A stretch of DNA of 64,000 bases from Candidatus Manganitrophus noduliformans. GTDB taxonomy: Bacteria; Nitrospirota; Nitrospiria; SBBL01; Manganitrophaceae. The DNA lies in assembly GCF_012184425.1 (NCBI RefSeq), contig NZ_VTOW01000003.1, forward strand, positions 62,001-126,000, given 5' to 3'. Each line of letters opens with the position of its first letter. Within the stretch, counting starts at the first letter, position 1. Below, one piece after another: positions 1-64,000 of this stretch. The translations under genes and the position numbers were made by a program. The notes beneath the pieces were generated by a model. It was not told the DNA's origin. It made no database searches and saw only the letters and a program-made list of their open reading frames with translations.

Positions 1-382
1 CCAACGCATCCTCCGCGGCGGAGGCATGCTGGTGGTGGTTCAGCGCGGCACCCGGTCCGGTCCGTTCTTTCAGATAAGCGATAAGGCCGGGGCTCAACGC
101 GGGCCGAAAGGGAGGAAGGCTCGGATCAAAGGGGTTACTCAGGAACTGTTCCCAGAGCGGGTTGGAGAGACCGATGAAGCGCCGGTTCCGAGGGAGAGTG
201 AAGCTGATTTCGGGGGCATCGACCCCGAGGAACCGGACGCCGAGGTTGCCGATCGGGCGGAGATGAAGTGTGTCGCCGTCGTGGGCTTGCTGCCGGACGC
301 TTCCGGTGGTTCCGCTTCGAAAACCGAGCCCGGCATAACCGACCGTCAGTCCCGTTTTGAGCTGTTCAATCGCATTGGCCAT
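1..382 (-). CDS. SNase-like (thermonuclease family) protein, 3' end cut by window edge
   Basis: Reading the minus strand from ATG at 382 gives about 127 codons without a stop up to the window edge, so the gene is incomplete. Residues about 36-60 carry the staphylococcal-nuclease core pattern: HDGDTLHLR, then VRFLGVDAPEISF, with the Asp pair, Arg, Asp and Glu expected of the metal and phosphate site. Proteins of this family are Ca-dependent DNA/RNA phosphodiesterases or non-catalytic binding modules. Two ATGs (385 and 382) follow a GGAGG; the second has the better spacing. No signal peptide is visible, so it looks cytoplasmic. It diverges from the CARF-HEPN gene across about 100 bp, which may be a shared regulatory region. 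The family is clear from the motif; activity and full domain set are unknown because the C-terminus is missing. Confidence 0.72.
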   Translation of the reverse strand, partial: MANAIEQLKTGLTVGYAGLGFRSGTTGSVRQQAHDGDTLHLRPIGNLGVRFLGVDAPEISFTLPRNRRFIGLSNPLWEQFLSNPFDPSLPPFRPALSPGLIAYLKERTGPGAALNHHQHASAAEDAL

Positions 383-483
383 CATCCCCTCCGTGTGAGT
401 CCATCGAGTGTTCGTTTAGAACAGAAGTCCATCGAACTTAATCGAAGTGAGATTCTCTTGTCAATGTCCGATCGGAGAATGCC

Positions 484-1734
484 ATGTCGCAGTCATCGGT
501 GAAGGCGCTGCTGGTTTCAGTGGGGGGAGATCTCGCCTCGACAATCTTCGCCATCAACCGGCTTCGCCCCGAGGCCCTCTGCTTCTTCGTCGCAGAAGCG
601 GAGCAAGGGGAGATCGACCGGGAAATCATCCCGCAGATTGAACAGCCTCCCCGGCAATGGGACCAGATCGTGACCCCCGATTCGGAAGATCTTTTGCAAT
701 GTTGCCGCGTCTTGCTCCGGGAAATTCCGGGACTCCTTTCCCGTTGGGGGGTGGAGCCTTCCCAGTTGACGATCGACACCTCCGGCGGGACCAAGACGAT
801 GGCCGCGGCCTTGGCCCTTTGCGCGGTGGATGCCGCCTCCTCCTTTCACGCGGTTGTTTCCAAAGCGCAGGCGAAGGGGGGAACCGAGACGGCCGTTCGT
901 GGGGAAGCGCGGGTCCTCTACCAGGGAAACCCGTGGGACGAATTGGCTGCAAATGGGCGTCGCGACGCGGCGGCGGTATTCAATCAGGCCCGCTATCGCG
1001 AGGCGGCCGATCTTTTTCGGAAGATCGAGAAGCGGGTGAGCGGCGGATCCAAGCCGCTCTATAAAAGCTTGGCCGATTTTTCGGAGGGATATGCCTTCTG
1101 GGACGCCTTCGATTATCGGGAGGGGTGGAACCGGCTTCAGTCGGCGAAGAAGGGGCTCGAGATGTCGGCCCTCTTCGGCGGGCCGCCCGGTCTGAAAGAT
1201 GTCGTCGCGAAATTAAAGGAGAACCTCTCCTTCCTGGAAAAACTGGTGATGGGAACCAAGGAGATCAAGCCGGAGCTCTTTCTCGATCTTCTCGCCAATG
1301 CCCAACGCCGCGCCCACACCGAGAAGAAATATGAGGAGGCCACCGTCCGCCTTCTGCGCGCTCTGGAGGTTTTGGCGCAGGCGCGGTTAGCGGAGAGAGG
1401 ATTTCAATTCGACCGGATCGATCCTGATCCGCTTCCTGCTTCCTTGAAGACCGATTTCATTCAAAAGTATACGAGCCCGCTCGATGGGCGGATCAAGCCG
1501 GACCTGCTCGGGGATTACCGGCTACTGAAGGAGATCGGTGATCCGCTCGGAATCGCCTTCGATCAACAGTGGAGTACATTCAAAATCCCGCTGGAGGCAA
1601 GAGAGCGGTCGATTTTAGGGCACGGCTTCACGCCGATGCCGCCCGATCGTTATCAGCACCTCTGGGAGCTGGCCCTGAAGATTTCGGGGACGCTCCCGGA
1701 AAAGATGTTGCACTTTCCAAAGATGGAATTTTAA
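484..1734 (+). CDS. TIGR02710-type CRISPR-associated CARF-HEPN protein (putative cyclic-oligonucleotide-activated RNase)
   Basis: A 416-residue cytoplasmic protein. The N-terminal part (about 1-160) resembles a Rossmann-like CARF domain, with the ligand-site motif DTSGGTKTM at 98-106. The C-terminal part is helical and ends with ERSILGHGF, where R375 and H380 form the Rx4H signature of HEPN ribonucleases. Related proteins accompany type III CRISPR systems and are thought to be switched on by cyclic oligoadenylate to cut RNA. No cas gene or repeat array lies to the right; to the left only a nuclease-like gene is visible before the edge. It could therefore be a satellite of a CRISPR locus further left or a stand-alone stress nuclease. 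The start follows a short purine stretch (GGAG). Family assignment is strong; ligand and target are inferred. Confidence 0.8.
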   Translation: MSQSSVKALLVSVGGDLASTIFAINRLRPEALCFFVAEAEQGEIDREIIPQIEQPPRQWDQIVTPDSEDLLQCCRVLLREIPGLLSRWGVEPSQLTIDTSGGTKTMAAALALCAVDAASSFHAVVSKAQAKGGTETAVRGEARVLYQGNPWDELAANGRRDAAAVFNQARYREAADLFRKIEKRVSGGSKPLYKSLADFSEGYAFWDAFDYREGWNRLQSAKKGLEMSALFGGPPGLKDVVAKLKENLSFLEKLVMGTKEIKPELFLDLLANAQRRAHTEKKYEEATVRLLRALEVLAQARLAERGFQFDRIDPDPLPASLKTDFIQKYTSPLDGRIKPDLLGDYRLLKEIGDPLGIAFDQQWSTFKIPLEARERSILGHGFTPMPPDRYQHLWELALKISGTLPEKMLHFPKMEF

Positions 1735-1887
1735 ATGCGAAGACGGAAGGAGGCTGATTCGGGGATCCTTTGGGTAAAGAATACCGGCCTCCGAAAGCGG
1801 CGAAGTCATCGGTGTCTCATCATCAGCCTGATCTCCATCCGTATGGACATCCTGTCTTTTTCTGCACTCTAAGCATCCCTTAATGGA

Positions 1888-1904
1888 ATGACAAAAAATG
1901 TCAT
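1888..1904. promoter_or_regulatory. Inverted repeat, possible activator site upstream of pilA
   Basis: ATGACA and TGTCAT arms of 6 bp flank five A residues, about 105 bp before the -24 element at 2009. The placement suits an enhancer of a sigma-54 promoter, and the TGTC core resembles the element bound by PilR in Pseudomonas. Function is inferred. Confidence 0.35.
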
Positions 1905-2008
1905 CCGGACCCGCCGGCATGGACATTCTATGGAACAGAAGGAATCAGTTTGTGAGTTCTCAGGACCTAAGTCCTTTAAGCTAAAGGGAAAAATAATTTC
2001 TCGGCGAA

Positions 2009-2024
2009 TGGCACATAACCTGCT
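2009..2024 (+). promoter_or_regulatory. Sigma-54 (-24/-12) promoter of pilA
   Basis: TGGCAC at 2009-2014 and TGCT at 2021-2024 give the GG-N10-GC spacing required by RpoN. Transcription would start near 2035, leaving a leader of about 48 nt before the pilin ATG. Sigma-54 control of the major pilin is established in other type IV pilus systems, and a PilS/PilR-type pair is encoded at 46841-50033. Confidence 0.75.
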
Positions 2025-2082
2025 ACTGAAGAGATCGGAGGATGGAAAGAAGAATCGTTTTCCTCAGTAACAGGAGGCAATC

Positions 2083-2481
2083 ATGGTCGGGCGAATCAAA
2101 GGCCAAAGAGGGTTCACATTGATTGAGTTAATGATCGTGGTCGCCATTATCGGCATCTTGGCGGCGATTGCCATCCCTAATTTTCTAAATTATCAAGCCA
2201 AAGCACAGCAGGCCGAGGTCCGGACCGGTTTGGCCGCCATCTTTACGGGGATGATGGTCCACTACGGCGCGGTCGATACCGGTTATACAAGCGCATCGAT
2301 TGCCGGCATCGATTTCACGGCATCAGGATCCCCACGGTATTCGTATACCCTCTCTAACCTTGCGGCAACGACGTTCTTAGCAACCGGACAGGGAATTTCC
2401 GGCCGCGTGATCGGAGATGTCTGGACAATCGATCAAACCAAAACGATCACAGATGTCGACCCAACCTCATTTTCATCTTAG
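2083..2481 (+). CDS. pilA: Type IV major pilin PilA-like
   Basis: A 132-residue prepilin with a short basic leader ([10 protein letters not shown]) ending at Gly10. It is followed by the mature N-terminus [20 protein letters not shown], with Phe at +1 and Glu at +5. This is the substrate pattern of prepilin peptidase (encoded at 45994). The hydrophobic helix drives filament assembly, and the remaining globular domain of about 90 residues is small, with no cysteine pair. It stands alone behind its own sigma-54 promoter and has a strong Shine-Dalgarno (CAGGAGG). It is longer than the truncated conductive pilins of Geobacter, so electron transport cannot be argued from the sequence. It could also be a pseudopilin, but the promoter and leader favour a major pilin. 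Confidence 0.85.
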
Positions 2482-2832
2482 GAAACCTGAAATCATTTTC
2501 GAATGAATTTTCCGAATTCCCCGACCGGAGGCCATTTTCAGAGAAGCCGTCCTCCGTTTAGGGGACCGATCGGAAAGATCCTGCCTGATCAAACGCCAAC
2601 CCTTTTTTGAAACGCTCCCCGGACTGAATCGAAGTGTGATTTTTCTGCAACTCACTTTTCTTTTTAATGTGGGCCTCCTTACGTCTCGCTGAAGAAAGCC
2701 GCGGGCGATGCCAAAAAGACCGTCCGCATCGGCGGGTGAGGAGGCCCGGCGATGCGGTCTTGTTTTTGCTCTTTAAGGAATAAGCAACCATGTCATTCCC
2801 CCTTTGGGGCCGGGGAGGTCGATTCGCAGGAG
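2482..2832 (+). other. Intergenic region between pilA and the oxidase gene
   Basis: No gene found. A weak hairpin (CGGAGG at 2526-2531 with CCTCCG at 2551-2556, then TTTA) may end pilA transcription. A longer hairpin with a T-rich tail lies at 2716-2767, directly before the oxidase start. An open frame from 2752 runs through that hairpin into the oxidase, but the residues before 2833 show no family resemblance. Confidence 0.5.
2716..2767 (+). terminator. Terminator-like hairpin before the oxidase gene
   Basis: The arm at 2716-2731 pairs with 2750-2761 (CGCATCG/CGATGCG core plus AAGAC/GTCTT, with a 4-nt bulge), followed by TGTTTTTGCTCTTT. It could end transcription from pilA or act as an attenuator for the oxidase operon. 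Confidence 0.5.
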
Positions 2833-5595
2833 ATGCCGGAGGAAAGGGAAGTCTATCAAGAAGAGACGTTGGTCAATCACGATCTGGTGAAGCGTTGGGC
2901 CTATGCGACGCTGGTGTGGCTGACCTTGTACCCGATCGTCGGCGTGATCCTCTCGATCAAGTTCCACCATCCGAACTTCCTCAACGAAATTTCCTGGTTT
3001 TCTTTCGGACGGCTCCGTCCGGTCCATGTCAACGGCGTTATCTTCGGCGCCTTCTCGACCGGCTTCATTGCGCTGCTCTACTACTTCGTTCCCCGAATCT
3101 GCGGCGTCCGGCTCTACAAAGAGCAATGGGGTTATCTTACTTTCTGGCTCTGGAATGCCGCGATCCTATTGGGAAGCCTCACCCTGATGGCCGGATTCAA
3201 CAAGGGGATCGAGGCGGGGGAATATCCCGTCTGGGTGGGCGTCTTGATCATGATCGTTTTGGTGATGACGACCCTCCAGGTCTACGGGACGGTCTTTCGG
3301 CGGCGGGAACGCAGGGTCTATGTTGCCCTCTGGTATGCGATGGCCGCTCTGATCTGGACGGCGATGAATTATCCCCTCGGAAATTTCATCCTTCCTTTCT
3401 GGATCAACGGCGTCAACAGCGCCGCGCTCCACGGCCTCTACCTCCACTATGTCGTCGGGCTCTGGATTACCCCGGCCGGTTTGGCATTGATCTACTTTTT
3501 CCTCCCCAGCAGCGTGAGAAACCCCCTCTACTCCCACAAGCTCTCCCTGATCGGTTTTTGGAGCATCGCCTTTCTCTATCCCTTTCTCGGGATCCACCAC
3601 TACCTCTACAGCCCGATCGCGGAGTGGACGCAGACGGTCGCCATCGCCTACGGGATTCTTCTCATCATTCCGGTCTGGACGGTGACGACGAACTTCTTCG
3701 GGACGATGCTCGGGAAATGGCATCTCCTGGCGGGGAAGCGGTCGTACGACTATGCGGCGAAGTTTCTGATCCTGGGAGCGGTGAATTACTTCGTCGGCTG
3801 TTTTCAAGGCTCGGTCGAAGCGCTCCGGCGGATGCAGCAGTTGACCCACTTCAACGACTTTACCATCTCCCACTCTCACATGACCGTCTTCGGGACATTC
3901 GTGATTTGGGTGACGGGAGGGCTTTATTACATCTGGCCGCGCGTCACGGGGCGCGAGCTCTGGAGCTGGCGGTTGGCGAGTTGGCATTTCTGGCTGGTCC
4001 TCTTCGGCGGAGGGATGATGGGGGTGATCCTGGCCGCGATGGGATTTATCCAAGGGGCCATGTTGGAGTACGGCGTCAACTTCACCGACAGCGTTGTGGA
4101 AATGAAGCCGTGGTGGGAGGCGCGGACCCTCTCCGGTATGGCGATGGACGTCGGGATGGCGCTCTTTTTCTACAATCTCTGGCGGAGCGCGCGCGACGGG
4201 GCGCCGATCGAGACGACCCCGGTTTCTCCCCGTCCGACGGCGGAGGCGCGGGCGCCGATGCATGCATCGGGACCGCTCGAGCGGCCCTCCGCCATCATCC
4301 TGATCGCCGGGGTGGCGTTTTTCCTCCTGGCGATCGCCATCCAATGGCTGATGCCGATTGCATTGGAGTCGAACTATGAGTTGCCCGTCCGGACGGTGCA
4401 GGGGATACAAATTTTGCCGACCGATTATACGGAGCAAGAAAAGCTCGGGAGGAAGGTTTATATTCGGGAAGGGTGCTGGTATTGCCATTCACAGTATGTC
4501 CGCCCCGTGACCGGAGAGGACAACCGTTGGGGTCCGGTTTCTCAGGCGGGCGAGTATACCTATGACATTCCCCATCTCTTTGGGACCCGTCGAATCGGAC
4601 CTGATTTATTCCGCGTCGGGCGAAAATACGGGGATGATTGGCACGTGGCCCATCACTGGGAGCCGCGCGCCGTGGTTTCCGATTCGATCATGCCCTCCTT
4701 TCGGTGGCTGTTCAACCCAGCCGATGCGAACGGCATACCGCAGATGAGCGAAGAGGGAAAGGCGCTCATCGCCTATCTCCAAAGGCTTGGGACTCAGATC
4801 GGCGACTGGCGGGAGGAATTTCTTCCGATCAGTGTCAACGCCGGCACCGCGCTTGATCCGAAGCGGGAGGTCTTCGAAATCGGAAAACGGGTCTACGCGC
4901 GCCGCTGCATCGGCTGCCACGGAGAGAAAGGGGACGGCAACGGGCCGTCGGCCCGGTTCTTGGATCCGAAGCCGCGCGATTTCACCCGCGGGATCTTCAA
5001 GTTCCGCTCCACCGGCGGGGGGGAGAATACCCTGCCGCTCGATGCCGATCTCTACCGGACCGTCACGCACGGCTTGTGGGGAACCGCCATGCCGGCTTGG
5101 CATGAGATTTCGGAGCTGGAGCGGGCGTCGGTCGTTCAATACATCAAGATCTTCTCCGACCGATGGAAGAACGAGGCCGTCCCTCCTCCAATCACGATTC
5201 CGCCTGAGCCGCCGGCCGATTCCGCATCGGTCGATCGGGGAAGAGCGGTTTATGCCGAGGCGGGTTGTCTCGGCTGCCACGGACCTCAAGGAAAGGGGGA
5301 TGGTCCGCTCGCCCCGATCCTGCGCGACGTCTGGGGAAATCCGGTCCGTCCGGCGAACTTCACCCTCCCGGCGGGGGCGCCGGGAGGGGTCAAACTGGGA
5401 CACGACGCCAGGCACCTTTTCACTGTGGTGATGACCGGGGTCGGCGGAACGCCGATGGAGGCTTTCTCAAAGCGGCTGACGCCGGAGCAGGTCTGGGATG
5501 TCGTTTATTTTGTCCGGTCCCTTTATCTTCAGGCGCGAGAGGAATTTTTGGAGAAGCGACGCGTGGGAGCATCGGCGCAGACGGCGCGGCGCTGA
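2833..5595 (+). CDS. cbb3-type cytochrome c oxidase, fused CcoN-CcoO with di-haem CcoP-like tail
   Basis: A 920-residue inner-membrane protein that would couple cytochrome c oxidation to O2 reduction. Residues about 10-470 are a complete CcoN: H65 and H349 (low-spin haem), H205, H255 and H256 (CuB), H347 (high-spin haem) and Y249 (crosslink tyrosine). These positions match the Pseudomonas subunit within a few residues. After a linker, a membrane helix (about 485-505) opens a CcoO domain with haem site CWYCH at 548-552 and the typical YVRPVTGED stretch. Two further class-I cytochrome c domains follow, CIGCH at 692-696 and CLGCH at 812-816, as in the periplasmic part of CcoP. Such an N-O-P fusion is not the usual three-gene layout. 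The start is uncertain: ATG 2833 lies close to AGGAG, and an ATG at 2752 is also in frame. ccoS and a CcoP-like anchor follow. Confidence 0.88.
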   Translation: MPEEREVYQEETLVNHDLVKRWAYATLVWLTLYPIVGVILSIKFHHPNFLNEISWFSFGRLRPVHVNGVIFGAFSTGFIALLYYFVPRICGVRLYKEQWGYLTFWLWNAAILLGSLTLMAGFNKGIEAGEYPVWVGVLIMIVLVMTTLQVYGTVFRRRERRVYVALWYAMAALIWTAMNYPLGNFILPFWINGVNSAALHGLYLHYVVGLWITPAGLALIYFFLPSSVRNPLYSHKLSLIGFWSIAFLYPFLGIHHYLYSPIAEWTQTVAIAYGILLIIPVWTVTTNFFGTMLGKWHLLAGKRSYDYAAKFLILGAVNYFVGCFQGSVEALRRMQQLTHFNDFTISHSHMTVFGTFVIWVTGGLYYIWPRVTGRELWSWRLASWHFWLVLFGGGMMGVILAAMGFIQGAMLEYGVNFTDSVVEMKPWWEARTLSGMAMDVGMALFFYNLWRSARDGAPIETTPVSPRPTAEARAPMHASGPLERPSAIILIAGVAFFLLAIAIQWLMPIALESNYELPVRTVQGIQILPTDYTEQEKLGRKVYIREGCWYCHSQYVRPVTGEDNRWGPVSQAGEYTYDIPHLFGTRRIGPDLFRVGRKYGDDWHVAHHWEPRAVVSDSIMPSFRWLFNPADANGIPQMSEEGKALIAYLQRLGTQIGDWREEFLPISVNAGTALDPKREVFEIGKRVYARRCIGCHGEKGDGNGPSARFLDPKPRDFTRGIFKFRSTGGGENTLPLDADLYRTVTHGLWGTAMPAWHEISELERASVVQYIKIFSDRWKNEAVPPPITIPPEPPADSASVDRGRAVYAEAGCLGCHGPQGKGDGPLAPILRDVWGNPVRPANFTLPAGAPGGVKLGHDARHLFTVVMTGVGGTPMEAFSKRLTPEQVWDVVYFVRSLYLQAREEFLEKRRVGASAQTARR

Positions 5596-5616
5596 CCCGC
5601 TATGTTGGGGTGTTAG

Positions 5617-5793
5617 ATGGAAATCACCTGGATCAATTATCTGGTCGGGATGCTGGTCTCGCTGGCCGCCTGGTTTGTTTTTCTTTGGGCCATCCGCGAC
5701 GGGCAGTTCCGCGAAACGGAAGAGACCGCCCGGCGAATGCTCGAGAATGAGGTATCCGAAGAGGGAGCCGATGGAACCGAAAAAAGAGCATGA
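5617..5793 (+). CDS. ccoS: cbb3 oxidase maturation protein CcoS-like
   Basis: A 58-residue protein with one N-terminal membrane helix (about 6-25) running into FLWAIRDGQF. This is close to the FFWAVRSGQF signature of CcoS, and an acidic and polar tail follows. CcoS is needed to load haem and copper cofactors into cbb3 oxidase. It begins 21 bp after the fused oxidase gene and overlaps the next gene by 23 bp, so the three are almost certainly co-transcribed. The tail is longer in charged residues than in many homologues. The assignment rests on the short motif and the position, which agree well. Confidence 0.78.
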   Translation: MEITWINYLVGMLVSLAAWFVFLWAIRDGQFRETEETARRMLENEVSEEGADGTEKRA

Positions 5794-5980
5794 AGAAGAT
5801 CGTCACCGGCTGATGGAGAAGGTCGGCCTGGAAAAGGATTCGCATCTCCACCAAGATTACGAGTACGCCTCGGGGATCGTGGAGCGGGCCGGTATTGTTC
5901 CGTTTTGGTTGAAGGTCGTTTATGTCTCTCTCGTTGTCTGGGCAATTTACTATATCATCCGATACTGGTCCGGCGAGTAG
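5771..5980 (+). CDS. Small CcoP/FixP N-terminal-like membrane anchor
   Basis: A 69-residue protein with a charged N-terminus, then HQDYEYASGIVERAGIVPFW and one membrane helix (about 46-66) ending IRYWSGE. The order 'acidic/aromatic stretch, G-I-x-E, P-x-W, helix with WAIYY' matches the N-terminal segment of CcoP (FixP_N), which docks on CcoN. No haem motif is present. Because the two CcoP-type haem domains are fused to the upstream CcoN-CcoO protein, this looks like the membrane part of a split CcoP. ATG 5771 lies inside ccoS, which gives translational coupling. An alternative is an unrelated small assembly subunit such as a CcoQ-like protein. Confidence 0.65.
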   Translation: MEPKKEHEEDRHRLMEKVGLEKDSHLHQDYEYASGIVERAGIVPFWLKVVYVSLVVWAIYYIIRYWSGE

Positions 5981-6003
5981 AGGCGATAGAAGAGGATATC
6001 GAT

Positions 6004-6216
6004 TTGAAGGTGCTCATTTATGTCAATCTGATCGTCGGGGCCTGGTTGATCGTCTCGCCGTTTCTCTTCAGCTACAGGTACGATACGGCCGAGTTTTGGA
6101 ACAGCGAGGTGATCGGCGTCATGCTGATCATCATCACCGGCGTGATCGGATTTTCGGTGCCGCGGCAGAATCGCGAGACGCCTCTCTCGCAGGTGGAGCG
6201 GCGAAAGCGCGCGTAG
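6004..6216 (+). CDS. SPW-repeat-like small membrane protein
   Basis: About 70 residues with two membrane helices. The first carries GAWLIVSPFLFSY, the sequence hallmark of SPW proteins. The second follows NSEVIGVMLIIITG, and a basic tail ends the protein. Function of the family is unknown. The likely start is TTG at 6004 after AGAGGAT; an in-frame ATG at 5905 would add residues antisense in character and overlap the previous gene. It sits 23 bp after the CcoP-like anchor, so it is probably the last gene of the oxidase operon. Its stop TAG opens a small GC-rich palindromic stretch shared with the end of larC. Confidence 0.6.
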   Translation: MKVLIYVNLIVGAWLIVSPFLFSYRYDTAEFWNSEVIGVMLIIITGVIGFSVPRQNRETPLSQVERRKRA

Positions 6217-6228
6217 CGCAGCGCTTCT

Positions 6229-7119
6229 TCAAGCCGACTTGAGCGCTTTGCGCACGCCGTAGGCCCGTTCATTAAAGATTCGCATCGCTTCATCGAGGCG
6301 GACTCCCTTGATTTCGATCCGGGAGAGATCTCCATCCCCCAGCCCGAGCTTCGTTGCCTGGCGGAGGTATTCGACCCCCATCGTCGAGAATCCGAGGAGC
6401 GAGGCGCAAACCGTATCGACGGAAACCGGGTCGCGTCCGGCGACGACCAATCCGGTCTCGACGGCGATCCCGCCGGTCGGGCCGGTCGCGATCATCGCCG
6501 GGTGTCCCGTCACAATCCCCAGGTGCGGGGGGAAGCGCTTCAGCATCCCGACGATAAATCCGTTCTTGTCCTCGACCATCCCGCTCCGGCCGTACTGATC
6601 GGCCATTCTCGGATGGCCGTAGTAGTCGGCGGCGGGCCAGCTCATCGCGATGTTTTTGATGGCGCCGACGATCACCGATTGGGAGTGGACCTTCAACTGG
6701 CTGAGCGAAACGACCGTTTCGTAGCGGAGCACCCCCTCGTGGACGACGACCTCCCGCATCGGTCCGTAGTCGAGGGGAACGGTCGCGAAGGGGGGCTTGT
6801 TGTGATCGACGTATTGGACCCGTTCTTTCTCGATCACCCGGTCCATTCCGGTGATCCGGAAGACCTCGTCGGTCTCGGAGGCCCCGGCCCCGCCGGAGAC
6901 GATCAACTCCCTCGGCTGAAACCGCTTCACGAACTGGATGACCGCTTCAAGGGTGTCGGCCTGCGTCACTCCCGATTGGTCCTCCTCCGTCGCCGTCGTG
7001 TCGTTGGGATGGATCGCGACGATCTTGTTCTTGAAAAGCTCCTCCACCGGCAGGAAGCCCAGCGCCTCTTCAACGGCCTGCCGGATCTTCGAATGCTGCG
7101 TCAGTGCGACGGTCGCCAT
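6229..7119 (-). CDS. DUF362 domain protein
   Basis: A 296-residue protein that ends with the block VVAGRDPVSVDTVCASLLGF and then a Y-L-x-x-A-x-x-x-G-L-G-D-G segment, typical of DUF362. The N-terminal half contains GGAGASETD and HNKPPF. Some DUF362 proteins carry iron-sulfur clusters, but only one cysteine is visible here, so none is expected. No signal peptide. It is the last gene of a minus-strand set (zinc ribbon, baeRF-like, DUF362), 24 bp after the previous stop. It converges on the oxidase operon with only 12 bp between stops. Biochemical role unknown. Confidence 0.75.
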   Translation of the reverse strand: MATVALTQHSKIRQAVEEALGFLPVEELFKNKIVAIHPNDTTATEEDQSGVTQADTLEAVIQFVKRFQPRELIVSGGAGASETDEVFRITGMDRVIEKERVQYVDHNKPPFATVPLDYGPMREVVVHEGVLRYETVVSLSQLKVHSQSVIVGAIKNIAMSWPAADYYGHPRMADQYGRSGMVEDKNGFIVGMLKRFPPHLGIVTGHPAMIATGPTGGIAVETGLVVAGRDPVSVDTVCASLLGFSTMGVEYLRQATKLGLGDGDLSRIEIKGVRLDEAMRIFNERAYGVRKALKSA

Positions 7120-7143
7120 CGGTCTTCCTCCATAATCATCCGC

Positions 7144-8424
7144 TCAGGCGGCTCCCTTGGCGAGATTGGTGTTCTTTGCCGGCTGATATCGAAGAAGGGC
7201 TCCCATCCCTCCCGATTGTTCGAGAATCGGATGGCGGGGAACATAAACGATCTGAGCGCTCTGCGAGATCGCCTGCTCGATCGTTTCCTCCACCAGATCG
7301 GCTACCGGATCGGTCGGGCTTCCGCATTCGGGACAAGCCGAATCGCCCATATTCAGATGCCCGCAAGAGGGACAGCGCGCGCCGGGCAACTCGACGTTAT
7401 CCTGCACGACCAGTGTCTGGACCGCTCCTTGCCCCAATGCGTGAAGGGTCGGCATCACGCCGAAGACCCCCAGCCCATACGGCTGGTTCGCCTCGGCGAT
7501 CTGCTTGACCAGTTGATCCTTCTGACTCCATTCGACCTCTTGAATCAGTTTCAGCGTTTCCTCATAAACTTCGGGAAGGGAGAGCTTCGGGTCGGATTTG
7601 ATCCGGCCGATGATCCGCTCCTTTAAATCGTGATGGAGCGTCTCCTCGAACCCGGAGCGGTTTTCCTCCTGGCCGCCGACGATCAACCAATCGAAGCGGT
7701 GATCCTTGAAAAAGGCGAAGGTCGTGTCGGCGATCCGTTTGAGGTGTTGTCGTATATGCGTTCCAACATGGCGCTCGATTTTTCGCTCCGCCAATCCATA
7801 AATGGCGCTCTCCGAATATCCGCCGGTTCCGGTTTCCGATCTTCTCCCCCGCCGCTCAATCCGCCGCTCTGCGAGGCCGTACTCTTCCATCGACTTGTAT
7901 TCCTTGCTGGAAGGATCGTGCACCTTCCCGGGGATCTCGTCGTAAATTTCAGAGTGCTCGATGATTTCTCCCAGGTAGACTTCAAAAATGCGGGCCCGCT
8001 CCTGGCTGACAAGGACGACTGCATATTTCGGATATTGATCGAGAAGCGCGGTGAGGGGAAGTGTATAAGGGTGCGGAAGGACGACCAGCTTCGATCGGAG
8101 AGGAACCGGAAAGGCAAGGGGAAGCCAGAGACCTTTTTGGGAGCAGGAGTAAATCAACACCCCCCGGTGATGATTCCGCTCGAACCGATTGCCGAGGTAT
8201 CCTTCCATTTTTTTCAAATCTTCTTCGATCGATTGCCGCACTTCCGGGGCGAGCGTCTTCGATTCCAAGTCGGTCCGCGTCTGTTTCAAAAGGTTCTTCA
8301 GGACGACCATGAATTCCTTCCGTTTCGGAAAACGGCGGCCGTCGATGTTCAGACTGAGGGTGCTGACCCAGTGGTCTTCATTTCCATATTCGAGCAGTTG
8401 TTTTATTTCTTTCCATGAGATCAT
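7144..8424 (-). CDS. baeRF-type (bacterial archaeo-eukaryotic release-factor-like) protein with zinc ribbon
   Basis: A 426-residue cytoplasmic protein. Its middle part (about 120-330) has the layout of the bacterial eRF1-like superfamily: YAVVLVSQERARIFEVYLG, a long charged helical stretch with ERKIERHVG, then FDWLIVGGQEE. The C-terminal part holds a zinc ribbon (CPSCGH and CPECG, about 373-391) and ends in a segment that resembles the low-activity domain found in ribosome-associated factors. Such proteins are proposed to act on stalled ribosomes or tRNA, without direct proof for this subgroup. ATG 8424 is chosen because AAAGGAG precedes it at good spacing; upstream codons give no family resemblance. 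It lies 17 bp after the FmdB-like gene. Confidence 0.68.
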   Translation of the reverse strand: MISWKEIKQLLEYGNEDHWVSTLSLNIDGRRFPKRKEFMVVLKNLLKQTRTDLESKTLAPEVRQSIEEDLKKMEGYLGNRFERNHHRGVLIYSCSQKGLWLPLAFPVPLRSKLVVLPHPYTLPLTALLDQYPKYAVVLVSQERARIFEVYLGEIIEHSEIYDEIPGKVHDPSSKEYKSMEEYGLAERRIERRGRRSETGTGGYSESAIYGLAERKIERHVGTHIRQHLKRIADTTFAFFKDHRFDWLIVGGQEENRSGFEETLHHDLKERIIGRIKSDPKLSLPEVYEETLKLIQEVEWSQKDQLVKQIAEANQPYGLGVFGVMPTLHALGQGAVQTLVVQDNVELPGARCPSCGHLNMGDSACPECGSPTDPVADLVEETIEQAISQSAQIVYVPRHPILEQSGGMGALLRYQPAKNTNLAKGAA

Positions 8425-8441
8425 GATCACTCCTTTCGAAA

Positions 8442-8606
8442 TCAAGCGGCCTTTCGGGTGGTTTGGGCAAAAAATCCGGTCATCCGTTGGACGACGTCCC
8501 GACTTTGACAACGGGGACAGGCCGGATCACCCTGATCGTGTTCGGCAAGCGACATCTGGGCGTCAAAGACCTCCTGACACTTTCGACATTGATACTCATA
8601 GATCAT
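8442..8606 (-). CDS. FmdB-like small zinc ribbon protein
   Basis: A 54-residue protein: MIYEYQCRKC at the N-terminus and CPRC at about 30-33 form a four-cysteine zinc ribbon of the FmdB type, followed by VVQRMTGFFAQTT. FmdB-like proteins are regulators or accessory proteins of poorly known function. The start is supported by GGAGG eight bases upstream. It is the first gene of the minus-strand set with the baeRF-like and DUF362 genes; the shared zinc-ribbon content of the first two suggests a joint role. Confidence 0.75.
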   Translation of the reverse strand: MIYEYQCRKCQEVFDAQMSLAEHDQGDPACPRCQSRDVVQRMTGFFAQTTRKAA

Positions 8607-8820
8607 GATCGATGCCTCCTTCTGAGCGGGCTATTAGGCCAAATGGGTTCGATTTATTTTTGCAACTTTGAGCGATGGGTGTCAATGCCTCCCCCCGGCA
8701 TTTTCCTACGGTTCTGCATGAGGTTATGCGCGTTTCGCGACCGCAGCATGGGGTGAATGCCTCCCCGGAAGGGGCCGGCTCGCGTTTGTCCGGGATGGTG
8801 ATCCGTGAACTTCAATCTTG

Positions 8821-8849
8821 TTGACAGGGGAGGGGTGATCGGTTAATAT
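8821..8849 (+). promoter_or_regulatory. Consensus sigma-70 promoter for the lipoprotein-aldolase-kinase operon
   Basis: TTGACA at 8821-8826, 17-bp spacer, TAATAT at 8844-8849. The expected transcript starts near 8856, which excludes the in-frame ATG at 8848 as translation start and supports ATG 8875. Confidence 0.8.
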
Positions 8850-8874
8850 GGGGCGTCTTTTAAGAGGGTTTTTC

Positions 8875-9531
8875 ATGTTTTATTTCACAAAGTGGATGGT
8901 TCTTTTCCTCTTATCGTTTTCCTCGCTCATCGGCTGCCAAAAACAGGAGGGGATGGCCGAGAATGTCGGGGCCGGCGCCCCCGCCCCTCCCTCGGTCCCC
9001 TCCCCCTCCGCTTCTGTCGGAGAGGCCGCGTCCTCCTCTGCCTCCGAGGAGTCGCCTCATGGATCGGGCGCTCCCGTTCCGTTCATGCAGAAGCTGGCCG
9101 AATACAAAGCGCGCCTTGAGAAAGATCCGAAAGATATCGAAGCGCTCGTCTTCATGGGAAACGCGAACTATGACATCCAGCGCTTTGAAAAAGCGAAGGA
9201 GTTCTATCAGAAAGCGCTTGAGGTCGATCCCGACAACACCCACGTTCGGACCGATCTTGCGTCCTCTTACCGGAGTCTCGGCGAAATCGATCAGGCATTG
9301 GAAGAGTTGAACAAGGTGTTGAAGGCCGATCCGAAACATGAAATCGCGCTTTACAATTCCGGAATCATCCTGCTGAACGATAAAAATGACGCCGAGAAAG
9401 CGACGGCAGCCTGGGAAAAGCTGGTCCAGCTCAAGCCGAACGATCCCCTCTCGGAAGAGCTGAAAAAAAAGATCAGCGAGTTAAAACAAACCGGCAGTCA
9501 GCCGATCCCCTCCGCGACTCAGCCGAAATAA
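8875..9531 (+). CDS. TPR-repeat lipoprotein
   Basis: A 218-residue exported protein. The signal peptide ends in the lipobox LIGC with C21 as the lipidated residue; Gln at +2 predicts outer-membrane sorting. A Pro/Ser/Ala-rich linker (about 28-60) leads to at least three tetratricopeptide repeats between about 75 and 190 (for example [20 protein letters not shown] and [16 protein letters not shown]). TPR lipoproteins act as scaffolds in envelope assembly; some are type IV pilus factors (PilF/PilW type), though this one is not beside pilus genes. The start is set by the promoter at 8821-8849 and by GAGGG six bases upstream. Ten bases separate it from the aldolase gene. Confidence 0.8.
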
Positions 9532-9541
9532 GGAGCATCGA

Positions 9542-10186
9542 ATGAAGTTCTTTTTGGATTCCGCCAACATTTCCGAGATTAAAGAGTCTGTTGCGCTGGG
9601 ATTGATTGACGGCATCACCACGAATCCTTCCCTGGTCGCAAAAGAGAAGAAGGATTTCAGGAAGCTGATCGAAGAGATCTGCCAAATCGTCGATGGACCG
9701 ATCTCCGCGGAGGTGGTTGCGACCGACGAAGAGGGGATGGTGGAGGAGGGGCGCTCCCTCGCCGGCATTCACAAAAATGTCGTGGTGAAGGTGCCGATGA
9801 CGGCGAACGGTTTAAAAGCAACCCGGCGTTTTGCGAAAGATGGGATTCGGGTCAATGTCACCCTCATCTTTTCTCCGGCCCAGGCGCTCCTTGCCGCGAA
9901 GGCCGGCGCCACCTATGTCAGCCCTTTTATCGGCCGGCTCGATGATGTCGGCCAGGTCGGTATGGATCTGATCGACCAGATCGTCACCATTTTTTCGAAT
10001 TACACTTTTAAGACCGAGGTCCTGGTCGCCAGCATTCGAAATCCGATCCATGTGATCGAGGCGGCACAGATCGGGGCCCACGTCGCCACCATGCCCTTCG
10101 CCGTTATTCAACAGCTTCTCAAACACCCGCTCACCGACATCGGGCTGGCCAAATTCCTCGCCGATTGGGAGAAGACGAAGGGGTAG
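9542..10186 (+). CDS. Transaldolase / fructose-6-phosphate aldolase family (TalC/FSA type)
   Basis: A 214-residue protein covering the whole short transaldolase fold: [22 protein letters not shown], then K83 in VVVKVPMT as the Schiff-base lysine, and later [12 protein letters not shown] and [10 protein letters not shown]. Short family members either transfer dihydroxyacetone units (pentose phosphate pathway) or cleave fructose 6-phosphate; sequence alone does not separate these. It is cytoplasmic, and the gene sits between the TPR lipoprotein and glycerate kinase in one transcription unit. GGAGC precedes the ATG at good distance. Confidence 0.92.
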
Positions 10187-10197
10187 GTTCTAATCCC

Positions 10198-11535
10198 ATG
10201 AACCCTCCTCCTGCGGGAAAGAAAGACCTCCAACAGCTCATTCCCCTTCTCCTCGATGCGCTCGATCCGGGGGCGCTTCTTCAAAAGAAAATCCGCTTTC
10301 GAAATAAGAAAATAGAATGGGACGGCCGGTCCTACCTTGTCGAACCGAACCGTTCGGTCTATCTGATCGGAGCCGGGAAGGGATCGGCCCGCATGGCCGA
10401 AGCCTTGGAACGGCTCCTGGGGGATGCGATCACCGACGGGGTGATCGTCACCAAAGATGGATACGGCCTCCCATGCCGGAAAATTCGGATCATCGAAGCC
10501 GGCCATCCGATTCCAGACGAGGCGGGAACAGCAGGAGCGAAAGAGATCCTTGCTCTCGCCCGCCGTGCAAACCGGGGGGATCTCGTCATCGGCCTCTGGT
10601 CGGGCGGGGGATCGGCCCTCCTCCCGTTGCCGGTTTCCGGGATTTCTCTCCAATCCAAACAGCAGGTGACCGATCTTCTCTTGCGTTCCGGCGCGGTGAT
10701 CGGCGAGATCAACGCCGTTCGGAAGCATCTCTCTCAAATCAAAGGGGGACAACTTGCCAAAGCGGTCGGTCCGGCCCGGATGGTGAACTTTATCCTCTCC
10801 GACGTGGTCGGTGACCGGCTCGATGTCATCGCTTCCGGCCCGACCGTGCCCGATCCGACCACTTTCAACGATGCGATCGAGATTTTGAAACGATATCGCC
10901 TTTGGGATGAGATCGATCCCTCCGTCCGCCTCGTCTTGGAAGAAGGAGCGCGGGGGGAGCGGCCCGAAACGCCGAAGCGGCTCGGCCGTCACATTGAAAA
11001 CATTCTGATCGGAAACGGCGAAACGGCGGTGAACGAAGCGGCCCGGCAATTGAGGCGGATGGGATTTCATCCTCACATTCTCACAAGTGTCCTTGAAGGG
11101 GAGTCACGCGAAGTCGCCAAGGTCCTTGTTGCGCTGGCCAAGGAGATCCAATTTCGTCGAAAGGGAAAACCGGTTTGCTTCATTGCCGGCGGTGAAACGA
11201 CCGTGACCGTCCGAGGCAAGGGGAAGGGAGGGCGGTGTCAGGAGTTTGCGCTTTCCGCCGCTCTTTCGCTGGCCGGAACGCGAGGGATCACGGCTGCGGC
11301 GCTCTCGACGGACGGGACCGACGGTCCCACCGACGCGGCGGGGGCGGTCGCCACCGGGGAGACGGTGCAGCGGGCGACACGGAAGGGGATGGATCCTCGG
11401 ATGGCGCTGGCTGAGAACGACGCGTATCCCTTCTTTGATGCGCTCGGGGATCTGATCCGAACCGGTCCGACGCGAACCCACCTGAACGATCTTTATCTTT
11501 TGTTCATCCCGAGCGCTTCCGCGGAGGAGAATTAG
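10198..11535 (+). CDS. Glycerate 2-kinase, MOFRL family
   Basis: A 445-residue cytoplasmic enzyme of the GckA/TtuD type. The N-terminal domain has VYLIGAGKGSARMAEALE and the glycine-rich GLWSGGGSALLPLP. The C-terminal MOFRL domain has FIAGGETTVTV, GKGGRCQEFALSAAL and STDGTDGPTDAAGA. The reaction phosphorylates D-glycerate to 2-phosphoglycerate, feeding glyoxylate- or serine-derived carbon into central metabolism. ATG 10198 is preferred over an in-frame ATG at 10165 because the latter would overlap the aldolase gene. Together with the aldolase it forms a small sugar/organic-acid unit. Confidence 0.9.
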   Translation: MNPPPAGKKDLQQLIPLLLDALDPGALLQKKIRFRNKKIEWDGRSYLVEPNRSVYLIGAGKGSARMAEALERLLGDAITDGVIVTKDGYGLPCRKIRIIEAGHPIPDEAGTAGAKEILALARRANRGDLVIGLWSGGGSALLPLPVSGISLQSKQQVTDLLLRSGAVIGEINAVRKHLSQIKGGQLAKAVGPARMVNFILSDVVGDRLDVIASGPTVPDPTTFNDAIEILKRYRLWDEIDPSVRLVLEEGARGERPETPKRLGRHIENILIGNGETAVNEAARQLRRMGFHPHILTSVLEGESREVAKVLVALAKEIQFRRKGKPVCFIAGGETTVTVRGKGKGGRCQEFALSAALSLAGTRGITAAALSTDGTDGPTDAAGAVATGETVQRATRKGMDPRMALAENDAYPFFDALGDLIRTGPTRTHLNDLYLLFIPSASAEEN

Positions 11536-11621
11536 ATTGATTCAACTTTTCCCAATGAAGGATAGGGTGGGTATGGAGCACACCGACCGGGTATGCCCAA
11601 GCTCAACCTTCGTGTCATAAG

Positions 11622-11651
11622 TTGATTGTTTTGAGGGGATTGTATTAGGAT
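11622..11651 (+). promoter_or_regulatory. Possible promoter of the KaiC-like gene
   Basis: TTGATT at 11622-11627 and TAGGAT at 11646-11651 with an 18-bp spacer, about 38 bp before the ATG at 11690. Both boxes deviate from consensus, so this is tentative. Confidence 0.35.
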
Positions 11652-11689
11652 AGTTGAATGTCGAAAATCTCATACAAAGGGAGAACTCG

Positions 11690-13243
11690 ATGACCCAGCA
11701 ACCATCCGTCCGTTTGTCGACCGGCATTGTCGGCCTGGATGAAATTCTCCAGGGAGGGCTGATCCCCGCCAGGACCTATATGGTGCGCGGAAAGCCAGGA
11801 ATGGGAAAAACCATCCTCGGTCTTCATTTTCTCACAGACGGCGCGACAAAAGGGGAAAAGGTGCTGTTGATTACCCTGGGGGAAGCGGAGGGGCAGATCC
11901 GTAAAAATGCATTGACCTTGGGGTTGGATCTATCCGGCATTTCTTTTCTCGATCTGAGTCCCTCCCCTGAATTTTTCTCCGAAGTAAAAACGTACGACAT
12001 CTTTTCCCCCGCCGATGTGGAAAGAGCGCCGACCACCCAAAAGATTATTGAAAAAATCGAACAGATCAAACCACAACGCGTTCTGATCGACGCGATCACG
12101 CAGTTCCGGTATCTCTCCCCCGACTCCTTCCAGTTCCGAAAACAGGTCCTCTCCTTTCTTCAGTTTCTCACCTCTCGAAAGATCACCGTTCTCTTCACCT
12201 CCGAGGGAACCGCCTCGGTTCCGGATGATGATTTGGAATTTATGTGTGATGGGGCGATCCACCTCGAAATGTCGGACCGGCAACGGAGTCTTTGCGTGAC
12301 CAAGTTCCGAGGCTCCGGCTTCCGAGGCGGCTGCCACACCCTCCGGCTGACCGATTCGGGGATCGTCGTTTCGCCCCGCCTCATTCCGGAAGCGCACCAG
12401 AGGGAGTTCATCGCCGAGTCGATCTCTTCGGGGGTCTCCCACCTGGACGATCTTCTGCACGGCGGTCTGGAGCGTGGCACCATTACCATGGTAACCGGTC
12501 CCAGCGGTGTCGGAAAAACGACCCTCGGCGTTCAGTTCATGAAGGAAGCGGCGGCCAGGGGCGAGCGCTCGGTCATCTACCTTTTTGAGGAGGCTGCGGA
12601 GACGCTCCTGCACCGGTCGGAGTCGATTGGTGTCCCGATTAAAAAAATGCTCGATCGGGGGACCCTCTCGGTGGTTCAGGTCGAGCCCCTTCAGTTTGCT
12701 CCGGATGAGTTTGCAAACCTGGTTCGGAAAGAGATTGAGGAAAAAAATACCCGAATCGTGATGATCGATGGGGTTTCCGGCTATCGGCTTTCCGTCCGGG
12801 GAGAAGATTTAATCAGCCATCTGCATGCCCTCTGCAGATATTTAAAAAACATGGGGGTCACGATCATTCTGATGAATGAGACCGAGGAGATTACCGGTGA
12901 CTTTCGCGCGACCGAAAAGGGACTGAGCTATCTGGCCGATAATGTGGTCTTTCTCCGCTATCTGGAATTAAACGGGGAGCTGCGAAAGGCGATCGGGGTG
13001 TTGAAGAAGCGTCTGACCGACTTCGAGAAGACCCTCCGAGAGATGGAGATTACCAAGGAGGGGATCAAAATCGGGGCGCCGATGGTCGAGTTGCGGGGTA
13101 TTCTGAGGGGTATTCCTGAATGGATCAGCAGCCCCAAGAAAAGGGAGGATAGAAGGGAAACCGGTCGTCCCTCTTCGACTCGCCCGACCAAAGCGGCGCC
13201 CCGGTCCGATCCAAAAGATCCGAGGGGACACCGGGAGCGGTAG
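11690..13243 (+). CDS. KaiC-like ATPase with two RecA domains
   Basis: A 517-residue cytoplasmic protein with two RecA/KaiC domains. Walker A motifs are GKPGMGKT at 34-41 and GPSGVGKT at 270-277. The second is followed by IYLFEEAAET, the double-glutamate site of KaiC; the first has ITLGEAEGQ at the same place. The C-terminus (about 440-517) is charged and variable. No kaiA or kaiB is nearby, so a clock is not implied; such KaiC relatives usually work as signalling ATPases with histidine kinases. Two kinases follow directly. ATG 11690 has GGGAG at the right distance; an in-frame TTG at 11654 does not. Confidence 0.86.
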   Translation: MTQQPSVRLSTGIVGLDEILQGGLIPARTYMVRGKPGMGKTILGLHFLTDGATKGEKVLLITLGEAEGQIRKNALTLGLDLSGISFLDLSPSPEFFSEVKTYDIFSPADVERAPTTQKIIEKIEQIKPQRVLIDAITQFRYLSPDSFQFRKQVLSFLQFLTSRKITVLFTSEGTASVPDDDLEFMCDGAIHLEMSDRQRSLCVTKFRGSGFRGGCHTLRLTDSGIVVSPRLIPEAHQREFIAESISSGVSHLDDLLHGGLERGTITMVTGPSGVGKTTLGVQFMKEAAARGERSVIYLFEEAAETLLHRSESIGVPIKKMLDRGTLSVVQVEPLQFAPDEFANLVRKEIEEKNTRIVMIDGVSGYRLSVRGEDLISHLHALCRYLKNMGVTIILMNETEEITGDFRATEKGLSYLADNVVFLRYLELNGELRKAIGVLKKRLTDFEKTLREMEITKEGIKIGAPMVELRGILRGIPEWISSPKKREDRRETGRPSSTRPTKAAPRSDPKDPRGHRER

Positions 13244-13276
13244 CGCCGTCAGGTCCAATGTTTTGAACGAGCCTTC

Positions 13277-14359
13277 ATGAACCGCATTTTGCTTCTGATC
13301 GATCATGATGAGAACCGCCGGCTGCTGGCAGAGTGGCTACAGAAGCGGTATCAGGCCGCGCTGGCCGGCGCTGCAGAGGACCTCCGGCAGCCGTTTGATT
13401 TGGGGATCGTGGACGGCCCCGCCCTCAGCCGTTTATCGAAAGAGATCCACGCCAGAAAAAAGGCCGAGCATCCCCGCTTTCTTCCGATGCTCCTGACTGT
13501 TTCTCGACCGGATGTAGCGCTCTTCAAACAGCATCTTTGGGAAAGTGTGGACGAGCTGATCGTCAACCCGATCGACAAGATGGAGCTGCTGGTCCGGATC
13601 GAAGTGCTGTTGCGCGCCCGCCGGTTTTCATCGGAGCTGAAATTTCGCAACGACGACCTGGAAGCGTACGCTCAAGCGCTGATGCACGATCTGCGGGCGC
13701 CGGTCCGGGCCGTCGGCAGCTTTGCGAAATTATTGGCTCAGGAGCAGAAGGAGAAACTCGATGAGCGGGGGAAGCACCAACTCGATCGGATCCAGTCGGT
13801 TGCGGAACAGGCGTGGGACATGATCGACGCTTTGCTCCACTTTTCCCGCCTGGAGCAAAAAGAGATCACGCTGCGAACGGTCCGGCTCGATTCCGCCGTC
13901 GCATCCTCTCTGAGAGATCTGCAAGAAGAAATTGAAGCGGCAGACGCGCAGGTCGTCATCGAGGGGGATCTCCCCGCGCTCAAGGCCGACCCGACCCTGC
14001 TCAGAATGGCTCTGACCGATCTTCTCTCCAATGCGATCAAGTATGTCGCGCCCGGAACGCGACCCCGGGTCGTTCTCTCGGCGACGAGCGGACCGCAAAG
14101 CCGGCGCATTCAAATTCAAGACAACGGAATCGGCATTTCGTCCGAACACCAACGCCGTATTTTTTCACCCTTTGTCCGCCTCCACGGCGTCGAGGAATAT
14201 CCGGGAATCGGGTTGGGGCTTTCGACCGTCCGGAAGGTGGTCGAAATGATGGGGGGCCGGGTCGGGGTCGAATCTTCTCCAGATGAGGGAAGCCTGTTTT
14301 GGATCGAACTGGATGTCGAGGAAAAGCCGAACAACATGGAAGGCGGGATGAAAATTTGA
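13277..14359 (+). CDS. Histidine kinase with N-terminal receiver-like domain
   Basis: A 360-residue soluble protein. Residues 1-120 resemble a receiver domain, with IDHDE near the start and D near 45 in FDLGIVDGPAL as the possible phosphorylation site. A HisKA domain follows with H137 in LMHDLRAPVR. The ATPase domain has LLSNAIKY (N box), QDNGIGIS (G1) and GIGLGLSTV (G2). No membrane segment. It lies 33 bp after the KaiC-like gene, and its stop overlaps the start of the next kinase. The arrangement points to a pathway in which the KaiC-like ATPase modulates or is read out by these kinases; this is inferred from gene order. Confidence 0.82.
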   Translation: MNRILLLIDHDENRRLLAEWLQKRYQAALAGAAEDLRQPFDLGIVDGPALSRLSKEIHARKKAEHPRFLPMLLTVSRPDVALFKQHLWESVDELIVNPIDKMELLVRIEVLLRARRFSSELKFRNDDLEAYAQALMHDLRAPVRAVGSFAKLLAQEQKEKLDERGKHQLDRIQSVAEQAWDMIDALLHFSRLEQKEITLRTVRLDSAVASSLRDLQEEIEAADAQVVIEGDLPALKADPTLLRMALTDLLSNAIKYVAPGTRPRVVLSATSGPQSRRIQIQDNGIGISSEHQRRIFSPFVRLHGVEEYPGIGLGLSTVRKVVEMMGGRVGVESSPDEGSLFWIELDVEEKPNNMEGGMKI

Positions 14360-15588
14360 AGTTTCTCATCGTTGATGATAATCCGGACGACCGGGAGCTG
14401 ATTATTCAGGAGTTAAAGAAAGATTATCCGGATGCGGCCTATTCCGAGGTTTTCCGGAGACGCGATTTTGACGCGGCCCTGGCCGTGGGAGGTTTCGACA
14501 TGATCTTTACCGACTATCGACTCAACTGGACCGACGGTCTGTGGGTCCTCTCGCAATTCAAGGCGCATCACCCGCACCTCCCGGTCATTATGGTCACCGA
14601 TACCGGAAATGAGGAGATCGCCGTGAAGGGAATGAAAGCCGGCCTAAGCGATTACGTCTTGAAGAAGTATCTCTTTCAGCTCTTGCTGACGGTAAAAGAA
14701 ACGCTTGAAAAAGAAAAGCTGCGCAAAGAATATGAAGCGGCACAGAAAGCCCTGCGCGAGGCCCACGCTCAACTTGAAAGAAGGGTTGCGGAGCGGACCG
14801 CTGAATTGCTTGAGGCCAATACGGAGCTCCAACACGAGGTTGCCGAGCGGATCAGGACCGAAGCGGAGCTGAAGCAGAAAACGATCGAGGCCGAGGAGGC
14901 GAATCGAACAAAGTCCTATTTCCTCTCTTCGGTCTCGCATGAGCTGAAAACGCCGCTGAACGCCATTCTCGGCTACGCCCAACTTTTGATGGATGGCACG
15001 TACGGCCCCCTTCACGAAGAACAACGGAAGCCGTTGGAGGGGATCTTACGAAATGTCAAGGATCAATCGAAGCTGGTGAGTAATTTGCTGGACCTTACGC
15101 AGATCGAATCAAAAAAGATGGTCGTCGATATTGAAGAGGTCGATCTCCGGAAGTTGGTGGAGGACGTCTGTGTGGTGATGCAGCCGCTCTTCGAGAAGAA
15201 GTCGCTTTCTATTCATTGGAATATCGAGGCGCTTCCAATGGTCGAATCCGATCCTTACAAAATCAGACAGATCCTCATGAATTTGCTCTCAAACGCCTTG
15301 AAATTTACACAGACGGGCGGCGTGACCGTTTCGGCGCGGAGCAGGGCGCAAAACGAGGGGATCGAAATCGTCGTGAAGGATACCGGAATCGGGATTCCCG
15401 CGGAAGAGGTCCCGACGATCTTTAATGCGTTTCATCAGGTGGACAGAAAGACGACCCGGGAATTCGGGGGGGTGGGACTCGGCCTGGCCATCGTGAAAGA
15501 AATTGTTTCCTTATTAAAAGGGAGCGTCGGCGTTGAAAGCACCGTCGGAGCGGGCACGACCTTTACTATCTCCTTGCCCTACCGTTGA
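14356..15588 (+). CDS. Response regulator-histidine kinase hybrid (REC-HisKA-HATPase)
   Basis: A 410-residue soluble protein: a receiver domain (about 1-120, FLIVDDNPDD, D53 in FTDYRL), a long coiled coil (about 125-185, rich in Glu/Ala/Arg) and a HisKA domain with H195 in SVSHELKTPLNAILG. The ATPase part has LLSNALKF, DTGIGIP and GVGLGLAIV. The only start giving the whole receiver domain is TTG at 14356, which overlaps the upstream stop as TTGA and implies translational coupling. No DNA-binding output domain is present, so the phosphoryl group probably passes to another protein. Confidence 0.82.
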   Translation: MKFLIVDDNPDDRELIIQELKKDYPDAAYSEVFRRRDFDAALAVGGFDMIFTDYRLNWTDGLWVLSQFKAHHPHLPVIMVTDTGNEEIAVKGMKAGLSDYVLKKYLFQLLLTVKETLEKEKLRKEYEAAQKALREAHAQLERRVAERTAELLEANTELQHEVAERIRTEAELKQKTIEAEEANRTKSYFLSSVSHELKTPLNAILGYAQLLMDGTYGPLHEEQRKPLEGILRNVKDQSKLVSNLLDLTQIESKKMVVDIEEVDLRKLVEDVCVVMQPLFEKKSLSIHWNIEALPMVESDPYKIRQILMNLLSNALKFTQTGGVTVSARSRAQNEGIEIVVKDTGIGIPAEEVPTIFNAFHQVDRKTTREFGGVGLGLAIVKEIVSLLKGSVGVESTVGAGTTFTISLPYR

Positions 15589-15786
15589 TCGGTAGACTTG
15601 ATAACCAGATGAATTTTTGATCCCAATTCCGGCGCGAAGCAAAGCGCCGATCCTCCGTCTCCACCAAAAAACCTCCAGAGTCGTTGTCTCCTCTTTTTTG
15701 ATCAATCGATCCTTCTCTTTCTGTTCAGCTTCAATTCAGGTTGATCTGCTATCCTCCTCTCAACCAACCACGAAAGGGGTGCGCGC

Positions 15787-16443
15787 ATGGATGAACATGA
15801 AGAGGCAAAGAAGGTGAAAGTCTGGGATCCGTTCGTTCGTTTCTTCCACTGGGCCTTGGTCTCGCTGGTCGCCGTCGCTTATTTCACCCAAGATCATCTC
15901 CTGGATCTGCATGTGTTGGCGGGGCTCTTGATCTTAGGGTTCATTTTCTTCCGGATCGTCTGGGGGTTCATCGGGACGCCGCATGCGCGGTTTTCAGATT
16001 TTGTTTTTCGTCCCAAGGTGGTCTTCGGATACCTGAAGGATCTGGTGACGTTGAAGGCCAAGCGATACATCGGCCACGGACCGGCCGGCGGGGCAATGGT
16101 CGTCGCGCTGTTGCTCGGATTGCTGGCGACGACCCTCTCCGGCCTCGCGCTGCTCGGCGGGCAGGAGTATCAAGGTCCGCTGGCCGGTTTGATGGCGGGA
16201 TTGGGCGGATTCTGGAGCGAGGCGGTGGAAGAGGTGCATGAATTCATTGCCGGACTGATTCTTTTTTTGGCATCAGTCCATGTGATGGGGGTCCTCTTCT
16301 CAAGCTGGGCGCACCACGAAAATTTGATCAAGGCGATGTTCACCGGCAGAAAGCGCGCGGGGGACGAGAAACGCCCTCCTGTCGGAATGGAGCCGGAACC
16401 GCTTCGAGAAAGGGCGGAAGGATGCGAAGGAGGTGTGCGATGA
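15787..16443 (+). CDS. Cytochrome b561-type membrane protein
   Basis: A 218-residue inner-membrane protein with four or five helices. It opens with VKVWDPFVRFFHWALV, the signature of di-haem cytochrome b proteins of the Ni/Fe-hydrogenase b-subunit type. Candidate haem ligands are the histidines in FFHWAL, LHVLAG, EEVHEF and SVHVMG. A charged tail follows. It would carry electrons from the quinone pool or another donor to the exported cytochromes encoded next; its stop overlaps the SHP-type gene by 4 bp. A b-type cytochrome next to SHP and di-haem cytochrome genes is a known arrangement in Rhodobacter. Confidence 0.85.
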   Translation: MDEHEEAKKVKVWDPFVRFFHWALVSLVAVAYFTQDHLLDLHVLAGLLILGFIFFRIVWGFIGTPHARFSDFVFRPKVVFGYLKDLVTLKAKRYIGHGPAGGAMVVALLLGLLATTLSGLALLGGQEYQGPLAGLMAGLGGFWSEAVEEVHEFIAGLILFLASVHVMGVLFSSWAHHENLIKAMFTGRKRAGDEKRPPVGMEPEPLRERAEGCEGGVR

Positions 16444-16847
16444 AATGGTTTTTGCAGATAAGTGCTGTGATGATGGTTTTTGTATCGGGTGCATCCTTTG
16501 CGAACGCCGCTGTGGTTGATGATCTGTTGGGACAATATCAGACGCAGGTCGGCGGCGCTTTCAGCGCGGAGGAGGGGAAGGCGGCATGGAACCGCTTAAT
16601 CCCCGATGCGAAAACGGGGGAGGAGCGAAGTTGCGCCGGCTGCCACGGGAGCGATCTGCGTCGCGTCGGAAAGCATCTCCAAACCGGAAAGCCGATCGAC
16701 CCGATGGCCCCGTCGGTCAACGCCAAGCGGCTGACCGACCCGAAATTTGTCGAGAAGTGGTTCAAGCGTAATTGCCAATGGACGCTGGGGCGGGAGTGCA
16801 CTCCCAAAGAAAAGGGGATGTTTCTGACATTTATCCAACATCAGTAA
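16440..16847 (+). CDS. SHP-like monohaem cytochrome c (DUF1924)
   Basis: A 135-residue periplasmic protein with a signal peptide cleaved near ANA (about 21-24) and one haem site CAGCH at 65-69. The following blocks, GKHLQTGKPIDPMAPSVN and KWFKRNCQWTLGRECTPKEKG, are the DUF1924/SHP hallmark. In the Rhodobacter protein SHP the haem can bind oxygen and other small ligands and is reduced by a di-haem cytochrome. The gene starts inside the stop region of the cytochrome b gene. Two extra cysteines (in RNC and REC) may form a disulfide. Confidence 0.85.
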   Translation: MKWFLQISAVMMVFVSGASFANAAVVDDLLGQYQTQVGGAFSAEEGKAAWNRLIPDAKTGEERSCAGCHGSDLRRVGKHLQTGKPIDPMAPSVNAKRLTDPKFVEKWFKRNCQWTLGRECTPKEKGMFLTFIQHQ

Positions 16848-16880
16848 CGCGAATTTACACCACTGCGAAAGGAGACTATA

Positions 16881-17444
16881 ATGAAAACGTCGACTTGGAT
16901 GGTCCTTGTGATCGGCGGATTATTTCTCATCGCCGGTTATTGGCGTGCAATGGCAGGTGAAGAAAAAATGGGAGAGCGGCTGATGGGAAGCGCCTCGCGC
17001 TCCGAAGTAATCCCGATCTCCAATGATCTTTATACGAAAGAGTGCGGCGCCTGCCACCTCGCCTATCCTCCCGGCCTGCTTCCGGCGCGCTCCTGGGAAA
17101 AGTTAATGAACGGCCTCTCTGATCATTTCGGAGACAACGCGGAGCTCGCCCCGGAGGATCAGAGCGCCCTTACCGATTACCTTGTGAAAAATGCGGCCGA
17201 TCGCTCAGGACAGAAACGTTCCGCGAAGGTGGTCCGCTCCTTGAAAAACGAAGAGGCGCCGCTTCGAATCTCGGAGGTTCCCTACATCGTCCGCAAACAT
17301 TACGAGATTCCCTCCCGATTGATTCAAGGGAATCCCAAAGTAAAGAGCCTCAGCAACTGCAACGCCTGCCACAAGCGGGCCGAGTCGGGCGCTTTCAACG
17401 AACACGACGTCTCTATCCCCGGCCACGGTGTGTGGGATGATTAG
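16881..17444 (+). CDS. Di-haem cytochrome c (DHC type)
   Basis: A 187-residue exported protein. An N-terminal helix (about 6-25) is a signal peptide or anchor. Haem sites are CGACH at 55-59 and CNACH at 160-164, separated by LPARSWEKLMNGLSDHFGDN, which is typical of the DHC family. In Rhodobacter DHC is the electron donor to SHP; the same adjacency is present here. AAAGGAG precedes the ATG. The final codons overlap the PepSY gene by 8 bp, consistent with one operon. Confidence 0.87.
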   Translation: MKTSTWMVLVIGGLFLIAGYWRAMAGEEKMGERLMGSASRSEVIPISNDLYTKECGACHLAYPPGLLPARSWEKLMNGLSDHFGDNAELAPEDQSALTDYLVKNAADRSGQKRSAKVVRSLKNEEAPLRISEVPYIVRKHYEIPSRLIQGNPKVKSLSNCNACHKRAESGAFNEHDVSIPGHGVWDD

Positions 17445-17766
17445 TCGGTCTGTTCCGTCTGAACGAGGCGCCTGGTTCAATGTTATCGTCTTCGTCGTTT
17501 TGATCCTGTTCCCAGGGGGCGCCCTTGCCGACGGCGATCACGACAGGGCCAAGCAGCTCAAAGAGGCCGGTGAAATCCTCTCGCTGGAGCAGGTGATTGA
17601 AAGGGCCAAGAGGGATCATCCCGGCCAGCTTCTTGAAGCCGAGCTGGACGAAAAGAAGGGACGGTTCATTTACGAGTTGGAGCTGCTCGACGAGGAGGGG
17701 ATTGTCTGGGAGTTGAAGTACGATGCAAAGAGCGGGGAGCTGCTGAAGGAAAAGCAGGAGCATTGA
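17437..17766 (+). CDS. PepSY-domain periplasmic protein
   Basis: A 109-residue protein with a hydrophobic N-terminal signal (about 10-27) ending in ALADG. A single PepSY-like unit follows: ILSLEQVIERAK, then LLEAELDEKKGRFIYELELLD and YDAKSGELLKEK. PepSY modules are inhibitory or sensory and are often encoded beside two-component systems and membrane cytochromes. The start at ATG 17437 overlaps the DHC gene; a GTG at 17428 is a possible alternative. It lies 3 bp before the response regulator, so it may give an envelope signal to the kinase encoded after it. Confidence 0.78.
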   Translation: MISRSVPSERGAWFNVIVFVVLILFPGGALADGDHDRAKQLKEAGEILSLEQVIERAKRDHPGQLLEAELDEKKGRFIYELELLDEEGIVWELKYDAKSGELLKEKQEH

Positions 17767-17769
17767 TCG

Positions 17770-18435
17770 GTGAGACTCTTGATCGTCGAGGATGACGCGG
17801 CGCTCTGCCGGCGGCTGAAAGCGGATTTGGCGCAGGCCGGATTCGCCGTCGATACGGCCGACAATGGCGTCGATGCGCAGTTCATGGGGAGCGAAGAGCC
17901 GTATGACGTCATTGTCCTCGATTTGGGACTGCCGGGCCGTCCCGGTTTGGAGGTCCTCAAAAACTGGCGCGCCGGAGGGAATCATGTTCCGGTGATTATC
18001 CTCACCGCGCGGGACGCCTGGCATGAGAAGGTCGAGGGGTTCAAGGCGGGGGGAGATGATTACCTCGCCAAACCGTTCCATACCGAAGAGTTGGTGGCCC
18101 GGATCAATGCCTTGATCCGCCGGACAAATGCAAAGGTGGGGGGGCGGTTGTCTCTGAAGGATCTGACCCTCGACGAGGAGCGCCAATGCCTCCTCACGCC
18201 GGAGGGCCGGTCGGTAGAACTGAGCGGGGTGGAGTTTCGCCTGCTTCGATATTTTATGACGCACCCCAATGCCATCTTGTCCAAAACCCGCCTCACGGAA
18301 CATGTCTACGATTTCGACTCGGAGAAGGAGAGCAATGTGATCGAGGTCTATGTCAACCGGCTGCGCCGGAAGATCGGCAAAGAGTGGATCGAGACCCGGC
18401 GCGGCCAGGGATACGTCTTGAGAGTCCCGGATTAA
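17770..18435 (+). CDS. OmpR/PhoB-family response regulator
   Basis: A 221-residue DNA-binding regulator. The receiver domain has LIVEDDAAL at the start, D51 in IVLDLGLPG as the phosphorylation site, and K in YLAKPF. The C-terminal winged helix has LSGVEFRLLRYFM, SNVIEVYVNRLRRKI and RRGQGYVL. It starts with GTG 17770 just after the PepSY gene and shares 1 bp with the kinase gene. It probably controls the cytochrome operon it belongs to; no binding site could be identified. Confidence 0.92.
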   Translation: MRLLIVEDDAALCRRLKADLAQAGFAVDTADNGVDAQFMGSEEPYDVIVLDLGLPGRPGLEVLKNWRAGGNHVPVIILTARDAWHEKVEGFKAGGDDYLAKPFHTEELVARINALIRRTNAKVGGRLSLKDLTLDEERQCLLTPEGRSVELSGVEFRLLRYFMTHPNAILSKTRLTEHVYDFDSEKESNVIEVYVNRLRRKIGKEWIETRRGQGYVLRVPD

Positions 18436-19826
18436 TGCGCTCCCTCCAGTCGCGTCTTACCGCCGGCCTCATCGTCAGCTTGGTCCTCCTTTTTCTTCTC
18501 CAATGGTGGATCGTCGGCGCCGCCATTCGGTCTCTCACGGAAAGCTACGTCGTATCGCGGCTTCGACACGACACGGAGAATATTCTCGCGGCGTTACTCA
18601 TCAGCGAAACCGCTTCTCCTTCCCTCGATCCGGAACGGATCGATCCAGTCTACAAAAGGGTCTTTTCAGGCCATTATTACCAAATTCGCCTTGGGGAAAC
18701 CGAGCTTCGGTCCAGATCGTTGTGGGATCAGGCGCTTTCCATCCCTCCGGTTGCGCCGGGGGACCGAACCACGCTCCACGCCGCCGGGCCGCAGGGGCAG
18801 CCCTTGCTCCTATCGGTCAGCGGGTTTAAAAAGCAGGATCGGGAGGTGGCGATCGCCGTTGCCGAGGACCTCTCGGCGGTGGAGGCCGACTTCCGGCGAT
18901 TTCAGCTTTTATACGGTCTGGTCTCCGCCGCCATTCTGGGAATCCTCATCCTTGCTCAAAGGAGGTTGATTGTGGCCGGGTTGGCGCCGCTCGAGAAGGT
19001 GCGCCGAGAGATCCTTTCCCTCGAACGGGGAGAGATCGGTCGGCTTCGGGAAGAGGTCCCCGGCGAAGTGCAACCGCTGATCCGAGAGATCAATCGATTA
19101 CTGGAAGCGATGCACCAGCGGCTTCAGCGCTCGCGCAACGCATTGGGGAATGTGGCCCACGCGCTCAAAGGGCCGTTGACCCTCTTGATGCAACTGGCCG
19201 ACCGCGAAGAGATAAAGAGATCGCCGGCGCTGCAAAAAGAATTGAGGGAGCAAACGGAGACGATCCGTCATTTGCTCGAGCGGGAACTCAAGCGGGCCCG
19301 GTTGGCGGGGAGGGCGCAGCCGGGGAAACCGCTGGCCCTCGCAGAAGAGATCCGCCACCTGGTCGGCGCGCTCAAACAAATCTATCATGAGAAACGGCTT
19401 ACGATTGAATGGTCGGTTCCGACCGAACGGGTGGTCCTAGGCGACCGTGAGGATATGCTGGAGCTGTTGGGGAATCTTCTCGATAATGCTTGCAAGTGGG
19501 GCCGCCGGAGAGTGATGCTCCTCCTGGAGCAGGGAACGGACGGGGGGGTGCTGATCTCCGTCGAAGACGACGGCCCCGGCTGTCCGCCGGAAGGGCTTCA
19601 GCGCCTCTCCGACCGAGGGGTCCGGATCGATGAATCGGCCGTCGGACATGGGCTGGGGCTTGCCATCGTAAAGGAGATTGTGACGCAGTATTCGGGAGAA
19701 ATTGGTTTCGGACGCTCCGAGCGGCTGGGAGGATTTCTCGTCCGGGTCAAGCTCCCTCCTTTTCGTCGTGATTCGGTGAGCGCCGCTCCGACCGGGAAGA
19801 TCGCCCCCGACGTTATCGATAGTTAA
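18435..19826 (+). CDS. Membrane histidine kinase of the PhoQ/QseC type
   Basis: A 463-residue inner-membrane sensor. Two helices (about 10-32 and 160-182) enclose a periplasmic domain of about 130 residues. A HAMP-like linker follows, then HisKA with H242 in [10 protein letters not shown] and an ATPase domain with [17 protein letters not shown] and [12 protein letters not shown] 18435 overlaps the regulator stop (TAATG). The layout is the usual one for QseC/PmrB-type sensors of cations or envelope state. Its last 14 bp overlap the convergent yajQ gene. Confidence 0.9.
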
Positions 19827-20307
19827 GAAACTGCAGATCCAGTCCAAAGTCTTGTGACTTCAAAAAAGTGATGACCGACTGAAGCTCGTCTTTGCTCTTG
19901 CTTTGGACCCGGACCTGGTCTGCCTGGATCTGGGCTTGCACTTTGAACTTGCCGTCCCGGATCGCTTTGCTGATTTCCTTGGCCTTCTCCGAGGGGATCC
20001 CTTGCTGAAGGGAGATCTTCTGCCGGACGGCCCCGCCGAGCGCCTTTTCGACTTTCTCGTAAACCAACGCCTTGAGCGAGACATTCCGTTTTACCAGCTT
20101 CGTCTGTAAGACATCGAGGACCGCTTTGAGCTTGTACTCGTCTTCGGAGGTGACGATCAGCTCTTTTTCCTCTTCCAGCCGAATCTCGCTTTTGCTTCCT
20201 TTCAGATCGAAGCGCTGGCGGACTTCCTTCATCGCCTGCTCGACGGCGTTTTTGACTTCCTGTATGTCAATCTTCGAAACCACATCAAATGAGCTCGTCT
20301 CCGCCAT
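19813..20307 (-). CDS. yajQ: YajQ-family nucleotide-binding protein
   Basis: A 164-residue protein matching the family along its whole length: [31 protein letters not shown], and the C-terminal [17 protein letters not shown]. YajQ proteins bind cyclic di-GMP in some bacteria and modulate transcription factors; roles elsewhere are unclear. Its 3' end overlaps the convergent kinase gene. A good AAAGGAGT site precedes the ATG. Confidence 0.94.
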
Positions 20308-20437
20308 GGAATACTCCTTTCTTTCGATGAATGGGTGATCAGAGGAAGTTGCGGGATTCTTAAATGAAGATCATTCCCAATGATAAAGGGAGATGGCTTC
20401 AAAATACAATGGGCAGGATCGGATTGTCAATGGCGGT

Positions 20438-20520
20438 TGTAGGGGCGACGCGTGCGTCGCCCGGACGGAATCGGACGGATCAGAAGAAACCGAGGGCGAG
20501 TCACAGCCCCGCCCCTCTAC
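20438..20520. repeat. Composite palindromic (REP-like) element
   Basis: A near-perfect palindrome (GGGCGACGC at 20443-20451, GCGTCGCCC at 20454-20462) is followed after about 30 bp by a second, looser hairpin (20494-20520). The outer ends are inverted: GTAGGGGC at 20439-20446 and GCCCCTCTAC at 20511-20520. The structure resembles dispersed double-hairpin intergenic repeats. Its right end supplies the stop codon of the CheY-like gene. Confidence 0.65.
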
Positions 20521-20903
20521 CCCCGGGATTCGAATTCTTTTAAGATTTCAAGGACCCTCTCCGCCAGTTTCTGGGGCGAGAAGGGTTTGGTGAGATATTC
20601 GAGGGCGCCCGCATTTTCACCCCGCTCCTTCGCCGAGGGATCGCCGCGGGCGGTCAACATGATAATCGGAATGTGGGAGGTTTCCTGGTTGGCCTTCAGC
20701 CGTTGGCAAGCTTCAAATCCGTTCATCTTCGGCATCATCACATCGAGCAGAATGAGATCGGGCCTCTCGGAAACGGCTTTTTCGATCGCTTCGACGCCGT
20801 TTCCCGCTTCGACCGTCTCAATCCCGCAGAACTTCAACTTGATCTGGATGAGCTGACGGACGAACTCTTCATCATCGACGATCAATACTTTTTTAGGATT
20901 CAT
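20517..20903 (-). CDS. CheY-like response regulator (receiver only)
   Basis: A 128-residue single receiver domain: VLIVDDEEF, D54 in LILLDVMMPKMNG, T in IMLTARGD and K in YLTKPFSP. No output domain, so it acts through protein contacts. Its ATG overlaps the stop of the large hybrid kinase as ATGA, which makes that kinase the probable phosphodonor. The last residues (FESRG) and the TAG stop lie at the edge of a palindromic repeat, so the natural C-terminus may have been altered by the repeat. Confidence 0.9.
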   Translation of the reverse strand: MNPKKVLIVDDEEFVRQLIQIKLKFCGIETVEAGNGVEAIEKAVSERPDLILLDVMMPKMNGFEACQRLKANQETSHIPIIMLTARGDPSAKERGENAGALEYLTKPFSPQKLAERVLEILKEFESRG

Positions 20904-23900
20904 GTGCGAACCCGGTCTAGCGACATCGTGCAATTGCCTCCTTGCTCCTGCGCGTTTTTGAGCGCATTGCTTGCATGAATGATCATCCTTTCGGCGGTAT
21001 CGGCGTCGTCGAAGAAGGTGGCGGTTCCGATGCTCACCGTGACCATTTCAATGCTCTGTTTTCCGGGGATGGAGAAGTCGTAACTCTCCACAAGACGCCT
21101 CAGCTTTTCGGCGGCCATCTTCGCCGACTCGCGGGTTGTCTCCGGCATCATCAGGATGAAGGTGCTTCCGCCCCCCCGGCAGAGCGGGTTGGACGACCGC
21201 GTATTCCTTCTGTAGATGATGGCGATCTCGCGGAGGACATGATTTCCCGCTTCGGTTCCATAGCGGCGGTTGAAGAGGCGGAACTGGTCTACATTCGAGA
21301 TGAGAATGGAAAAAGGGCGCTTGTAGCGGAACGCCCGGTTGACCTCATCCGCGAGGCGGTTGTTCAAATAGCGTTCATTGTAAAGACCGGTGAGGCCGTC
21401 GATCATCTTGGCCTTGTCGGGATAGAGCTTCTCGAATTTCCGGACCTCCTGAATCAGCGTCTCCTTGAGGGAAGGGTTCTTGTAGATGATCTCGCGGACC
21501 TGACCGTCCAGAATCTGTTTCTCTTCCGCGGTAAGCTCTCTCGAAGCAAAGAGGATGATCGGGATGTTCCGGGCGGTCGGATGCTGCTTGAGGCGATGGA
21601 TGGTTTCAATGCCGGAGATGTTGTTCAGCATCAGGTCGAGCAGAATCAGGTCGGGTTGGATTTCGACCGCCAAAGCGATCCCTTCTTCACCGTTGTTGGT
21701 CTTGATCACCCCGAAGCGCTCTTCATCCAAGATCGATCCGATCTGTTCCATGACGACGGTATCTTGTTCGATCACCAGGAAGTTGATCGGCTTGCGGATC
21801 ACCGATTGGGTGATGCTGTATTTTTTCAGGCTGTCGATGAGTCCCTTGCGATTGATCGGCTTGGTGAAATAATCGACCGCGCCGAGGCTGAATCCGAGCG
21901 TCGGATTCTCCACGATCGAAACGATGATCACCGGAATATCTTTGGTGGTGGGGAGCGTTTTCAGTTTCTTGAGCACTTCCCACCCGTCGATTCGCGGCAG
22001 CATGATATCGAGGGTAATGGCGAACGGCTTGATCTCCTGCGCCTTCTCGATGGCGTCCTGTCCGTCATAAGCATGGACGACGGCGTAGCCCTCTTGGGTC
22101 AGATAAAGGGCGAGCAATTTTGCGACGGCGGGATCATCCTCGACGACCAGAATACGGGGCCGGTCCTCTTCGGCCCCTTCCGAAAGGCCGGGTATGTTGA
22201 GAATCGCATCGGCCCTGGCCGTCAATTCCGAGGAGCTGAATGTCTGGATCGGCGGGGGTTGCACGTCGCGCTCCTCCGGGATCGGGATGGAGACCCGGAA
22301 GGTGCTTCCGGAGCCCGATCGGCTCTCCACCTGGATCTCCCCCCCCAGGATATCGACGAAACGCTTGGTGATCGCCAGGCCGAGTCCCGTGCCGGGGTAA
22401 TCCCGCGTGTAGGAACCGTCGATCTGCTGGAACTCATCGAAGATTTTGCTCAGCGCGTGGGTCGGGATGCCGATGCCGGTATCCCGGATCGATATCTCGA
22501 TCGCCCGGGCGCGTCCCAGGCGTCCGGCGCGGACCTGGAGCTGGACGGAGCCCTTCGCCGGGGTAAACTTGATGGCGTTTCCAAGAATATTCAAAAGAAT
22601 CTGTTTGACCTTTCCCTCGTCGGTGTAGACCATATCGACCCCTTCATCGACGGAGAGGTCAAAATGGAGCCCCTTCTTGTAGGTCATCGGAATCACCGTC
22701 TGCTGGATCGTTTCGAGAAGGGAGCGAAGGCTGAAGAGGTGGGGATGGATCTCCATCTTGCCCGCTTTGATTTTTGAGAGGTCGAGCAGGTTGTTGATGA
22801 TCTCCAGGAGGTGCTGGCCGCTGGTGTTCATGTTGCGGACGTAGGACTCCTGATCGGGGGACAACGCTCCGGCCAGCCGGTCGAGCAGGATCTCCGAGAA
22901 GCCGATGATCGAGGTGAGGGGGGTGCGCAATTCGTGTGAGACGTTCGAGAGAAACTCCGATTTGATCCGGTCCATCTCCATCAGTTTCTCGACGGTCTCC
23001 TGCTCCTTTTGGAAAAGATGGGCATTTTCCACCGCGGTTCCGACCTGATTTCCGATGGAGGAGAGAAGCTGGAGATCTTGCGCGGTAAAGCTGCGGGCGG
23101 TGCGGCTCGCGAGGGTGAAGGCGCCGATGATCTTGTTTTTCGACTGAACCGGAAAGACGATCAGCGTTTGGTATCCCGCGTTGATTAACGGATTGGTCGT
23201 TTCGGAAACATCGGCCTGCTCCAAGATGACCGGGGCCCGGGTGTCGACGACTTCCAGGGAGATCTGCAGATTTCCGGCGGCGTGAAGCTCATTCAACAAA
23301 GGGGAGGAGATGCCGAAATGGCTCTTCATCACCAGCCGGCTCTCCGAGGGATTGAAGATTTCAACATAACCCGATTCGAATCCCGTGACCTCAATCACCT
23401 TCTCCAGTGTGGTATCGAGCAGCCCCTGAAGCTCCAGCGACTGATTCGCGGTGGTCGCGATCTGATTGAGCGCTTGAAGCTCCCGCGTCCGGGAGAGGAC
23501 CTTGTGCTCCAAGGTCGCATACGATTCGGAGAGTTTTTCCGCCATCTCGTTGAACTTGTCGGCCAGCGCTTCGATCTCATCGTCCGTTTTGACCTGGAGG
23601 CGATAGCCGAGATCTCCCTTCCGGATATGCTCGGCCCCCTCGTGCAGAAGGAGAAGCGGCCGAACGAGTTTTCCGGCGACAACGAAGCCGAGGGCGCCGG
23701 TGAAGCCGACCAGAAGCGATCCGTAAAGGAAGACGGTCCGAATAAGGGACTGGACCGGCTCATACGTCTCTTTCGGCTCCTGCCGGATGAAGCTGTGCCA
23801 CTGCTTTCCCCCCTTTGAAGAGACCAGTTGATTCACCGCCGACACCGGCGCAAAACCGACGATCGAATTGGTCCCGCCGTGGCCGTCATTTTGGGCGGTC

Positions 23901-24703
23901 ATCCACCCGGAACGATCTTCGGTGATCCGCTGCAGCAGGACCGGATCGGCGACATGACTTCCTGTCGGAAGGATCGGGCAGATCAGGACCACGCCGGAGG
24001 AGTCGATGAGCATCGCATGGCCCGTCGAGCCGAACCGGATCGGATAGATGAACGGCTGCAAAAAGGGTTTGAGATGGAGGGTGGCTTTTAAGATCCCTAA
24101 AAATTCCCCCGACTCTTTGTGGAGAACCGGCATGGCGATGTCAAAGAGAAAGTCGGTGGCGTCCTGATCGTGCTGGTAGAGCGCTCCGATGTAGACCGCT
24201 CCCTTCTCCCCCCGCGCGCTCTCTTTCCACCAGATTTCGTCGGCGAGAAATGAGCTGTTTGCCGGTGCCGCGGCGGAAGAGGCGATTTGCTGGCCGACAT
24301 TGTTGGTAATGATCAAAGACTGAAGGACCGCTTGCGTTTCCGGAAGGCGCATGGCGCGATTCAGAAAGGCGGAAACTTTCGGGTCCGACGGGATCGTGGG
24401 AAGGGCGGCTTGGGCGGCGGTTCCTTTGGGAGCGGGGCTCAGCGCATTTTGAAGGGCTTCTTGAATCTCGATCGAATCGCCGAGAAAATGAAGTTCGGCG
24501 ATCTCTTTCTGGACGCCGAGATCGGTTTTGCTGGCCGCTTCCTTCGCAAGCCCTTCGAAGTTGTTTCCGATCGCTTTGCGAAGCTCTGTCGTTCCTCTCC
24601 AGGATGTGACGATCAGACCGAGAAGAACGGGGAGGATGGCCATGATGACCATCGCTGAAACGATTTTTTTTCGCAGTCCCGTCTTTCTCGACGTATCGAC
24701 CAA
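20900..24703 (-). CDS. Large hybrid sensor kinase: dCache-HAMP-GAF-HisKA-HATPase-REC-REC-degenerate GGDEF
   Basis: A 1267-residue inner-membrane protein. A helix at about 13-32, a dCache-like periplasmic domain (about 40-325) and a second helix are followed by HAMP (345-400) and GAF (430-570). HisKA has H590 in SNVSHELRTPLTSI, and the ATPase domain carries GNAIKF and GTGLGLAI. Two receiver domains follow (about 850-965 and 970-1090), then a GGDEF-type domain (about 1100-1260) beginning MIDGLTGLYNERYL. The catalytic GGDEF motif reads GGSTF, so cyclic di-GMP synthesis is unlikely. The second receiver has IEQD where the first has VEDD. The start is TTG 24703 behind GAGGAG; other codons are possible. 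A promoter lies at 24730-24758. Its closest relative in the window is the kinase at 32305-34806. Confidence 0.85.
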   Translation of the reverse strand: MVDTSRKTGLRKKIVSAMVIMAILPVLLGLIVTSWRGTTELRKAIGNNFEGLAKEAASKTDLGVQKEIAELHFLGDSIEIQEALQNALSPAPKGTAAQAALPTIPSDPKVSAFLNRAMRLPETQAVLQSLIITNNVGQQIASSAAAPANSSFLADEIWWKESARGEKGAVYIGALYQHDQDATDFLFDIAMPVLHKESGEFLGILKATLHLKPFLQPFIYPIRFGSTGHAMLIDSSGVVLICPILPTGSHVADPVLLQRITEDRSGWMTAQNDGHGGTNSIVGFAPVSAVNQLVSSKGGKQWHSFIRQEPKETYEPVQSLIRTVFLYGSLLVGFTGALGFVVAGKLVRPLLLLHEGAEHIRKGDLGYRLQVKTDDEIEALADKFNEMAEKLSESYATLEHKVLSRTRELQALNQIATTANQSLELQGLLDTTLEKVIEVTGFESGYVEIFNPSESRLVMKSHFGISSPLLNELHAAGNLQISLEVVDTRAPVILEQADVSETTNPLINAGYQTLIVFPVQSKNKIIGAFTLASRTARSFTAQDLQLLSSIGNQVGTAVENAHLFQKEQETVEKLMEMDRIKSEFLSNVSHELRTPLTSIIGFSEILLDRLAGALSPDQESYVRNMNTSGQHLLEIINNLLDLSKIKAGKMEIHPHLFSLRSLLETIQQTVIPMTYKKGLHFDLSVDEGVDMVYTDEGKVKQILLNILGNAIKFTPAKGSVQLQVRAGRLGRARAIEISIRDTGIGIPTHALSKIFDEFQQIDGSYTRDYPGTGLGLAITKRFVDILGGEIQVESRSGSGSTFRVSIPIPEERDVQPPPIQTFSSSELTARADAILNIPGLSEGAEEDRPRILVVEDDPAVAKLLALYLTQEGYAVVHAYDGQDAIEKAQEIKPFAITLDIMLPRIDGWEVLKKLKTLPTTKDIPVIIVSIVENPTLGFSLGAVDYFTKPINRKGLIDSLKKYSITQSVIRKPINFLVIEQDTVVMEQIGSILDEERFGVIKTNNGEEGIALAVEIQPDLILLDLMLNNISGIETIHRLKQHPTARNIPIILFASRELTAEEKQILDGQVREIIYKNPSLKETLIQEVRKFEKLYPDKAKMIDGLTGLYNERYLNNRLADEVNRAFRYKRPFSILISNVDQFRLFNRRYGTEAGNHVLREIAIIYRRNTRSSNPLCRGGGSTFILMMPETTRESAKMAAEKLRRLVESYDFSIPGKQSIEMVTVSIGTATFFDDADTAERMIIHASNALKNAQEQGGNCTMSLDRVRT

Positions 24704-24729
24704 CGGCTCCTCGACGGAAAGTTTTCTAA

Positions 24730-24758
24730 AGTATACTCGAATGAATCCAACTTGTCAC
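24730..24758 (-). promoter_or_regulatory. Sigma-70-type promoter of the large hybrid kinase
   Basis: Read on the minus strand: GTGACA (24758-24753), 17-bp spacer, TATACT (24735-24730). Each box differs from consensus at one base. The predicted start of transcription is near 24723, about 20 bp before the TTG codon. Confidence 0.65.
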
Positions 24759-24830
24759 CTGATTTCCCTGTACTGGCGGGTGAGGAGAGAGGATCGGTCA
24801 GCGTCGATCCGGACCGAAGGGTCTGACGGG

Positions 24831-25493
24831 CTAGGGGGACTCGATGACCTCCGTTCCTTTCGGATATTTTACAGTAAAGACATCCTCCGAAAAACCTTTG
24901 TTGATTTGAATTCCTTCAAATGAAAAGGTCGAGACATTCCCGTTCCGTTCAAAGAGGGTCACCTTTTGAATGACCAATCCTTCCACTTGTGGAGAAGGGG
25001 CCACCGAGGCGACGACTTTGGTCAATTGCGATTTCTTGTTTTTCGGAATCAGGCGAAGCGCGATCGATTGATCCGACCGGGGTTCCTCTTCGATGGAGAT
25101 TTGGAAATCCTGCTCTAGGCGGCCGGCGCCGGAGAGAAGCTGGAGGGGGAGATGGCCGTCCGATTCCCCTCCGAGCCGGCTCTTCACGGCCTGTTGGTGT
25201 TCCGGGATATAGAAGAGAAGGCGCTCTCCGTCGACGACAATCTGCTGGCGGCTCGGCTCGTGATAATCCCACCGCATCTTTCCTTTCTTGAGGAAGAGTT
25301 TCCCTTTGGAGACGTAAGGGGTGTCGAAATCTTCGAAGCGGACCGATTGCACGAAGTCGGCCTGCAGGTCGTTGATCTTTTCGTACGCGCTCTGAATCTT
25401 GGCCGCTACGGCGGCGGGGTCTTCCTCGGCCGCGACGTGGGGAGCGAGGACGCAGAGGCTCAGCAGCGTCACAATGATCGATAAGATTTTCAC
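24831..25493 (-). CDS. lolA: Outer-membrane lipoprotein carrier LolA
   Basis: A 220-residue periplasmic protein with a signal peptide ending at VAAEE. The LolA fold is marked by INDLQADFVQSV, GKLFLKKGKMRWDYHEPSRQ, IVVDGERLLFYIPEHQQ and a C-terminal block with FSFEGIQINKGF. LolA shuttles lipoproteins from the LolCDE complex to the outer membrane, so the cell has a true outer membrane. The gene lies 44 bp after ftsK on the same strand and is the last gene of this unit. Confidence 0.9.
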   Translation of the reverse strand: MKILSIIVTLLSLCVLAPHVAAEEDPAAVAAKIQSAYEKINDLQADFVQSVRFEDFDTPYVSKGKLFLKKGKMRWDYHEPSRQQIVVDGERLLFYIPEHQQAVKSRLGGESDGHLPLQLLSGAGRLEQDFQISIEEEPRSDQSIALRLIPKNKKSQLTKVVASVAPSPQVEGLVIQKVTLFERNGNVSTFSFEGIQINKGFSEDVFTVKYPKGTEVIESP

Positions 25494-25537
25494 GGTTGTC
25501 CTTTCTCGGGGGGAGTTGCTCGATGCCTGCCCGTTCG

Positions 25538-27727
25538 TTAGTTGGCGTCCTTCTTGACGAGGATTTCCCTCGGTTTTCCGCCCGACGCCGGCCCGATGAC
25601 GCCGTCTTCCTCCATCATCTCGATCATTCGGGCGGCGCGGGGATAACCGACCCGCATCCGGCGTTGAATGAAAGAGGCGGAGGCCTGCCCGGTGGAGATC
25701 ACCAGCTCCCGCGCCTGTTCGTAAAGATCGTCGCGCTCGCTCAGAGAAGATTCCTCCGGGGAGGGGCCTTCTTCGGACAAAGCGGCTTCATAATGGGGAG
25801 AAGCCTGTTCTTTCACGAAGGTGGTCACCTTCTTAATCTCTTCTTCCGAGACATAAGAGCCGTGAACGCGGAGGATCTTTCCGGTTCCGGCCGAGAGATA
25901 AAGCATGTCCCCTTTTCCGAGGAGCTGCTCGGCGCCGTTGGCGTCGAGGATGGTTCTGGAGTCGGTTTTTGATGAAACACAAAAGGCGATGCGCGCCGGG
26001 AAATTCGCTTTGATCACGCCGGTAATCACATCGACCGAGGGGCGCTGCGTGGCCAGAATCAAGTGAATCCCGGCGGCGCGGGCCATCTGCGCGAGGCGGG
26101 TAATGGAATCTTCCACATCGCGCGGCGCCACCATCATCAGGTCGGCCAGCTCGTCGATGAGAATCACGATATAGGGGAGGGGGCCATGTTCCAGCGGCGG
26201 CTTTCCGCCCGGGACCGCTTCCTCCGTTTTGGAGGGCGGGGGAGGGCTGTTCTTCAAGAGCTTGTTGTACGCGTCGATGTTCCGCACCCCCTTCTCTGCG
26301 AGGAGCTGATAGCGGCGCTGCATCTCGGCGACCATCTTGCGAAGCGCATCGGACGCCGCCTTGGCCCGAACGATCACCGGCGCGACCAGATGCGGAATGC
26401 CGTCGTAGAGCGAAAACTCGAGCATCTTCGGGTCGATCATCAGCATCTTGACCTCGGACGGCGTGGCCGAGTAAAGAAGCGAGAGGATCATGCCGTTCAG
26501 GCCGACGCTTTTCCCGGAGCCGGTCGAGCCGGCGATCAGCAGATGCGGCATCGTGGCCAGATCGGCGGAAACCGAATTCCCGAAGATATCTTTGCCGAGA
26601 GCCAGCCGAAGCTTGGAGCCGATCTGGTTGTACGAGGGAGAGGAGAGGATCTCTTTCAACAGCACCTCTTCGCGAACGACGTTCGGGATCTCAATCCCGA
26701 CCGTTGATTTCCCCGGCAGGGGGGCGACAATGCGGACCTGCATCGCTTTCATCGCCAGGGCGAGGTCGTCGGCGAGATTGGTGATCCGGTTCAGCTTGAT
26801 GCCGGGGGCCGGCTCGAACTCGAACATCGTCACGACCGGTCCGGGATGGACCTGCGTGACCTTTCCCTCCACGTCGAAATCGAGCAGCTTTCTTTCGAGT
26901 ATCCGCGACTGCGCGACCCACTCTTCCTCGGTCATTCGTTTGGCCGCCCCGGACGGGTCGGCCAGGAGGGAGAGGGGGGGAAGCCGGTAGTCCCCTTCTT
27001 CCGGACGGATAAAGGGAAAGACCTCTTGCTGGGGAGGGATCGTGATCTTCGGCGGCGGCGGCTCGACGGCCGGCGTCCGGGCGATTTCCGGCGCTTTGGA
27101 GGGGGCCGGCGGCGCCGCGGCGCGGCGCTTCTTTTTACTTTGCCGGATCACAATCTGCTCCAGGATCGATTGCCGGGCCTCCATCAGGCGCTGCTGCAAT
27201 CGGCTCAACGCCGCGCGGGGGGAAAAGGGAGAGATCAACATCCACCCGAGAAGGAAAAGAAAGAGAAGGATGATGTGGCTTCCAATCGAGGCAAAATAGT
27301 CTAGGAAGAAGCGGGAGAGGATTCGCCCGATCACCCCTCCCTTCAGGTTCGGGGAGGTGATCGAAGTCGATCCCCCCCATTCCAATTCGGCCAGGGAGGA
27401 GAGGGTCAGGAGGAGAAGGGCCGATCCGGCGAGGCCCTGTTTGGTGAGGAGGCCGCGTCCTTCCCTGAAGAACCGGACCCCGACAATGATTGAAAAGATC
27501 GGGAAGAGATAGGAAGAGATTCCGAACAACTGAAAAAAGAGATCGGAGAGATTGGCGCCGACCCGTCCGATCGCGTTTTGTACCTTCGGATCGGAGGAGA
27601 CGGTCGAGAATGAAAGATCATCGGCGTGATAGGTCAAAAGACTGATGCCGAGGAGAAGGCCGAGAACGATCAGGAGAATGCCGATAATCTCATCAGTGTA
27701 ACCGTTATGGGATTTGTTGGAAGCCAT
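25538..27727 (-). CDS. ftsK: DNA translocase FtsK/SpoIIIE
   Basis: A 729-residue septal protein. Four N-terminal membrane helices (about 12-180) are followed by a short linker with Pro-rich stretches. The motor domain has Walker A GSTGSGKS near residue 400 and IVILIDELADLMM (Walker B), then LATQRPSVDVITG. A winged-helix gamma domain ends the protein (YEQARELVISTGQASAS, RRMRVGYPRAARMIE) and normally reads KOPS sites. It pumps chromosome ends through the closing septum. ATG 27727 is chosen because GAGGA precedes it; an open frame continues upstream through a palindromic repeat but is not gene-like. The linker is short compared with Escherichia coli FtsK. Confidence 0.93.
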   Translation of the reverse strand: MASNKSHNGYTDEIIGILLIVLGLLLGISLLTYHADDLSFSTVSSDPKVQNAIGRVGANLSDLFFQLFGISSYLFPIFSIIVGVRFFREGRGLLTKQGLAGSALLLLTLSSLAELEWGGSTSITSPNLKGGVIGRILSRFFLDYFASIGSHIILLFLFLLGWMLISPFSPRAALSRLQQRLMEARQSILEQIVIRQSKKKRRAAAPPAPSKAPEIARTPAVEPPPPKITIPPQQEVFPFIRPEEGDYRLPPLSLLADPSGAAKRMTEEEWVAQSRILERKLLDFDVEGKVTQVHPGPVVTMFEFEPAPGIKLNRITNLADDLALAMKAMQVRIVAPLPGKSTVGIEIPNVVREEVLLKEILSSPSYNQIGSKLRLALGKDIFGNSVSADLATMPHLLIAGSTGSGKSVGLNGMILSLLYSATPSEVKMLMIDPKMLEFSLYDGIPHLVAPVIVRAKAASDALRKMVAEMQRRYQLLAEKGVRNIDAYNKLLKNSPPPPSKTEEAVPGGKPPLEHGPLPYIVILIDELADLMMVAPRDVEDSITRLAQMARAAGIHLILATQRPSVDVITGVIKANFPARIAFCVSSKTDSRTILDANGAEQLLGKGDMLYLSAGTGKILRVHGSYVSEEEIKKVTTFVKEQASPHYEAALSEEGPSPEESSLSERDDLYEQARELVISTGQASASFIQRRMRVGYPRAARMIEMMEEDGVIGPASGGKPREILVKKDAN

Positions 27728-27769
27728 GGCGGGTTTCCTCGGATATCGTTGCCGTGGGAGCTTGTCGCC

Positions 27770-27797
27770 GCAGGGGCGGCGCATGCGCCGCCCCTGC
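27770..27797. repeat. 28-bp perfect GC-rich palindrome
   Basis: A perfect 14-bp inverted repeat around GCATGC (GCAGGGGCGGCGC and its complement), between the RNase J stop and the ftsK start. It is similar in sequence style to the element at 20438-20520, so it is probably another copy of a dispersed REP-like family. It would also form a strong RNA hairpin within the operon. Confidence 0.7.
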
Positions 27798-27815
27798 AAC
27801 GGCGAACCCGAATAT

Positions 27816-29546
27816 TCAGATCACAATGACGTTGGGAATAATCATCGGATAACGGTTCATTTTCTTCGAGATGATCTTTTTCAATGTCTGTTTGATCCGC
27901 GTCTCAATCCCCTGTTGTAGGTCGGCGGCGAAATGATCTCCCCACGTGGGATCGGTTTCCACTTCGCGAAGGAGCGTTTGGAGGGAGATTTCCATCTCTT
28001 CCCAAAGGGGAAGTTCGATGTCGTTTCCGGTGAAGCCGCGCGAGAGGAGGGTCGGGCCGGATCGCACTTTTCGCCCCTCCCGATCGACCGCCACGGTCAC
28101 GACGATGACCCCGTCCGAGCCGAGGTGCCGGCGGTCTTTCAAAACGGTTTGCTCCACATCTCCGATTCCTTTCCCGTCGATGTAGATCCGCCGAGCGGGG
28201 ATCGAATTCCCCTTTTCGCACCGTCCCGGCCTAAGGAGGATCTCCTCTCCATCCTCGACGACCAAAATATGCCGCGGATCGATCCCGGCTTTCGCCGCCA
28301 GCGCGGCGTGGGAGACGAGCTGGCGATACTCCCCGTGGACCGGGATGAAGAATTCGGGCCGGACCCATTCGATGATCTTCCGCTGTTCCTCCCGGCTGGC
28401 GTGTCCCGAAACGTGGACCCGGGCGATCTTCTCGTGCAGGACGACGGCTCCCTTCCGGAAGAGATGGTTGATGACGCGCGAGATATCTTCTTCGTTTCCC
28501 GGAATTACGCGTGCGGAGAGGATCACCGTATCGCCCGGCTTGACCTGAATCTGCTTATGGTCGTCGGTCGCCATCCGGTAGAGGGCCGACATCGGTTCTC
28601 CCTGGCTGCCGGTGGTGATCAGGACCACCTCCCGATCGGGGGTCCGGCTCAGCTCCTCCAGCGGGGCAATCTGGTCGAGTGGAAAGGAGAGATAGCCGAG
28701 CTCCCGGGCAATCTTCACGTTGCCGATGATGCTCTTTCCAGAGAGGAAGACCTTTCGGCCGAGCCGGCTGGCGATTTGCGCGATCTGATCGATCCGGTGG
28801 ATATTCGATGAGAACGTCGCGACGATGATCCTTCCTTCCGCTTCGGCGAAGAGCGTTTCAAAATTCTCGCCGACCCGGCTTTCCGATCCGGTGTGCCCTT
28901 CGCGCTCGGCGTTGGTGCTGTCTGAGAGGAGGGCGAGCACCCCTTTCTCGCCATACGCTTTGAAGCGCTCGACATCGAAGTAGCTTCCCCCGACCGGTTC
29001 CGGATCGATCTTAAAATCGCCGGTGTGAATGACGGCGCCGACCGGCGTCGTAATCGCATAAGCGACGCTGTCGGAGATGCTGTGGGTGACGCTGATCGGC
29101 TCGATGCAGAAGGGTCCGACGAAGATCGGCTCCCTCGGCTTGACGGTGATCAAACGGGGGGTGATCGGCGACCCGTCTTCTTCTCGAAGAAATTCGGATC
29201 GATGTTCCTTGAATTTATCCGCAAGAAAGCCGAGGGTCAGCGGCGTTCCATAAATCGGGACGTTCATTTCCCGGAGAAGGTAAGGGACCGCGCCGATGTG
29301 GTCTTCGTGTCCGTGGGTGAGGAAAACGCCGAGAACGTGCTTGTTCGGATCGAGGAGAAAAGAGAAGTCGGGGATGACGATGTCGACCCCGAACATATCG
29401 TTCTCGGGAAACATCAATCCGGCATCGACCAGCACGACCGATCCTTCGTATTCGAAGGCCATCATGTTCATGCCGATCTCCCCCAGCCCTCCGAGAGGGA
29501 TCACCCGGAGAGGATGGACATTTTTTTCTAAGTGCTCTTTCGACAT
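27816..29546 (-). CDS. rnj: Ribonuclease J
   Basis: A 576-residue metallo-beta-lactamase/beta-CASP nuclease. The zinc site is LTHGHEDHIGA, with further ligands in VIHTGDFKID and HVSGHAS. The beta-CASP part has ATFSSNIHRIDQ and TTGSQGEPMSAL, and a C-terminal domain of about 120 residues is present. RNase J trims and decays mRNA by 5'-3' exonuclease and endonuclease action. Codons upstream of 29546 lie over the end of ksgA and show no family resemblance, so ATG 29546 is the start. The gene follows ksgA by 40 bp. Confidence 0.95.
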   Translation of the reverse strand: MSKEHLEKNVHPLRVIPLGGLGEIGMNMMAFEYEGSVVLVDAGLMFPENDMFGVDIVIPDFSFLLDPNKHVLGVFLTHGHEDHIGAVPYLLREMNVPIYGTPLTLGFLADKFKEHRSEFLREEDGSPITPRLITVKPREPIFVGPFCIEPISVTHSISDSVAYAITTPVGAVIHTGDFKIDPEPVGGSYFDVERFKAYGEKGVLALLSDSTNAEREGHTGSESRVGENFETLFAEAEGRIIVATFSSNIHRIDQIAQIASRLGRKVFLSGKSIIGNVKIARELGYLSFPLDQIAPLEELSRTPDREVVLITTGSQGEPMSALYRMATDDHKQIQVKPGDTVILSARVIPGNEEDISRVINHLFRKGAVVLHEKIARVHVSGHASREEQRKIIEWVRPEFFIPVHGEYRQLVSHAALAAKAGIDPRHILVVEDGEEILLRPGRCEKGNSIPARRIYIDGKGIGDVEQTVLKDRRHLGSDGVIVVTVAVDREGRKVRSGPTLLSRGFTGNDIELPLWEEMEISLQTLLREVETDPTWGDHFAADLQQGIETRIKQTLKKIISKKMNRYPMIIPNVIVI

Positions 29547-29586
29547 CAGGTTTCTCAAACACTGGACTATAGCATAGATCGGCTTC

Positions 29587-30378
29587 TTAATCAAACAAAG
29601 TATCGGCCAAAAGGGCGAACTCGGCGAGGGAAAGGGTCTCCCCCCGGCGGGTCGGATCGAGGCCGATTTTCCGAAGGGCGGCCTCCACTTGATCTCTCGG
29701 AAAGCCGGCGTCGGCGAGGGCGTTGGCGAGGCGTTTCCGCCGGTGTCCGAAGGCCCCTCGAACGATCCGCCGGAAAAGGGCTTCATCTCTGATGGAAACG
29801 CGGGGATGGGGAAGCGGGGTGAGAGAGATCACGGAAGAGTCGACATCGGGACGGGGACGGAAGCAGCCCCGCGAGACATGAAAGGCGATCCGAATGTCGG
29901 CATAAAGCTGAGCCATGACCGAGAGGACGCTGTAGTTTTTTTCTCCCACGGGGGCGACGAGCCTTTCGGCGACCTCTTTTTGAAGCATCAGGACCATCCG
30001 CGAGATCCGTTGCCGCTCTTCGAGGAGGCGAAAGAGAAGCGGTGTCGAGAGGTAATAGGGGAGGTTGGCGACCACTTTATAAGGGGACGGGATCTGGTGA
30101 TAAGGGTACTGAAGCGCATCTTCCTGGATGAGGTGAAGATGGGGGGAGGGAATCTCTTGCCGGAGCGTGGCGACCAAAAGCGGGTCGATTTCGATGGCCA
30201 GGACCTCCGCCCCGCGCTCCAGGAGCCCTGTGGTGAGGATGCCGCGGCCCGGCCCGATTTCGACGACCCGCTCTCCCGGCCCGATTTCGGCCGTATCGAG
30301 GATCTTCCGCTGGATGTTGTAATCGATCAGGAAGTTCTGGCCCCACGATTTTCGAGGGCGGGGGGTGGTTTCGGTCAT
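29587..30378 (-). CDS. rsmA: 16S rRNA dimethyladenosine transferase KsgA/RsmA
   Basis: A 263-residue methyltransferase: WGQNFLIDYNIQRKI at the N-terminus, SAM-binding VVEIGPGRGILT, IEIDPLL, and the catalytic NLPYYLSTPLLF. It dimethylates two adjacent adenines near the 3' end of 16S rRNA during 30S maturation. The start overlaps the pdxA stop by 4 bp (ATGA), a common gene order in bacteria. Confidence 0.96.
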   Translation of the reverse strand: MTETTPRPRKSWGQNFLIDYNIQRKILDTAEIGPGERVVEIGPGRGILTTGLLERGAEVLAIEIDPLLVATLRQEIPSPHLHLIQEDALQYPYHQIPSPYKVVANLPYYLSTPLLFRLLEERQRISRMVLMLQKEVAERLVAPVGEKNYSVLSVMAQLYADIRIAFHVSRGCFRPRPDVDSSVISLTPLPHPRVSIRDEALFRRIVRGAFGHRRKRLANALADAGFPRDQVEAALRKIGLDPTRRGETLSLAEFALLADTLFD

Positions 30379-31373
30379 CGCTTTCGGCTCTCCGCCATCT
30401 CGGCCGCCAGCTTCAAGGCCTCGCGGAGGCTGCCGGGGTCGGCGATCCCTCTGCCGGCGATGTCGTACGCCGTCCCATGATCGACGGAAGTTCGAATGAA
30501 GGGGAGGCCGATGGTGACGTTGACGGCGTTGCCGAAGGCCAACAGCTTGATCGGGATGAGCGCCTGATCGTGAAAGAGGGCGACGGCGGCATCGAATCGC
30601 CCCGTTTTTAATTGATAGAAAAGGGTGTCGGCCGGAAACGGGCCGAGGGCATCGATTTTCTCCCGCCGGGCCGCTTCGACTGCAGGGACGACATGCCGCT
30701 TTTCTTCATCGCCGAAGATGCCCCGCTCGCCGGCGTGCGGATTCAGCGCCGCCAAGGCGATTTTTGGGGTTTCGATGCCGAAGTCTTGTTTCATCGCCCT
30801 GTCGGTGAGGCGGATCGCCTCGACGATGATTTCCTTCCGAAGCGTTGTGATCGCCTCCCGGAGGGGAAGATGGATCGTCGTCAAAGTGATTTTTAATCCG
30901 CCGCCGACCATCATCATCGCGAACCGGTCGGTCTTGGCGAGATCGGCCAGAAATTCGGTGTGGCCGGGAAAGGCAAAGCCGATCGTCTTCATCCCCTCTT
31001 TGTTGATCGGAGCGGTGGTGATCCCGTCGATCTCCCCGCGCAACGCCATCTCGGCCGCCAGCTTGATCGCCTGGAAGGCGGCGCGGGCCGCTTCGGGGTG
31101 GGCTTTTCCGTATTCTAACGACGGAAGCGGTTTCCCAGGGGGTTCCAGAATTTCAACGGTTCCCTCCTGAAAGCGCGCTTCGGAAAGTGTTTTGATTCGG
31201 CGAGTCGATAGCTCGGGGGCGAAACGGGCCGCCGCTTCCGACATCCGGTTCGGATCTCCGACGACGAAGGGACGGCAGCGGGTATAGGTTGTTTTTTCCA
31301 GGAGTCCTTTAACAATCACCTCCGGGCCGATCCCGGACGGATCGCCCATCGTGACGGCGATGATCGGCTTCAT
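30375..31373 (-). CDS. pdxA: 4-hydroxythreonine-4-phosphate dehydrogenase PdxA
   Basis: A 332-residue NAD-dependent enzyme of pyridoxal phosphate synthesis (DXP-dependent route). Diagnostic blocks are VTMGDPSGIGPEV at the N-terminus, GITTAPINKEGM, PGHTEFLADL, ALNPHAGERG and FHDQALIPIK. The histidines in GHTEF, NPHAG and FHDQ are the expected metal ligands. It lies 15 bp after the cation transporter gene and overlaps rsmA. Confidence 0.96.
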   Translation of the reverse strand: MKPIIAVTMGDPSGIGPEVIVKGLLEKTTYTRCRPFVVGDPNRMSEAAARFAPELSTRRIKTLSEARFQEGTVEILEPPGKPLPSLEYGKAHPEAARAAFQAIKLAAEMALRGEIDGITTAPINKEGMKTIGFAFPGHTEFLADLAKTDRFAMMMVGGGLKITLTTIHLPLREAITTLRKEIIVEAIRLTDRAMKQDFGIETPKIALAALNPHAGERGIFGDEEKRHVVPAVEAARREKIDALGPFPADTLFYQLKTGRFDAAVALFHDQALIPIKLLAFGNAVNVTIGLPFIRTSVDHGTAYDIAGRGIADPGSLREALKLAAEMAESRKR

Positions 31374-31388
31374 TCTAGTGAAATCCTT

Positions 31389-32279
31389 TCAGTCGTTCTC
31401 AAGCTCCGGAAGGTGCGGTTCGAGGTGGACGACCACCTCGATGACGTCGGAGAATTTCTTCATGATCTCGGCTTCCACACGATGGGCGAGAACGTGGGCC
31501 TTTTCCAAATGCATCTGGGGATTGACATGAATGTGGAGATCGACGTAGATGTGGTTCATGCTCCCGCGGGTGCGGACGGCATGGCACTCTTCGACCCCGT
31601 CGAGTTGCATCACCAGGCCGTGAATCTCCCGCGGATGGATTCGGGAGTAGTCGGTCAAGACCTTTGAGCTTTCCATCAAAATCTGCATCCCGACCTTCCC
31701 GATGATGAAGGCGATGACCACCGCGACAAGCGGATCGAGGATCGGATAGCCGGCCCAGCCGGCGGCGAGGCTGACGATCACCGAGAGAGAGGCGAAGACG
31801 TCGCTTTTGGTGTGCAATGAGTCGGCGATCAGGACTTCGCTCTTGAGGAGATCCCCTTTCCTTCTCTCCCACCGACTGATCGAGAGGTTCATCCCAATCG
31901 TCAGAATCATGATGATGAAACTCGTCGCCGTCACCTCGGGTGTGATTCCATCCTGAAATCGGGTGTAGCTGCTCTTTAGGATTTCGAAGCATCCGAGAAA
32001 AAGGAAAACAGAAATGCAAAACGAGGCGAAGGTTTCAAACTTGCGGTGGCCGTAGGGATGGGTGTCGTCCGGAGGGCGGGAGGCGAACCAGACGCCGACC
32101 AGCCCGATCACATTGGATGCCGCGTCGAGGAAGGAGTGAAACCCGTCGGCCTGCATGCTGATCGAATCGGTCCAATATCCCCAGAACGACTTCGCGAGCG
32201 CGGTCAGAAGATTCAGACCGAGGATCACGATCAAGATCTTCTTGACCTGGCCGGTGTTCGTTTCTACGGTTCTAGGCAT
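31389..32279 (-). CDS. Cation diffusion facilitator family transporter
   Basis: A 296-residue inner-membrane antiporter with about six helices. The metal site is HSFLD in helix 2 and HTKSD in helix 5, each with the H-x3-D pattern. The cytoplasmic C-terminal domain has HIHVNPQMHLEKAH. Family members export Zn, Fe, Mn, Co or Cd in exchange for protons. Both helix sites have His-Asp pairs, which often go with Zn, but a change of metal cannot be excluded. It is the second gene after the sensor kinase at 34806, with a 25-bp gap. Confidence 0.9.
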   Translation of the reverse strand: MPRTVETNTGQVKKILIVILGLNLLTALAKSFWGYWTDSISMQADGFHSFLDAASNVIGLVGVWFASRPPDDTHPYGHRKFETFASFCISVFLFLGCFEILKSSYTRFQDGITPEVTATSFIIMILTIGMNLSISRWERRKGDLLKSEVLIADSLHTKSDVFASLSVIVSLAAGWAGYPILDPLVAVVIAFIIGKVGMQILMESSKVLTDYSRIHPREIHGLVMQLDGVEECHAVRTRGSMNHIYVDLHIHVNPQMHLEKAHVLAHRVEAEIMKKFSDVIEVVVHLEPHLPELEND

Positions 32280-32304
32280 CGTTGGTTGCGCTTCCTTTTA
32301 GGTC

Positions 32305-34806
32305 TTAGGAGGGAGAAGGTTCCGTTTCCCGTTCCGGCTGGCGCGCCGCCGTCGGCAGGGTGAAATAGAAGGTGCATCCCTCTCCGGGCGCGCTCTCGCA
32401 CCAGATTTTTCCATTGAGATGGCTGATGATCTCGCGGCAGATCGCCAGCCCCAGGCCGGTTCCTTTCGGCAGGCCTTTCTCGGGCCGGGCCACTTGATAG
32501 AATTTGTTGAAGATCTTCGTTGTCTCACTCTGCGGCAGGCCGATCCCGGTGTCGCGGATACCGGCGAGGATCTCGTCCTCCCCGGAGCGCTGGGCAAAGA
32601 GAACGATCTGTCCCCGTTCCGTAAATTTGATCGCGTTGGAGAGGAGGTTGTTCAGAACCTGAATGAGGTGGTCCCGGTCGCCCAAAACGGGCGGAAGATC
32701 GGGTTCGGTCTCGACCAATAGGGCAATCTTTTTCGGATCGACCAGCGAATGGGTGGCGCGAACCGTCGAATCGATCAGGTCGACCAGATCGAGCGGCTCG
32801 ACCTTCCAAGCGATTTTTCCCGCCTCGATCTTCGAGATATCGAGCACGTCATTGATCAACCGGATGAGACGATCGGACTCTTGATTGATGATCTGTAAGA
32901 ATTCCTGCTGTTTCTCGGCGGCGATGTCTTGGTAGGAGAGGAGAATTTCGATGAAACCTTTGATGGAGGTCAACGGCGTGCGAAATTCATGGGAAACCTT
33001 CGAGACGAAATCGGACTTCAACTGATCGACCTTTTTGGTTTCTTCATAAAGCCGGATATTCTCGACCGCGACGCCGATCTGATTTCCGATCGCCACCAGA
33101 AGTCCCAGATCTTGACGGATGAAGGGCTGAGAGGTCCGGTCAAGGAGGGTGAGTGTCCCGAGGATTTTTCCCTTGGAGCGGATCGGGATGGTGATGAAGT
33201 TGGGATAGGGGGTCTCCTTGAACGGCACCTCTTCGAGCGACTCTTCGATGGAGGAGATCGGCACCTCCTTTTCAATCACCTGACGGTAGAGAATTTCGCT
33301 GTCCTTTTGTTTTTGGTCCGGATCCAGCCCGTCCGCTGAAAAGCCCCGGGTGGAGGTCAGCCGCGGCGGTCCTCCGGCCTCTTCCAGCAGATGAATCATC
33401 CCCGCCTCCGTGCCGAAAATTTTGAGAACGGTGGAAAGCGCCTCATCCAACAGCTCTTTCAGATTGAGCGATTTGCTGAGGGTTGAAGCGATCATGTAGA
33501 GGGCGGAGAGCTCTTTGTTCTTTGCCGCCAGATCATGGGTTCGTTGCGCGACCTTCTGTTCGAGCTGGGTATAGGAGACTTTGATTTTGGCCGCCATCTC
33601 ATTAAAGTCGGCGGCCAACTCCTCGATTTCATCGCCGGTCCGGATATCGAGCTGCGCCTGAAGTTCGCCCTGGGCGATCTGTTTAGCGCCCTTTCGGAGC
33701 TGCATGATCGGCTGAACGAGCCTTCCCGTGGCATAGGAGATGAAGAATGCAAGCAATCCCATCCCGAGGAGTCCGATGCCCGCAACCCAGGAAAGGAGGG
33801 TCTGGATCGGGGCGTAGGTTTCCTTCGGGTCTTGGCTTGTGAAGATATACCAGCGGTGGCCGCCGAAGCTCCCCCGGATGGCGGTTGGAACGACGACCGG
33901 GGCGAAGCCGTTGATCGATCGCTCTCCCGGGTGGTGAACATCGGCATGGCTGCTTCCCCATCCGGGTTGCGGTTGCGTGACCTTTTGAACCAACTCCGGC
34001 TCGAGAGTGTGGTTTTTTACAAGGAAGATCGGGCAGAAGAGAAGGTTGCCGTCCGAGCCGGCCAGCATCGTATGATCGGTTTTGGCGAGTTTGACCTGGG
34101 TGACCAGTTCAAAAAACTCCTTGACCGATTGGACCATCAGGAGGACGCCGATCGGCCGGTCTCCCTTTAAATCGTAAATCGGGGTCGCGATGGAGAGGGT
34201 ATACATGGTCGGAACGTTTTTAAAGGGACTGCTCATCTCGATATCCGAGATATATTGTTTCCCTTCCGATACGTTGAGAACGTTCTCCCACCAGGGTTGA
34301 TCTCCATAATAAATCTCCATCGGCTCCGCGGTCGCCGCCACGACGATTCCCTTCTCGTCGATGACCAGCGTTCCCAAATCTCCCTCGGTCCGTCCCGGTT
34401 TGAGATGGAATGTTTGCAGGTGGTGGGAGGCCGGGTTTTGCAGCAAATGCGCGGCGAGAAGGGAGCGGGTCGACTCATCGCTCCATTCGGCCCGCATGTG
34501 AGCCACCCGGTCGGGGTGCTGTTTCGGCGGGGGAGGATCGTACGCTCGGTTCGATTGGTGGAGAATATCGAGGATGTCCGGCGAGGAGGTGAAGGCGTAA
34601 GCTTCTTCGACGTGATGTTCCAGAAGCCGGGTAAAGTTCTTGCTGGTTTCTTCGGCGGTATGCTGGAATTCCAGGCCGATGCTTTTTTCGATGGCGCGCT
34701 TGCCGACGATATAGATCACCGTCAGTCCCAGGACCCATGTCAGCCCGGCGATCAAGAGGATGGAAAAAATCATCCGGGCCTGAAAACTTCGGGTGATTTT
34801 TATCAT
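32305..34806 (-). CDS. Sensor histidine kinase: dCache-HAMP-GAF-HisKA-HATPase
   Basis: An 833-residue inner-membrane kinase. Helices at about 10-32 and 345-367 enclose a dCache-like periplasmic domain. HAMP (about 370-420), a coiled coil, GAF (about 450-585), HisKA with H606 in KVSHEFRTPLTSI, and an ATPase domain (NLLSNAIKF, DTGIGLP, GTGLGLAI) follow. No receiver domain is attached and no regulator is adjacent, so its partner is encoded elsewhere. It shares segments with the large hybrid kinase at 20900-24703 (PKETY, DEIE-LA--FNEMA), so the two are paralogues. It has a consensus promoter at 34865-34893 and heads the cation-transporter to lolA gene string. Confidence 0.9.
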   Translation of the reverse strand: MIKITRSFQARMIFSILLIAGLTWVLGLTVIYIVGKRAIEKSIGLEFQHTAEETSKNFTRLLEHHVEEAYAFTSSPDILDILHQSNRAYDPPPPKQHPDRVAHMRAEWSDESTRSLLAAHLLQNPASHHLQTFHLKPGRTEGDLGTLVIDEKGIVVAATAEPMEIYYGDQPWWENVLNVSEGKQYISDIEMSSPFKNVPTMYTLSIATPIYDLKGDRPIGVLLMVQSVKEFFELVTQVKLAKTDHTMLAGSDGNLLFCPIFLVKNHTLEPELVQKVTQPQPGWGSSHADVHHPGERSINGFAPVVVPTAIRGSFGGHRWYIFTSQDPKETYAPIQTLLSWVAGIGLLGMGLLAFFISYATGRLVQPIMQLRKGAKQIAQGELQAQLDIRTGDEIEELAADFNEMAAKIKVSYTQLEQKVAQRTHDLAAKNKELSALYMIASTLSKSLNLKELLDEALSTVLKIFGTEAGMIHLLEEAGGPPRLTSTRGFSADGLDPDQKQKDSEILYRQVIEKEVPISSIEESLEEVPFKETPYPNFITIPIRSKGKILGTLTLLDRTSQPFIRQDLGLLVAIGNQIGVAVENIRLYEETKKVDQLKSDFVSKVSHEFRTPLTSIKGFIEILLSYQDIAAEKQQEFLQIINQESDRLIRLINDVLDISKIEAGKIAWKVEPLDLVDLIDSTVRATHSLVDPKKIALLVETEPDLPPVLGDRDHLIQVLNNLLSNAIKFTERGQIVLFAQRSGEDEILAGIRDTGIGLPQSETTKIFNKFYQVARPEKGLPKGTGLGLAICREIISHLNGKIWCESAPGEGCTFYFTLPTAARQPERETEPSPS

Positions 34807-34864
34807 GCGTATGTTGTCCCGGGACTAATTTCTACGTAAAAATCGGGGCGCGTAAAATGTCCTT

Positions 34865-34893
34865 ATTCTATCATTCAAGGTGGGAGATGTCAA
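34865..34893 (-). promoter_or_regulatory. Sigma-70 promoter of the kinase-to-lolA gene string
   Basis: Minus strand: TTGACA (34893-34888), 17-bp spacer, TAGAAT (34870-34865). The predicted transcript begins near 34858, about 50 nt before the ATG at 34806. Confidence 0.75.
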
Positions 34894-34970
34894 AATGACA
34901 GGGAGGCATCTCTGATTTGAATTTACCCTTTGTTTCTGTTAGTCTTCGTCCGCTTTATGAGGGTGATCGG

Positions 34971-36686
34971 ATGTCGAAAGAGGGGAAAAGAAGACTGGTT
35001 TTCGGGGTCACCCTGCTTCTGATCGTGGGACTCACGTATGCGATCGGCCGGAGGTTGGAGTTCCCGACGGTAAAGATCGAGTTCGATACGGCCCTCTCCA
35101 AACTTCCGTTCTATGCGGCCTACTCGACACTCCGAATGCTTTTCGCCTATTTCATCGCGTTTTTGTTTTCCGTTTCCTACGGCTACATCGCTGCAACCGT
35201 GAAGAAAGCGGAAGGTCCCATGATCGCCGTCCTTGACGTCCTCCAATCGATCCCCATCCTCGGGTTTTTCCCGGTGGCCGTTTTTTTCTTCGTCAATCTT
35301 TTTCAGGGAAGCCGGTTGGGGGTGGAGCTTGCGAGTGTCCTCCTGATCTTCACGTCGATGGCATGGAACATGGCCTTCGGCACGTACGAATCATTCAAAA
35401 CCGTTCCGAACGATCTGATCGAGGCCGCCGACGGGCTCGGCCTTCAAGGTTGGCCCAAATTTAAAAAGGCCCTCTTTCCGATCTGCATCCCGCGGTTGAT
35501 TTATAACAGCATGATCTCCTGGGCCGGCGGCTGGTATTTTCTGATCGCCTGCGAGATTATCGCCATCGGTTCGATCCGGTATCATCTTCCCGGTTTGGGG
35601 AGCTTTTTGATCGAATCGGTCGAGGAGGGAGAACTGGGGCGGACCTTTTATGGATTGTTCGTGTTGATCGTGATCATCGTCCTTCTCGATCTTTTTATTT
35701 GGAGGCCGCTCTCGGTTTGGGGAGAAAAATTCCGATATGAAAACATTTCCGCGGAGACGGCCCCTCCCGAATCCTTTGCGCTTCAGTGGTACCGCAGGCT
35801 CCGGGTGACGAAGCGATGGCGGAGGATCAGACGGTTTCTTGCAGGACCGATCTTCCTCATCGATCCCCGCCGGTATCTTCCGCCGACCGGGAAAAGGCTG
35901 GTCCAAGAAACCCGCAAGCGAATCTGGCCCCGCCTCCGGAAAGGAATCGGTTATCTCCTCCTCGGGGGGCTCTTCCTCCTGATCGGGTGGAGCTTCGTTC
36001 TGCTTGTGAACGGATTGGGGCAACCGTTTCCTGCCGAGGCGAGGCAAATTCCGGTGGCCCTTCTCGCCTCGTTTTTGCGGTTATCGGTGGCCTATCTGAT
36101 CGCGCTCTCCTGGACCCTTCCGGTCGCCTTCTGGGTGGGAGAGAATCCGCGCGCCCTCCGGATCGTCACCCCGATCGCCGAGATCGGCGCGTCGATTCCG
36201 GCCACGGCCCTTTTCCCCTTCTTCATCGTCTTGGCCGTTCATGTGCTGGGAGGGATGAACGGCGCCGCCATTCTATTGATCTTGACCGGGATGCAATGGT
36301 ATCTTCTCTTTAATTTGATCGGGGGGGTTCAAAATATCCCGGGCGACCTCAAAGAAGCGGCAAAGGGGTTGGGGGTTTCAAGGTGGCTCTATTGGAAGCG
36401 GCTTTATCTCCCGGCCATTTTTCCCGCCCTCATCACCGGGAGCATCACCGCGTGGGGAGGCGGGTGGAACGCCCTGATCGTTTCGGAATATGTCGTCTAT
36501 CAGCGCGAGATTTATTCCGTGACCGGAATCGGGGCGATGCTCGACCGGGCGATCTACGAATCCGGAAGCGGGCAGATGATCTTGTTGTCCCTGGTGACAA
36601 TGGTTCTCGCCATCACATTGATCAATCGGTTTTTCTGGAGAAGGCTTTTTATCTATGCCGTAGAGCGGTATAAGATTGACTATTAA
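34971..36686 (+). CDS. ABC transporter permease, two fused BPD domains (NitT/TauT type)
   Basis: A 571-residue inner-membrane protein made of two permease halves, each with about six helices. Each half holds the ATPase-contact loop: EAADGLGLQGWPKFKKALFP in the first and EAAKGLGVSRWLYWKRLYLP in the second. A basic linker (about 270-330) joins them. The fold is that of nitrate/sulfonate/taurine-type importers. ATG 34971 follows GAGGG at 7 bp; an in-frame TTG at 34917 would add 18 residues. No substrate-binding protein is encoded nearby, so the substrate is unknown. The ATPase gene follows directly. Confidence 0.88.
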   Translation: MSKEGKRRLVFGVTLLLIVGLTYAIGRRLEFPTVKIEFDTALSKLPFYAAYSTLRMLFAYFIAFLFSVSYGYIAATVKKAEGPMIAVLDVLQSIPILGFFPVAVFFFVNLFQGSRLGVELASVLLIFTSMAWNMAFGTYESFKTVPNDLIEAADGLGLQGWPKFKKALFPICIPRLIYNSMISWAGGWYFLIACEIIAIGSIRYHLPGLGSFLIESVEEGELGRTFYGLFVLIVIIVLLDLFIWRPLSVWGEKFRYENISAETAPPESFALQWYRRLRVTKRWRRIRRFLAGPIFLIDPRRYLPPTGKRLVQETRKRIWPRLRKGIGYLLLGGLFLLIGWSFVLLVNGLGQPFPAEARQIPVALLASFLRLSVAYLIALSWTLPVAFWVGENPRALRIVTPIAEIGASIPATALFPFFIVLAVHVLGGMNGAAILLILTGMQWYLLFNLIGGVQNIPGDLKEAAKGLGVSRWLYWKRLYLPAIFPALITGSITAWGGGWNALIVSEYVVYQREIYSVTGIGAMLDRAIYESGSGQMILLSLVTMVLAITLINRFFWRRLFIYAVERYKIDY

Positions 36687-36687
36687 A

Positions 36688-37437
36688 ATGGATCTACTCG
36701 AAGTCGAAAAGGTTTCCAAGTCATTTCATCAGAACGGGACCCCGATGCCGGTTCTGAGAGAAGTTTCTTTCAGCGTCAGGGAGGGGGAGTTTGTCGCTTT
36801 GGTCGGTCCCTCCGGCTCCGGAAAGAGCACCCTTTTGAGAATCATCAACGGCCTGATTCCCCCTACGGAGGGGAGGATCCTCTATCAAGGCAGAGAGCTC
36901 CGCTCCGTTAATCTCGATTCGGCGATCGTTTTCCAATCGTTCGCGCTTTTCCCTTGGTTGACCGTCTTGGGAAATGTCGAATTGGGCCTTGAGGCCCGCG
37001 GGCTTCCGATCGAAGTGAGGAGAAAGAGGGCGATCCACTTTATCGAGAAGGTCGGGCTCGACGGTTTCGAAGAGGCCTACCCGAGAGAGCTCTCCGGAGG
37101 GATGAAACAGCGGGTCGGCATCGCCCGCGCCCTGGCCGTGGAGCCGAAGCTCCTCTGCATGGATGAGCCGTTCTCCGCGCTCGACCCCCTCACCTCGCTG
37201 GCGTTGCGGGAAGAGGTTTTGATGTTGTGGGAAGACAAGTCGATGCCGGTCAACACCATCATCATGGTAACCCATATTATTGAAGAGGCGGTCTTCATGG
37301 CCGATCGTGTCTTGGTGATGTCGACCCATCCGGGGACTCTGGTGGCCGATATCCCCATCGACGTGCCCCGTCCCCGCGACCGGAAAGATCCGGTCCTGAG
37401 TGAATTCAGTGACCGCATCTTTTCGTTGATGGCATAA
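36688..37437 (+). CDS. ABC transporter ATP-binding protein (NitT/TauT type)
   Basis: A 249-residue ATPase: Walker A GPSGSGKST, Q-loop FQSFALFPWLTV, signature LSGGMKQRVGIARAL, Walker B LLCMDEPFSALD and the switch His in MVTHIIEEA. The sequence groups with nitrate/sulfonate importer ATPases. ATG 36688 begins one base after the permease stop; a TTG at 36676 is an alternative that would overlap it. The C-terminal regulatory extension seen in some relatives is missing and is encoded separately by the next gene. Confidence 0.92.
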   Translation: MDLLEVEKVSKSFHQNGTPMPVLREVSFSVREGEFVALVGPSGSGKSTLLRIINGLIPPTEGRILYQGRELRSVNLDSAIVFQSFALFPWLTVLGNVELGLEARGLPIEVRRKRAIHFIEKVGLDGFEEAYPRELSGGMKQRVGIARALAVEPKLLCMDEPFSALDPLTSLALREEVLMLWEDKSMPVNTIIMVTHIIEEAVFMADRVLVMSTHPGTLVADIPIDVPRPRDRKDPVLSEFSDRIFSLMA

Positions 37438-37440
37438 AAC

Positions 37441-37489
37441 AGCGATCTGTATTCGGCTTCTTGGGTCCTCGAAGCCGAGATCGATCGCT
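37441..37489 (+). repeat. Strong two-step hairpin inside the ABC operon
   Basis: CGGCTTC (37454-37460) pairs with GAAGCCG (37471-37477), and AGCGATC (37441-37447) pairs with GATCGCT (37483-37489). There is no T-run. It may stabilise or process the transcript between the ATPase gene and the AAA-associated gene. Confidence 0.5.
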
Positions 37490-37505
37490 TCTAATAGGAG
37501 AGGGT

Positions 37506-38009
37506 ATGGAAGTGGAACCTTTGCCCCACGGTGTTTCGTCGAGCAAAGTGATTGGATTGTTGGAATACCTGGACGACCATCACGGGAAAGAAGACATCTA
37601 CAAGTTAGCCGAGGCGATTCATTATGAATTGGGAGAGCTTCTCGCGGTGATCAAAATGGCCGAAATGCTCGGCCTGGTGGAGACTCCCGGGGGAGATGTC
37701 GTCCTCACCGATTTGGGGCGAAAGATTCTCAAGAGCAAGGTCGCGCAGCGGAAACTGATCATCCGAGAGCAATTGAAGAAGCTGAAAATCTTCCAGCACC
37801 TCATCGAGACCTTGCAGAAATCGGAGGAGGGACGACTCAGCCGGGATGTTGTTTTGGAAGAGCTCGCCCGTCTTTATCCCCATGAGAATGCCGAGGTGCT
37901 CTTCAAGACGATCGTGAATTGGGGACGGTATGCCGAGTTGTTGGGATACAATCCCGACACGCAGACCCTCTACCTTGACGAGGAGTCCTTTCCGGCCCGG
38001 CCTCAATAA
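37506..38009 (+). CDS. AAA-associated C-terminal domain protein (ABC accessory)
   Basis: A 167-residue soluble protein whose layout matches the AAA_assoc_C domain: VIGLLEYLDDHHGKEDIYKL, IKMAEMLGLVETPGGDVVLT, and WGRYAELLGYNPDTQTLYLD. This domain is normally fused to the end of nitrate/sulfonate-type ABC ATPases, where it is thought to regulate transport. Here it is a gene of its own in the same operon. ATG 37506 follows AGGAGAGGG; upstream codons fall in a hairpin and are not used. Confidence 0.82.
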   Translation: MEVEPLPHGVSSSKVIGLLEYLDDHHGKEDIYKLAEAIHYELGELLAVIKMAEMLGLVETPGGDVVLTDLGRKILKSKVAQRKLIIREQLKKLKIFQHLIETLQKSEEGRLSRDVVLEELARLYPHENAEVLFKTIVNWGRYAELLGYNPDTQTLYLDEESFPARPQ

Positions 38010-38021
38010 AACGGCTTGTAT

Positions 38022-38052
38022 CGCCCCCTGTGATTTCGGGAGGCGCTTTTTT
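38022..38052 (+). terminator. Rho-independent terminator of the ABC operon
   Basis: A GC-rich stem (CGCCCCCT at 38022-38029 with GGGAGGCG at 38038-38045, one mismatch and one wobble) is followed by a run of six T at 38047-38052. Confidence 0.7.
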
Positions 38053-38107
38053 GTCTCCGTCTCATCGTGATGGGTTTCTTCCCACCTTATCTTATCTATA
38101 GAAAAGA

Positions 38108-38134
38108 AAGAAGCGCTGCGCTTGCGTCGCGCTA
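38108..38134 (-). repeat. Imperfect palindrome at the larC stop codon
   Basis: On the minus strand the larC TAG stop begins TAGCGCGACGC, then AA, then GCGCAGCGCT and a pyrimidine-rich tail. It could serve as the larC terminator. Fifteen bases (38108-38122) recur exactly at 6215-6229, again beside a TAG stop. Confidence 0.45.
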
Positions 38135-39289
38135 CACGTCCCGTGTGATCTCTTCCCATAAGATTTGTAAAGGCCGGCCGCTTTTTCGGGCGAGCCGGCG
38201 GACATCTTCGAATTCGGGCCGCTTCCGAACCACCCGTCCGTTTTGAGAAGCGGTTTTCACCCGGATCGATCCGTGGGGGGTCTTCTCCGTTCGGATCTCC
38301 CGCTCCAGCTTCTTCCGTCCGACCCGGAGGATCCGAGCTCCCAACGTAGTCGTCTCCGTAAAGAGGGTCTGGAGGAGATCGTGTTGTGCGGAGACGGGAC
38401 TGAGGAGGGTGATCAGGATTGCCGGCCGGCTCCGCTTCATAATGATCGGGGTTAAAAAAACATCGAGCGCGCCGGCCTGGAAGAGGGTTTCCATGACATG
38501 TTCGTACATCTGCGGATTCATATCATCGATGTTGGTTTCGATCTGGACGATTTCATCTTCGGAGAGGGGAGACGCTTGAAGGCCGATAAAAAGCCGGAGG
38601 AGATTCGGCGTCGTCCGCTCGGCGCTTCCCGCGCCATAGCCGATTTTCTCGACAGTCATTTGGGGAAGAGAAGTAAACGCCGAAGCAAGGGTGGTGATGA
38701 TCGCGGCGCCGGTCGGGGTGGTCAATTCCCCCCGCAGGCCGGTGGCATAGATCGGCGTCCCGCGAAGGAGGGCCGCGGTGGCCGGCGCGGGGATCGGAAA
38801 AAGACCGGCCCGGGTTTCGACTTCCCCGGTCCCGACGTGGATCGGAGAGGCGATGATCCGATCGATCTTCAGGAGGGAGAGTCCGATCACGGCGCCGGTC
38901 ACATCGACCAGGGTGTCGACCTCGCCGACCTCATGCAGATGGGTCTGATGGCGTTTTCGCCCATGCACCGCCGCTTCGGCTTTGACCATGCGATTGAAGA
39001 TCGACAAGGCCCGATCTTGTACCGGCTCGGAAAGGGCGCTTTTGCGAATCTGGCGCTCGATCTCGGGAAAGGTCGTCAAAGGCGGTAGATTTTTCCGGTT
39101 GAGGACATCGACTTTTGCGGCCGAGATTCCCCCTCGGCGGACGCGATGAACCTCGATCGCACAGCCGGGAAGTTTTAGCTTGGAGAGCTCTTTCTGAAAC
39201 GCGTCCGGATCCAAGCCTGCGTCGATCATGGCGCCGAGGATCATATCTCCGCTGATCCCGGAGAAACACTCAAAATAGGCGATTCGCAT
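38132..39289 (-). CDS. larC: Nickel-pincer cofactor biosynthesis protein LarC
   Basis: A 385-residue protein. N-terminal MRIAYFECFSGISGDM, then HLHEVGEVDTLVDVTGA, ASPIHVGTG and GELTTPTGAAI, and in the C-terminal half ETNIDDMNPQ, all typical of LarC. LarC inserts nickel into the pyridinium-dithiocarboxylate cofactor used by lactate racemase and related epimerases. The full protein is in one frame, whereas some lactobacilli make it by a frameshift. ATG 39289 follows AAGGA. larB lies 790 bp upstream; larE and a Lar enzyme are not in the window. Confidence 0.92.
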   Translation of the reverse strand: MRIAYFECFSGISGDMILGAMIDAGLDPDAFQKELSKLKLPGCAIEVHRVRRGGISAAKVDVLNRKNLPPLTTFPEIERQIRKSALSEPVQDRALSIFNRMVKAEAAVHGRKRHQTHLHEVGEVDTLVDVTGAVIGLSLLKIDRIIASPIHVGTGEVETRAGLFPIPAPATAALLRGTPIYATGLRGELTTPTGAAIITTLASAFTSLPQMTVEKIGYGAGSAERTTPNLLRLFIGLQASPLSEDEIVQIETNIDDMNPQMYEHVMETLFQAGALDVFLTPIIMKRSRPAILITLLSPVSAQHDLLQTLFTETTTLGARILRVGRKKLEREIRTEKTPHGSIRVKTASQNGRVVRKRPEFEDVRRLARKSGRPLQILWEEITRDV

Positions 39290-39335
39290 CTGTTCCTTCT
39301 CTTTTTTATTCCGCAATCCGAATTCTTTTCACGTT

Positions 39336-39361
39336 TAACGAATAACGAATAACGTTTTACG
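39336..39361. repeat. Short AT-rich tandem repeat (TAACGAA units)
   Basis: Two and a half direct copies of TAACGAA at 39336-39354, flanked by ACGTTT and its near-inverse, in the gap between larC and the DUF3047 gene. The base composition differs sharply from the surrounding genes. Function unknown. Confidence 0.5.
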
Positions 39362-39366
39362 ATTTT

Positions 39367-39999
39367 TTATTTGTGGGCAATGAAATCGGCAAAGTCGGCC
39401 TCGATGCTCGTCATGATGCCGATTCCATAGGCGTCCTCCGGAGGAAGTTTTCCATCGTGGAGCCGCTTGAAATCCTCCAGGACGTTGATCTTCTCGGTGA
39501 TCCACTCCCCGGCCCGGTCCGGGCCGCTTCGGACGACGATGGTGGAAGCGCCGAAGAACCCGCCGGAGGTTTCCTCTCCGGCCGGCGCCAGGCTGCTCCA
39601 GAGATACTTCGTAATCACGGGGATGCCGAAGAAATCGCGGTCGAGAGAGACATAAATGGAGGCGCGTCGTTCCTTCTGCGGATCGACCGGGACGTTCTTC
39701 ATCCGCCACTTCCAGCTCAGAAAGGGATATTCATTCGGGTTCCATTTCATCTTCTTGAAGATCCGGTTGGGCCGCCCGCTGGCCGAGATGTAAAAACCGT
39801 CCCCCTCCTTCTTAATTTGGTAAACCTGGGCGGGATCGGGGTTCTCATTTTGCGCGATCCATCCTTTCGGCAGTCCCTTCTCATCCGGGTTGGAGAAGTC
39901 CTCTAGAACGACGGAGGCGGGTTTTTCTTCCGCGAAGCCGTTTATTGAATGGAGGGAGACAAACAGACTAAAGAGAATGAAGAGAGCGCTCCGTTTCAT
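39367..39999 (-). CDS. DUF3047 exported protein
   Basis: A 210-residue protein with a signal peptide (about 1-23, ending NGFAEE). The mature part has VVLEDFSNPDEKGLPKGW, then YPFLSWKWRMKNVPVD and RRASIYVSLDRDF, the DUF3047 pattern of a beta-rich, carbohydrate-binding-like fold. Function of the family is unknown; a periplasmic location is likely. It stands between larB and larC on the same strand with gaps of 77-78 bp, so a link with cofactor synthesis is possible but may be chance. ATG 39999 gives the intact signal peptide. Confidence 0.75.
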   Translation of the reverse strand: MKRSALFILFSLFVSLHSINGFAEEKPASVVLEDFSNPDEKGLPKGWIAQNENPDPAQVYQIKKEGDGFYISASGRPNRIFKKMKWNPNEYPFLSWKWRMKNVPVDPQKERRASIYVSLDRDFFGIPVITKYLWSSLAPAGEETSGGFFGASTIVVRSGPDRAGEWITEKINVLEDFKRLHDGKLPPEDAYGIGIMTSIEADFADFIAHK

Positions 40000-40077
40000 G
40001 GCAATCCGATCTCCTTGAATAAAATTGATTCGGAGCACATCATATCAAAAGCCGGGGAGGATTGCCAAGGTGTCTTG

Positions 40078-40833
40078 TTACGATTTGCGGTCTTTTAAAA
40101 TCCGGTGGGCCAAGATCGCGGCGCCGAATCCGTTGTCGATATTCACGACCGCGAGACCGGCGGCGCAGGAGTTGAGCATGGTGAGGAGGGGAGCGATCCC
40201 GCCGAAGCTTGTTCCGTAGCCGATGCTGGTCGGGACGGCGATGACCGGTTGACCGAAGAGCCCGCCAACAACGCTCGAGAGGGCGCCGTCCATTCCGGCG
40301 ATCACGATCATCAGATCGCTCTTCTCGATTTTCTCCCGCTGGTCAAGGAGACGGTGGACCCCGGCGACGCCGACGTCGTAAAAGGGGAGGACCCGATAAC
40401 CGAGCAGTTCCGCGGTGACCTTCGCTTCTTCGGCGACCGGAAGGTCGGCGGTCCCGCCGGTGAGAAGGGCGATCTCCCCCGGCCGCCGCGCGACGCTCTT
40501 CTTTTTCAGGACGATCGTCCGGGAGAGGGGGTTGTGCTCGGCCTTCCGGAGCTTCTTGAGGATCTTCCGAGCCAGCGCCGGCTCCACCCGGGTGGCAAGG
40601 ACCGGAACTTCGGAAGCGTCGAGCTTCTGCAGGATCGTCAGAACCTGCGCCTCGGTTTTGCCGGGGCAGAAGACCACCTCCGGCATCTCTTGCCGGAGAG
40701 TTCGATGGTGATCGAGCCGCGCGAATCCCAACGACTCGTAGGGGAGATGGCGTAATCTTTCAATCGCCTCTTCAATCGGGCGTTTTCCCTCCTGGACCTC
40801 TCTCAACAACTTTTCCAGTAAATCACGATTCAT
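40078..40833 (-). CDS. larB: Nickel-pincer cofactor biosynthesis protein LarB
   Basis: A 251-residue PurE-like carboxylase/hydrolase. The C-terminal domain has LLTGGTADLPVAEEA, YDVGVAGVHRL, IVIAGMDGALSSVVGGL and VAVPTSIGYG, which distinguish LarB from true PurE. LarB carboxylates nicotinic acid adenine dinucleotide as the first step of the nickel-pincer cofactor. ATG 40833 lies inside the last codons of the Na/Pi cotransporter gene (11-bp overlap), so it is co-translated with it. Confidence 0.92.
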   Translation of the reverse strand: MNRDLLEKLLREVQEGKRPIEEAIERLRHLPYESLGFARLDHHRTLRQEMPEVVFCPGKTEAQVLTILQKLDASEVPVLATRVEPALARKILKKLRKAEHNPLSRTIVLKKKSVARRPGEIALLTGGTADLPVAEEAKVTAELLGYRVLPFYDVGVAGVHRLLDQREKIEKSDLMIVIAGMDGALSSVVGGLFGQPVIAVPTSIGYGTSFGGIAPLLTMLNSCAAGLAVVNIDNGFGAAILAHRILKDRKS

Positions 40834-42472
40834 GGGCGGCCGGTCCTGTTCCGATGACACTATGGGCGATGGAGGTGATGTGCGATGTAATTCGTTTTAA
40901 GTTGGTCAGAATATCCAAGTGGATGGAGCTCGAATCGATCGTCTCGGAGATCCCCTCATGGAGGCGGCGGATATGAGAAGCCGAGAGCTCCCGCTCCCGC
41001 TGGCGGATGCGGTTTTTCTCTTTGATGACCTGTTCGGCCATCTCCAGATCTTGCCGCTCGAAAGCATTGATCGCCATATCGAGATCATCCGAGATCAGCT
41101 TGTGAAAGTCGATCAGCTCCCTCAGGCCGACCCCGGAGAAGCGGCGGCCGCTGTAGATCCGCTTTCGCGCCAGCTCGATCAAGTTTTTGTCGATGATGTC
41201 GCCGATATTTTCGAGGTCCTTCGTCAGATCCAAGATCGCGATTTCCCGGTCGGACTCGTCGTCGGTCAACGCATTTTGCGAAAGCCGGGTCAGGTAGAGT
41301 TTGATTTCCCGGTTGAGATGATCGACCACCTCTTCCTGCCGTTCGATCTCTTCGAGGAGCGATTCATCGTTTTCGGTGAAGATGCGGGGAACCTGTTTGA
41401 ACATCCCCTGAACGAACCCTGCCATCCTCAACGCTTCGCGCGCCGCCTGCTCCAAGGCAAACGAAGGGGTCCCCAAAAGCTGGGGATCGAGGTATTTCGG
41501 CTTGGCCGGATCTTCATGAGGGGGCGGAGGGCTCACCAGCCATGAGAGCCCGCGTGCGAGGGGATCGGTCAGGGGAAGGAAGAGGGCGGCGAGGCCGAGA
41601 TTAAAAAAGGTGTGGGCGTTCGCGATCTGGCGGGGAAGGGTCGATGCCGTTTCGGTGATCCACGATGCGAACGGAGAGAGAAACGGGTAGATCAACAGGG
41701 CGCCGATCAGCTTGGAGAGAACATGGGCCATCGCGACCCGTCTCGCCTCGACCGAGGCGCCGAAGCTGGCGAACCAGGCGGGGGCGGAGGTCCCGATGTT
41801 CGCCCCCAAGATAATCGGCAAGGCGCCCTTCAATGTGAGGAGTCCCTCTCCTCCCATCGCCAGGGCGATTCCGAGGGTCGCGGCGCTGCTGTGCAGAAGG
41901 GCGGTAATGGCCGCCGCCACGACGATTCCAATCAGGGGAGCGTCCTCCACCGATCGCAACATCTCCTGAACCCAGGGCTGGGACTGTATCGGCCGCATTC
42001 CCTGGGTCAGCATGTCGAGCGCCAGAAAGATAAATCCGAACCCCAAAATGGCGATGCCGGCCGATTTGGCTTTTTTCCTTTTTGCCATCGCCTGGATCAG
42101 GAAACCGGCGGCGATAATCAGCGGCGAGAGCCGGTGGATCTGAAATGCAATCAGCTGGACGGTGAGGGTCGTTCCGATATCGGCCCCGAGGATGATCGGG
42201 ATCGCCTGGGAGAGGGAGATCAAACCGGCGCGGGTCAATCCCACCAGCAAGATGGTCGTCGCGCTGCTGCTCTGCATGACGGCGGAGAGAAAAGCGCCGA
42301 ATCCGGTCGCCAAGATTTTATTGCGACTGACGGAGCTGATCAAGGATCTCAGCCCTTTTCCGGCCAGATCCTGAAGGCCGCTTCCGGCCAACTGAAGTCC
42401 GTGCAGGAGAATGGCGATCCCTCCCGCCAGGAGAAAGAGGACAAAGAGCGCCGATCCGATATCCTCCGTCAT
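40823..42472 (-). CDS. Na/Pi cotransporter family protein with PhoU-like domain
   Basis: A 549-residue inner-membrane protein. Two inverted transport repeats carry AVMQSSSATTILLVG and ALLHSSAATLGIAL, the QSSS-type motifs of Na/phosphate cotransporters. The cytoplasmic C-terminal part (about 350-545) is helical and PhoU-like, with LTKDLENIGDIID. Such proteins import or balance phosphate using Na; some are exporters. It overlaps gpsA at its start (ATGA) and larB at its end. Confidence 0.9.
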   Translation of the reverse strand: MTEDIGSALFVLFLLAGGIAILLHGLQLAGSGLQDLAGKGLRSLISSVSRNKILATGFGAFLSAVMQSSSATTILLVGLTRAGLISLSQAIPIILGADIGTTLTVQLIAFQIHRLSPLIIAAGFLIQAMAKRKKAKSAGIAILGFGFIFLALDMLTQGMRPIQSQPWVQEMLRSVEDAPLIGIVVAAAITALLHSSAATLGIALAMGGEGLLTLKGALPIILGANIGTSAPAWFASFGASVEARRVAMAHVLSKLIGALLIYPFLSPFASWITETASTLPRQIANAHTFFNLGLAALFLPLTDPLARGLSWLVSPPPPHEDPAKPKYLDPQLLGTPSFALEQAAREALRMAGFVQGMFKQVPRIFTENDESLLEEIERQEEVVDHLNREIKLYLTRLSQNALTDDESDREIAILDLTKDLENIGDIIDKNLIELARKRIYSGRRFSGVGLRELIDFHKLISDDLDMAINAFERQDLEMAEQVIKEKNRIRQRERELSASHIRRLHEGISETIDSSSIHLDILTNLKRITSHITSIAHSVIGTGPAAHES

Positions 42473-43500
42473 CGCTTCTCTCTCGTCCGCTTGACCTTCA
42501 GCGGGATCTCTCCCCCCCGCGCGATCTTCATCAGATCCATCACCGCCTGTTTGATCGGTTTTCCTTCAAAAAGAATTCGATGAATCTCCCGCACGATCGG
42601 CATCTCGACCTTGTATTTCAGCGAGAGGGCATAGGCCGATTCGGTGGTATGGACTCCTTCCGCCACCATTTGGGTCTGCTTGAGAATCTGGGGCAAAGGG
42701 ACCCCCTTCCCGATCTCCTCGCCGACCCTTCGGTTGCGGGAGAGCGCGCCGCTGCAGGTCAGAAAGAGATCGCCCATGCCGGAGAGGCCGTAAAAGGTGT
42801 TGATATCGGCTCCCATCGCAAGGCCGAGGCGGGCCATTTCGGAGAGACCCCGCGTCATCAAGACCGCTTTCGTATTGTATCCGAAGCCGAGCCCGTCCGA
42901 ACCGCCGGCGGCCAGTGCGATCACGTTCTTGATCGCCCCTCCGAGCTGGACGCCGATCAGGTCGGCGCTTAAGAAGAGCCGGAAGAACGGGGTGGAGAAA
43001 ATATTTTGAACGCGTGCGGCCAGACGCGTGTCGGCGGCGGCCAGGGCCACGGCGGTCGGGTGTTCAAGGACCACCTCTTTCGCGAAGCTCGGTCCGGAGA
43101 GGACGGCGATCCGGTCTGCATTTTTTCTCTGAAGGGCCTCGCGGATGACCTCGGAAATCAGCTTCAGGCTCTTTCGCTCGATCCCTTTGGTTGCGCTGAT
43201 GATCGGGATTTCGGGGGAAAGAAAGGGACGCATTTGAACCAAGACGTCGCGAGCGACATGGGAAGGGACGGCGAAGAGGACGTACCGCGCTCCCGAAAGG
43301 GTTTTCGTCAGATCCGAACTCGCGGAGAGGTTTCTCGGAAGGGAAAACCCGGGAAGGTAAAGGCTGTTTTCATGCCGACGTCGAATTGATTCGGCGACTT
43401 CTTTTTCGTAAACCCAGAGGGAAACCGAATGACCTTTTCGGGCCAGCAGACCTGCCAGCGCCGTCCCCCAACTTCCTCCGCCGATGACGGCAATGTTCAT
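42469..43500 (-). CDS. gpsA: Glycerol-3-phosphate dehydrogenase [NAD(P)+]
   Basis: A 343-residue cytoplasmic enzyme. The NAD site is IAVIGGGSWGTALAGLL; SATKGIERKSLKLISEV, LSGPSFAKEV and GGAIKNVIALAAG (catalytic Lys) follow, then SGMGDLFLTCSG and RNRRVGEEIGKG. It reduces dihydroxyacetone phosphate for phospholipid synthesis. ATG 43500 follows GGAG at 5 bp. A consensus promoter lies at 43534-43562, and the gene opens the gpsA, Na/Pi, larB string. Confidence 0.96.
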   Translation of the reverse strand: MNIAVIGGGSWGTALAGLLARKGHSVSLWVYEKEVAESIRRRHENSLYLPGFSLPRNLSASSDLTKTLSGARYVLFAVPSHVARDVLVQMRPFLSPEIPIISATKGIERKSLKLISEVIREALQRKNADRIAVLSGPSFAKEVVLEHPTAVALAAADTRLAARVQNIFSTPFFRLFLSADLIGVQLGGAIKNVIALAAGGSDGLGFGYNTKAVLMTRGLSEMARLGLAMGADINTFYGLSGMGDLFLTCSGALSRNRRVGEEIGKGVPLPQILKQTQMVAEGVHTTESAYALSLKYKVEMPIVREIHRILFEGKPIKQAVMDLMKIARGGEIPLKVKRTREKR

Positions 43501-43533
43501 GTTTTCTCCATGTGATCGGGCCGATTGCAACTA

Positions 43534-43562
43534 ATCCTATTGCCTTTTCAAAGCCTTGTCAA
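43534..43562 (-). promoter_or_regulatory. Sigma-70 promoter of gpsA
   Basis: Minus strand: TTGACA (43562-43557), 17-bp spacer, TAGGAT (43539-43534), about 30 bp before the gpsA ATG. Confidence 0.7.
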
Positions 43563-43751
43563 GAAAGAGAACGGTTTTCGCGATCATCGATTGCGCACGC
43601 GGGAGCGACCGATTCGTTCCTGCCGGGAGGGGTTCATTCCGTTTCGAGTCCGCAGCGCACCCCCGTCTCAGGGGCCGGTTCCTCAGGCCGGGTCGATCGC
43701 ATCGCCTGATGGAACCGCATGAAAGGAGGAATGCCCGATCCGGCCAGAACA

Positions 43752-43779
43752 TTGACAAAACTCAGTAATGGGATAAACT
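43752..43779 (+). promoter_or_regulatory. Sigma-70 promoter of the TonB-dependent receptor
   Basis: TTGACA at 43752-43757, 16-bp spacer, TAAACT at 43774-43779. The leader to the ATG at 43844 would be about 58 nt. Confidence 0.6.
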
Positions 43780-43843
43780 CTTTTCCGGTATTTAACTAAA
43801 TAGAAGCGAATGTTCCCGATTTTTGCATGGAGGATCTCACCCG

Positions 43844-45853
43844 ATGAAATCGAAGATCATTCTTGCGGCGCTGATGTCGTTGTTTTTTACTCAGGGGGTT
43901 GGCGTCGCCGAAGAGACCGAAGCGGTGGGAGAGGAGATTCTTTTCTTCGAGATGGAGGCCCGTCAGCTTACCATCGCAACCAAGCATCTCCAATCGGTCC
44001 GGGAGGCGCCGGCGATTGTGGCGGTCGTCACCGGGCAAGAGATCCGGAACATGGGGGCGAGAGATCTGCTCGATATCCTCCGCCGGGTTCCCGGGTTCGG
44101 CGTATCGATCAACCACCAAGGAAGGACAGAGTTCGAGATCAGAGGAATCAAGAGCCAGGATTCCGAGCGGATGTTGCTCCTCATCGACGGCGTTTCCGTC
44201 AATGAGCTCGTTCACGGCGGATTGGCGACGGCGATGATGCAGATTTCGGTCGATCACATCAAACGGATCGAAATCATCCGAGGCCCCGGCTCGGCGCTGC
44301 ACGGCTCCAACGCTTTCAGCGGGGTGGTCAATGTGGTGACGAAGCGGGGGGCCGACATGATGGGGGTGACGGTGTCCGGAGGACGGGGGAGTTTCGATAC
44401 AGACACATTCAGCATCGAGGCCGGAAAGCGGTTTGCCGATCTCGACGCGGCCTTCTTCCTGAATTACCGCCGGACGGACGGTCCGAGGCGCGAGGTCCCG
44501 GTCGATTTCCTGGGGAATTCGGGGATGACCGATTTCCGGATCGAGCGGCTCGACACCGGGTTCAAGATCGGGTACAAAGACCTTGCGCTCAACACACGGT
44601 TGATCCGGTTGGATCAGGGGCCTTACCTGGGGGCCCTCTTCGCCGTCAACGACGAGTCGGACCTCGATACTTGGTACTATTTTTCCGACCTGAGCTACCG
44701 ACACGGTCTCGGTCAGAACGCCCACGTCACCATCAGGACGTACGTGGAGCATGCGATGGAAGACTTTTATTGGGAACTCCTCCCTGAAGGGAGCGGTCCC
44801 TTCACGGATGGGATGATCGGCAGCCCCTCCGGCAAGGAGTTGGAGCGAGGGGTGGAGGCGCAGTTCGACTACCGCCTGATGGACTCCCATCGGCTGACGA
44901 TCGGCGCCGTCACGGAACGAAAACGGCTCTATGATACCCGACACATCGCCAACTTCGATCCTCTGACCGGCGCCCCCCTCGGCGCGACTTTGGACATCAC
45001 CGACGATGGAAACTATATTCAGGACAAGTCGAGAGAGATCTGGGCGGTTTATCTTCAGGACGACTGGAGTGTGACCGAGGAGGTCAATTTGGTCGCCGGC
45101 GTTCGGCACGACCGCTACTCCGATTTCGGCGCGACGACCAATCCCCGCGTGGCGGCGGTCTGGCGTTCCGGAACGTGGGATGCCAAGCTGATGTACGGAA
45201 CCGCCTTCATGGCCCCGACTTTCGGTTCGCTTTATTTTATCAACAACCCGACCTTGCTCGGCAATCCCGACCTTGATCCCGAGGAGATGCAGACCTATGA
45301 AGCGAGCATCGGTTATGTCGCGGGCGAAACCGAGGGACGGATCAGCTATTTCCATAACGACTTCGATCAAAAAATCCAGCTGCAACTACAGCCTTCCGGA
45401 GCATCTCAATTCGTGAACCGGGGCGGGGCGATCGTCCAGGGGGTCGAGATCGAGGCGAAACACGCGTTCGGCCTGCTCGGCGCGCTCTACGGGAACTACA
45501 CCTATCAAAAGACCGAAGACGCGGAGACCCATCAGGCGCTGGCCGACGTCGCCGCCCACAAGGGGAACGTCGGATTCGATCTTTATTTTCTGAGGCACTT
45601 CAACGCCAATGTCAATCTCTTCATGATCGGGAAGAGACCCAGGGCGCCGGGAGACCCCAGAAAAGATGCCCCGGGTTACGCGCTCCTCGATGCGACGGTG
45701 ATCGCCAAGGAGCTCATGAAGGGGCTGGAGCTTCGAATGTCCGTTCACAACCTCCTCGATAAGGCGTACGCAGATCCGCTTCCCGCCGTGGTTCCGGGGG
45801 ATCTTCCCCGGGAGGGGAGGGCGGTCATGGTCGAGGCGTCGTATCTGTTTTAG
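43844..45853 (+). CDS. TonB-dependent outer-membrane receptor
   Basis: A 669-residue outer-membrane protein with a signal peptide ending near GVAEE. The plug domain (about 55-165) has IRNMGARDLLDILRRVPGF, MLLLIDGVSVNE and RGPGSALHGSNAFSGVVNVV. The rest is a beta-barrel with an aromatic C-terminal residue (EASYLF). Such receptors import siderophores, cobalamin, metals or small organic ligands using TonB energy. No transporter or biosynthesis gene is beside it, so the ligand is unknown. ATG 43844 follows GGAGG at 10 bp. The gene stands alone between gpsA and pilD. Confidence 0.93.
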   Translation: MKSKIILAALMSLFFTQGVGVAEETEAVGEEILFFEMEARQLTIATKHLQSVREAPAIVAVVTGQEIRNMGARDLLDILRRVPGFGVSINHQGRTEFEIRGIKSQDSERMLLLIDGVSVNELVHGGLATAMMQISVDHIKRIEIIRGPGSALHGSNAFSGVVNVVTKRGADMMGVTVSGGRGSFDTDTFSIEAGKRFADLDAAFFLNYRRTDGPRREVPVDFLGNSGMTDFRIERLDTGFKIGYKDLALNTRLIRLDQGPYLGALFAVNDESDLDTWYYFSDLSYRHGLGQNAHVTIRTYVEHAMEDFYWELLPEGSGPFTDGMIGSPSGKELERGVEAQFDYRLMDSHRLTIGAVTERKRLYDTRHIANFDPLTGAPLGATLDITDDGNYIQDKSREIWAVYLQDDWSVTEEVNLVAGVRHDRYSDFGATTNPRVAAVWRSGTWDAKLMYGTAFMAPTFGSLYFINNPTLLGNPDLDPEEMQTYEASIGYVAGETEGRISYFHNDFDQKIQLQLQPSGASQFVNRGGAIVQGVEIEAKHAFGLLGALYGNYTYQKTEDAETHQALADVAAHKGNVGFDLYFLRHFNANVNLFMIGKRPRAPGDPRKDAPGYALLDATVIAKELMKGLELRMSVHNLLDKAYADPLPAVVPGDLPREGRAVMVEASYLF

Positions 45854-45993
45854 GCGGCGGGAAGCGGATCGATAATCTCCGACGCTCTTTGATGGAGGTC
45901 GGTTTTCGGTCATGGCGTTTTTTTCGTGATCTAAGGATCTCTTGCTGGTGTTCGGATCTTGTGTTAGACTTACCGGCAAAAAGGATGATCCTT

Positions 45994-46758
45994 ATGTTGG
46001 AAGCCGTTGTTTTTGTTGTCGGATTGCTCATCGGCAGTTTTATTAATGTCTGCATCTATCGCGTACCGAGAAAAGAATCGATCGTTTTCCCTGCTTCCCA
46101 CTGCACTTCTTGTGAGCAACCGATCCGGCCTTATGACAACATTCCCCTCGTGAGCTTCCTCTTTTTGAGGGGACGCTGCCGATCCTGCCGGGCGCCGATC
46201 TCTTGGCGTTATCCATTGGTGGAATTGGTCCACGGCCTTGGCTACCTCTTTATCCTGCATCAATTCGGTCCCTCTTTCGCGGCAGTCATTTATGCGCTCT
46301 TTTTCTCCTCTTTAATGGCGGTGACCTTCATCGACCTTTCTCATCAAATTGTACCCGATGTCATCACCCTTCCCGGGATGGTCCTCGGCCTTCTCGCCGC
46401 CTCGACGGTGCTCCCCCCCGGTCCGATCAATTCGCTCATCGGCCTTTTTCTGGGCGGAGGCCTTTTTTACCTGGTGGCGGTTTTGTCGATCGCGCTCTTG
46501 AAGAAAGAGGGGATGGGGGGAGGCGATATCAAGTTGATTGCGATGATCGGGGCTTTTCTCGGCTGGAAGGGAATGCTCCTGACGATCTTCTTGGCCGCGT
46601 TGTCCGGCTCGGTCATCGGCCTGTTCCTGGTTCTCGTTCGAGGGCAGAACCGCGCGGAGCCGATCCCCTTCGGTCCGTTCCTGGCGCTGGGAGCGATGGT
46701 CAGCCTTTTCTGGGGGCCGGAAATCCTTCAATGGTATTTACTCCTCGGCCGGACGTAA
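45994..46758 (+). CDS. pilD: Prepilin peptidase / N-methyltransferase PilD
   Basis: A 254-residue inner-membrane aspartic protease with about seven helices. It opens with GLLIGSFINVCIYRVPRKES; the cytoplasmic loop has two CxxC pairs (CTSC and CRSC). The catalytic aspartates are in FIDLSHQIVPD and GGGDIKL. It cuts the leader after Gly in the pilins encoded at 2083 and 50244-56008 and methylates the new N-terminus. ATG 45994 has AAGGAT at 7 bp; ATG 45985 overlaps that site. The pilS/pilR genes follow. Confidence 0.95.
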   Translation: MLEAVVFVVGLLIGSFINVCIYRVPRKESIVFPASHCTSCEQPIRPYDNIPLVSFLFLRGRCRSCRAPISWRYPLVELVHGLGYLFILHQFGPSFAAVIYALFFSSLMAVTFIDLSHQIVPDVITLPGMVLGLLAASTVLPPGPINSLIGLFLGGGLFYLVAVLSIALLKKEGMGGGDIKLIAMIGAFLGWKGMLLTIFLAALSGSVIGLFLVLVRGQNRAEPIPFGPFLALGAMVSLFWGPEILQWYLLLGRT

Positions 46759-46840
46759 GGCATCGATCCGGATCGGATGCCTCTGAGTTTTTTCCTCATG
46801 TCCGGGCGGAGTTCGTTCGAACGCCTATTTAAGGAGACAG

Positions 46841-48643
46841 GTGCTCATCCCTACAAGCCGACCGCGTCAAATTCGCTTTTTTGCTTTCCTCTTCTTAGGG
46901 CTATTCTTATTATTCCTGGTTCTCTTCGCGAGTTATCGCCTTCTGCAATTTCGCGCTTTTCAATCGGCTCTCGAAGCGAGTGATCGGGAACGGCTGAAAC
47001 TTCTCGGAGATTCGGTTCAGCCGGTCTTATTGGGCTCTCTCGATCAGGTCGGGAAAGACCCCGCCTTTCTTTATGATGTCGCTGCGGAGAGGAACCTCAA
47101 GCGGATCATTCTCGCCGATTCCGACGGCACCCTTCTGGCCGATTCTCATCGTGAGATCAAGACGAAGGAGAAGATCCCTTCCGGGAAAGGGGGCGCCGCC
47201 TGGCGGACCGCGCTCGCGGGGGAGATCGTCATGGAGACGGCGGAGGAGGCGTCTGGAGAGTTTGTCGGAAAGATATGGCTTCCGTTGAACGGCCGGGCGG
47301 CCCAACTCCTCGTGACGCTCCCGTCGAGGACCGATCCAAAGGCCCGCCTGCTTCTTTTGTTTATGAATGTGTTTGGAGTGATGGGCGCCGGAATGTTCGG
47401 ATATTATTTCCTCCGATTGTTCATGGTCCCTTCGCCCTCGTACTTTCATGGCGTTCCTGAAAACCCCGCCACAGAAACGGGATTCGTCATCCACACGTTT
47501 CAGGGTCTGATCCAGCAATTAAAACAGAAAGAGCTAGCGCTGGAGCAGTTGAAGGGAAGGGCGGAAGAGTACGCAAAAAACGTCGAAAGCTATAATGAAA
47601 ATATTCTTCAGAGCGTCACCAGCGGTGTCTTGACCTTTAATTGCGAACGGAGGATTACCACGTTCAACGCGACGGCGGGGATGATTCTTCATCTCTCTCC
47701 CGAGGAGGTCCTCGGGAAGTCGTACGAAGCGATCTTCGGAGGGGAAGAGAAGATCACCCGCCTGCTCCAGGAGACGGTCGATCTGGGAAAAGAGGTGGCG
47801 CGCGAAGAGTGTGAGGTGGAACGATCGGACGGAAGGAAAATCTGGCTGGGGCTGAACACTTCCGTCCTTCGGGACCGAAATAATTCGACGATCGGCGCGA
47901 CCCTGGTTTTCACCGACTTGACCGAAATGAAGATGTTGCAAGACCAGGTGGAGTTGAAGAAACGGCTGACCGTGATGGGGGAAATGTCGGCTTGGATCGC
48001 CCATGAATTTAGGAATTATATGGGGACGATCTTGGGCTTCTCCCGGCTCCTTTCCAAGAAGATCGAACCGAACGACCCGCGCCAAGAGATGATCAAAGCG
48101 ATCATGGCCGAGCTCTCCGCGATGGAGCGGTTGATTACGGAGCTTCTCTCATACGGCCGGAAGACGGTCATCCATCCGGTGACGACCCCCCTTGCCCCGC
48201 TTATCGAGGAGTTGAAAGAGCAGTTTGTTTCATCGGGAGGTTATCCCCATGTCCGGTGGTTTCTTTCATTGAAAGAGGCCCCTGAAATCGCCGTTGATCC
48301 GACCCTCATTCGGCAGGCCTTTTCCAATTTAATTCAAAATGCCTTGGAGGCGATGGAAGGGACGGGGGAGATCCATATCCGTATTTCGAATCGGCCGGCG
48401 GGGATGCTGGCGGTGAAGATCTCCGATACCGGGCTCGGCATTGCCAAGGAACACATCGATAAAATTTTTCTCCCGTTTTATACCACCAAAGAGAAGGGAA
48501 CCGGTTTGGGGCTGGCCCTGGTCCATAAAATTATCCTGGCGCATAACGGACAAATATCGGTAGAGAGTACGGAGGGGAGCGGAACCGTTTTTACGATCCA
48601 CCTGCCCCTTCAGATGTCTCCCCTCAAAATCAACGAGCCCTGA
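46841..48643 (+). CDS. pilS: PilS-like PAS-domain sensor histidine kinase
   Basis: A 600-residue inner-membrane kinase. Helices at about 12-32 and 170-190 enclose a periplasmic domain of about 135 residues. A coiled coil leads to a PAS domain (about 245-355), then HisKA with H388 in WIAHEFRNYMGTILG and an ATPase domain (NLIQNALEA, DTGLGIAKE, GTGLGLALV). In other bacteria PilS watches pilin in the membrane and controls PilR; classic PilS has six helices, this one two, so it may be a different NtrB-like sensor. The start is GTG 46841 behind AAGGAG. The regulator gene follows after 10 bp. Confidence 0.78.
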   Translation: MLIPTSRPRQIRFFAFLFLGLFLLFLVLFASYRLLQFRAFQSALEASDRERLKLLGDSVQPVLLGSLDQVGKDPAFLYDVAAERNLKRIILADSDGTLLADSHREIKTKEKIPSGKGGAAWRTALAGEIVMETAEEASGEFVGKIWLPLNGRAAQLLVTLPSRTDPKARLLLLFMNVFGVMGAGMFGYYFLRLFMVPSPSYFHGVPENPATETGFVIHTFQGLIQQLKQKELALEQLKGRAEEYAKNVESYNENILQSVTSGVLTFNCERRITTFNATAGMILHLSPEEVLGKSYEAIFGGEEKITRLLQETVDLGKEVAREECEVERSDGRKIWLGLNTSVLRDRNNSTIGATLVFTDLTEMKMLQDQVELKKRLTVMGEMSAWIAHEFRNYMGTILGFSRLLSKKIEPNDPRQEMIKAIMAELSAMERLITELLSYGRKTVIHPVTTPLAPLIEELKEQFVSSGGYPHVRWFLSLKEAPEIAVDPTLIRQAFSNLIQNALEAMEGTGEIHIRISNRPAGMLAVKISDTGLGIAKEHIDKIFLPFYTTKEKGTGLGLALVHKIILAHNGQISVESTEGSGTVFTIHLPLQMSPLKINEP

Positions 48644-48653
48644 TGGAGTAATC

Positions 48654-50033
48654 ATGGAAAACATTTTAATCGTCGAAGATCGGGAAAGTCTCGCGCAGAT
48701 GCTCTCGCAGGCCCTCACGGGGGCCGGCTATCAGGTTGTCTGGGCCAAAGACGGCCGCGAAGGGATCGCCAAAATCAGAGAGGGGAAGATCGACCTGGTT
48801 GTGACCGATCTGAAGCTGCCCCATAAAAGCGGCCTCGATGTCCTCCACGCAGTGAAGGAGCAGAACACATTTATCCCGGTCATCGTCATGACCGCCTACG
48901 GAAGTATCGAGACGGCGGTCAAGGCGGTGAAAGAGGGCGCTTACGATTTCATCGCCAAGCCGTTTGATCCCGACCACCTTTTGCTCCAAATCGAAAAAGC
49001 ATTGGAGAAACAGCGCTTGGTGACGGAGAATATCATTCTCAAGGAGGATTTCACCAATCAGCTCCGGTTCCCCAAGATTATCGGAAAGACCCCCGCTATG
49101 AACCAGGTGGTGGAGCAGATGCGGAAGGTCGCTCCGGGGAAAACGACGGTTCTCATCGGCGGGGAGAGCGGGACCGGGAAAGAGCTCTTCGCCCGCGCCA
49201 TCCACATGTTGAGTCCCCGCCAAGACAAGACCTTTGTCGCGATCAATTGCGCCGCCATTCCGCATGACCTTTTGGAAAGCGAGCTCTTCGGCCATGAGCG
49301 GGGGGCGTTCACGGGAGCGGTCGGGAAAAAAATCGGAAAGTTCGAACTGGCCGATAAGGGAACGATCTTCCTGGACGAGATCGGGGAGATGGACCTGTCG
49401 CTTCAGTCCAAGCTGCTGAGGGTCCTGGAAGAAGAGGAGATGATGCGGGTGGGGGGGACCGTCGAAGTGAAGATCGATGTCCGTGTGGTGGCGGCGACGA
49501 ATCGTGATCTGATGCAGCTGATTCAGCAAAAGACGTTCAGAGAGGATCTCTACTACCGCCTAAATGTTTTTCCGATCGTCATTCCACCTCTTCGCGACCG
49601 CCGCGAGGACATTCCGGCCCTGGTCGATCATTTTATGTCTTATTATTCCAAGGAAATGAAGAAAGAGGTGAAAAAAGTCTCCCCCGAGGCGATGGATCTG
49701 TTAATGACCCACCCCTGGACCGGGAACGTCCGAGAGCTGCAGAATTCCATCGAGCGGGCGATTATCCTTAGTGACGGGAACGAACTCCTTCCCGAGCACT
49801 TCGGTTTGAAGACCAGGGCGCCCGGCGATTTCTCTCTTCGGGATGTCTCGATCGAAGGGACCCTCCAAGAGGTCAGCGAGAATGTAACGCGCCTGGTGGA
49901 ATCAAAAATGATTCGAAAAGTTTTAAATGAGACCGGCGGGAATAAAACCCGCGCGGCGGAGATCCTGCAGGTGAGCTATAAAACGCTGCTGACAAAGATC
50001 AAAGATTACGGTTTGGAGAAAGGAGATGCATGA
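48654..50033 (+). CDS. pilR: PilR-like sigma-54-dependent response regulator
   Basis: A 459-residue NtrC-family activator. The receiver has D52 in LVVTDLKLPHKSG. The AAA domain has Walker A GESGTGKE at 170-177 and the sigma-54 contact loop GAFTGA at 217-222. The C-terminal Fis-type helix-turn-helix has NKTRAAEILQVSYKTLLTKI. It would activate RpoN promoters, of which three are found before pilin genes (2009, 50186, 53318). Position between pilS and the minor pilins supports the pilus role. A generic AtoC-like regulator is the alternative. Confidence 0.88.
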   Translation: MENILIVEDRESLAQMLSQALTGAGYQVVWAKDGREGIAKIREGKIDLVVTDLKLPHKSGLDVLHAVKEQNTFIPVIVMTAYGSIETAVKAVKEGAYDFIAKPFDPDHLLLQIEKALEKQRLVTENIILKEDFTNQLRFPKIIGKTPAMNQVVEQMRKVAPGKTTVLIGGESGTGKELFARAIHMLSPRQDKTFVAINCAAIPHDLLESELFGHERGAFTGAVGKKIGKFELADKGTIFLDEIGEMDLSLQSKLLRVLEEEEMMRVGGTVEVKIDVRVVAATNRDLMQLIQQKTFREDLYYRLNVFPIVIPPLRDRREDIPALVDHFMSYYSKEMKKEVKKVSPEAMDLLMTHPWTGNVRELQNSIERAIILSDGNELLPEHFGLKTRAPGDFSLRDVSIEGTLQEVSENVTRLVESKMIRKVLNETGGNKTRAAEILQVSYKTLLTKIKDYGLEKGDA

Positions 50034-50061
50034 TACCTTCTGAATCTTTCTGAATACAATC

Positions 50062-50095
50062 AGCCGGGGGACTGTATCTGTTGAGTCCTCCGGCT
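50062..50095 (+). terminator. Terminator-like hairpin after pilR
   Basis: A 12-bp stem (50062-50073 with 50084-50095, one mismatch; AGCCGG outer part) and a 10-nt loop, followed by CTCCCCTTCTT. The T-run is poor, but the stem separates pilSR from the next sigma-54 promoter. Confidence 0.55.
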
Positions 50096-50185
50096 CTCCC
50101 CTTCTTAAAGACCTTCCTCGACGATCCTCTATCAAAAGCTTTTCATTTTCTTCGATTTGTGATACTTAGGTGTCTCCGATTAAGT

Positions 50186-50201
50186 TGGCACCCTTGTTGC
50201 T
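50186..50201 (+). promoter_or_regulatory. Sigma-54 promoter of the first minor-pilin operon
   Basis: TGGCAC at 50186-50191 and TTGCT at 50197-50201, with GG-N10-GC spacing; a near-perfect match to the RpoN consensus. It lies about 45 bp before the ATG at 50244. Confidence 0.88.
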
Positions 50202-50243
50202 AATGCTCTTCGAGTATCAGAGAGATCACTCGGAGGGAGCGAC

Positions 50244-50747
50244 ATGGTCCACTTATCCCAGAAAGGTTACACCTTGATTGAAACGATGGTGGTGTTGGCG
50301 ATTACGACCTCTTTATCAGTGGTGGGGGTTGCCTCGTTCTCCAACCAAATTGCGCACAACCATCTGACCGACGCCGGCCGCCAGATCATTTCTGATTTGA
50401 GACTGATTCGTCAGAAGGTGATCGCGGAGGGGATTGCCGGCCCGATTCAGTTCCATCCGGACGGTCGAAAATACAGCGTCCCCGGTATAGGGGAGCGGAC
50501 CCTCCCCCCGCAGATCCGGTTCGGTCTCAGAGAGGGGGTCCCACCTCTACCCGATGCCGTCCTTCCCGACGATGGGATCAGCTTTCGGGAGAATACGATT
50601 ACTTTCCAGCCGAACGGAACGATCACGGGGCTTGGCGGGACGGTGTACCTGACCAACGATTCGGTCCATCATGAAACGGTTGCGGTCTCCGTCGTCACCA
50701 CCGGGCGGGTCAAAATTCGAAAGTGGAATGGAAATGCGTGGCGTTGA
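50244..50747 (+). CDS. Minor pilin, GspH/FimT type (set 1)
   Basis: A 167-residue prepilin: short leader ending in Gly, cleavage before YTLIETMVVLAITTSLSVVG with Glu at +5. The following QIISDLRLIRQKVIAEG is typical of GspH/FimT proteins, then a beta-rich head. Minor pilins of this class form the tip complex that primes pilus assembly. GGAGG precedes the ATG. It is the first gene after the sigma-54 promoter at 50186 and overlaps the PilV-like gene. Confidence 0.87.
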   Translation: MVHLSQKGYTLIETMVVLAITTSLSVVGVASFSNQIAHNHLTDAGRQIISDLRLIRQKVIAEGIAGPIQFHPDGRKYSVPGIGERTLPPQIRFGLREGVPPLPDAVLPDDGISFRENTITFQPNGTITGLGGTVYLTNDSVHHETVAVSVVTTGRVKIRKWNGNAWR

Positions 50748-51099
50748 AAAGGACCAGATCGGCTTCTCGCTCCTTGAGGTTCTCATCGCAATGTCGATCC
50801 TGTCGGTCGGGCTGCTCGGCGTGATCGGTTTTTTCGAAGTCGGCTTCAAGGCGCTTCGGGCCGGAAACAGGCAAGGTCTTGCGGTGCAGTTGGCGCGAGA
50901 GAAGATGGAAGCGTTTCGCTCCGCCGATCCGTCCCTCCTCTCCGGGGGACAAGATGAACCGGAAGGAATGGCAAGGCGTTGGACGATTGAGCGGAGCGGG
51001 AGAGATCCGAGGATCTGGATCGTCGAAGTCCAGGTCGATTGGGGAGGCGGCCTGGCGCCGAACCGGACCGTTTTGCTCAAAAGCTTCGTGTTCCATTAA
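50728..51099 (+). CDS. Minor pilin, PilV type (set 1)
   Basis: A 123-residue prepilin with the mature start FSLLEVLIAMSILSVGLLGV, Glu at +5, preceded by DQIG. The motif and the following ARGNRQ-like stretch (LRAGNRQGLAVQLAREKMEA) fit PilV. The leader is about 12 residues from ATG 50728; ATG 50734 is also possible. It overlaps the FimT-like gene by 20 bp and ends 11 bp before the PilW-like gene. Confidence 0.83.
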   Translation: MEMRGVEKDQIGFSLLEVLIAMSILSVGLLGVIGFFEVGFKALRAGNRQGLAVQLAREKMEAFRSADPSLLSGGQDEPEGMARRWTIERSGRDPRIWIVEVQVDWGGGLAPNRTVLLKSFVFH

Positions 51100-51110
51100 C
51101 GGGGACGACG

Positions 51111-51851
51111 ATGTGCCGAATCTCGCAGAATGAGGAGGGGGCGACCCTGATCGAGCTGTTGTTCTCTTCGATCATTCTCATCGTCGTGACCGCCTCCTTT
51201 TATCGATTGCTTCTTGCATTCTACCAAAACTACCAGAACCAGGAGGAGATCGCGGAGATGCAGCAGCAGGCGCGCGTGGCCGCGGACCTTTTGTCGAGGG
51301 AGATCGAGGTGGCCGGATACGATCCGACCGGATCGCTCTTTCCGCCGGAAGGTCTCCCGAACGAAAACAAGCTGACCAAAGCGATGAGTCGGGTTGGTTG
51401 TGAACGGAGGGCCCATCCGGCCGAGCGAATTCTGGAGGCGACCCCTGTCGTTTTTCACTTTTTGGCCGACCTGAATGGAAACGCCGTCCTTGATGATTCC
51501 ATCTCCACACGAAAGGATATCGATGAAGATGTCCGTTATGAATGGGTCGGAGCGAGCGGGATCGATTCCTGCGGGATTCGAAAAGCGCCGTTCACCCTCT
51601 ACAGGGATACGGGAGGGGGCGGAGGGGGGCAGGAGGTCGCTTTTTCGATCGATCAATTTAAATTGGTCTATTTTGATGAACAGGGGCGGGCTCTTCCCGA
51701 ACGGGCATTGAGTCAAGACGAGCGGACGCGCGTTCGAAAAATCGGGATGACGCTGCGCGCCCGGTCGGAGCGAAGAGATCCGAACAATCCCTCCGGCGGA
51801 GGCTTCCGAATGCGCCACATCACGTTCGAAGTGCGGCTGAGGAATATGTAG
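51111..51851 (+). CDS. Minor pilin, PilW type (set 1)
   Basis: A 246-residue prepilin with leader MCRISQNEEG and mature start ATLIELLFSSIILIVVTASF, Glu at +5. The region QQQARVAADLLSREIEVAGYD is the PilW hallmark. The head contains two cysteines (in VGCERR and DSCGI). The stop TAG touches the ATG of the PilX-like gene. Confidence 0.85.
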   Translation: MCRISQNEEGATLIELLFSSIILIVVTASFYRLLLAFYQNYQNQEEIAEMQQQARVAADLLSREIEVAGYDPTGSLFPPEGLPNENKLTKAMSRVGCERRAHPAERILEATPVVFHFLADLNGNAVLDDSISTRKDIDEDVRYEWVGASGIDSCGIRKAPFTLYRDTGGGGGGQEVAFSIDQFKLVYFDEQGRALPERALSQDERTRVRKIGMTLRARSERRDPNNPSGGGFRMRHITFEVRLRNM

Positions 51852-53189
51852 ATGGAAGACCCCTTTGGAAGATGTGTGAAGAATGAAAACGGGACGGCGA
51901 TTTTTGCCGCCCTCATGCTCCTGGTCCTCGCCACCGGGCTTGGATTACTTGCGTTCCATGTTTCCACAGGGGAGCTTCAGATCTCCGCCTATGCCGGCCG
52001 TGCGCTTGCATCGACCTATCTGGCTGAATCGGGGGTGGAGAAGGTTCTCTCCTGGGTGGCCGAACCGGCCCGATCTCCCGATCCGCCGTTTTTCGCCGAA
52101 CTGCCGACCCGGCGCTGTGACGGGGAGAGGACCTCTCCTGATTTTCAGCTCTCGGAGGCGCACATGGACGATCACGGAGAAGGCCCCTTCGCCGAAATAA
52201 GCGAGCGGGGGAAGATCGTCGATCTCCGCCTCTACAAACCGTCTCATCCGGAGGGGATCTGCACGGTTCAAAGCGGGGCGGTCGCCGGGAAAGGGGCGGC
52301 GAAGGTCGTCCAGGTCGAGATTGCACGAAATCCGATGCCGCCGATCACGGCGGCGATTCAGGGGTTCGGCGAGACGGGGGTCTCGGCCCCGGTCTGGGGA
52401 CACTGGGGCCCGATCCGCTATGCCGGAGGGGTTCGATTGGGCCCGCGTCCGGAACGAATTCCGACGATCAATCCGATCCTCTCGCCGCATTCCCATCCTT
52501 ATAGGGAAGAAGGGTTGAACGAGGATCCGGTCGTGGAGATTCATATTGAAAGGGGGATTACAGGCCCTCCTATCGGCCGGCGTCCCAATGTCTATGAAAA
52601 CGACAGCGCCGTGCGCCTTGATTCATTCACGCCAAACCAATTAACCGAGATCAAAAATTTCATCAAGAAGCGGGGAGGCTACTATGTCGTCTCCCCGTCG
52701 GGCCGCCTGGAGCAAAACGGGGCCGACCGGGGAGAATTCGACGAAGTATTCGGGAACCCTGGAGGTGAATATGCTTTGGCATGGATCGACGTTCTTCCCG
52801 GGTACAGCCGCTCGGGGCCGATCCGGTTGGGCCGGAAAAACTATAAGGGATATTTTTATTTTTCCGGAGACATTCAAATTGAAGACGAGCGGTCTCAGAT
52901 CGGAATGACGGTTCAGGTCCACGCGCATCCATGGTCCGCCTCGCATCCTTTCCCGATTGCGCTCGATTATATCCGGCTTGATGGGTTTTTCTTCACGCCG
53001 GGTGCGATTGAGCTGCAAGGGCCCTTCGCGGCTTACGGGGCCGTCTATGCAGGGCAAGGATTCACCGGCCCCGGCGCGGAAAATTTACAAATTTGGTATA
53101 ACAAAGATTTTGCTTCAGCCGCTTATTCGAGCATCCCCCCGCTGATCCGCCTCAAGGGTACGTGGCGCTATATCCCGCCTGATATGTAA
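51852..53189 (+). CDS. Long PilX-like minor pilin (set 1)
   Basis: A 445-residue protein. The N-terminal region NENGTAIFAALMLLVLATGL and ALASTYLAESGVEKVLSW fits PilX/GspK-type minor pilins, which lack the +5 Glu. It is much longer than the usual PilX (about 200 residues or fewer). The C-terminal 300 residues are beta-rich, with repeated GxxxG-like turns (GPFAAYGAVYAGQGFTG), and are not recognised. It may present an adhesive domain at the pilus tip, analogous to PilY1 in the second set. This function is inferred. Confidence 0.72.
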   Translation: MEDPFGRCVKNENGTAIFAALMLLVLATGLGLLAFHVSTGELQISAYAGRALASTYLAESGVEKVLSWVAEPARSPDPPFFAELPTRRCDGERTSPDFQLSEAHMDDHGEGPFAEISERGKIVDLRLYKPSHPEGICTVQSGAVAGKGAAKVVQVEIARNPMPPITAAIQGFGETGVSAPVWGHWGPIRYAGGVRLGPRPERIPTINPILSPHSHPYREEGLNEDPVVEIHIERGITGPPIGRRPNVYENDSAVRLDSFTPNQLTEIKNFIKKRGGYYVVSPSGRLEQNGADRGEFDEVFGNPGGEYALAWIDVLPGYSRSGPIRLGRKNYKGYFYFSGDIQIEDERSQIGMTVQVHAHPWSASHPFPIALDYIRLDGFFFTPGAIELQGPFAAYGAVYAGQGFTGPGAENLQIWYNKDFASAAYSSIPPLIRLKGTWRYIPPDM

Positions 53190-53316
53190 CCGATTACATA
53201 GTGATTGGATCCTTCGATTCCCATCCCGAAGATGTATTCACCCTCCATTCTTTTTCCGAGATGCCGCAATCGTTTGTTTTCATGTCGAAAATATGAGTGA
53301 TCCTATTCCGGAATAG

Positions 53317-53333
53317 CTGGTATGGGAGTTGCA
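53317..53333 (+). promoter_or_regulatory. Sigma-54 promoter of the second minor-pilin operon
   Basis: CTGG at 53317-53320 and TTGCA at 53329-53333 give GG-N10-GC. The -24 box is weaker (TGGTAT) than the promoter at 50186. It lies about 32 bp before the ATG at 53365, inside a 175-bp gap with no gene. Confidence 0.72.
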
Positions 53334-53364
53334 CAACTTATCGATCAACCAGGGAGAATAACGG

Positions 53365-53910
53365 ATGGACCGAAGAGGATTTACCCTTTTGGAAATCATG
53401 GTTGCGGTGGCAATCCTGACGATACTGGTCGCGATTGCGATCCCAAATTATCAGGTCTGGGTCAGCAACCAAAGACTCCGGTCGGATTTGGCGCAACTGG
53501 AGGGGGATCTTCACGCGGCTCGGATGGCGGCGATTAATCGGGGCGCCGCGGTGACGGTTCTCTTCAATACCCCGGCCGCCGGTCAGTACGTCCTTTTCTT
53601 CGATAACGGAGCAGGTGGAGGGACGGCCCGAGACGGGGTCAGAAACGGATCGGAACCGTATCTCTCGAAAATCGGCATGGACGATTCCGCCGTTCAAGCC
53701 AGGGAGCTCTCTCAAGGGATCTCTCTTTCCCTTCACAACTTGGCAAGCAATGCCCTTGGAACTCCGTTTCTTCTTTTCAACGGAAGGGGAATCCGACAGC
53801 TCCCATCGGGGGGTAATCCGGGCGTCGAACTGAGGAATGCGGAAACTAAAAAGTACTGTACGACTGTCACGTTGGTGGGGGATATCAATGTCAGCAACGC
53901 CGCATGTTAA
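53365..53910 (+). CDS. Minor pilin, GspH/FimU type (set 2)
   Basis: A 181-residue prepilin with leader MDRRG and mature start FTLLEIMVAVAILTILVAIA, Glu at +5. DLAQLEGDLHAARMAAINRG fits FimU/GspH. The head ends with a C-terminal pair of cysteines (YCTT and NAAC) that could form the terminal disulfide loop. It opens the second minor-pilin operon and overlaps the PilV-like gene by 23 bp. Confidence 0.87.
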   Translation: MDRRGFTLLEIMVAVAILTILVAIAIPNYQVWVSNQRLRSDLAQLEGDLHAARMAAINRGAAVTVLFNTPAAGQYVLFFDNGAGGGTARDGVRNGSEPYLSKIGMDDSAVQARELSQGISLSLHNLASNALGTPFLLFNGRGIRQLPSGGNPGVELRNAETKKYCTTVTLVGDINVSNAAC

Positions 53911-54352
53911 TGCACGGGTAAGCGGAAGGAACAGAGACGAAAGGGGATTTACCCTTCTCGAGGTCTTGATCGCGGCCGCGATACTCGGTTTTGGGCTCCT
54001 GGCGATCGGGACCGGTGAGACGATCACTGTCGGAACCGGCCGCACGGCCCGCGAGATCTCCTTCGCGACAGCTTCCGCCGAAGATATGTTGGAGCGGATG
54101 AGGCGAAACCAGGCCAATGTCGCCGCTTACAACGGTTTCGATACGGGGAATGCCGGCACCAGGCCGGGCTCGGCCGGCATGGCCCGTGACGACTATGACG
54201 CCTGGAAGGCGCAGATTGAACAATCCCCTTATGGACTGGCGGGAGGGAGAGGAACGGTGGCGGTCGCCGCCGGGCCGATCTCGACCATGCAACAGGTGAC
54301 GGTCACCTTGACGTGGGGCGCTCGGACGGTAGCCGTTCAAACCATTTTCTAG
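53888..54352 (+). CDS. Minor pilin, PilV type (set 2)
   Basis: A 154-residue prepilin with a leader of about 20 residues and mature start FTLLEVLIAAAILGFGLLAI, Glu at +5. SFATASAEDMLERMRRNQAN is the PilV pattern. ATG 53888 follows GGGGGA and lies inside the FimU-like gene. The paralogue in set 1 is shorter. Confidence 0.87.
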   Translation: MSATPHVNARVSGRNRDERGFTLLEVLIAAAILGFGLLAIGTGETITVGTGRTAREISFATASAEDMLERMRRNQANVAAYNGFDTGNAGTRPGSAGMARDDYDAWKAQIEQSPYGLAGGRGTVAVAAGPISTMQQVTVTLTWGARTVAVQTIF

Positions 54353-54369
54353 TGAGAAGGAGAAATCGC

Positions 54370-55329
54370 GTGAACGCAAAAGGATTTACCCTGCTGGAGT
54401 TGATGATCGCCACGGTGATCGCCATCGTCGTCAGCGCCGCCGGATATACCTTTTTTACAAACACTTTTAATTTTTCCGTCGTTCACAAAGGCAATATCGA
54501 GATGCAGCGGGAGATCCGCATCGCGATCGACCTGATAAGCCGTGAGATTCGAAACGCCGGGTTCGGGGTGCGGCATCCGCTGGCGAGCAACGAGATCCAT
54601 CCGGGGGCGACCCTCAATCAGATCATTACCGCCGGCAACAACGCTGATCCGGACCCCTCGGGGGTCGCGAGCAAGCTTGATCGGATTTCGCTTTGGGGGG
54701 GATATCAGCCGGTTGGGACGCTGACCTGCGCTGTCCCTCCCTGTGCCAATCCCGTGGCGGCCGAAGGGGCGACACAGATCCTCGTGCAGCCGTCGGCCGG
54801 AACCAATCCAACCAGTCCGACGGTCGCGGGAGCGACGATCACGTTGGAAGGTTTTTACGTCGGGACCGTTACCGCAATCTCCGGGCCGAACGGAAATGGA
54901 GCGTATACGTTGACCCTCGATTCGGCTTTGAACAGAGACTACTCTCAGAATAATTCAGTCCTCCGGCTACAGCAGATTACCTACTACGTGGATGTGCCGG
55001 ACGGCGAGACCGAACCGGTTTTGTTTAGGATCGACGACGGCGTCCTTCCGGGACAGAGGGTCGCTTCCGGAATCGAGGATCTGCAATTTGCCTATCTTCT
55101 GAACAATGGAACGGCGGTCAACGATCCGGGGGCGGTGGCGACGACGGTGATCCCCTCGATTCGCGCGATCCGGATCGGGATGCTGGCGCGGGCGCAGAAT
55201 CCCAATCCGAAGGTCAATTCCATATCAACCCGGCCGGCCTTGGAGGATCACGCGGCGGGGGCGGCGGCCGATCGGTTTCACCGAAGATTAACCCAGAAAG
55301 TTACAGAGGTGAGGAACCTTGGATTCTAA
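54370..55329 (+). CDS. Minor pilin, PilW type (set 2)
   Basis: A 319-residue prepilin starting at GTG 54370 behind AAGGAG. The leader is very short (VNAKG), then FTLLELMIATVIAIVVSAAG with Glu at +5. MQREIRIAIDLISREIRNAG is the PilW hallmark. The beta-rich head has one close cysteine pair (CAVPPC). Its end overlaps the next gene by 11 bp. Confidence 0.88.
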   Translation: MNAKGFTLLELMIATVIAIVVSAAGYTFFTNTFNFSVVHKGNIEMQREIRIAIDLISREIRNAGFGVRHPLASNEIHPGATLNQIITAGNNADPDPSGVASKLDRISLWGGYQPVGTLTCAVPPCANPVAAEGATQILVQPSAGTNPTSPTVAGATITLEGFYVGTVTAISGPNGNGAYTLTLDSALNRDYSQNNSVLRLQQITYYVDVPDGETEPVLFRIDDGVLPGQRVASGIEDLQFAYLLNNGTAVNDPGAVATTVIPSIRAIRIGMLARAQNPNPKVNSISTRPALEDHAAGAAADRFHRRLTQKVTEVRNLGF

Positions 55330-56008
55330 ACTGTTTTCGTTTCGGAAAAATGAAGAAGGGGCCGCGTTGATCACGATGGTGCTGATGATTCTCCTGGTGA
55401 CCGCCCTTCTGATGATGGCGCTGAATATCAGCGGAATCGAGAGCAATCTTGCCTCCACCAATCGGCGGACGACCCAAGGGCTTCAGGCGGCCGAAGCGGG
55501 GATCCAGATCGCCAACCAAGTGATTGAGGACACATTGGAATTGAACGCCGTCCCGACCAATCCCCCGAACCCGTCGACGACGAGAAATTATCCAGCGACG
55601 ATCGTGTTCGACTGCTCCAACAGCCCGACGATCGGGGATACGGGCCTCCACGATTTTGTGGAGGAGTTAAGGAGCGGCGGCGGCCTGTTGGCGAACGACA
55701 GCGCCTCGGGGGATACAACTTACGACTGTGCGGCCCCTCCGATCGCGCCGACCGCCGACCCCGCGGCCGGAGAGACGAGGGGTCCGGATCTTGTCGTCAC
55801 GGCGCTCGGTCACACGATGCAGATCGATATCGACCTGGAGGGGACGGCGAATCTTCCGGGATCGGAGTTGGAGGAGTTTGGGATCGCTTACCACAAAAAG
55901 GTATCCGGAGCCGGATGCGGCTCCGGCACCCTCTACTACATCGATGTGGTCTCCGTCGGTCCGTTGAATACCCGATCGAATGTCGGGTCGGCTTATTACA
56001 AGTGTTGA
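55319..56008 (+). CDS. PilX-like minor pilin (set 2)
   Basis: A 229-residue protein with N-terminus KNEEGAALITMVLMILLVTA and then TTQGLQAAEAGIQIANQVIE, matching PilX. It has the ordinary PilX size, unlike its counterpart in set 1. Four cysteines lie in the head. The start is TTG 55319 behind GAGG, inside the PilW-like gene. Confidence 0.83.
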   Translation: MDSKLFSFRKNEEGAALITMVLMILLVTALLMMALNISGIESNLASTNRRTTQGLQAAEAGIQIANQVIEDTLELNAVPTNPPNPSTTRNYPATIVFDCSNSPTIGDTGLHDFVEELRSGGGLLANDSASGDTTYDCAAPPIAPTADPAAGETRGPDLVVTALGHTMQIDIDLEGTANLPGSELEEFGIAYHKKVSGAGCGSGTLYYIDVVSVGPLNTRSNVGSAYYKC

Positions 56009-56029
56009 GCATTTAAACCGGAGGAGGTT

Positions 56030-56386
56030 ATGCAAAAGGTTGTTTTTTTCCTCACTGGGATGGTCTTCTACATCTGGGGCATTCTCGGAGGCGCCGGCCA
56101 CACGCCGGCCTTTTCGATGGCGCCGCCGCCGGTTGTGCCGGTTTCAGAGGCCCGTGCAGGCCTGCCGTCGAATACCGTCCGGGGGAACATCGACGAAGTC
56201 GGTCGCGGATTTGTCATTATCGGTGGGAAGCGCTTTCAGGTTGCGGTGGATGTTCGGGTTACGAATGAAGAGGATGGGATTCTTGAAAAAGGTTTGAATG
56301 CGCTCAGGCAACAAATGAAGGTTGAATTAACCTTGACAGGTCAGACAGTCACTCGGATCAAGGTCTTCGGCCTTTTGACGAGATAG
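56030..56386 (+). CDS. Small exported protein between PilX-like and PilY1 genes
   Basis: A 118-residue protein not recognised with confidence. It has an N-terminal hydrophobic helix or signal peptide (about 5-24). The small beta-rich domain has TVRGNIDEVGRGFVIIGGKRFQV, read in two parts as a GxV turn and a GG-K-F-V strand. This layout recalls DUF5666-like OB folds. No prepilin site is present. GGAGG precedes the ATG, and it lies 10 bp before pilY1, so it is probably a periplasmic helper of the pilus tip system. Confidence 0.6.
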   Translation: MQKVVFFLTGMVFYIWGILGGAGHTPAFSMAPPPVVPVSEARAGLPSNTVRGNIDEVGRGFVIIGGKRFQVAVDVRVTNEEDGILEKGLNALRQQMKVELTLTGQTVTRIKVFGLLTR

Positions 56387-56396
56387 GAGGAAGGTC

Positions 56397-59300
56397 ATGG
56401 AACCGAGAAAGTTGTTTTACGTTGCAATGTTTCTTTTTCTTCTTTTAGGAATAGGAAGAGAGACGTTGCGGGCGCAGACGATCGATGATTACAGCAGCAT
56501 CCCCCCTTTCCTCGCTTCCTCGGTGACCCCCAACGTTCTCCTTCTCGTCGACAACTCCGGAAGCATGAACAATTGCGCCTACTCCGACAAGGTCGACACC
56601 GGCTCGGGAGAGGACGATTGTCTTGCTAGCAGCGGGAGCGGTCTTTCCGATCAATATCAATCCACAACGACCTACGGCGGCTACTTCGAATCGGATAAGT
56701 GTTATGCCTACGCCAGCAGCAAGTTCTCTCCGAGCGGCTCGAAGCCTTGCTCCGATGCCTGGGATGGGAATTTCCTAAATTGGGTGACGATGCGGCGGAT
56801 CGACATCACCAAATGGGTCATGACCGGCGGGCAGTGTAATTCGGTTCGGAGCAGCGAGAACAGTTGCTCCACGATGCGCGGGCAGAGCTCATTTAATAGC
56901 GGCGCCTGCTGCCATGTTTTTTATAAACAATTTAATTTGACCGGCTTAGCTCCTTCGACCTACACCACAACCCGTTGTATCCGTGTAAACGGCGGAAATT
57001 TCACCATCCGGGACAACGGGGCAAGCTGCGGCAGCAACTCCAGCGATGATGATACAACATTCAATATCCGGGTCGACGCCGGCGTCAAGCAGACCGGGGT
57101 GATCCAGGAGGTCGGGAATCGGGCCCGATTCGGTCTGATGGTCTTCGACGATGATGGAACCGTCGAAAACGGCGGGGAGATCCGGAGCGACATCGGGGGC
57201 AATACAGTCTCGATGGTTAATGCCATCGAAGGAATGGTCGCCACTTCCTGGACGCCGCTTGCCGAGACGGTGTATGAAGCGTCCCGCTATTTCGCCCAGA
57301 TTTCCCCCACGTCCGATTCCGGGGCGGCCAATTTTACGGTGCACGTCAACAACGATCCATACTGTTACGGCGATCTGAACCCCCCTTCCGGGGAGACGGG
57401 GTGCCGCAGCAGCACCCAGGGACGATGGGTTCCCTGCTGCCAGAGTTTCGTCATTGTCTTTACCGACGGCCAACCGACAAAAGACGAGAATATTCCCAGC
57501 GGGATCCAGGACTATGCCCATGCCGCATTGGGTCACTCCTCCAACCATCATGATGTCTGCTCCGCCTATTATGGAGGGAGCAGCAGCGATCCATGTAATT
57601 CGGACGGCTCTCATTACCTCGACGATGTCGCCTTCTGGGCGCACACGACCGATCTGCGCCCTGAGAGCGGCAACATCTCCGGCATCAATGCGACGCCGAA
57701 CACCAACCGCCTCCCGGGGGTTCAGAGTTTGAACATTTATTCCTTTTTCGCCTTCGGCTCCGGTTCCAACTTATTGATGGATACCGCCAAAGCAGGCGGC
57801 TTTAAAGATAAGAATGGAAACGGGGTGCCTGACCTTACCTCGGAGTGGGATGAGGACGGCGACGGGGTCCCCGACACCTATTTCGAGTCGGCGGATGCCT
57901 TCGCCCTCCGGAGCAGTCTCATCGCGGCGATCACCAAGATCTTGCAGGAGAGCGCCTCCGGGACGTCGGTCTCCGTTCTGGCGACCTCCTCCGGCGGGGA
58001 GGGGGCGATCTATCAGGCCTATTTCTATCCCCGGGTCGGCATCGGAGCCAACGAGGTCTACTGGCACGGATATCTTCAAGGTATTTTCTTCGATTTCAAG
58101 GGACAACTCCGTGAGGACACCGTCGCCGACGGCCGTTTGGTTCTGACCGAGGACAAGATCATCGAGACCTACTTCGACACCGATCTTGCGGAGACCAGGG
58201 TGAAACGATATGCCGTAGATGCATCCGGAGACAGGACAGGAACGCCTGAAGACATCTCCCTGCGCGAACTGACCCCGATTTGGGAGGGGGGAAGCAATCT
58301 CGCCGACCGGGACCTGTCGACCAACCCCCGGGTCATTAAGACCTGGGTTGATGAAAACGGAGACGGGGTCGTTGATGACGCGGAGTTCATCGATTTTTCG
58401 ACGGCGAATGAAACCGACCTTCGACCGTATCTGCGCGCGGCGAATTCGACCGAGGGGGCAGACATCATCAATTATATTCGGGGGGAAAAGATCTCCGGCT
58501 ATCGGCCCCGTGAGATCGGCTCCGGCGCATCTGAGAAGACCTGGCGGTTGGGTGACATTATTTATTCCAGCCCGGTTTCGGTCAGCGCCCCTCAAGAACA
58601 GTTCGATACAAAGTACAAAGACAGCAGTTATACGCTTTTTTTCGAGAAATATAAGAATCGGCGGCACGTGATCTATGTTGGGGCCAACGACGGGATGCTC
58701 CATGCCTTCAACGGCGGTTTCTTCCACCCGGGAGACGATTCGGCCACCAATTCGGTCATCGAGCATGGCTGGTTTACGACCACGGATGCGGACGGGAACG
58801 GCGGAGAGTTATTGGGAGAGGAACTCTGGGGCTTTATCCCACAGGAACTCCTCCCGCATTTGAAGTGGTTGACGCAGACCGACTACAACAAGACCCGGCA
58901 CGTCTACTTTGTCGACGGCAGTCCCCGCGTCGTCGACGCCCAGATTTTCACGGAGGAGAGCGCCTGTGCTACTAGCCTGACCGACTCGGGATGTATTCAT
59001 CCGAAGGGATGGGGGACGGTTCTCATCGGGAGCTTGCGGATGGGAGGAGGAAGCATCAGCGTCGATCTGAACGGGAACGGGAACACCACCGATCCCGGAG
59101 AGGACCGGTTTCGTTCGGCCTACTTCGCCCTCGACATCACCAATCCGGAGACCCCGCCGAAGCTTCTCTGGGTATTTAAAGATTCCGATCTCGGTTTTAC
59201 CACCAGCTGGCCGGCGGTGATGAGGTTGAACGGCTCCTCCGGCGCCGCCTGGTATGCGGTATTCGGCTCCGGTCCGACGACCTATAAGGGGGAGCGGCTG

Positions 59301-60389
59301 GCGGGTCTTCCCGCAACCGGAAATAAATTCGGTCAGAGTATTTCCGAATATGGCCAAATTTATGTGCTCGACCTCGAAACAGGGGCACTGCTGAACAAGC
59401 TTGCCACAGACAATACCGATCGCTATGCCTTTATGGGAGATCCGGTCGTCTATGATTTTCCCAAGAATTATTTCTCGGATATCGCCTACATCGGGAAGGG
59501 CTATGGATCGACCGGCGCCTGGAACGGAAAGGTCTATCGTCTGTTGACGAAAGGGAACGCCGATCCGACGACCTGGTCGTTGTCCATCCTGTTCAATCCG
59601 GCGAAGCCGGTCCTGGTGAAATCGTCGGCCACCCTGGACGGCGCCGGGAGGTTCTGGGTTTATTTCGGAACAGGTCGATTCTTCAGCAGCGGGCCGAGCA
59701 GCGACGCGGACGACCAGACCAACCAAGCGTTCTATGGGGTCAAAGAGTCGAGCGCGAACGGCTGCTGGAACAGGAGTCTCGGGAGCTGGAAAGCAAGCTG
59801 TCCGACGATCGCCGCCACCGACTTGGTCGATGTAACCGACGCTTCCGTATCGATCACGGGCGCCGTCTCCTGCAGCAGCTGCGGGGCGGCTACTCTGACG
59901 GCGCTGAGTAATCGGATCGACAGCACATCTAGCGAAAAAGCGGGATGGTTTTTGACCCTCACCGGCGGGGAGCGCGTTCTCCACGAACCGACGGTCCTTG
60001 GAGGAATTGTCGCCGCAACGTCCTATACGCCGGGTGTGGATGTTTGTCTGCCCCAGGGGACCAATGCCGTTTATGCGCTCCACTATGGAACCGGCGCCGC
60101 CTATCCGAGCGCCGACGTCAACGATTCGGACGGAGATGGGGATACCGCTGAGGTTTTGGGCTCCATCGGTCTTGAATCGGATGGGACGACCGTGCGGCGG
60201 AAAAAAGAGCTTGGGATCGGGGTCGCTTCTAAGGTGAACGTCGTGGTCGGTCGGGACCCGACAACCGGAAAGAGCACCCTTACCGGCTTTGTCCAGAGCA
60301 GCACCGGGGAGATCGTTCAGATCAAGGATATCCAAACGCCCAACAGCATCAGCACGGGAACCAGAATGTTGAGAGAGAAATCGGATTAG
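56397..60389 (+). CDS. pilY1: Pilus tip adhesin PilY1
   Basis: A 1330-residue exported protein. A signal peptide ends near LRAQT. The N-terminal half is a von Willebrand A-like domain with the MIDAS motif DNSGSM at 52-57 and many cysteines (such as GACCHV, CRSS and VPCCQS), likely disulfide-bonded. The C-terminal half is the PilY1 beta-propeller, with RHVIYVGANDGMLHAFNG and PQELLPHLKWL. Calcium-type Asp/Asn loops occur at DKNGNGVPDL, DLNGNGNTTD and DSDGDGDTAE. PilY1 sits at the pilus tip, promotes pilus extension and surface sensing, and binds Ca. It follows the second minor-pilin set. Confidence 0.93.
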   Translation: MEPRKLFYVAMFLFLLLGIGRETLRAQTIDDYSSIPPFLASSVTPNVLLLVDNSGSMNNCAYSDKVDTGSGEDDCLASSGSGLSDQYQSTTTYGGYFESDKCYAYASSKFSPSGSKPCSDAWDGNFLNWVTMRRIDITKWVMTGGQCNSVRSSENSCSTMRGQSSFNSGACCHVFYKQFNLTGLAPSTYTTTRCIRVNGGNFTIRDNGASCGSNSSDDDTTFNIRVDAGVKQTGVIQEVGNRARFGLMVFDDDGTVENGGEIRSDIGGNTVSMVNAIEGMVATSWTPLAETVYEASRYFAQISPTSDSGAANFTVHVNNDPYCYGDLNPPSGETGCRSSTQGRWVPCCQSFVIVFTDGQPTKDENIPSGIQDYAHAALGHSSNHHDVCSAYYGGSSSDPCNSDGSHYLDDVAFWAHTTDLRPESGNISGINATPNTNRLPGVQSLNIYSFFAFGSGSNLLMDTAKAGGFKDKNGNGVPDLTSEWDEDGDGVPDTYFESADAFALRSSLIAAITKILQESASGTSVSVLATSSGGEGAIYQAYFYPRVGIGANEVYWHGYLQGIFFDFKGQLREDTVADGRLVLTEDKIIETYFDTDLAETRVKRYAVDASGDRTGTPEDISLRELTPIWEGGSNLADRDLSTNPRVIKTWVDENGDGVVDDAEFIDFSTANETDLRPYLRAANSTEGADIINYIRGEKISGYRPREIGSGASEKTWRLGDIIYSSPVSVSAPQEQFDTKYKDSSYTLFFEKYKNRRHVIYVGANDGMLHAFNGGFFHPGDDSATNSVIEHGWFTTTDADGNGGELLGEELWGFIPQELLPHLKWLTQTDYNKTRHVYFVDGSPRVVDAQIFTEESACATSLTDSGCIHPKGWGTVLIGSLRMGGGSISVDLNGNGNTTDPGEDRFRSAYFALDITNPETPPKLLWVFKDSDLGFTTSWPAVMRLNGSSGAAWYAVFGSGPTTYKGERLAGLPATGNKFGQSISEYGQIYVLDLETGALLNKLATDNTDRYAFMGDPVVYDFPKNYFSDIAYIGKGYGSTGAWNGKVYRLLTKGNADPTTWSLSILFNPAKPVLVKSSATLDGAGRFWVYFGTGRFFSSGPSSDADDQTNQAFYGVKESSANGCWNRSLGSWKASCPTIAATDLVDVTDASVSITGAVSCSSCGAATLTALSNRIDSTSSEKAGWFLTLTGGERVLHEPTVLGGIVAATSYTPGVDVCLPQGTNAVYALHYGTGAAYPSADVNDSDGDGDTAEVLGSIGLESDGTTVRRKKELGIGVASKVNVVVGRDPTTGKSTLTGFVQSSTGEIVQIKDIQTPNSISTGTRMLREKSD

Positions 60390-60400
60390 GGGGGGGTGGA

Positions 60401-61351
60401 ATGAGAACACGGATTATTTCGCTGGTCGTTTTCCTGCTGGCGGTCTGGCTTCTCCGGGGCAAAGAAGATCCTCTGATCCAGGGAGGAAAGGGGACGGAGG
60501 AAAGAAGTTCCGCCGCCGCTTCCTTGCCGGGACAGACCAATCACCCCCCCTGGATGACGCGGGTGGAGATCTTCCCCCCTTCGCCCGACCTCCAGTCGGT
60601 CTTGAAGGTGGCGCTTCAAGCGGAAGACCCCGATCAGGATACGTTGACCTATCGGTACCGATGGTTTGTCAATCAGAAAGAGGTCGGAGACCAGCCGGTT
60701 CTCTCTTTGAAGGGGTTTCGGCAAGGGGATCTGGTTTCAGTGGAGGTGACCCCTTCCGACGGGAAGTCGGAGGGTCCTTCCCTTCCCGGTCCGACGGTGA
60801 AGATCGGAAATCATCCCCCCGCCGTGACCCGCATCGTGCTCCTTCCGACGGAGCCGAAAGTCGGGCAGACGATCCTGGCCGAGGTGGAGGGAAGAGACGA
60901 AGAGGGAGACTCGATTTTCTACGACTATCAATGGGAAATCAACGGAGTGCCGGTGGAAGGGGTTACCGGAAATCTGTTGGATGGAAAGTTGATTCAGAGC
61001 GCAGATCAGATCCGGGTCCTCGTGACCGCCTCGGATTCTTTCGACGCCGGCACCCCGACGGCCAGCCGGTCCATCGCCGTCATTAATCAGCCCCCTGAAA
61101 TTATCTCGTCCCCTACGTCTGAAATTGGGGAGAACGAATACCGGTACCAGATCGTCGCCAGCGATCCTGATGGAGACGCCGTCGAGTACCACCTTGATGG
61201 AGGGCCTCCCGGAATGATGTTGGATGCGGCATCGGGGCTCTTGGTCTGGAAGGTGGAGGCGCTTCCACAGGAAATGGTGCCGGTCACCATTCAGGCCATC
61301 GACAAAAAAGGGGGGAAAAGCATCCAGCGATTTACACTCCATGCCAGATAA
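60401..61351 (+). CDS. Exported protein with Ig/cadherin-like repeats
   Basis: A 316-residue protein with an N-terminal hydrophobic segment (about 5-18). At least three beta-sandwich repeats follow. Each starts near NHPPWMTRVEI, NHPPAVTRIVL or NQPPEIISSPT and contains an Asp-rich turn such as AEDPDQDTLTYRYRW, GRDEEGDSIFYDYQW or ASDPDGDAVEY. These resemble putative-Ig or cadherin-like domains of surface proteins. It lies 11 bp after pilY1, so it may bind or present the tip adhesin. A run of eight G (60389-60396) fills the ribosome-binding region. Confidence 0.7.
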   Translation: MRTRIISLVVFLLAVWLLRGKEDPLIQGGKGTEERSSAAASLPGQTNHPPWMTRVEIFPPSPDLQSVLKVALQAEDPDQDTLTYRYRWFVNQKEVGDQPVLSLKGFRQGDLVSVEVTPSDGKSEGPSLPGPTVKIGNHPPAVTRIVLLPTEPKVGQTILAEVEGRDEEGDSIFYDYQWEINGVPVEGVTGNLLDGKLIQSADQIRVLVTASDSFDAGTPTASRSIAVINQPPEIISSPTSEIGENEYRYQIVASDPDGDAVEYHLDGGPPGMMLDAASGLLVWKVEALPQEMVPVTIQAIDKKGGKSIQRFTLHAR

Positions 61352-61394
61352 AGGATGCCACGGCTCTCTTTCTCATCCTTTCTGCTTCGTTTTC

Positions 61395-61423
61395 TTGTAT
61401 TTTGAAAAGGGGATTGTTATAAT
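61395..61423 (+). promoter_or_regulatory. Sigma-70-type promoter of phoH
   Basis: TTGTAT at 61395-61400, 17-bp spacer, TATAAT at 61418-61423. Transcription would begin near 61430, about 40 nt before the TTG start of phoH. Confidence 0.65.
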
Positions 61424-61469
61424 GAGTTTGTTCTGAAGTGGTTTTACGTTTGGGAGAAATTATTTTTCG

Positions 61470-62453
61470 TTGAAAAAATCGCTTATCGGGAAAGTTAATT
61501 TACAAGAAGGAACCGATACCTCGGCCCTCTATGGAAGCTACGATCGCCACATCAAGATGATTGAGCAGGCCTTCAACGTTCGAATGACGGCGAGAGGGGA
61601 AGAGGTTACGATCGAAGGGGAGCCTGAACAGGTTCAACAGGTTGAGAAGGTCATCGCCGATCTCGCGAATCTCTCCAGAGACGGGTTCCGGGTGACGGCG
61701 GAAGATGTCAACTACGCCATCCAATCTTCCCAACAAAACGCCCCCGCTTCCGTCCGGGAAATTTATCAAGACGCCATTCCGGTTTTCGGGAAAAAGAAGC
61801 TCATCGCCCCGAAATCACCCTCCCAAAAAGAGTATATCGAAAGCATCCGAAAGCACGATATCGTGGTCGGGATCGGTCCGGCGGGGACGGGAAAGACGTA
61901 TCTCGCTATGGCCATGGCCGTCTCCTCTTTCCTCAAGAAAGAGGTAAACCGGATCATCTTAGCCCGTCCGGCGGTCGAAGCGGGTGAAAAGCTCGGTTTT
62001 CTTCCGGGGGATCTGGTTGAAAAGGTCAATCCTTATCTGCGGCCCCTTTACGATGCCCTCTACGATATGATGGAGGTCGATCGCGCCACGCGCCTCCTGG
62101 AGCGGGGGGATATCGAAATTGCCCCGCTTGCCTTCATGCGCGGGCGGACCCTCAACGACTCATTTATCATCCTTGATGAGGCCCAGAACGCCACGTCGGA
62201 GCAGATGAAGATGTTTCTGACGCGTCTGGGGTTCCGGTCGAAAGCGGTCGTCACGGGAGATATTACACAGGTCGACCTCCCGGTCGAACGGACCTCCGGG
62301 CTGATCGAAATCCAGGGGATTTTAGAAGAGGTCTCCGCGATCAAGTTTGTTTATTTCAGCGAGCGCGATGTCATCCGGCACCGTCTGGTCCAGGAGATCG
62401 TGAAAGCGTACGAGCGGTATGAGGGAAAGGGGGGAAAATCAAAGAAAAAGTAG
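61470..62453 (+). CDS. phoH: PhoH family ATPase
   Basis: A 327-residue cytoplasmic protein. An N-terminal KH-like stretch (NVRMTARGEEVTIEGEPEQV) precedes the PhoH domain: Walker A GPAGTGKT at 136-143, IILARPAVEAGEKLGFLPGD, Walker B FIILDEAQNATSEQMKM and GDITQVDLP. PhoH proteins bind ATP and RNA and are often next to ybeY, as here, which suggests a role in rRNA or mRNA handling. The start is TTG 61470, inferred because the family N-terminus is then complete. Confidence 0.93.
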   Translation: MKKSLIGKVNLQEGTDTSALYGSYDRHIKMIEQAFNVRMTARGEEVTIEGEPEQVQQVEKVIADLANLSRDGFRVTAEDVNYAIQSSQQNAPASVREIYQDAIPVFGKKKLIAPKSPSQKEYIESIRKHDIVVGIGPAGTGKTYLAMAMAVSSFLKKEVNRIILARPAVEAGEKLGFLPGDLVEKVNPYLRPLYDALYDMMEVDRATRLLERGDIEIAPLAFMRGRTLNDSFIILDEAQNATSEQMKMFLTRLGFRSKAVVTGDITQVDLPVERTSGLIEIQGILEEVSAIKFVYFSERDVIRHRLVQEIVKAYERYEGKGGKSKKK

Positions 62454-62473
62454 GATCCCTCCATGATCACGCC

Positions 62474-62510
62474 AAATGACCTCACTTTTCTTCTGAGGTC
62501 ATTTTTATTT
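62474..62510 (+). terminator. Rho-independent terminator of phoH
   Basis: An 11-bp perfect stem (AAATGACCTCA at 62474-62484 with its complement at 62494-62504), a 9-nt loop and a T-rich tail. Confidence 0.88.
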
Positions 62511-62511
62511 C

Positions 62512-62540
62512 TTGTTCTTGTTTCCATCAACAGGTAGAAT
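62512..62540 (+). promoter_or_regulatory. Possible promoter of ybeY
   Basis: TTGTTC at 62512-62517, 17-bp spacer, TAGAAT at 62535-62540. The -35 box is weak, but a promoter is needed because a terminator lies just upstream. Confidence 0.4.
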
Positions 62541-62607
62541 CTGCCGACCCTTGTCGGCGGCTCCCTTATCGATTGACCCGATCTTCCGATCTTCTATTTA
62601 ATTTATT

Positions 62608-63051
62608 ATGCAAATTTCGATGCAAAACCGGCAGCGGACCTACCCTGTGAACCAGAAGAATCTCCTGAGGTGGGCCCGCCAAATTTTATCGCTGCAGAAG
62701 CTGGATCATGCGGAGATGGGAATTATTTTGGTGAATAATCGTCAAATCCGCGTTTATAATCGTGATTATAGAAAAAAAGATCAGCCGACCGATGTCCTCT
62801 CCTTTCCGATGCGGGAGGGTGTCGGAGGTGAGCTTCATCCTGATTTTCTCGGCGATGTGATGATCTCGTTGGAGCGGTCGGCGGAAGAAGCGATCTTGTA
62901 TGGGAGATCCCGCCGCGAACAGTTGCTGATTCTCCTCATTCATGGAGTGCTCCATCTCCTCGGGTATGACCACGAACGATCTCCGAAGGAGGAGCGTCGA
63001 ATGCAACGCCGAGAACGGCTTCTGTTCAAACGCATTTATCATCAGGGGTAG
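62608..63051 (+). CDS. ybeY: Endoribonuclease YbeY
   Basis: A 147-residue zinc metalloprotein. The metal site is HGVLHLLGYDHE near the C-terminus, with the usual DQPTDVLSFPM and LGDVMISLE upstream. YbeY takes part in 16S rRNA 3'-end maturation and 70S quality control. It lies after phoH, from which a terminator separates it, and its stop touches the ATG of the next gene. Confidence 0.95.
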   Translation: MQISMQNRQRTYPVNQKNLLRWARQILSLQKLDHAEMGIILVNNRQIRVYNRDYRKKDQPTDVLSFPMREGVGGELHPDFLGDVMISLERSAEEAILYGRSRREQLLILLIHGVLHLLGYDHERSPKEERRMQRRERLLFKRIYHQG

Positions 63052-63408
63052 ATGGTTTTTAATCAGATCCTCAAGAGAGCCGTTGTGGAAACCCAAGGAG
63101 CGGTCGGCGCCATCTTTCTTGATCGCGAGGGAGAGGAGATCGCCCATTACACAAGTCTTTCGGGAGATGAAATGAAATTGATGGGGGCGCATTACGGCAT
63201 CGTCTGGCTTGAAATAGAGGCGATGGTATCTCGCCACCTTGCCGCTTCCGCGGCGGAAGCGATTTTTGCGGCAGAGAAGGGAATCTGCCTGATGCGGCCG
63301 GTGCAGAAAGAATATATGGTGCTCTTATTGGTGAATCCCTCGGAAGGGATCGGCCAGGCGAGGCGTTGGCTCCGTTGGGCGGCGGCTGAAATTCAAAAGG
63401 AAATTTAG
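63052..63408 (+). CDS. Roadblock/LC7-like small protein
   Basis: A 118-residue soluble protein: KRAVVETQGAVGAIFLDREG, then a helix AHYGIVWLEIEAMVSRHL and the strand EYMVLLLVNPSEGIGQAR. This beta-alpha layout fits a Roadblock/LC7 fold, which in bacteria often partners small GTPases. The assignment is by pattern only. It sits directly between ybeY and ftsY. The start ATG 63052 abuts the ybeY stop, so it is translationally linked. Confidence 0.55.
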   Translation: MVFNQILKRAVVETQGAVGAIFLDREGEEIAHYTSLSGDEMKLMGAHYGIVWLEIEAMVSRHLAASAAEAIFAAEKGICLMRPVQKEYMVLLLVNPSEGIGQARRWLRWAAAEIQKEI

Positions 63409-63430
63409 GGGAGGCGAAGCGGCCTCTCCT
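63406..63430. repeat. Palindrome starting at a TAG stop codon
   Basis: AGGGGAGGC (63407-63415) pairs with GCCTCTCCT (63422-63430) with one wobble, across a 6-nt loop. It begins inside the stop codon of the roadblock-like gene and ends before the ftsY ribosome-binding site. Confidence 0.55.
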
Positions 63431-63449
63431 GCGGGTTGGAAGGAGAATG

Positions 63450-64000
63450 ATGGCGGAAGGGTTTTGGGGAAAACTTGGGAAGGGACTGGCGAAGACAAGG
63501 GAATACCTGTCGTCCGGATTGGAGGCGGTTTTTCTCGATCAGCCGAACATCAATCAGGAAACATTGGACAGGTTGGAGGAGCTCCTCATCGGTTCCGATT
63601 TAGGAATGGAGGTGACCGACCGGTTGATGATCGGGCTTCGGGCCTCGGTGGAGCGGAAGGAGATCTCCAATCTCGCCTCCCTCAAAAAAAAGCTGAAGTC
63701 GTATCTGGTCGTCATCCTGAACAAGGGGGTTCCGCAGGAACCGCCGAAGACGACGCCGGTCGTCTCCCTTTTCGTTGGGGTGAACGGGGTCGGCAAGACC
63801 ACCACCATCGCCAAGCGGGCCGCTCAATTGAGGCGAGAGGGGAAAACGGTCCTCCTTGCGGCGGCCGACACCTTCAGGGCGGCGGCCGGAGAGCAGCTCG
63901 CCATCTGGGGAGACCGGGTCGGTGCCGAGGTCGTCCGGCATCAGGAGGGGGCGGATCCCGCAGCGGTCGCCTTCGATGCCGTGAGCGCCGCCCTTGCGCG
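63450..64000 (+). CDS. ftsY: Signal recognition particle receptor FtsY, 3' end cut by window edge
   Basis: The frame stays open to the edge, about 183 codons. A short N-terminal helical N domain (ETLDRLEELLIGSDLGMEV) is followed by the GTPase: G1 loop GVNGVGKTTTIAK and DTFRAAAGEQL, characteristic of FtsY rather than Ffh. There is no long acidic A domain, so membrane targeting would rely on a short N-terminal helix. FtsY receives ribosome-SRP complexes at the inner membrane. ATG 63450 lies four bases after AAGGAG; ATG 63447 is in frame but too close. Confidence 0.94.
   Translation, partial: MAEGFWGKLGKGLAKTREYLSSGLEAVFLDQPNINQETLDRLEELLIGSDLGMEVTDRLMIGLRASVERKEISNLASLKKKLKSYLVVILNKGVPQEPPKTTPVVSLFVGVNGVGKTTTIAKRAAQLRREGKTVLLAAADTFRAAAGEQLAIWGDRVGAEVVRHQEGADPAAVAFDAVSAALA

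Follow-up and report, generated by a model that had tools for sequence, protein, structure and literature searches.

The window (the whole stretch of 64,000 nucleotides analysed here) carries three consecutive genes encoding a KaiC-like ATPase (P0001) and two histidine kinases (P0002 and P0003), the main features of which are listed in Table 1. The initial annotation had described a KaiC-like double ATPase with two coupled kinases between 11690 and 15588, and this observation was confirmed by the open reading frames, the Pfam matches and the AF2 fold. The TTGA overlap reported between the two kinase genes was also present, with the TGA stop of P0002 (14357–14359) overlapping the TTG start of P0003 (14356–14358). 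As had been claimed, neither kinase has a DNA-binding output, since Pfam returned only HisKA and HATPase_c for P0002 and only REC, HisKA and HATPase_c for P0003. A promoter and terminator scan gave signals no commoner than in shuffled sequences, and the 20 stretches matched in viral contigs included no relatives.

Table 1. Features of the three-gene locus, in window coordinates
Feature	Position	Strand	Basis or remark
KaiC-like two-domain ATPase P0001, clade A, 517 aa	11690..13243	+	ATG at 11690, stop at 13243
Walker A of CI, GKPGMGKT, residues 34-41	11789..11812	+	sequence
YDIFSPADVERAP, residues 102-114, slot of the KaiC B-loop (KaiB/SasA docking loop)	11993..12031	+	
Walker A of CII, GPSGVGKT, residues 270-277	12497..12520	+	
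Ser413-Tyr414, positions of KaiC S431/T432	12926..12931	+	
Pseudo-receiver histidine kinase P0002, 360 aa	13277..14359	+	
psREC, N-terminal degenerate receiver, (beta-alpha)5 fold	13277..13636	+	
HisKA and HATPase_c of P0002	13670..14320	+	Pfam
TTGA stop/start overlap, P0002/P0003	14356..14359	+	
REC-HisKA-HATPase_c kinase P0003, 410 aa	14356..15588	+	
Receiver of P0003 matching Pfam Response_reg	14365..14685	+	

P0001 showed two KaiC (PF06745) stretches in Pfam (E 3.8e-78), and its AF2 model aligned with KaiC crystal structures over 470 residues (Z 37.4, rmsd 3.9). It has the two RecA-like domains, the Walker A motifs and the fold of the KaiC superfamily, and falls within a supported KaiC clade, clade A (100/99). 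Both of the annotated Walker sites were found, and the Walker lysine of each is kept in 84/84 clade A loci (locus L037, in which the KaiC reading frame is broken, was excluded from the KaiC residue counts). The claim of glutamates as in KaiC held for CII, which has the pair E300/E301, but not for CI, where G64/E65 retains the second glutamate only, whereas a clock KaiC has the catalytic pair in both domains. P0001 also fell below the clock-KaiC equivalog cut-offs (183 of 546 bits for TIGR02655 and 270.9 of 408 bits for NF006799). Of the Ser-Thr pair of clock KaiC (S431/T432), Ser413 is kept and Tyr414 replaces the threonine; each of the two residues is found in 83 of the 84 clade A sequences, and a tyrosine at this site has been noted in some KaiC3 homologues (PMC5520375). 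Judged by gene content and neighbourhood, the KaiA or KaiB partner of a clock KaiC is missing from the cluster, as annotated: the window's genome holds no KaiA, and its two tandem KaiBs are encoded on another contig beside a different KaiC. In sequence comparison, the B-loop slot of P0001 was unlike that of canonical KaiC, and it was modelled with a pLDDT of ~48. Its YDIF motif was found at 84/84 clade loci, a conservation that is partly by construction because a match to YDIFS[PA]A[DE] or D[SAP][IM]TQFRY was what qualified a locus in the scan. The motif is present in three relatives picked independently of these peptides (L034–L036), and among 15 haloarchaeal sequences that were likewise not peptide-selected, the tyrosine was found in all 15 and the full YDIF in six.

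Both downstream proteins had been called receiver-kinases. This was right for P0003, whose receiver is recognised by Pfam REC and, on visual inspection, retains the canonical residues. For P0002 the kinase assignment stood, but its receiver (hereafter psREC) is degenerate, gave no Pfam receiver match and has lost the second, metal-binding aspartate. The psREC profile matched PleD (E 2.7e-13) in a sequence search of the PDB, and the AF2 model of P0002 showed a (beta-alpha)5 topology and a helix at residues 101–156, in which the last psREC helix is continuous with the HisKA helix; the fold assignment rests on this profile search and model topology, because Foldseek with P0002 listed mainly kinase cores. 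In the available text of PMC12632262, a pseudo-receiver is a receiver without at least one of the five active-site residues. In 82 psREC sequences the position of the second aspartate is occupied by Gln (36), His (33), Asn (12) or Glu (1), and the lysine position is Lys in 24, as befits that definition. The psREC of P0002 is unlikely to accept phosphate, although phosphorylation of psREC may still occur because the aspartate is kept in 68/82. In this genus, the P0002 histidine may pass phosphate to the intact P0003 receiver. The initial annotation had read the locus as a phosphorelay steered by an ATPase switch; this was partly supported, the coupling strongly but the relay only as a putative step, since in relatives GGDEF, HD or SpoIIE can take the place of the kinase behind psREC.

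The initial annotation had named a lack of co-occurrence across genomes as grounds for rejection; such co-occurrence was found. Among 295 genomes of the same phylum, psREC scored at least 130 bits in five, and the same five carry a clade A KaiC (at least 52% identity); the next psREC score was 59.8 bits. A motif scan matched 160 relatives, and in 78 of the best 80 a psREC lies downstream of the clade KaiC, on the same strand and at the N-terminus of its protein. These loci come from Cyanobacteriota, Chloroflexota, Myxococcota, Thermodesulfobacteriota, Gemmatimonadota, Verrucomicrobiota and Manganitrophus, and psREC was found beside none of 34 KaiC genes outside clade A. KaiC and the following gene on its strand are separated by a median of 20 bp (at most 100 bp in 66/82). 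Within the genus, four of six genomes hold both the clade KaiC and a REC-bearing orthologue of P0003, spaced as expected (in one of them the P0003 homologue is split into two frames), with P0002 seen in three of the four and deduced from the gap in G324. Both KaiC and P0003 are missing from the other two genomes, one of which is 72% complete, and the arrangement is thus not due to chance, since the two genes are co-present or co-absent. Taken together, gene order across phyla strongly supports the functional coupling between the KaiC-like ATPase and the adjacent kinase. The P0003-type third gene is lineage-specific. One locus (L067) has a clade KaiC and a stand-alone receiver without psREC, and a second psREC lies away from the clade KaiC in 6/29 module-bearing genomes.

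A sister KaiC clade, clade B, is organised along the same lines around another degenerate receiver, psREC2, in 9/9 loci fetched; its phosphosite equivalents are SY in six, TY in two and SF in one. Although the psREC of clade A (psREC1) and psREC2 are both receiver-like, a more specific homology between them was not supported (hhalign probability 1.4%, E 0.035), and in the window's own genome psREC2 gave weak matches only (best 25 bits). Looser members, from haloarchaea, were found in a plasmid search, in which 22 regions were fetched from 40 of 248 records (15 haloarchaeal, one cyanobacterial and six proteobacterial). Among the 15 haloarchaeal regions, psREC of at least 65 bits lies directly downstream in six and nearby on the other strand in one, four have a weak N-terminal receiver (28–44 bits), three a stand-alone receiver only and one no receiver.

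We compared the locus with known systems. SasA, a soluble kinase, reads KaiC through its N-terminal adaptor (cf. the title of structure 6x61). P0002 is likewise a kinase with an N-terminal domain proposed to read KaiC, but its adaptor has the receiver fold, whereas that of SasA has a KaiB-like thioredoxin fold. Against NF006800 ('histidine kinase', PRK09303), which we take to be the SasA model, P0002 scored 112.5 bits, below the cut-off of 342. The pseudo-receiver of CikA is C-terminal and binds KaiB, whereas psREC is N-terminal with no KaiB encoded nearby, and the 60 PDB matches listed for psREC included no chain named CikA or KaiA. Makarova, Galperin and Koonin are said to have described archaeal KaiC-like proteins as signalling hubs (mBio, 2017; cited in PMC5847659), and here too the KaiC family is joined to two-component proteins. 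According to the available text of PMC12632262, CikA and KaiA similarly represent pseudo-receivers wired to the KaiC system. The closest parallel, in the available text of De Luca et al. 2011 (PMC3164672), is a KaiC of the 'dark-blue' group with an 'Nt_HK' and without KaiB in Ramlibacter; the pair is co-transcribed there, and Nt_HK was proposed as a KaiC-interacting kinase family. As at our locus, the gene after a KaiC-like ATPase with an SY, TY or SF site encodes a histidine kinase that bears a distinctive N-terminal domain. From that text we infer that the dark-blue group, with its RtaNt-type N-terminus, is clade B with psREC2, from which the window would differ in having clade A with psREC1; in clade A loci the psREC2 profile scored no higher than 19.5 bits. 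Clade A is probably their 'light-blue' SY group, placed in the same text with a loosely arranged third context. Measured against that text, KaiC plus an N-terminal-domain kinase without KaiB is already known as a sister arrangement, of which clade A with psREC1 is a variant.

Gene order, co-occurrence, clade membership, domain make-up and correlated divergence have all been shown computationally, and we consider it rather probable that the three genes form one signalling module with KaiB-free, SasA-like coupling, in which psREC docks on CI and gates a swappable output. In the module as we infer it, from input signal to direction of phosphate flow, P0001 is probably a hexamer, as KaiC is, that would cycle ATP, probably autophosphorylate at Ser413 in CII and operate with neither KaiA nor KaiB. 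At the P0002 N-terminus, psREC would read which nucleotide or phosphorylation state P0001 is in; psREC probably reads the KaiC-like protein because the two are paired repeatedly in many bacteria and in some haloarchaea. The CI ring, close to the altered B-loop slot, is the most likely docking site of psREC, as it is for KaiB and the SasA N-terminal domain in the cyanobacterial clock, and docking could gate the kinase because the last psREC helix runs straight into the HisKA helix. P0002 would then probably phosphorylate the intact P0003 receiver, and the P0003 kinase would hand the signal onward; in relatives, the same psREC may gate other outputs.

The reverse direction, in which kinases or pseudo-receivers act on the ATPase so that KaiC is the output and psREC its regulator, appears unlikely to us. 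KaiA and KaiA3, both with receiver-like N-termini, do act on KaiC, and KaiA3 promotes KaiC3 autokinase activity in the available text of PMC11372060; moreover, a stand-alone receiver follows KaiC in 46/84 clade loci and is the sole partner in the three haloarchaeal loci above. However, most of the 38 proteins scanned carry psREC on the N-terminal side of a catalytic output, where an input domain sits. Behind this constant psREC the effector varies, being mostly a histidine kinase but also GGDEF, HD or SpoIIE, and the shared core of the family is KaiC plus psREC. Correlated divergence bears on a second alternative, that psREC senses a small molecule or redox state and acts on its own kinase independently of KaiC, with the neighbours merely co-regulated. 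Quinones or c-di-GMP are ligands of the CikA, KaiA and ShkA pseudo-receivers in the available text of PMC12632262, but we find this reading improbable for psREC, which is linked near one-to-one with one KaiC clade. Distance correlations over 28 loci were 0.82 for KaiC–psREC, 0.61 for KaiC–HK and 0.43 for psREC–HK, so that psREC follows KaiC more closely than its own kinase, despite sharing one chain with it; co-inheritance of KaiC and psREC plus kinase-domain shuffling could also produce this pattern. Over 48 loci, psREC correlated at 0.70 with CI versus 0.52 with CII. Residue mutual information between KaiC and psREC (Neff 55) was diffuse, the top pairs sharing a few variable columns, with 70 of the top 100 pairs in CI versus 49% expected; the docking model does not draw on this excess.

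A clock or hourglass, in which the KaiC-like protein is a timer using KaiBs encoded elsewhere, is very improbable: the genome does contain two KaiBs, and for the sister type an hourglass operating without KaiB has been put forward (De Luca et al. 2011, PMC3164672), but the two KaiBs here adjoin another KaiC, the B-loop slot is non-canonical, and among 29 genomes picked for holding the module KaiB is absent genome-wide in seven and the nearest is 38 kb away in the rest.

Returning to KaiB-free coupling through psREC, we tentatively propose, as a possibility somewhat short of even, a KaiB-independent KaiC branch in bacteria and haloarchaea in which pseudo-receivers replaced both KaiB and the adaptor of SasA as readers of CI. 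This would be a plug-in socket with a single type of KaiC, a psREC type dedicated to each clade, and outputs exchanged freely among histidine kinase, diguanylate cyclase, HD phosphohydrolase and SpoIIE phosphatase. If so, KaiC signalling can dispense with KaiB, and many filamentous cyanobacteria would run such a module beside their circadian clock. The switching of bacterial pseudo-receivers is called a mystery in the available text of PMC12632262; our analysis predicts a defined ATPase partner for a coherent pseudo-receiver family mostly missed by the Pfam receiver model. The pair is present in cultured organisms, so test systems exist, for example in Calothrix, Microcoleus, Dictyobacter and Haloferax larsenii.

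Pfam identified two KaiC domains in P0001, the KaiC-like ATPase, and the protein matched KaiC in the PDB (2e-58). The AF2 model of P0001 (pLDDT 85) aligned with KaiC over 470 residues (Z 37.4, rmsd 3.9), and the protein scored well under the curated cut-offs for clock KaiC. Among the matches listed, its closest named relative was from Candidatus Manganitrophus sp. GAC4 (96% identity). That the second kinase gene is joined to the first by a TTGA overlap, as noted in the initial annotation, was borne out by the layout on one strand of this 5.17 Mb genome (G000).

Layout of the module and neighbouring features of the window
Feature	Window position	Strand	Size	Arrangement or content
Module of three genes	11690-15588	+		
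P0001, KaiC-like ATPase		+	517 aa	First gene of module
P0002, kinase		+	360 aa	33 bp 3' of the P0001 gene
P0003, kinase		+	410 aa	Overlaps P0002 by TTGA
cbb3-type oxidase subunits, fused	2752-5595	+	947 aa	Single ORF with COX1, FixO and two cytochrome-c stretches
Genes 3' of the module	15787-19826	+		Cytochrome b561, DUF1924 and DHC dihaem cytochrome genes, then OmpR-type regulator and PhoQ-like kinase

Both kinases had been described as receiver-kinases. This holds for P0003, whose receiver was recognised by Pfam and, on visual inspection, retains DD, D, T and K, but the P0002 receiver is a pseudo-receiver unseen by Pfam, which reported only HisKA and HATPase_c. Receivers aligned to residues 1-118 of P0002, and a profile built from 37 sequences of this degenerate N-terminal receiver (psREC, or psREC1) retrieved receivers from the PDB, PleD among them (E 2.7e-13). 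The AF2 model of P0002 (pLDDT 86) showed a (beta-alpha)5 fold with the last helix continuous with the HisKA helix (101-156). Across 82 psREC sequences, the second acidic position held Q, H or N, with E in a single sequence; Lys stood at its usual position in 24, Asp46 was retained in 68 and Asn13 was invariant. Given these residue losses, the P0002 receiver is a pseudo-receiver by the definition in PMC12632262. Pfam Response_reg at 1e-4 matched only three of 38 psREC proteins, and the match at locus L036 was C-terminal.

Co-occurrence across genomes supported the proposed coupling of the ATPase to its neighbours. A survey of the phylum (295 genomes) placed KaiC relatives of at least 52% identity in G000, G183, G096, G160 and G207; psREC of at least 130 bits occurred in the same five genomes and no others, and the next score down was 59.8. 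Among the best 80 of 160 relatives retained from a genome-collection scan covering several phyla, 78 loci carried an N-terminal psREC in a downstream same-strand gene; of the other two, the L127 contig ends ~600 bp past KaiC and L067 has a stand-alone receiver only. No psREC was detected at 34 KaiC genes outside the clade, where generic receivers reached at most 39 bits. In all 29 whole genomes selected for holding module loci, one psREC of at least 133 bits adjoined the clade KaiC, and six had a second, weaker psREC elsewhere. Within the genus Manganitrophus, the gene for the KaiC-like ATPase and the P0003 orthologue with its REC domain were both present in four of six genomes and both absent from two, one of which is 72% complete. 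The three-gene observation is real and conserved, and these comparisons strongly support a predicted functional link between the KaiC-like ATPase and the neighbouring kinase.

Several variants of the layout were seen. In the GAC4 locus (L056, ~9654-10900; G327 coordinates match), the P0003 homologue is broken into separate open frames of 263 and 177 aa; the window copy is intact. A stand-alone degenerate receiver (pattern N.RNLELL, Lys-Pro retained, metal-binding acid lost) lies between KaiC and psREC in 46 of 84 clade loci (L035, L036, L058 and others), the window being without it. In four cyanobacterial genomes (G297, G300, G296 and G307; L172-L175), psREC paralogues of 79-130 bits lie away from the clade KaiC.

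The proposed lack of a KaiA or KaiB partner stood for the module itself, and KaiA was not found in the G000 genome, but two tandem KaiBs exist there, adjoining its third KaiC. That locus (L041, contig 6) also encodes a PAS-kinase, giving a KaiC-KaiB-HK (histidine kinase) arrangement in the same genome as the KaiB-free module. KaiB was absent from seven of the 29 module-bearing genomes; in the others, the nearest was 38 kb from the clade KaiC.

An ML tree of 76 KaiC rows had a branch with support 100/99, and the 42 clade representatives all fell to the same side of it; the sister rows are KaiCs ~35% identical to P0001. We also fetched 22 regions of plasmid-borne relatives (15 haloarchaeal, one cyanobacterial and six proteobacterial) among 40 listed of 248 records. 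FastTree analysis of 54 rows including these supported clade A, which holds P0001 (0.956; 18 bacterial and 15 haloarchaeal rows), its sister clade B (1.0; nine rows) and the two together (0.979). A kinase fronted by a different degenerate receiver-like domain, psREC2, lies directly 3' of KaiC in all nine clade B loci, three of which (L038, L039 and L166) seeded the psREC2 profile; the six proteobacterial plasmid loci of this clade scored 80-114 bits. Clade A loci scored at most 19.5 bits for psREC2, psREC1 was absent as an N-terminal domain from clade B loci, and comparison of the two profiles revealed no specific relationship. The KaiC-psREC pairing is looser in haloarchaea: psREC of at least 65 bits was directly downstream in six of the 15 loci fetched, in some followed by a second psREC kinase, giving an order of three genes like the window's, and the rest had psREC nearby on the other strand (one), weak N-terminal receivers (four), a stand-alone receiver only (three) or none (one). 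In L180 (Acaryochloris plasmid pMB01), the clade A KaiC has a TY site and the psREC kinase is divergent and upstream rather than downstream.

In their comparison of KaiC contexts, De Luca et al. 2011 (PMC3164672) describe a KaiB-free group with SY, TY and SF sites, always followed by a kinase with an N-terminal RtaNt domain resembling a receiver and, weakly, SasA/KaiB; RtaNt was proposed to bind KaiC, co-transcription was shown, and three SY proteins are listed in a third, less ordered context. The nine clade B rows have SY (six), TY (two) and SF (one) sites. The locus prefixes of the three SY proteins are presumably those of Nitrosococcus, Chloroflexus and Haloarcula. Since its sites are exactly SY, TY and SF, we take clade B to be the KaiB-free group of PMC3164672, and clade A is probably the third context. 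Schmelling et al. 2017 (PMC5520375) note Tyr in some KaiC3 homologues. In the open-access literature covered, no description was found of psREC1, of its nearly one-to-one pairing with clade A or of the exchange of outputs. The module is a variant of the known KaiC-plus-adaptor-kinase theme.

The outputs behind psREC varied: 38 non-redundant proteins carried HATPase_c (32), HisKA (30), GGDEF (three), HD_5 (one) and SpoIIE (one), and a fixed N-terminal domain with varying outputs is the pattern expected of an adaptor. Pairwise distances over 28 loci correlated most strongly for KaiC-psREC (0.82), followed by KaiC-HK (0.61) and psREC-HK (0.43); in replicates made by bootstrapping columns and subsampling taxa, the KaiC-psREC value was above that of psREC-HK in 300/300 and above that of KaiC-HK in 98%. 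When the first (CI) and second (CII) KaiC domains were separated over 48 loci, the correlations were 0.70 for CI-psREC, 0.52 for CII-psREC and 0.59 for CI-CII, with CI-psREC exceeding CII-psREC in 97% of 500 replicates; in 28 cyanobacterial loci, the values were 0.84 (CI-psREC) and 0.59 (CII-psREC). The stronger CI-psREC correlation fits a putative docking of psREC on CI, but part of these correlations would also arise if KaiC and psREC were inherited together while kinase domains were shuffled.

The B-loop of KaiC CI is the binding site of KaiB and SasA (see the titles of PDB 5jwr and 6x61). In the alignment, the B-loop slot of clade A reads YDIFSPAEVEREP; clade B has a related stretch of LHPSEVE type here, and canonical KaiC a loop of FDLSAL type. 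The P0001 monomer model has its lowest core confidence at this slot (pLDDT 48). Because the genome-collection scan selected loci partly on the motif at this slot, unbiased counts come only from L034-L036 and the haloarchaeal rows; the latter showed Tyr in 15/15 and YDIF in 6/15.
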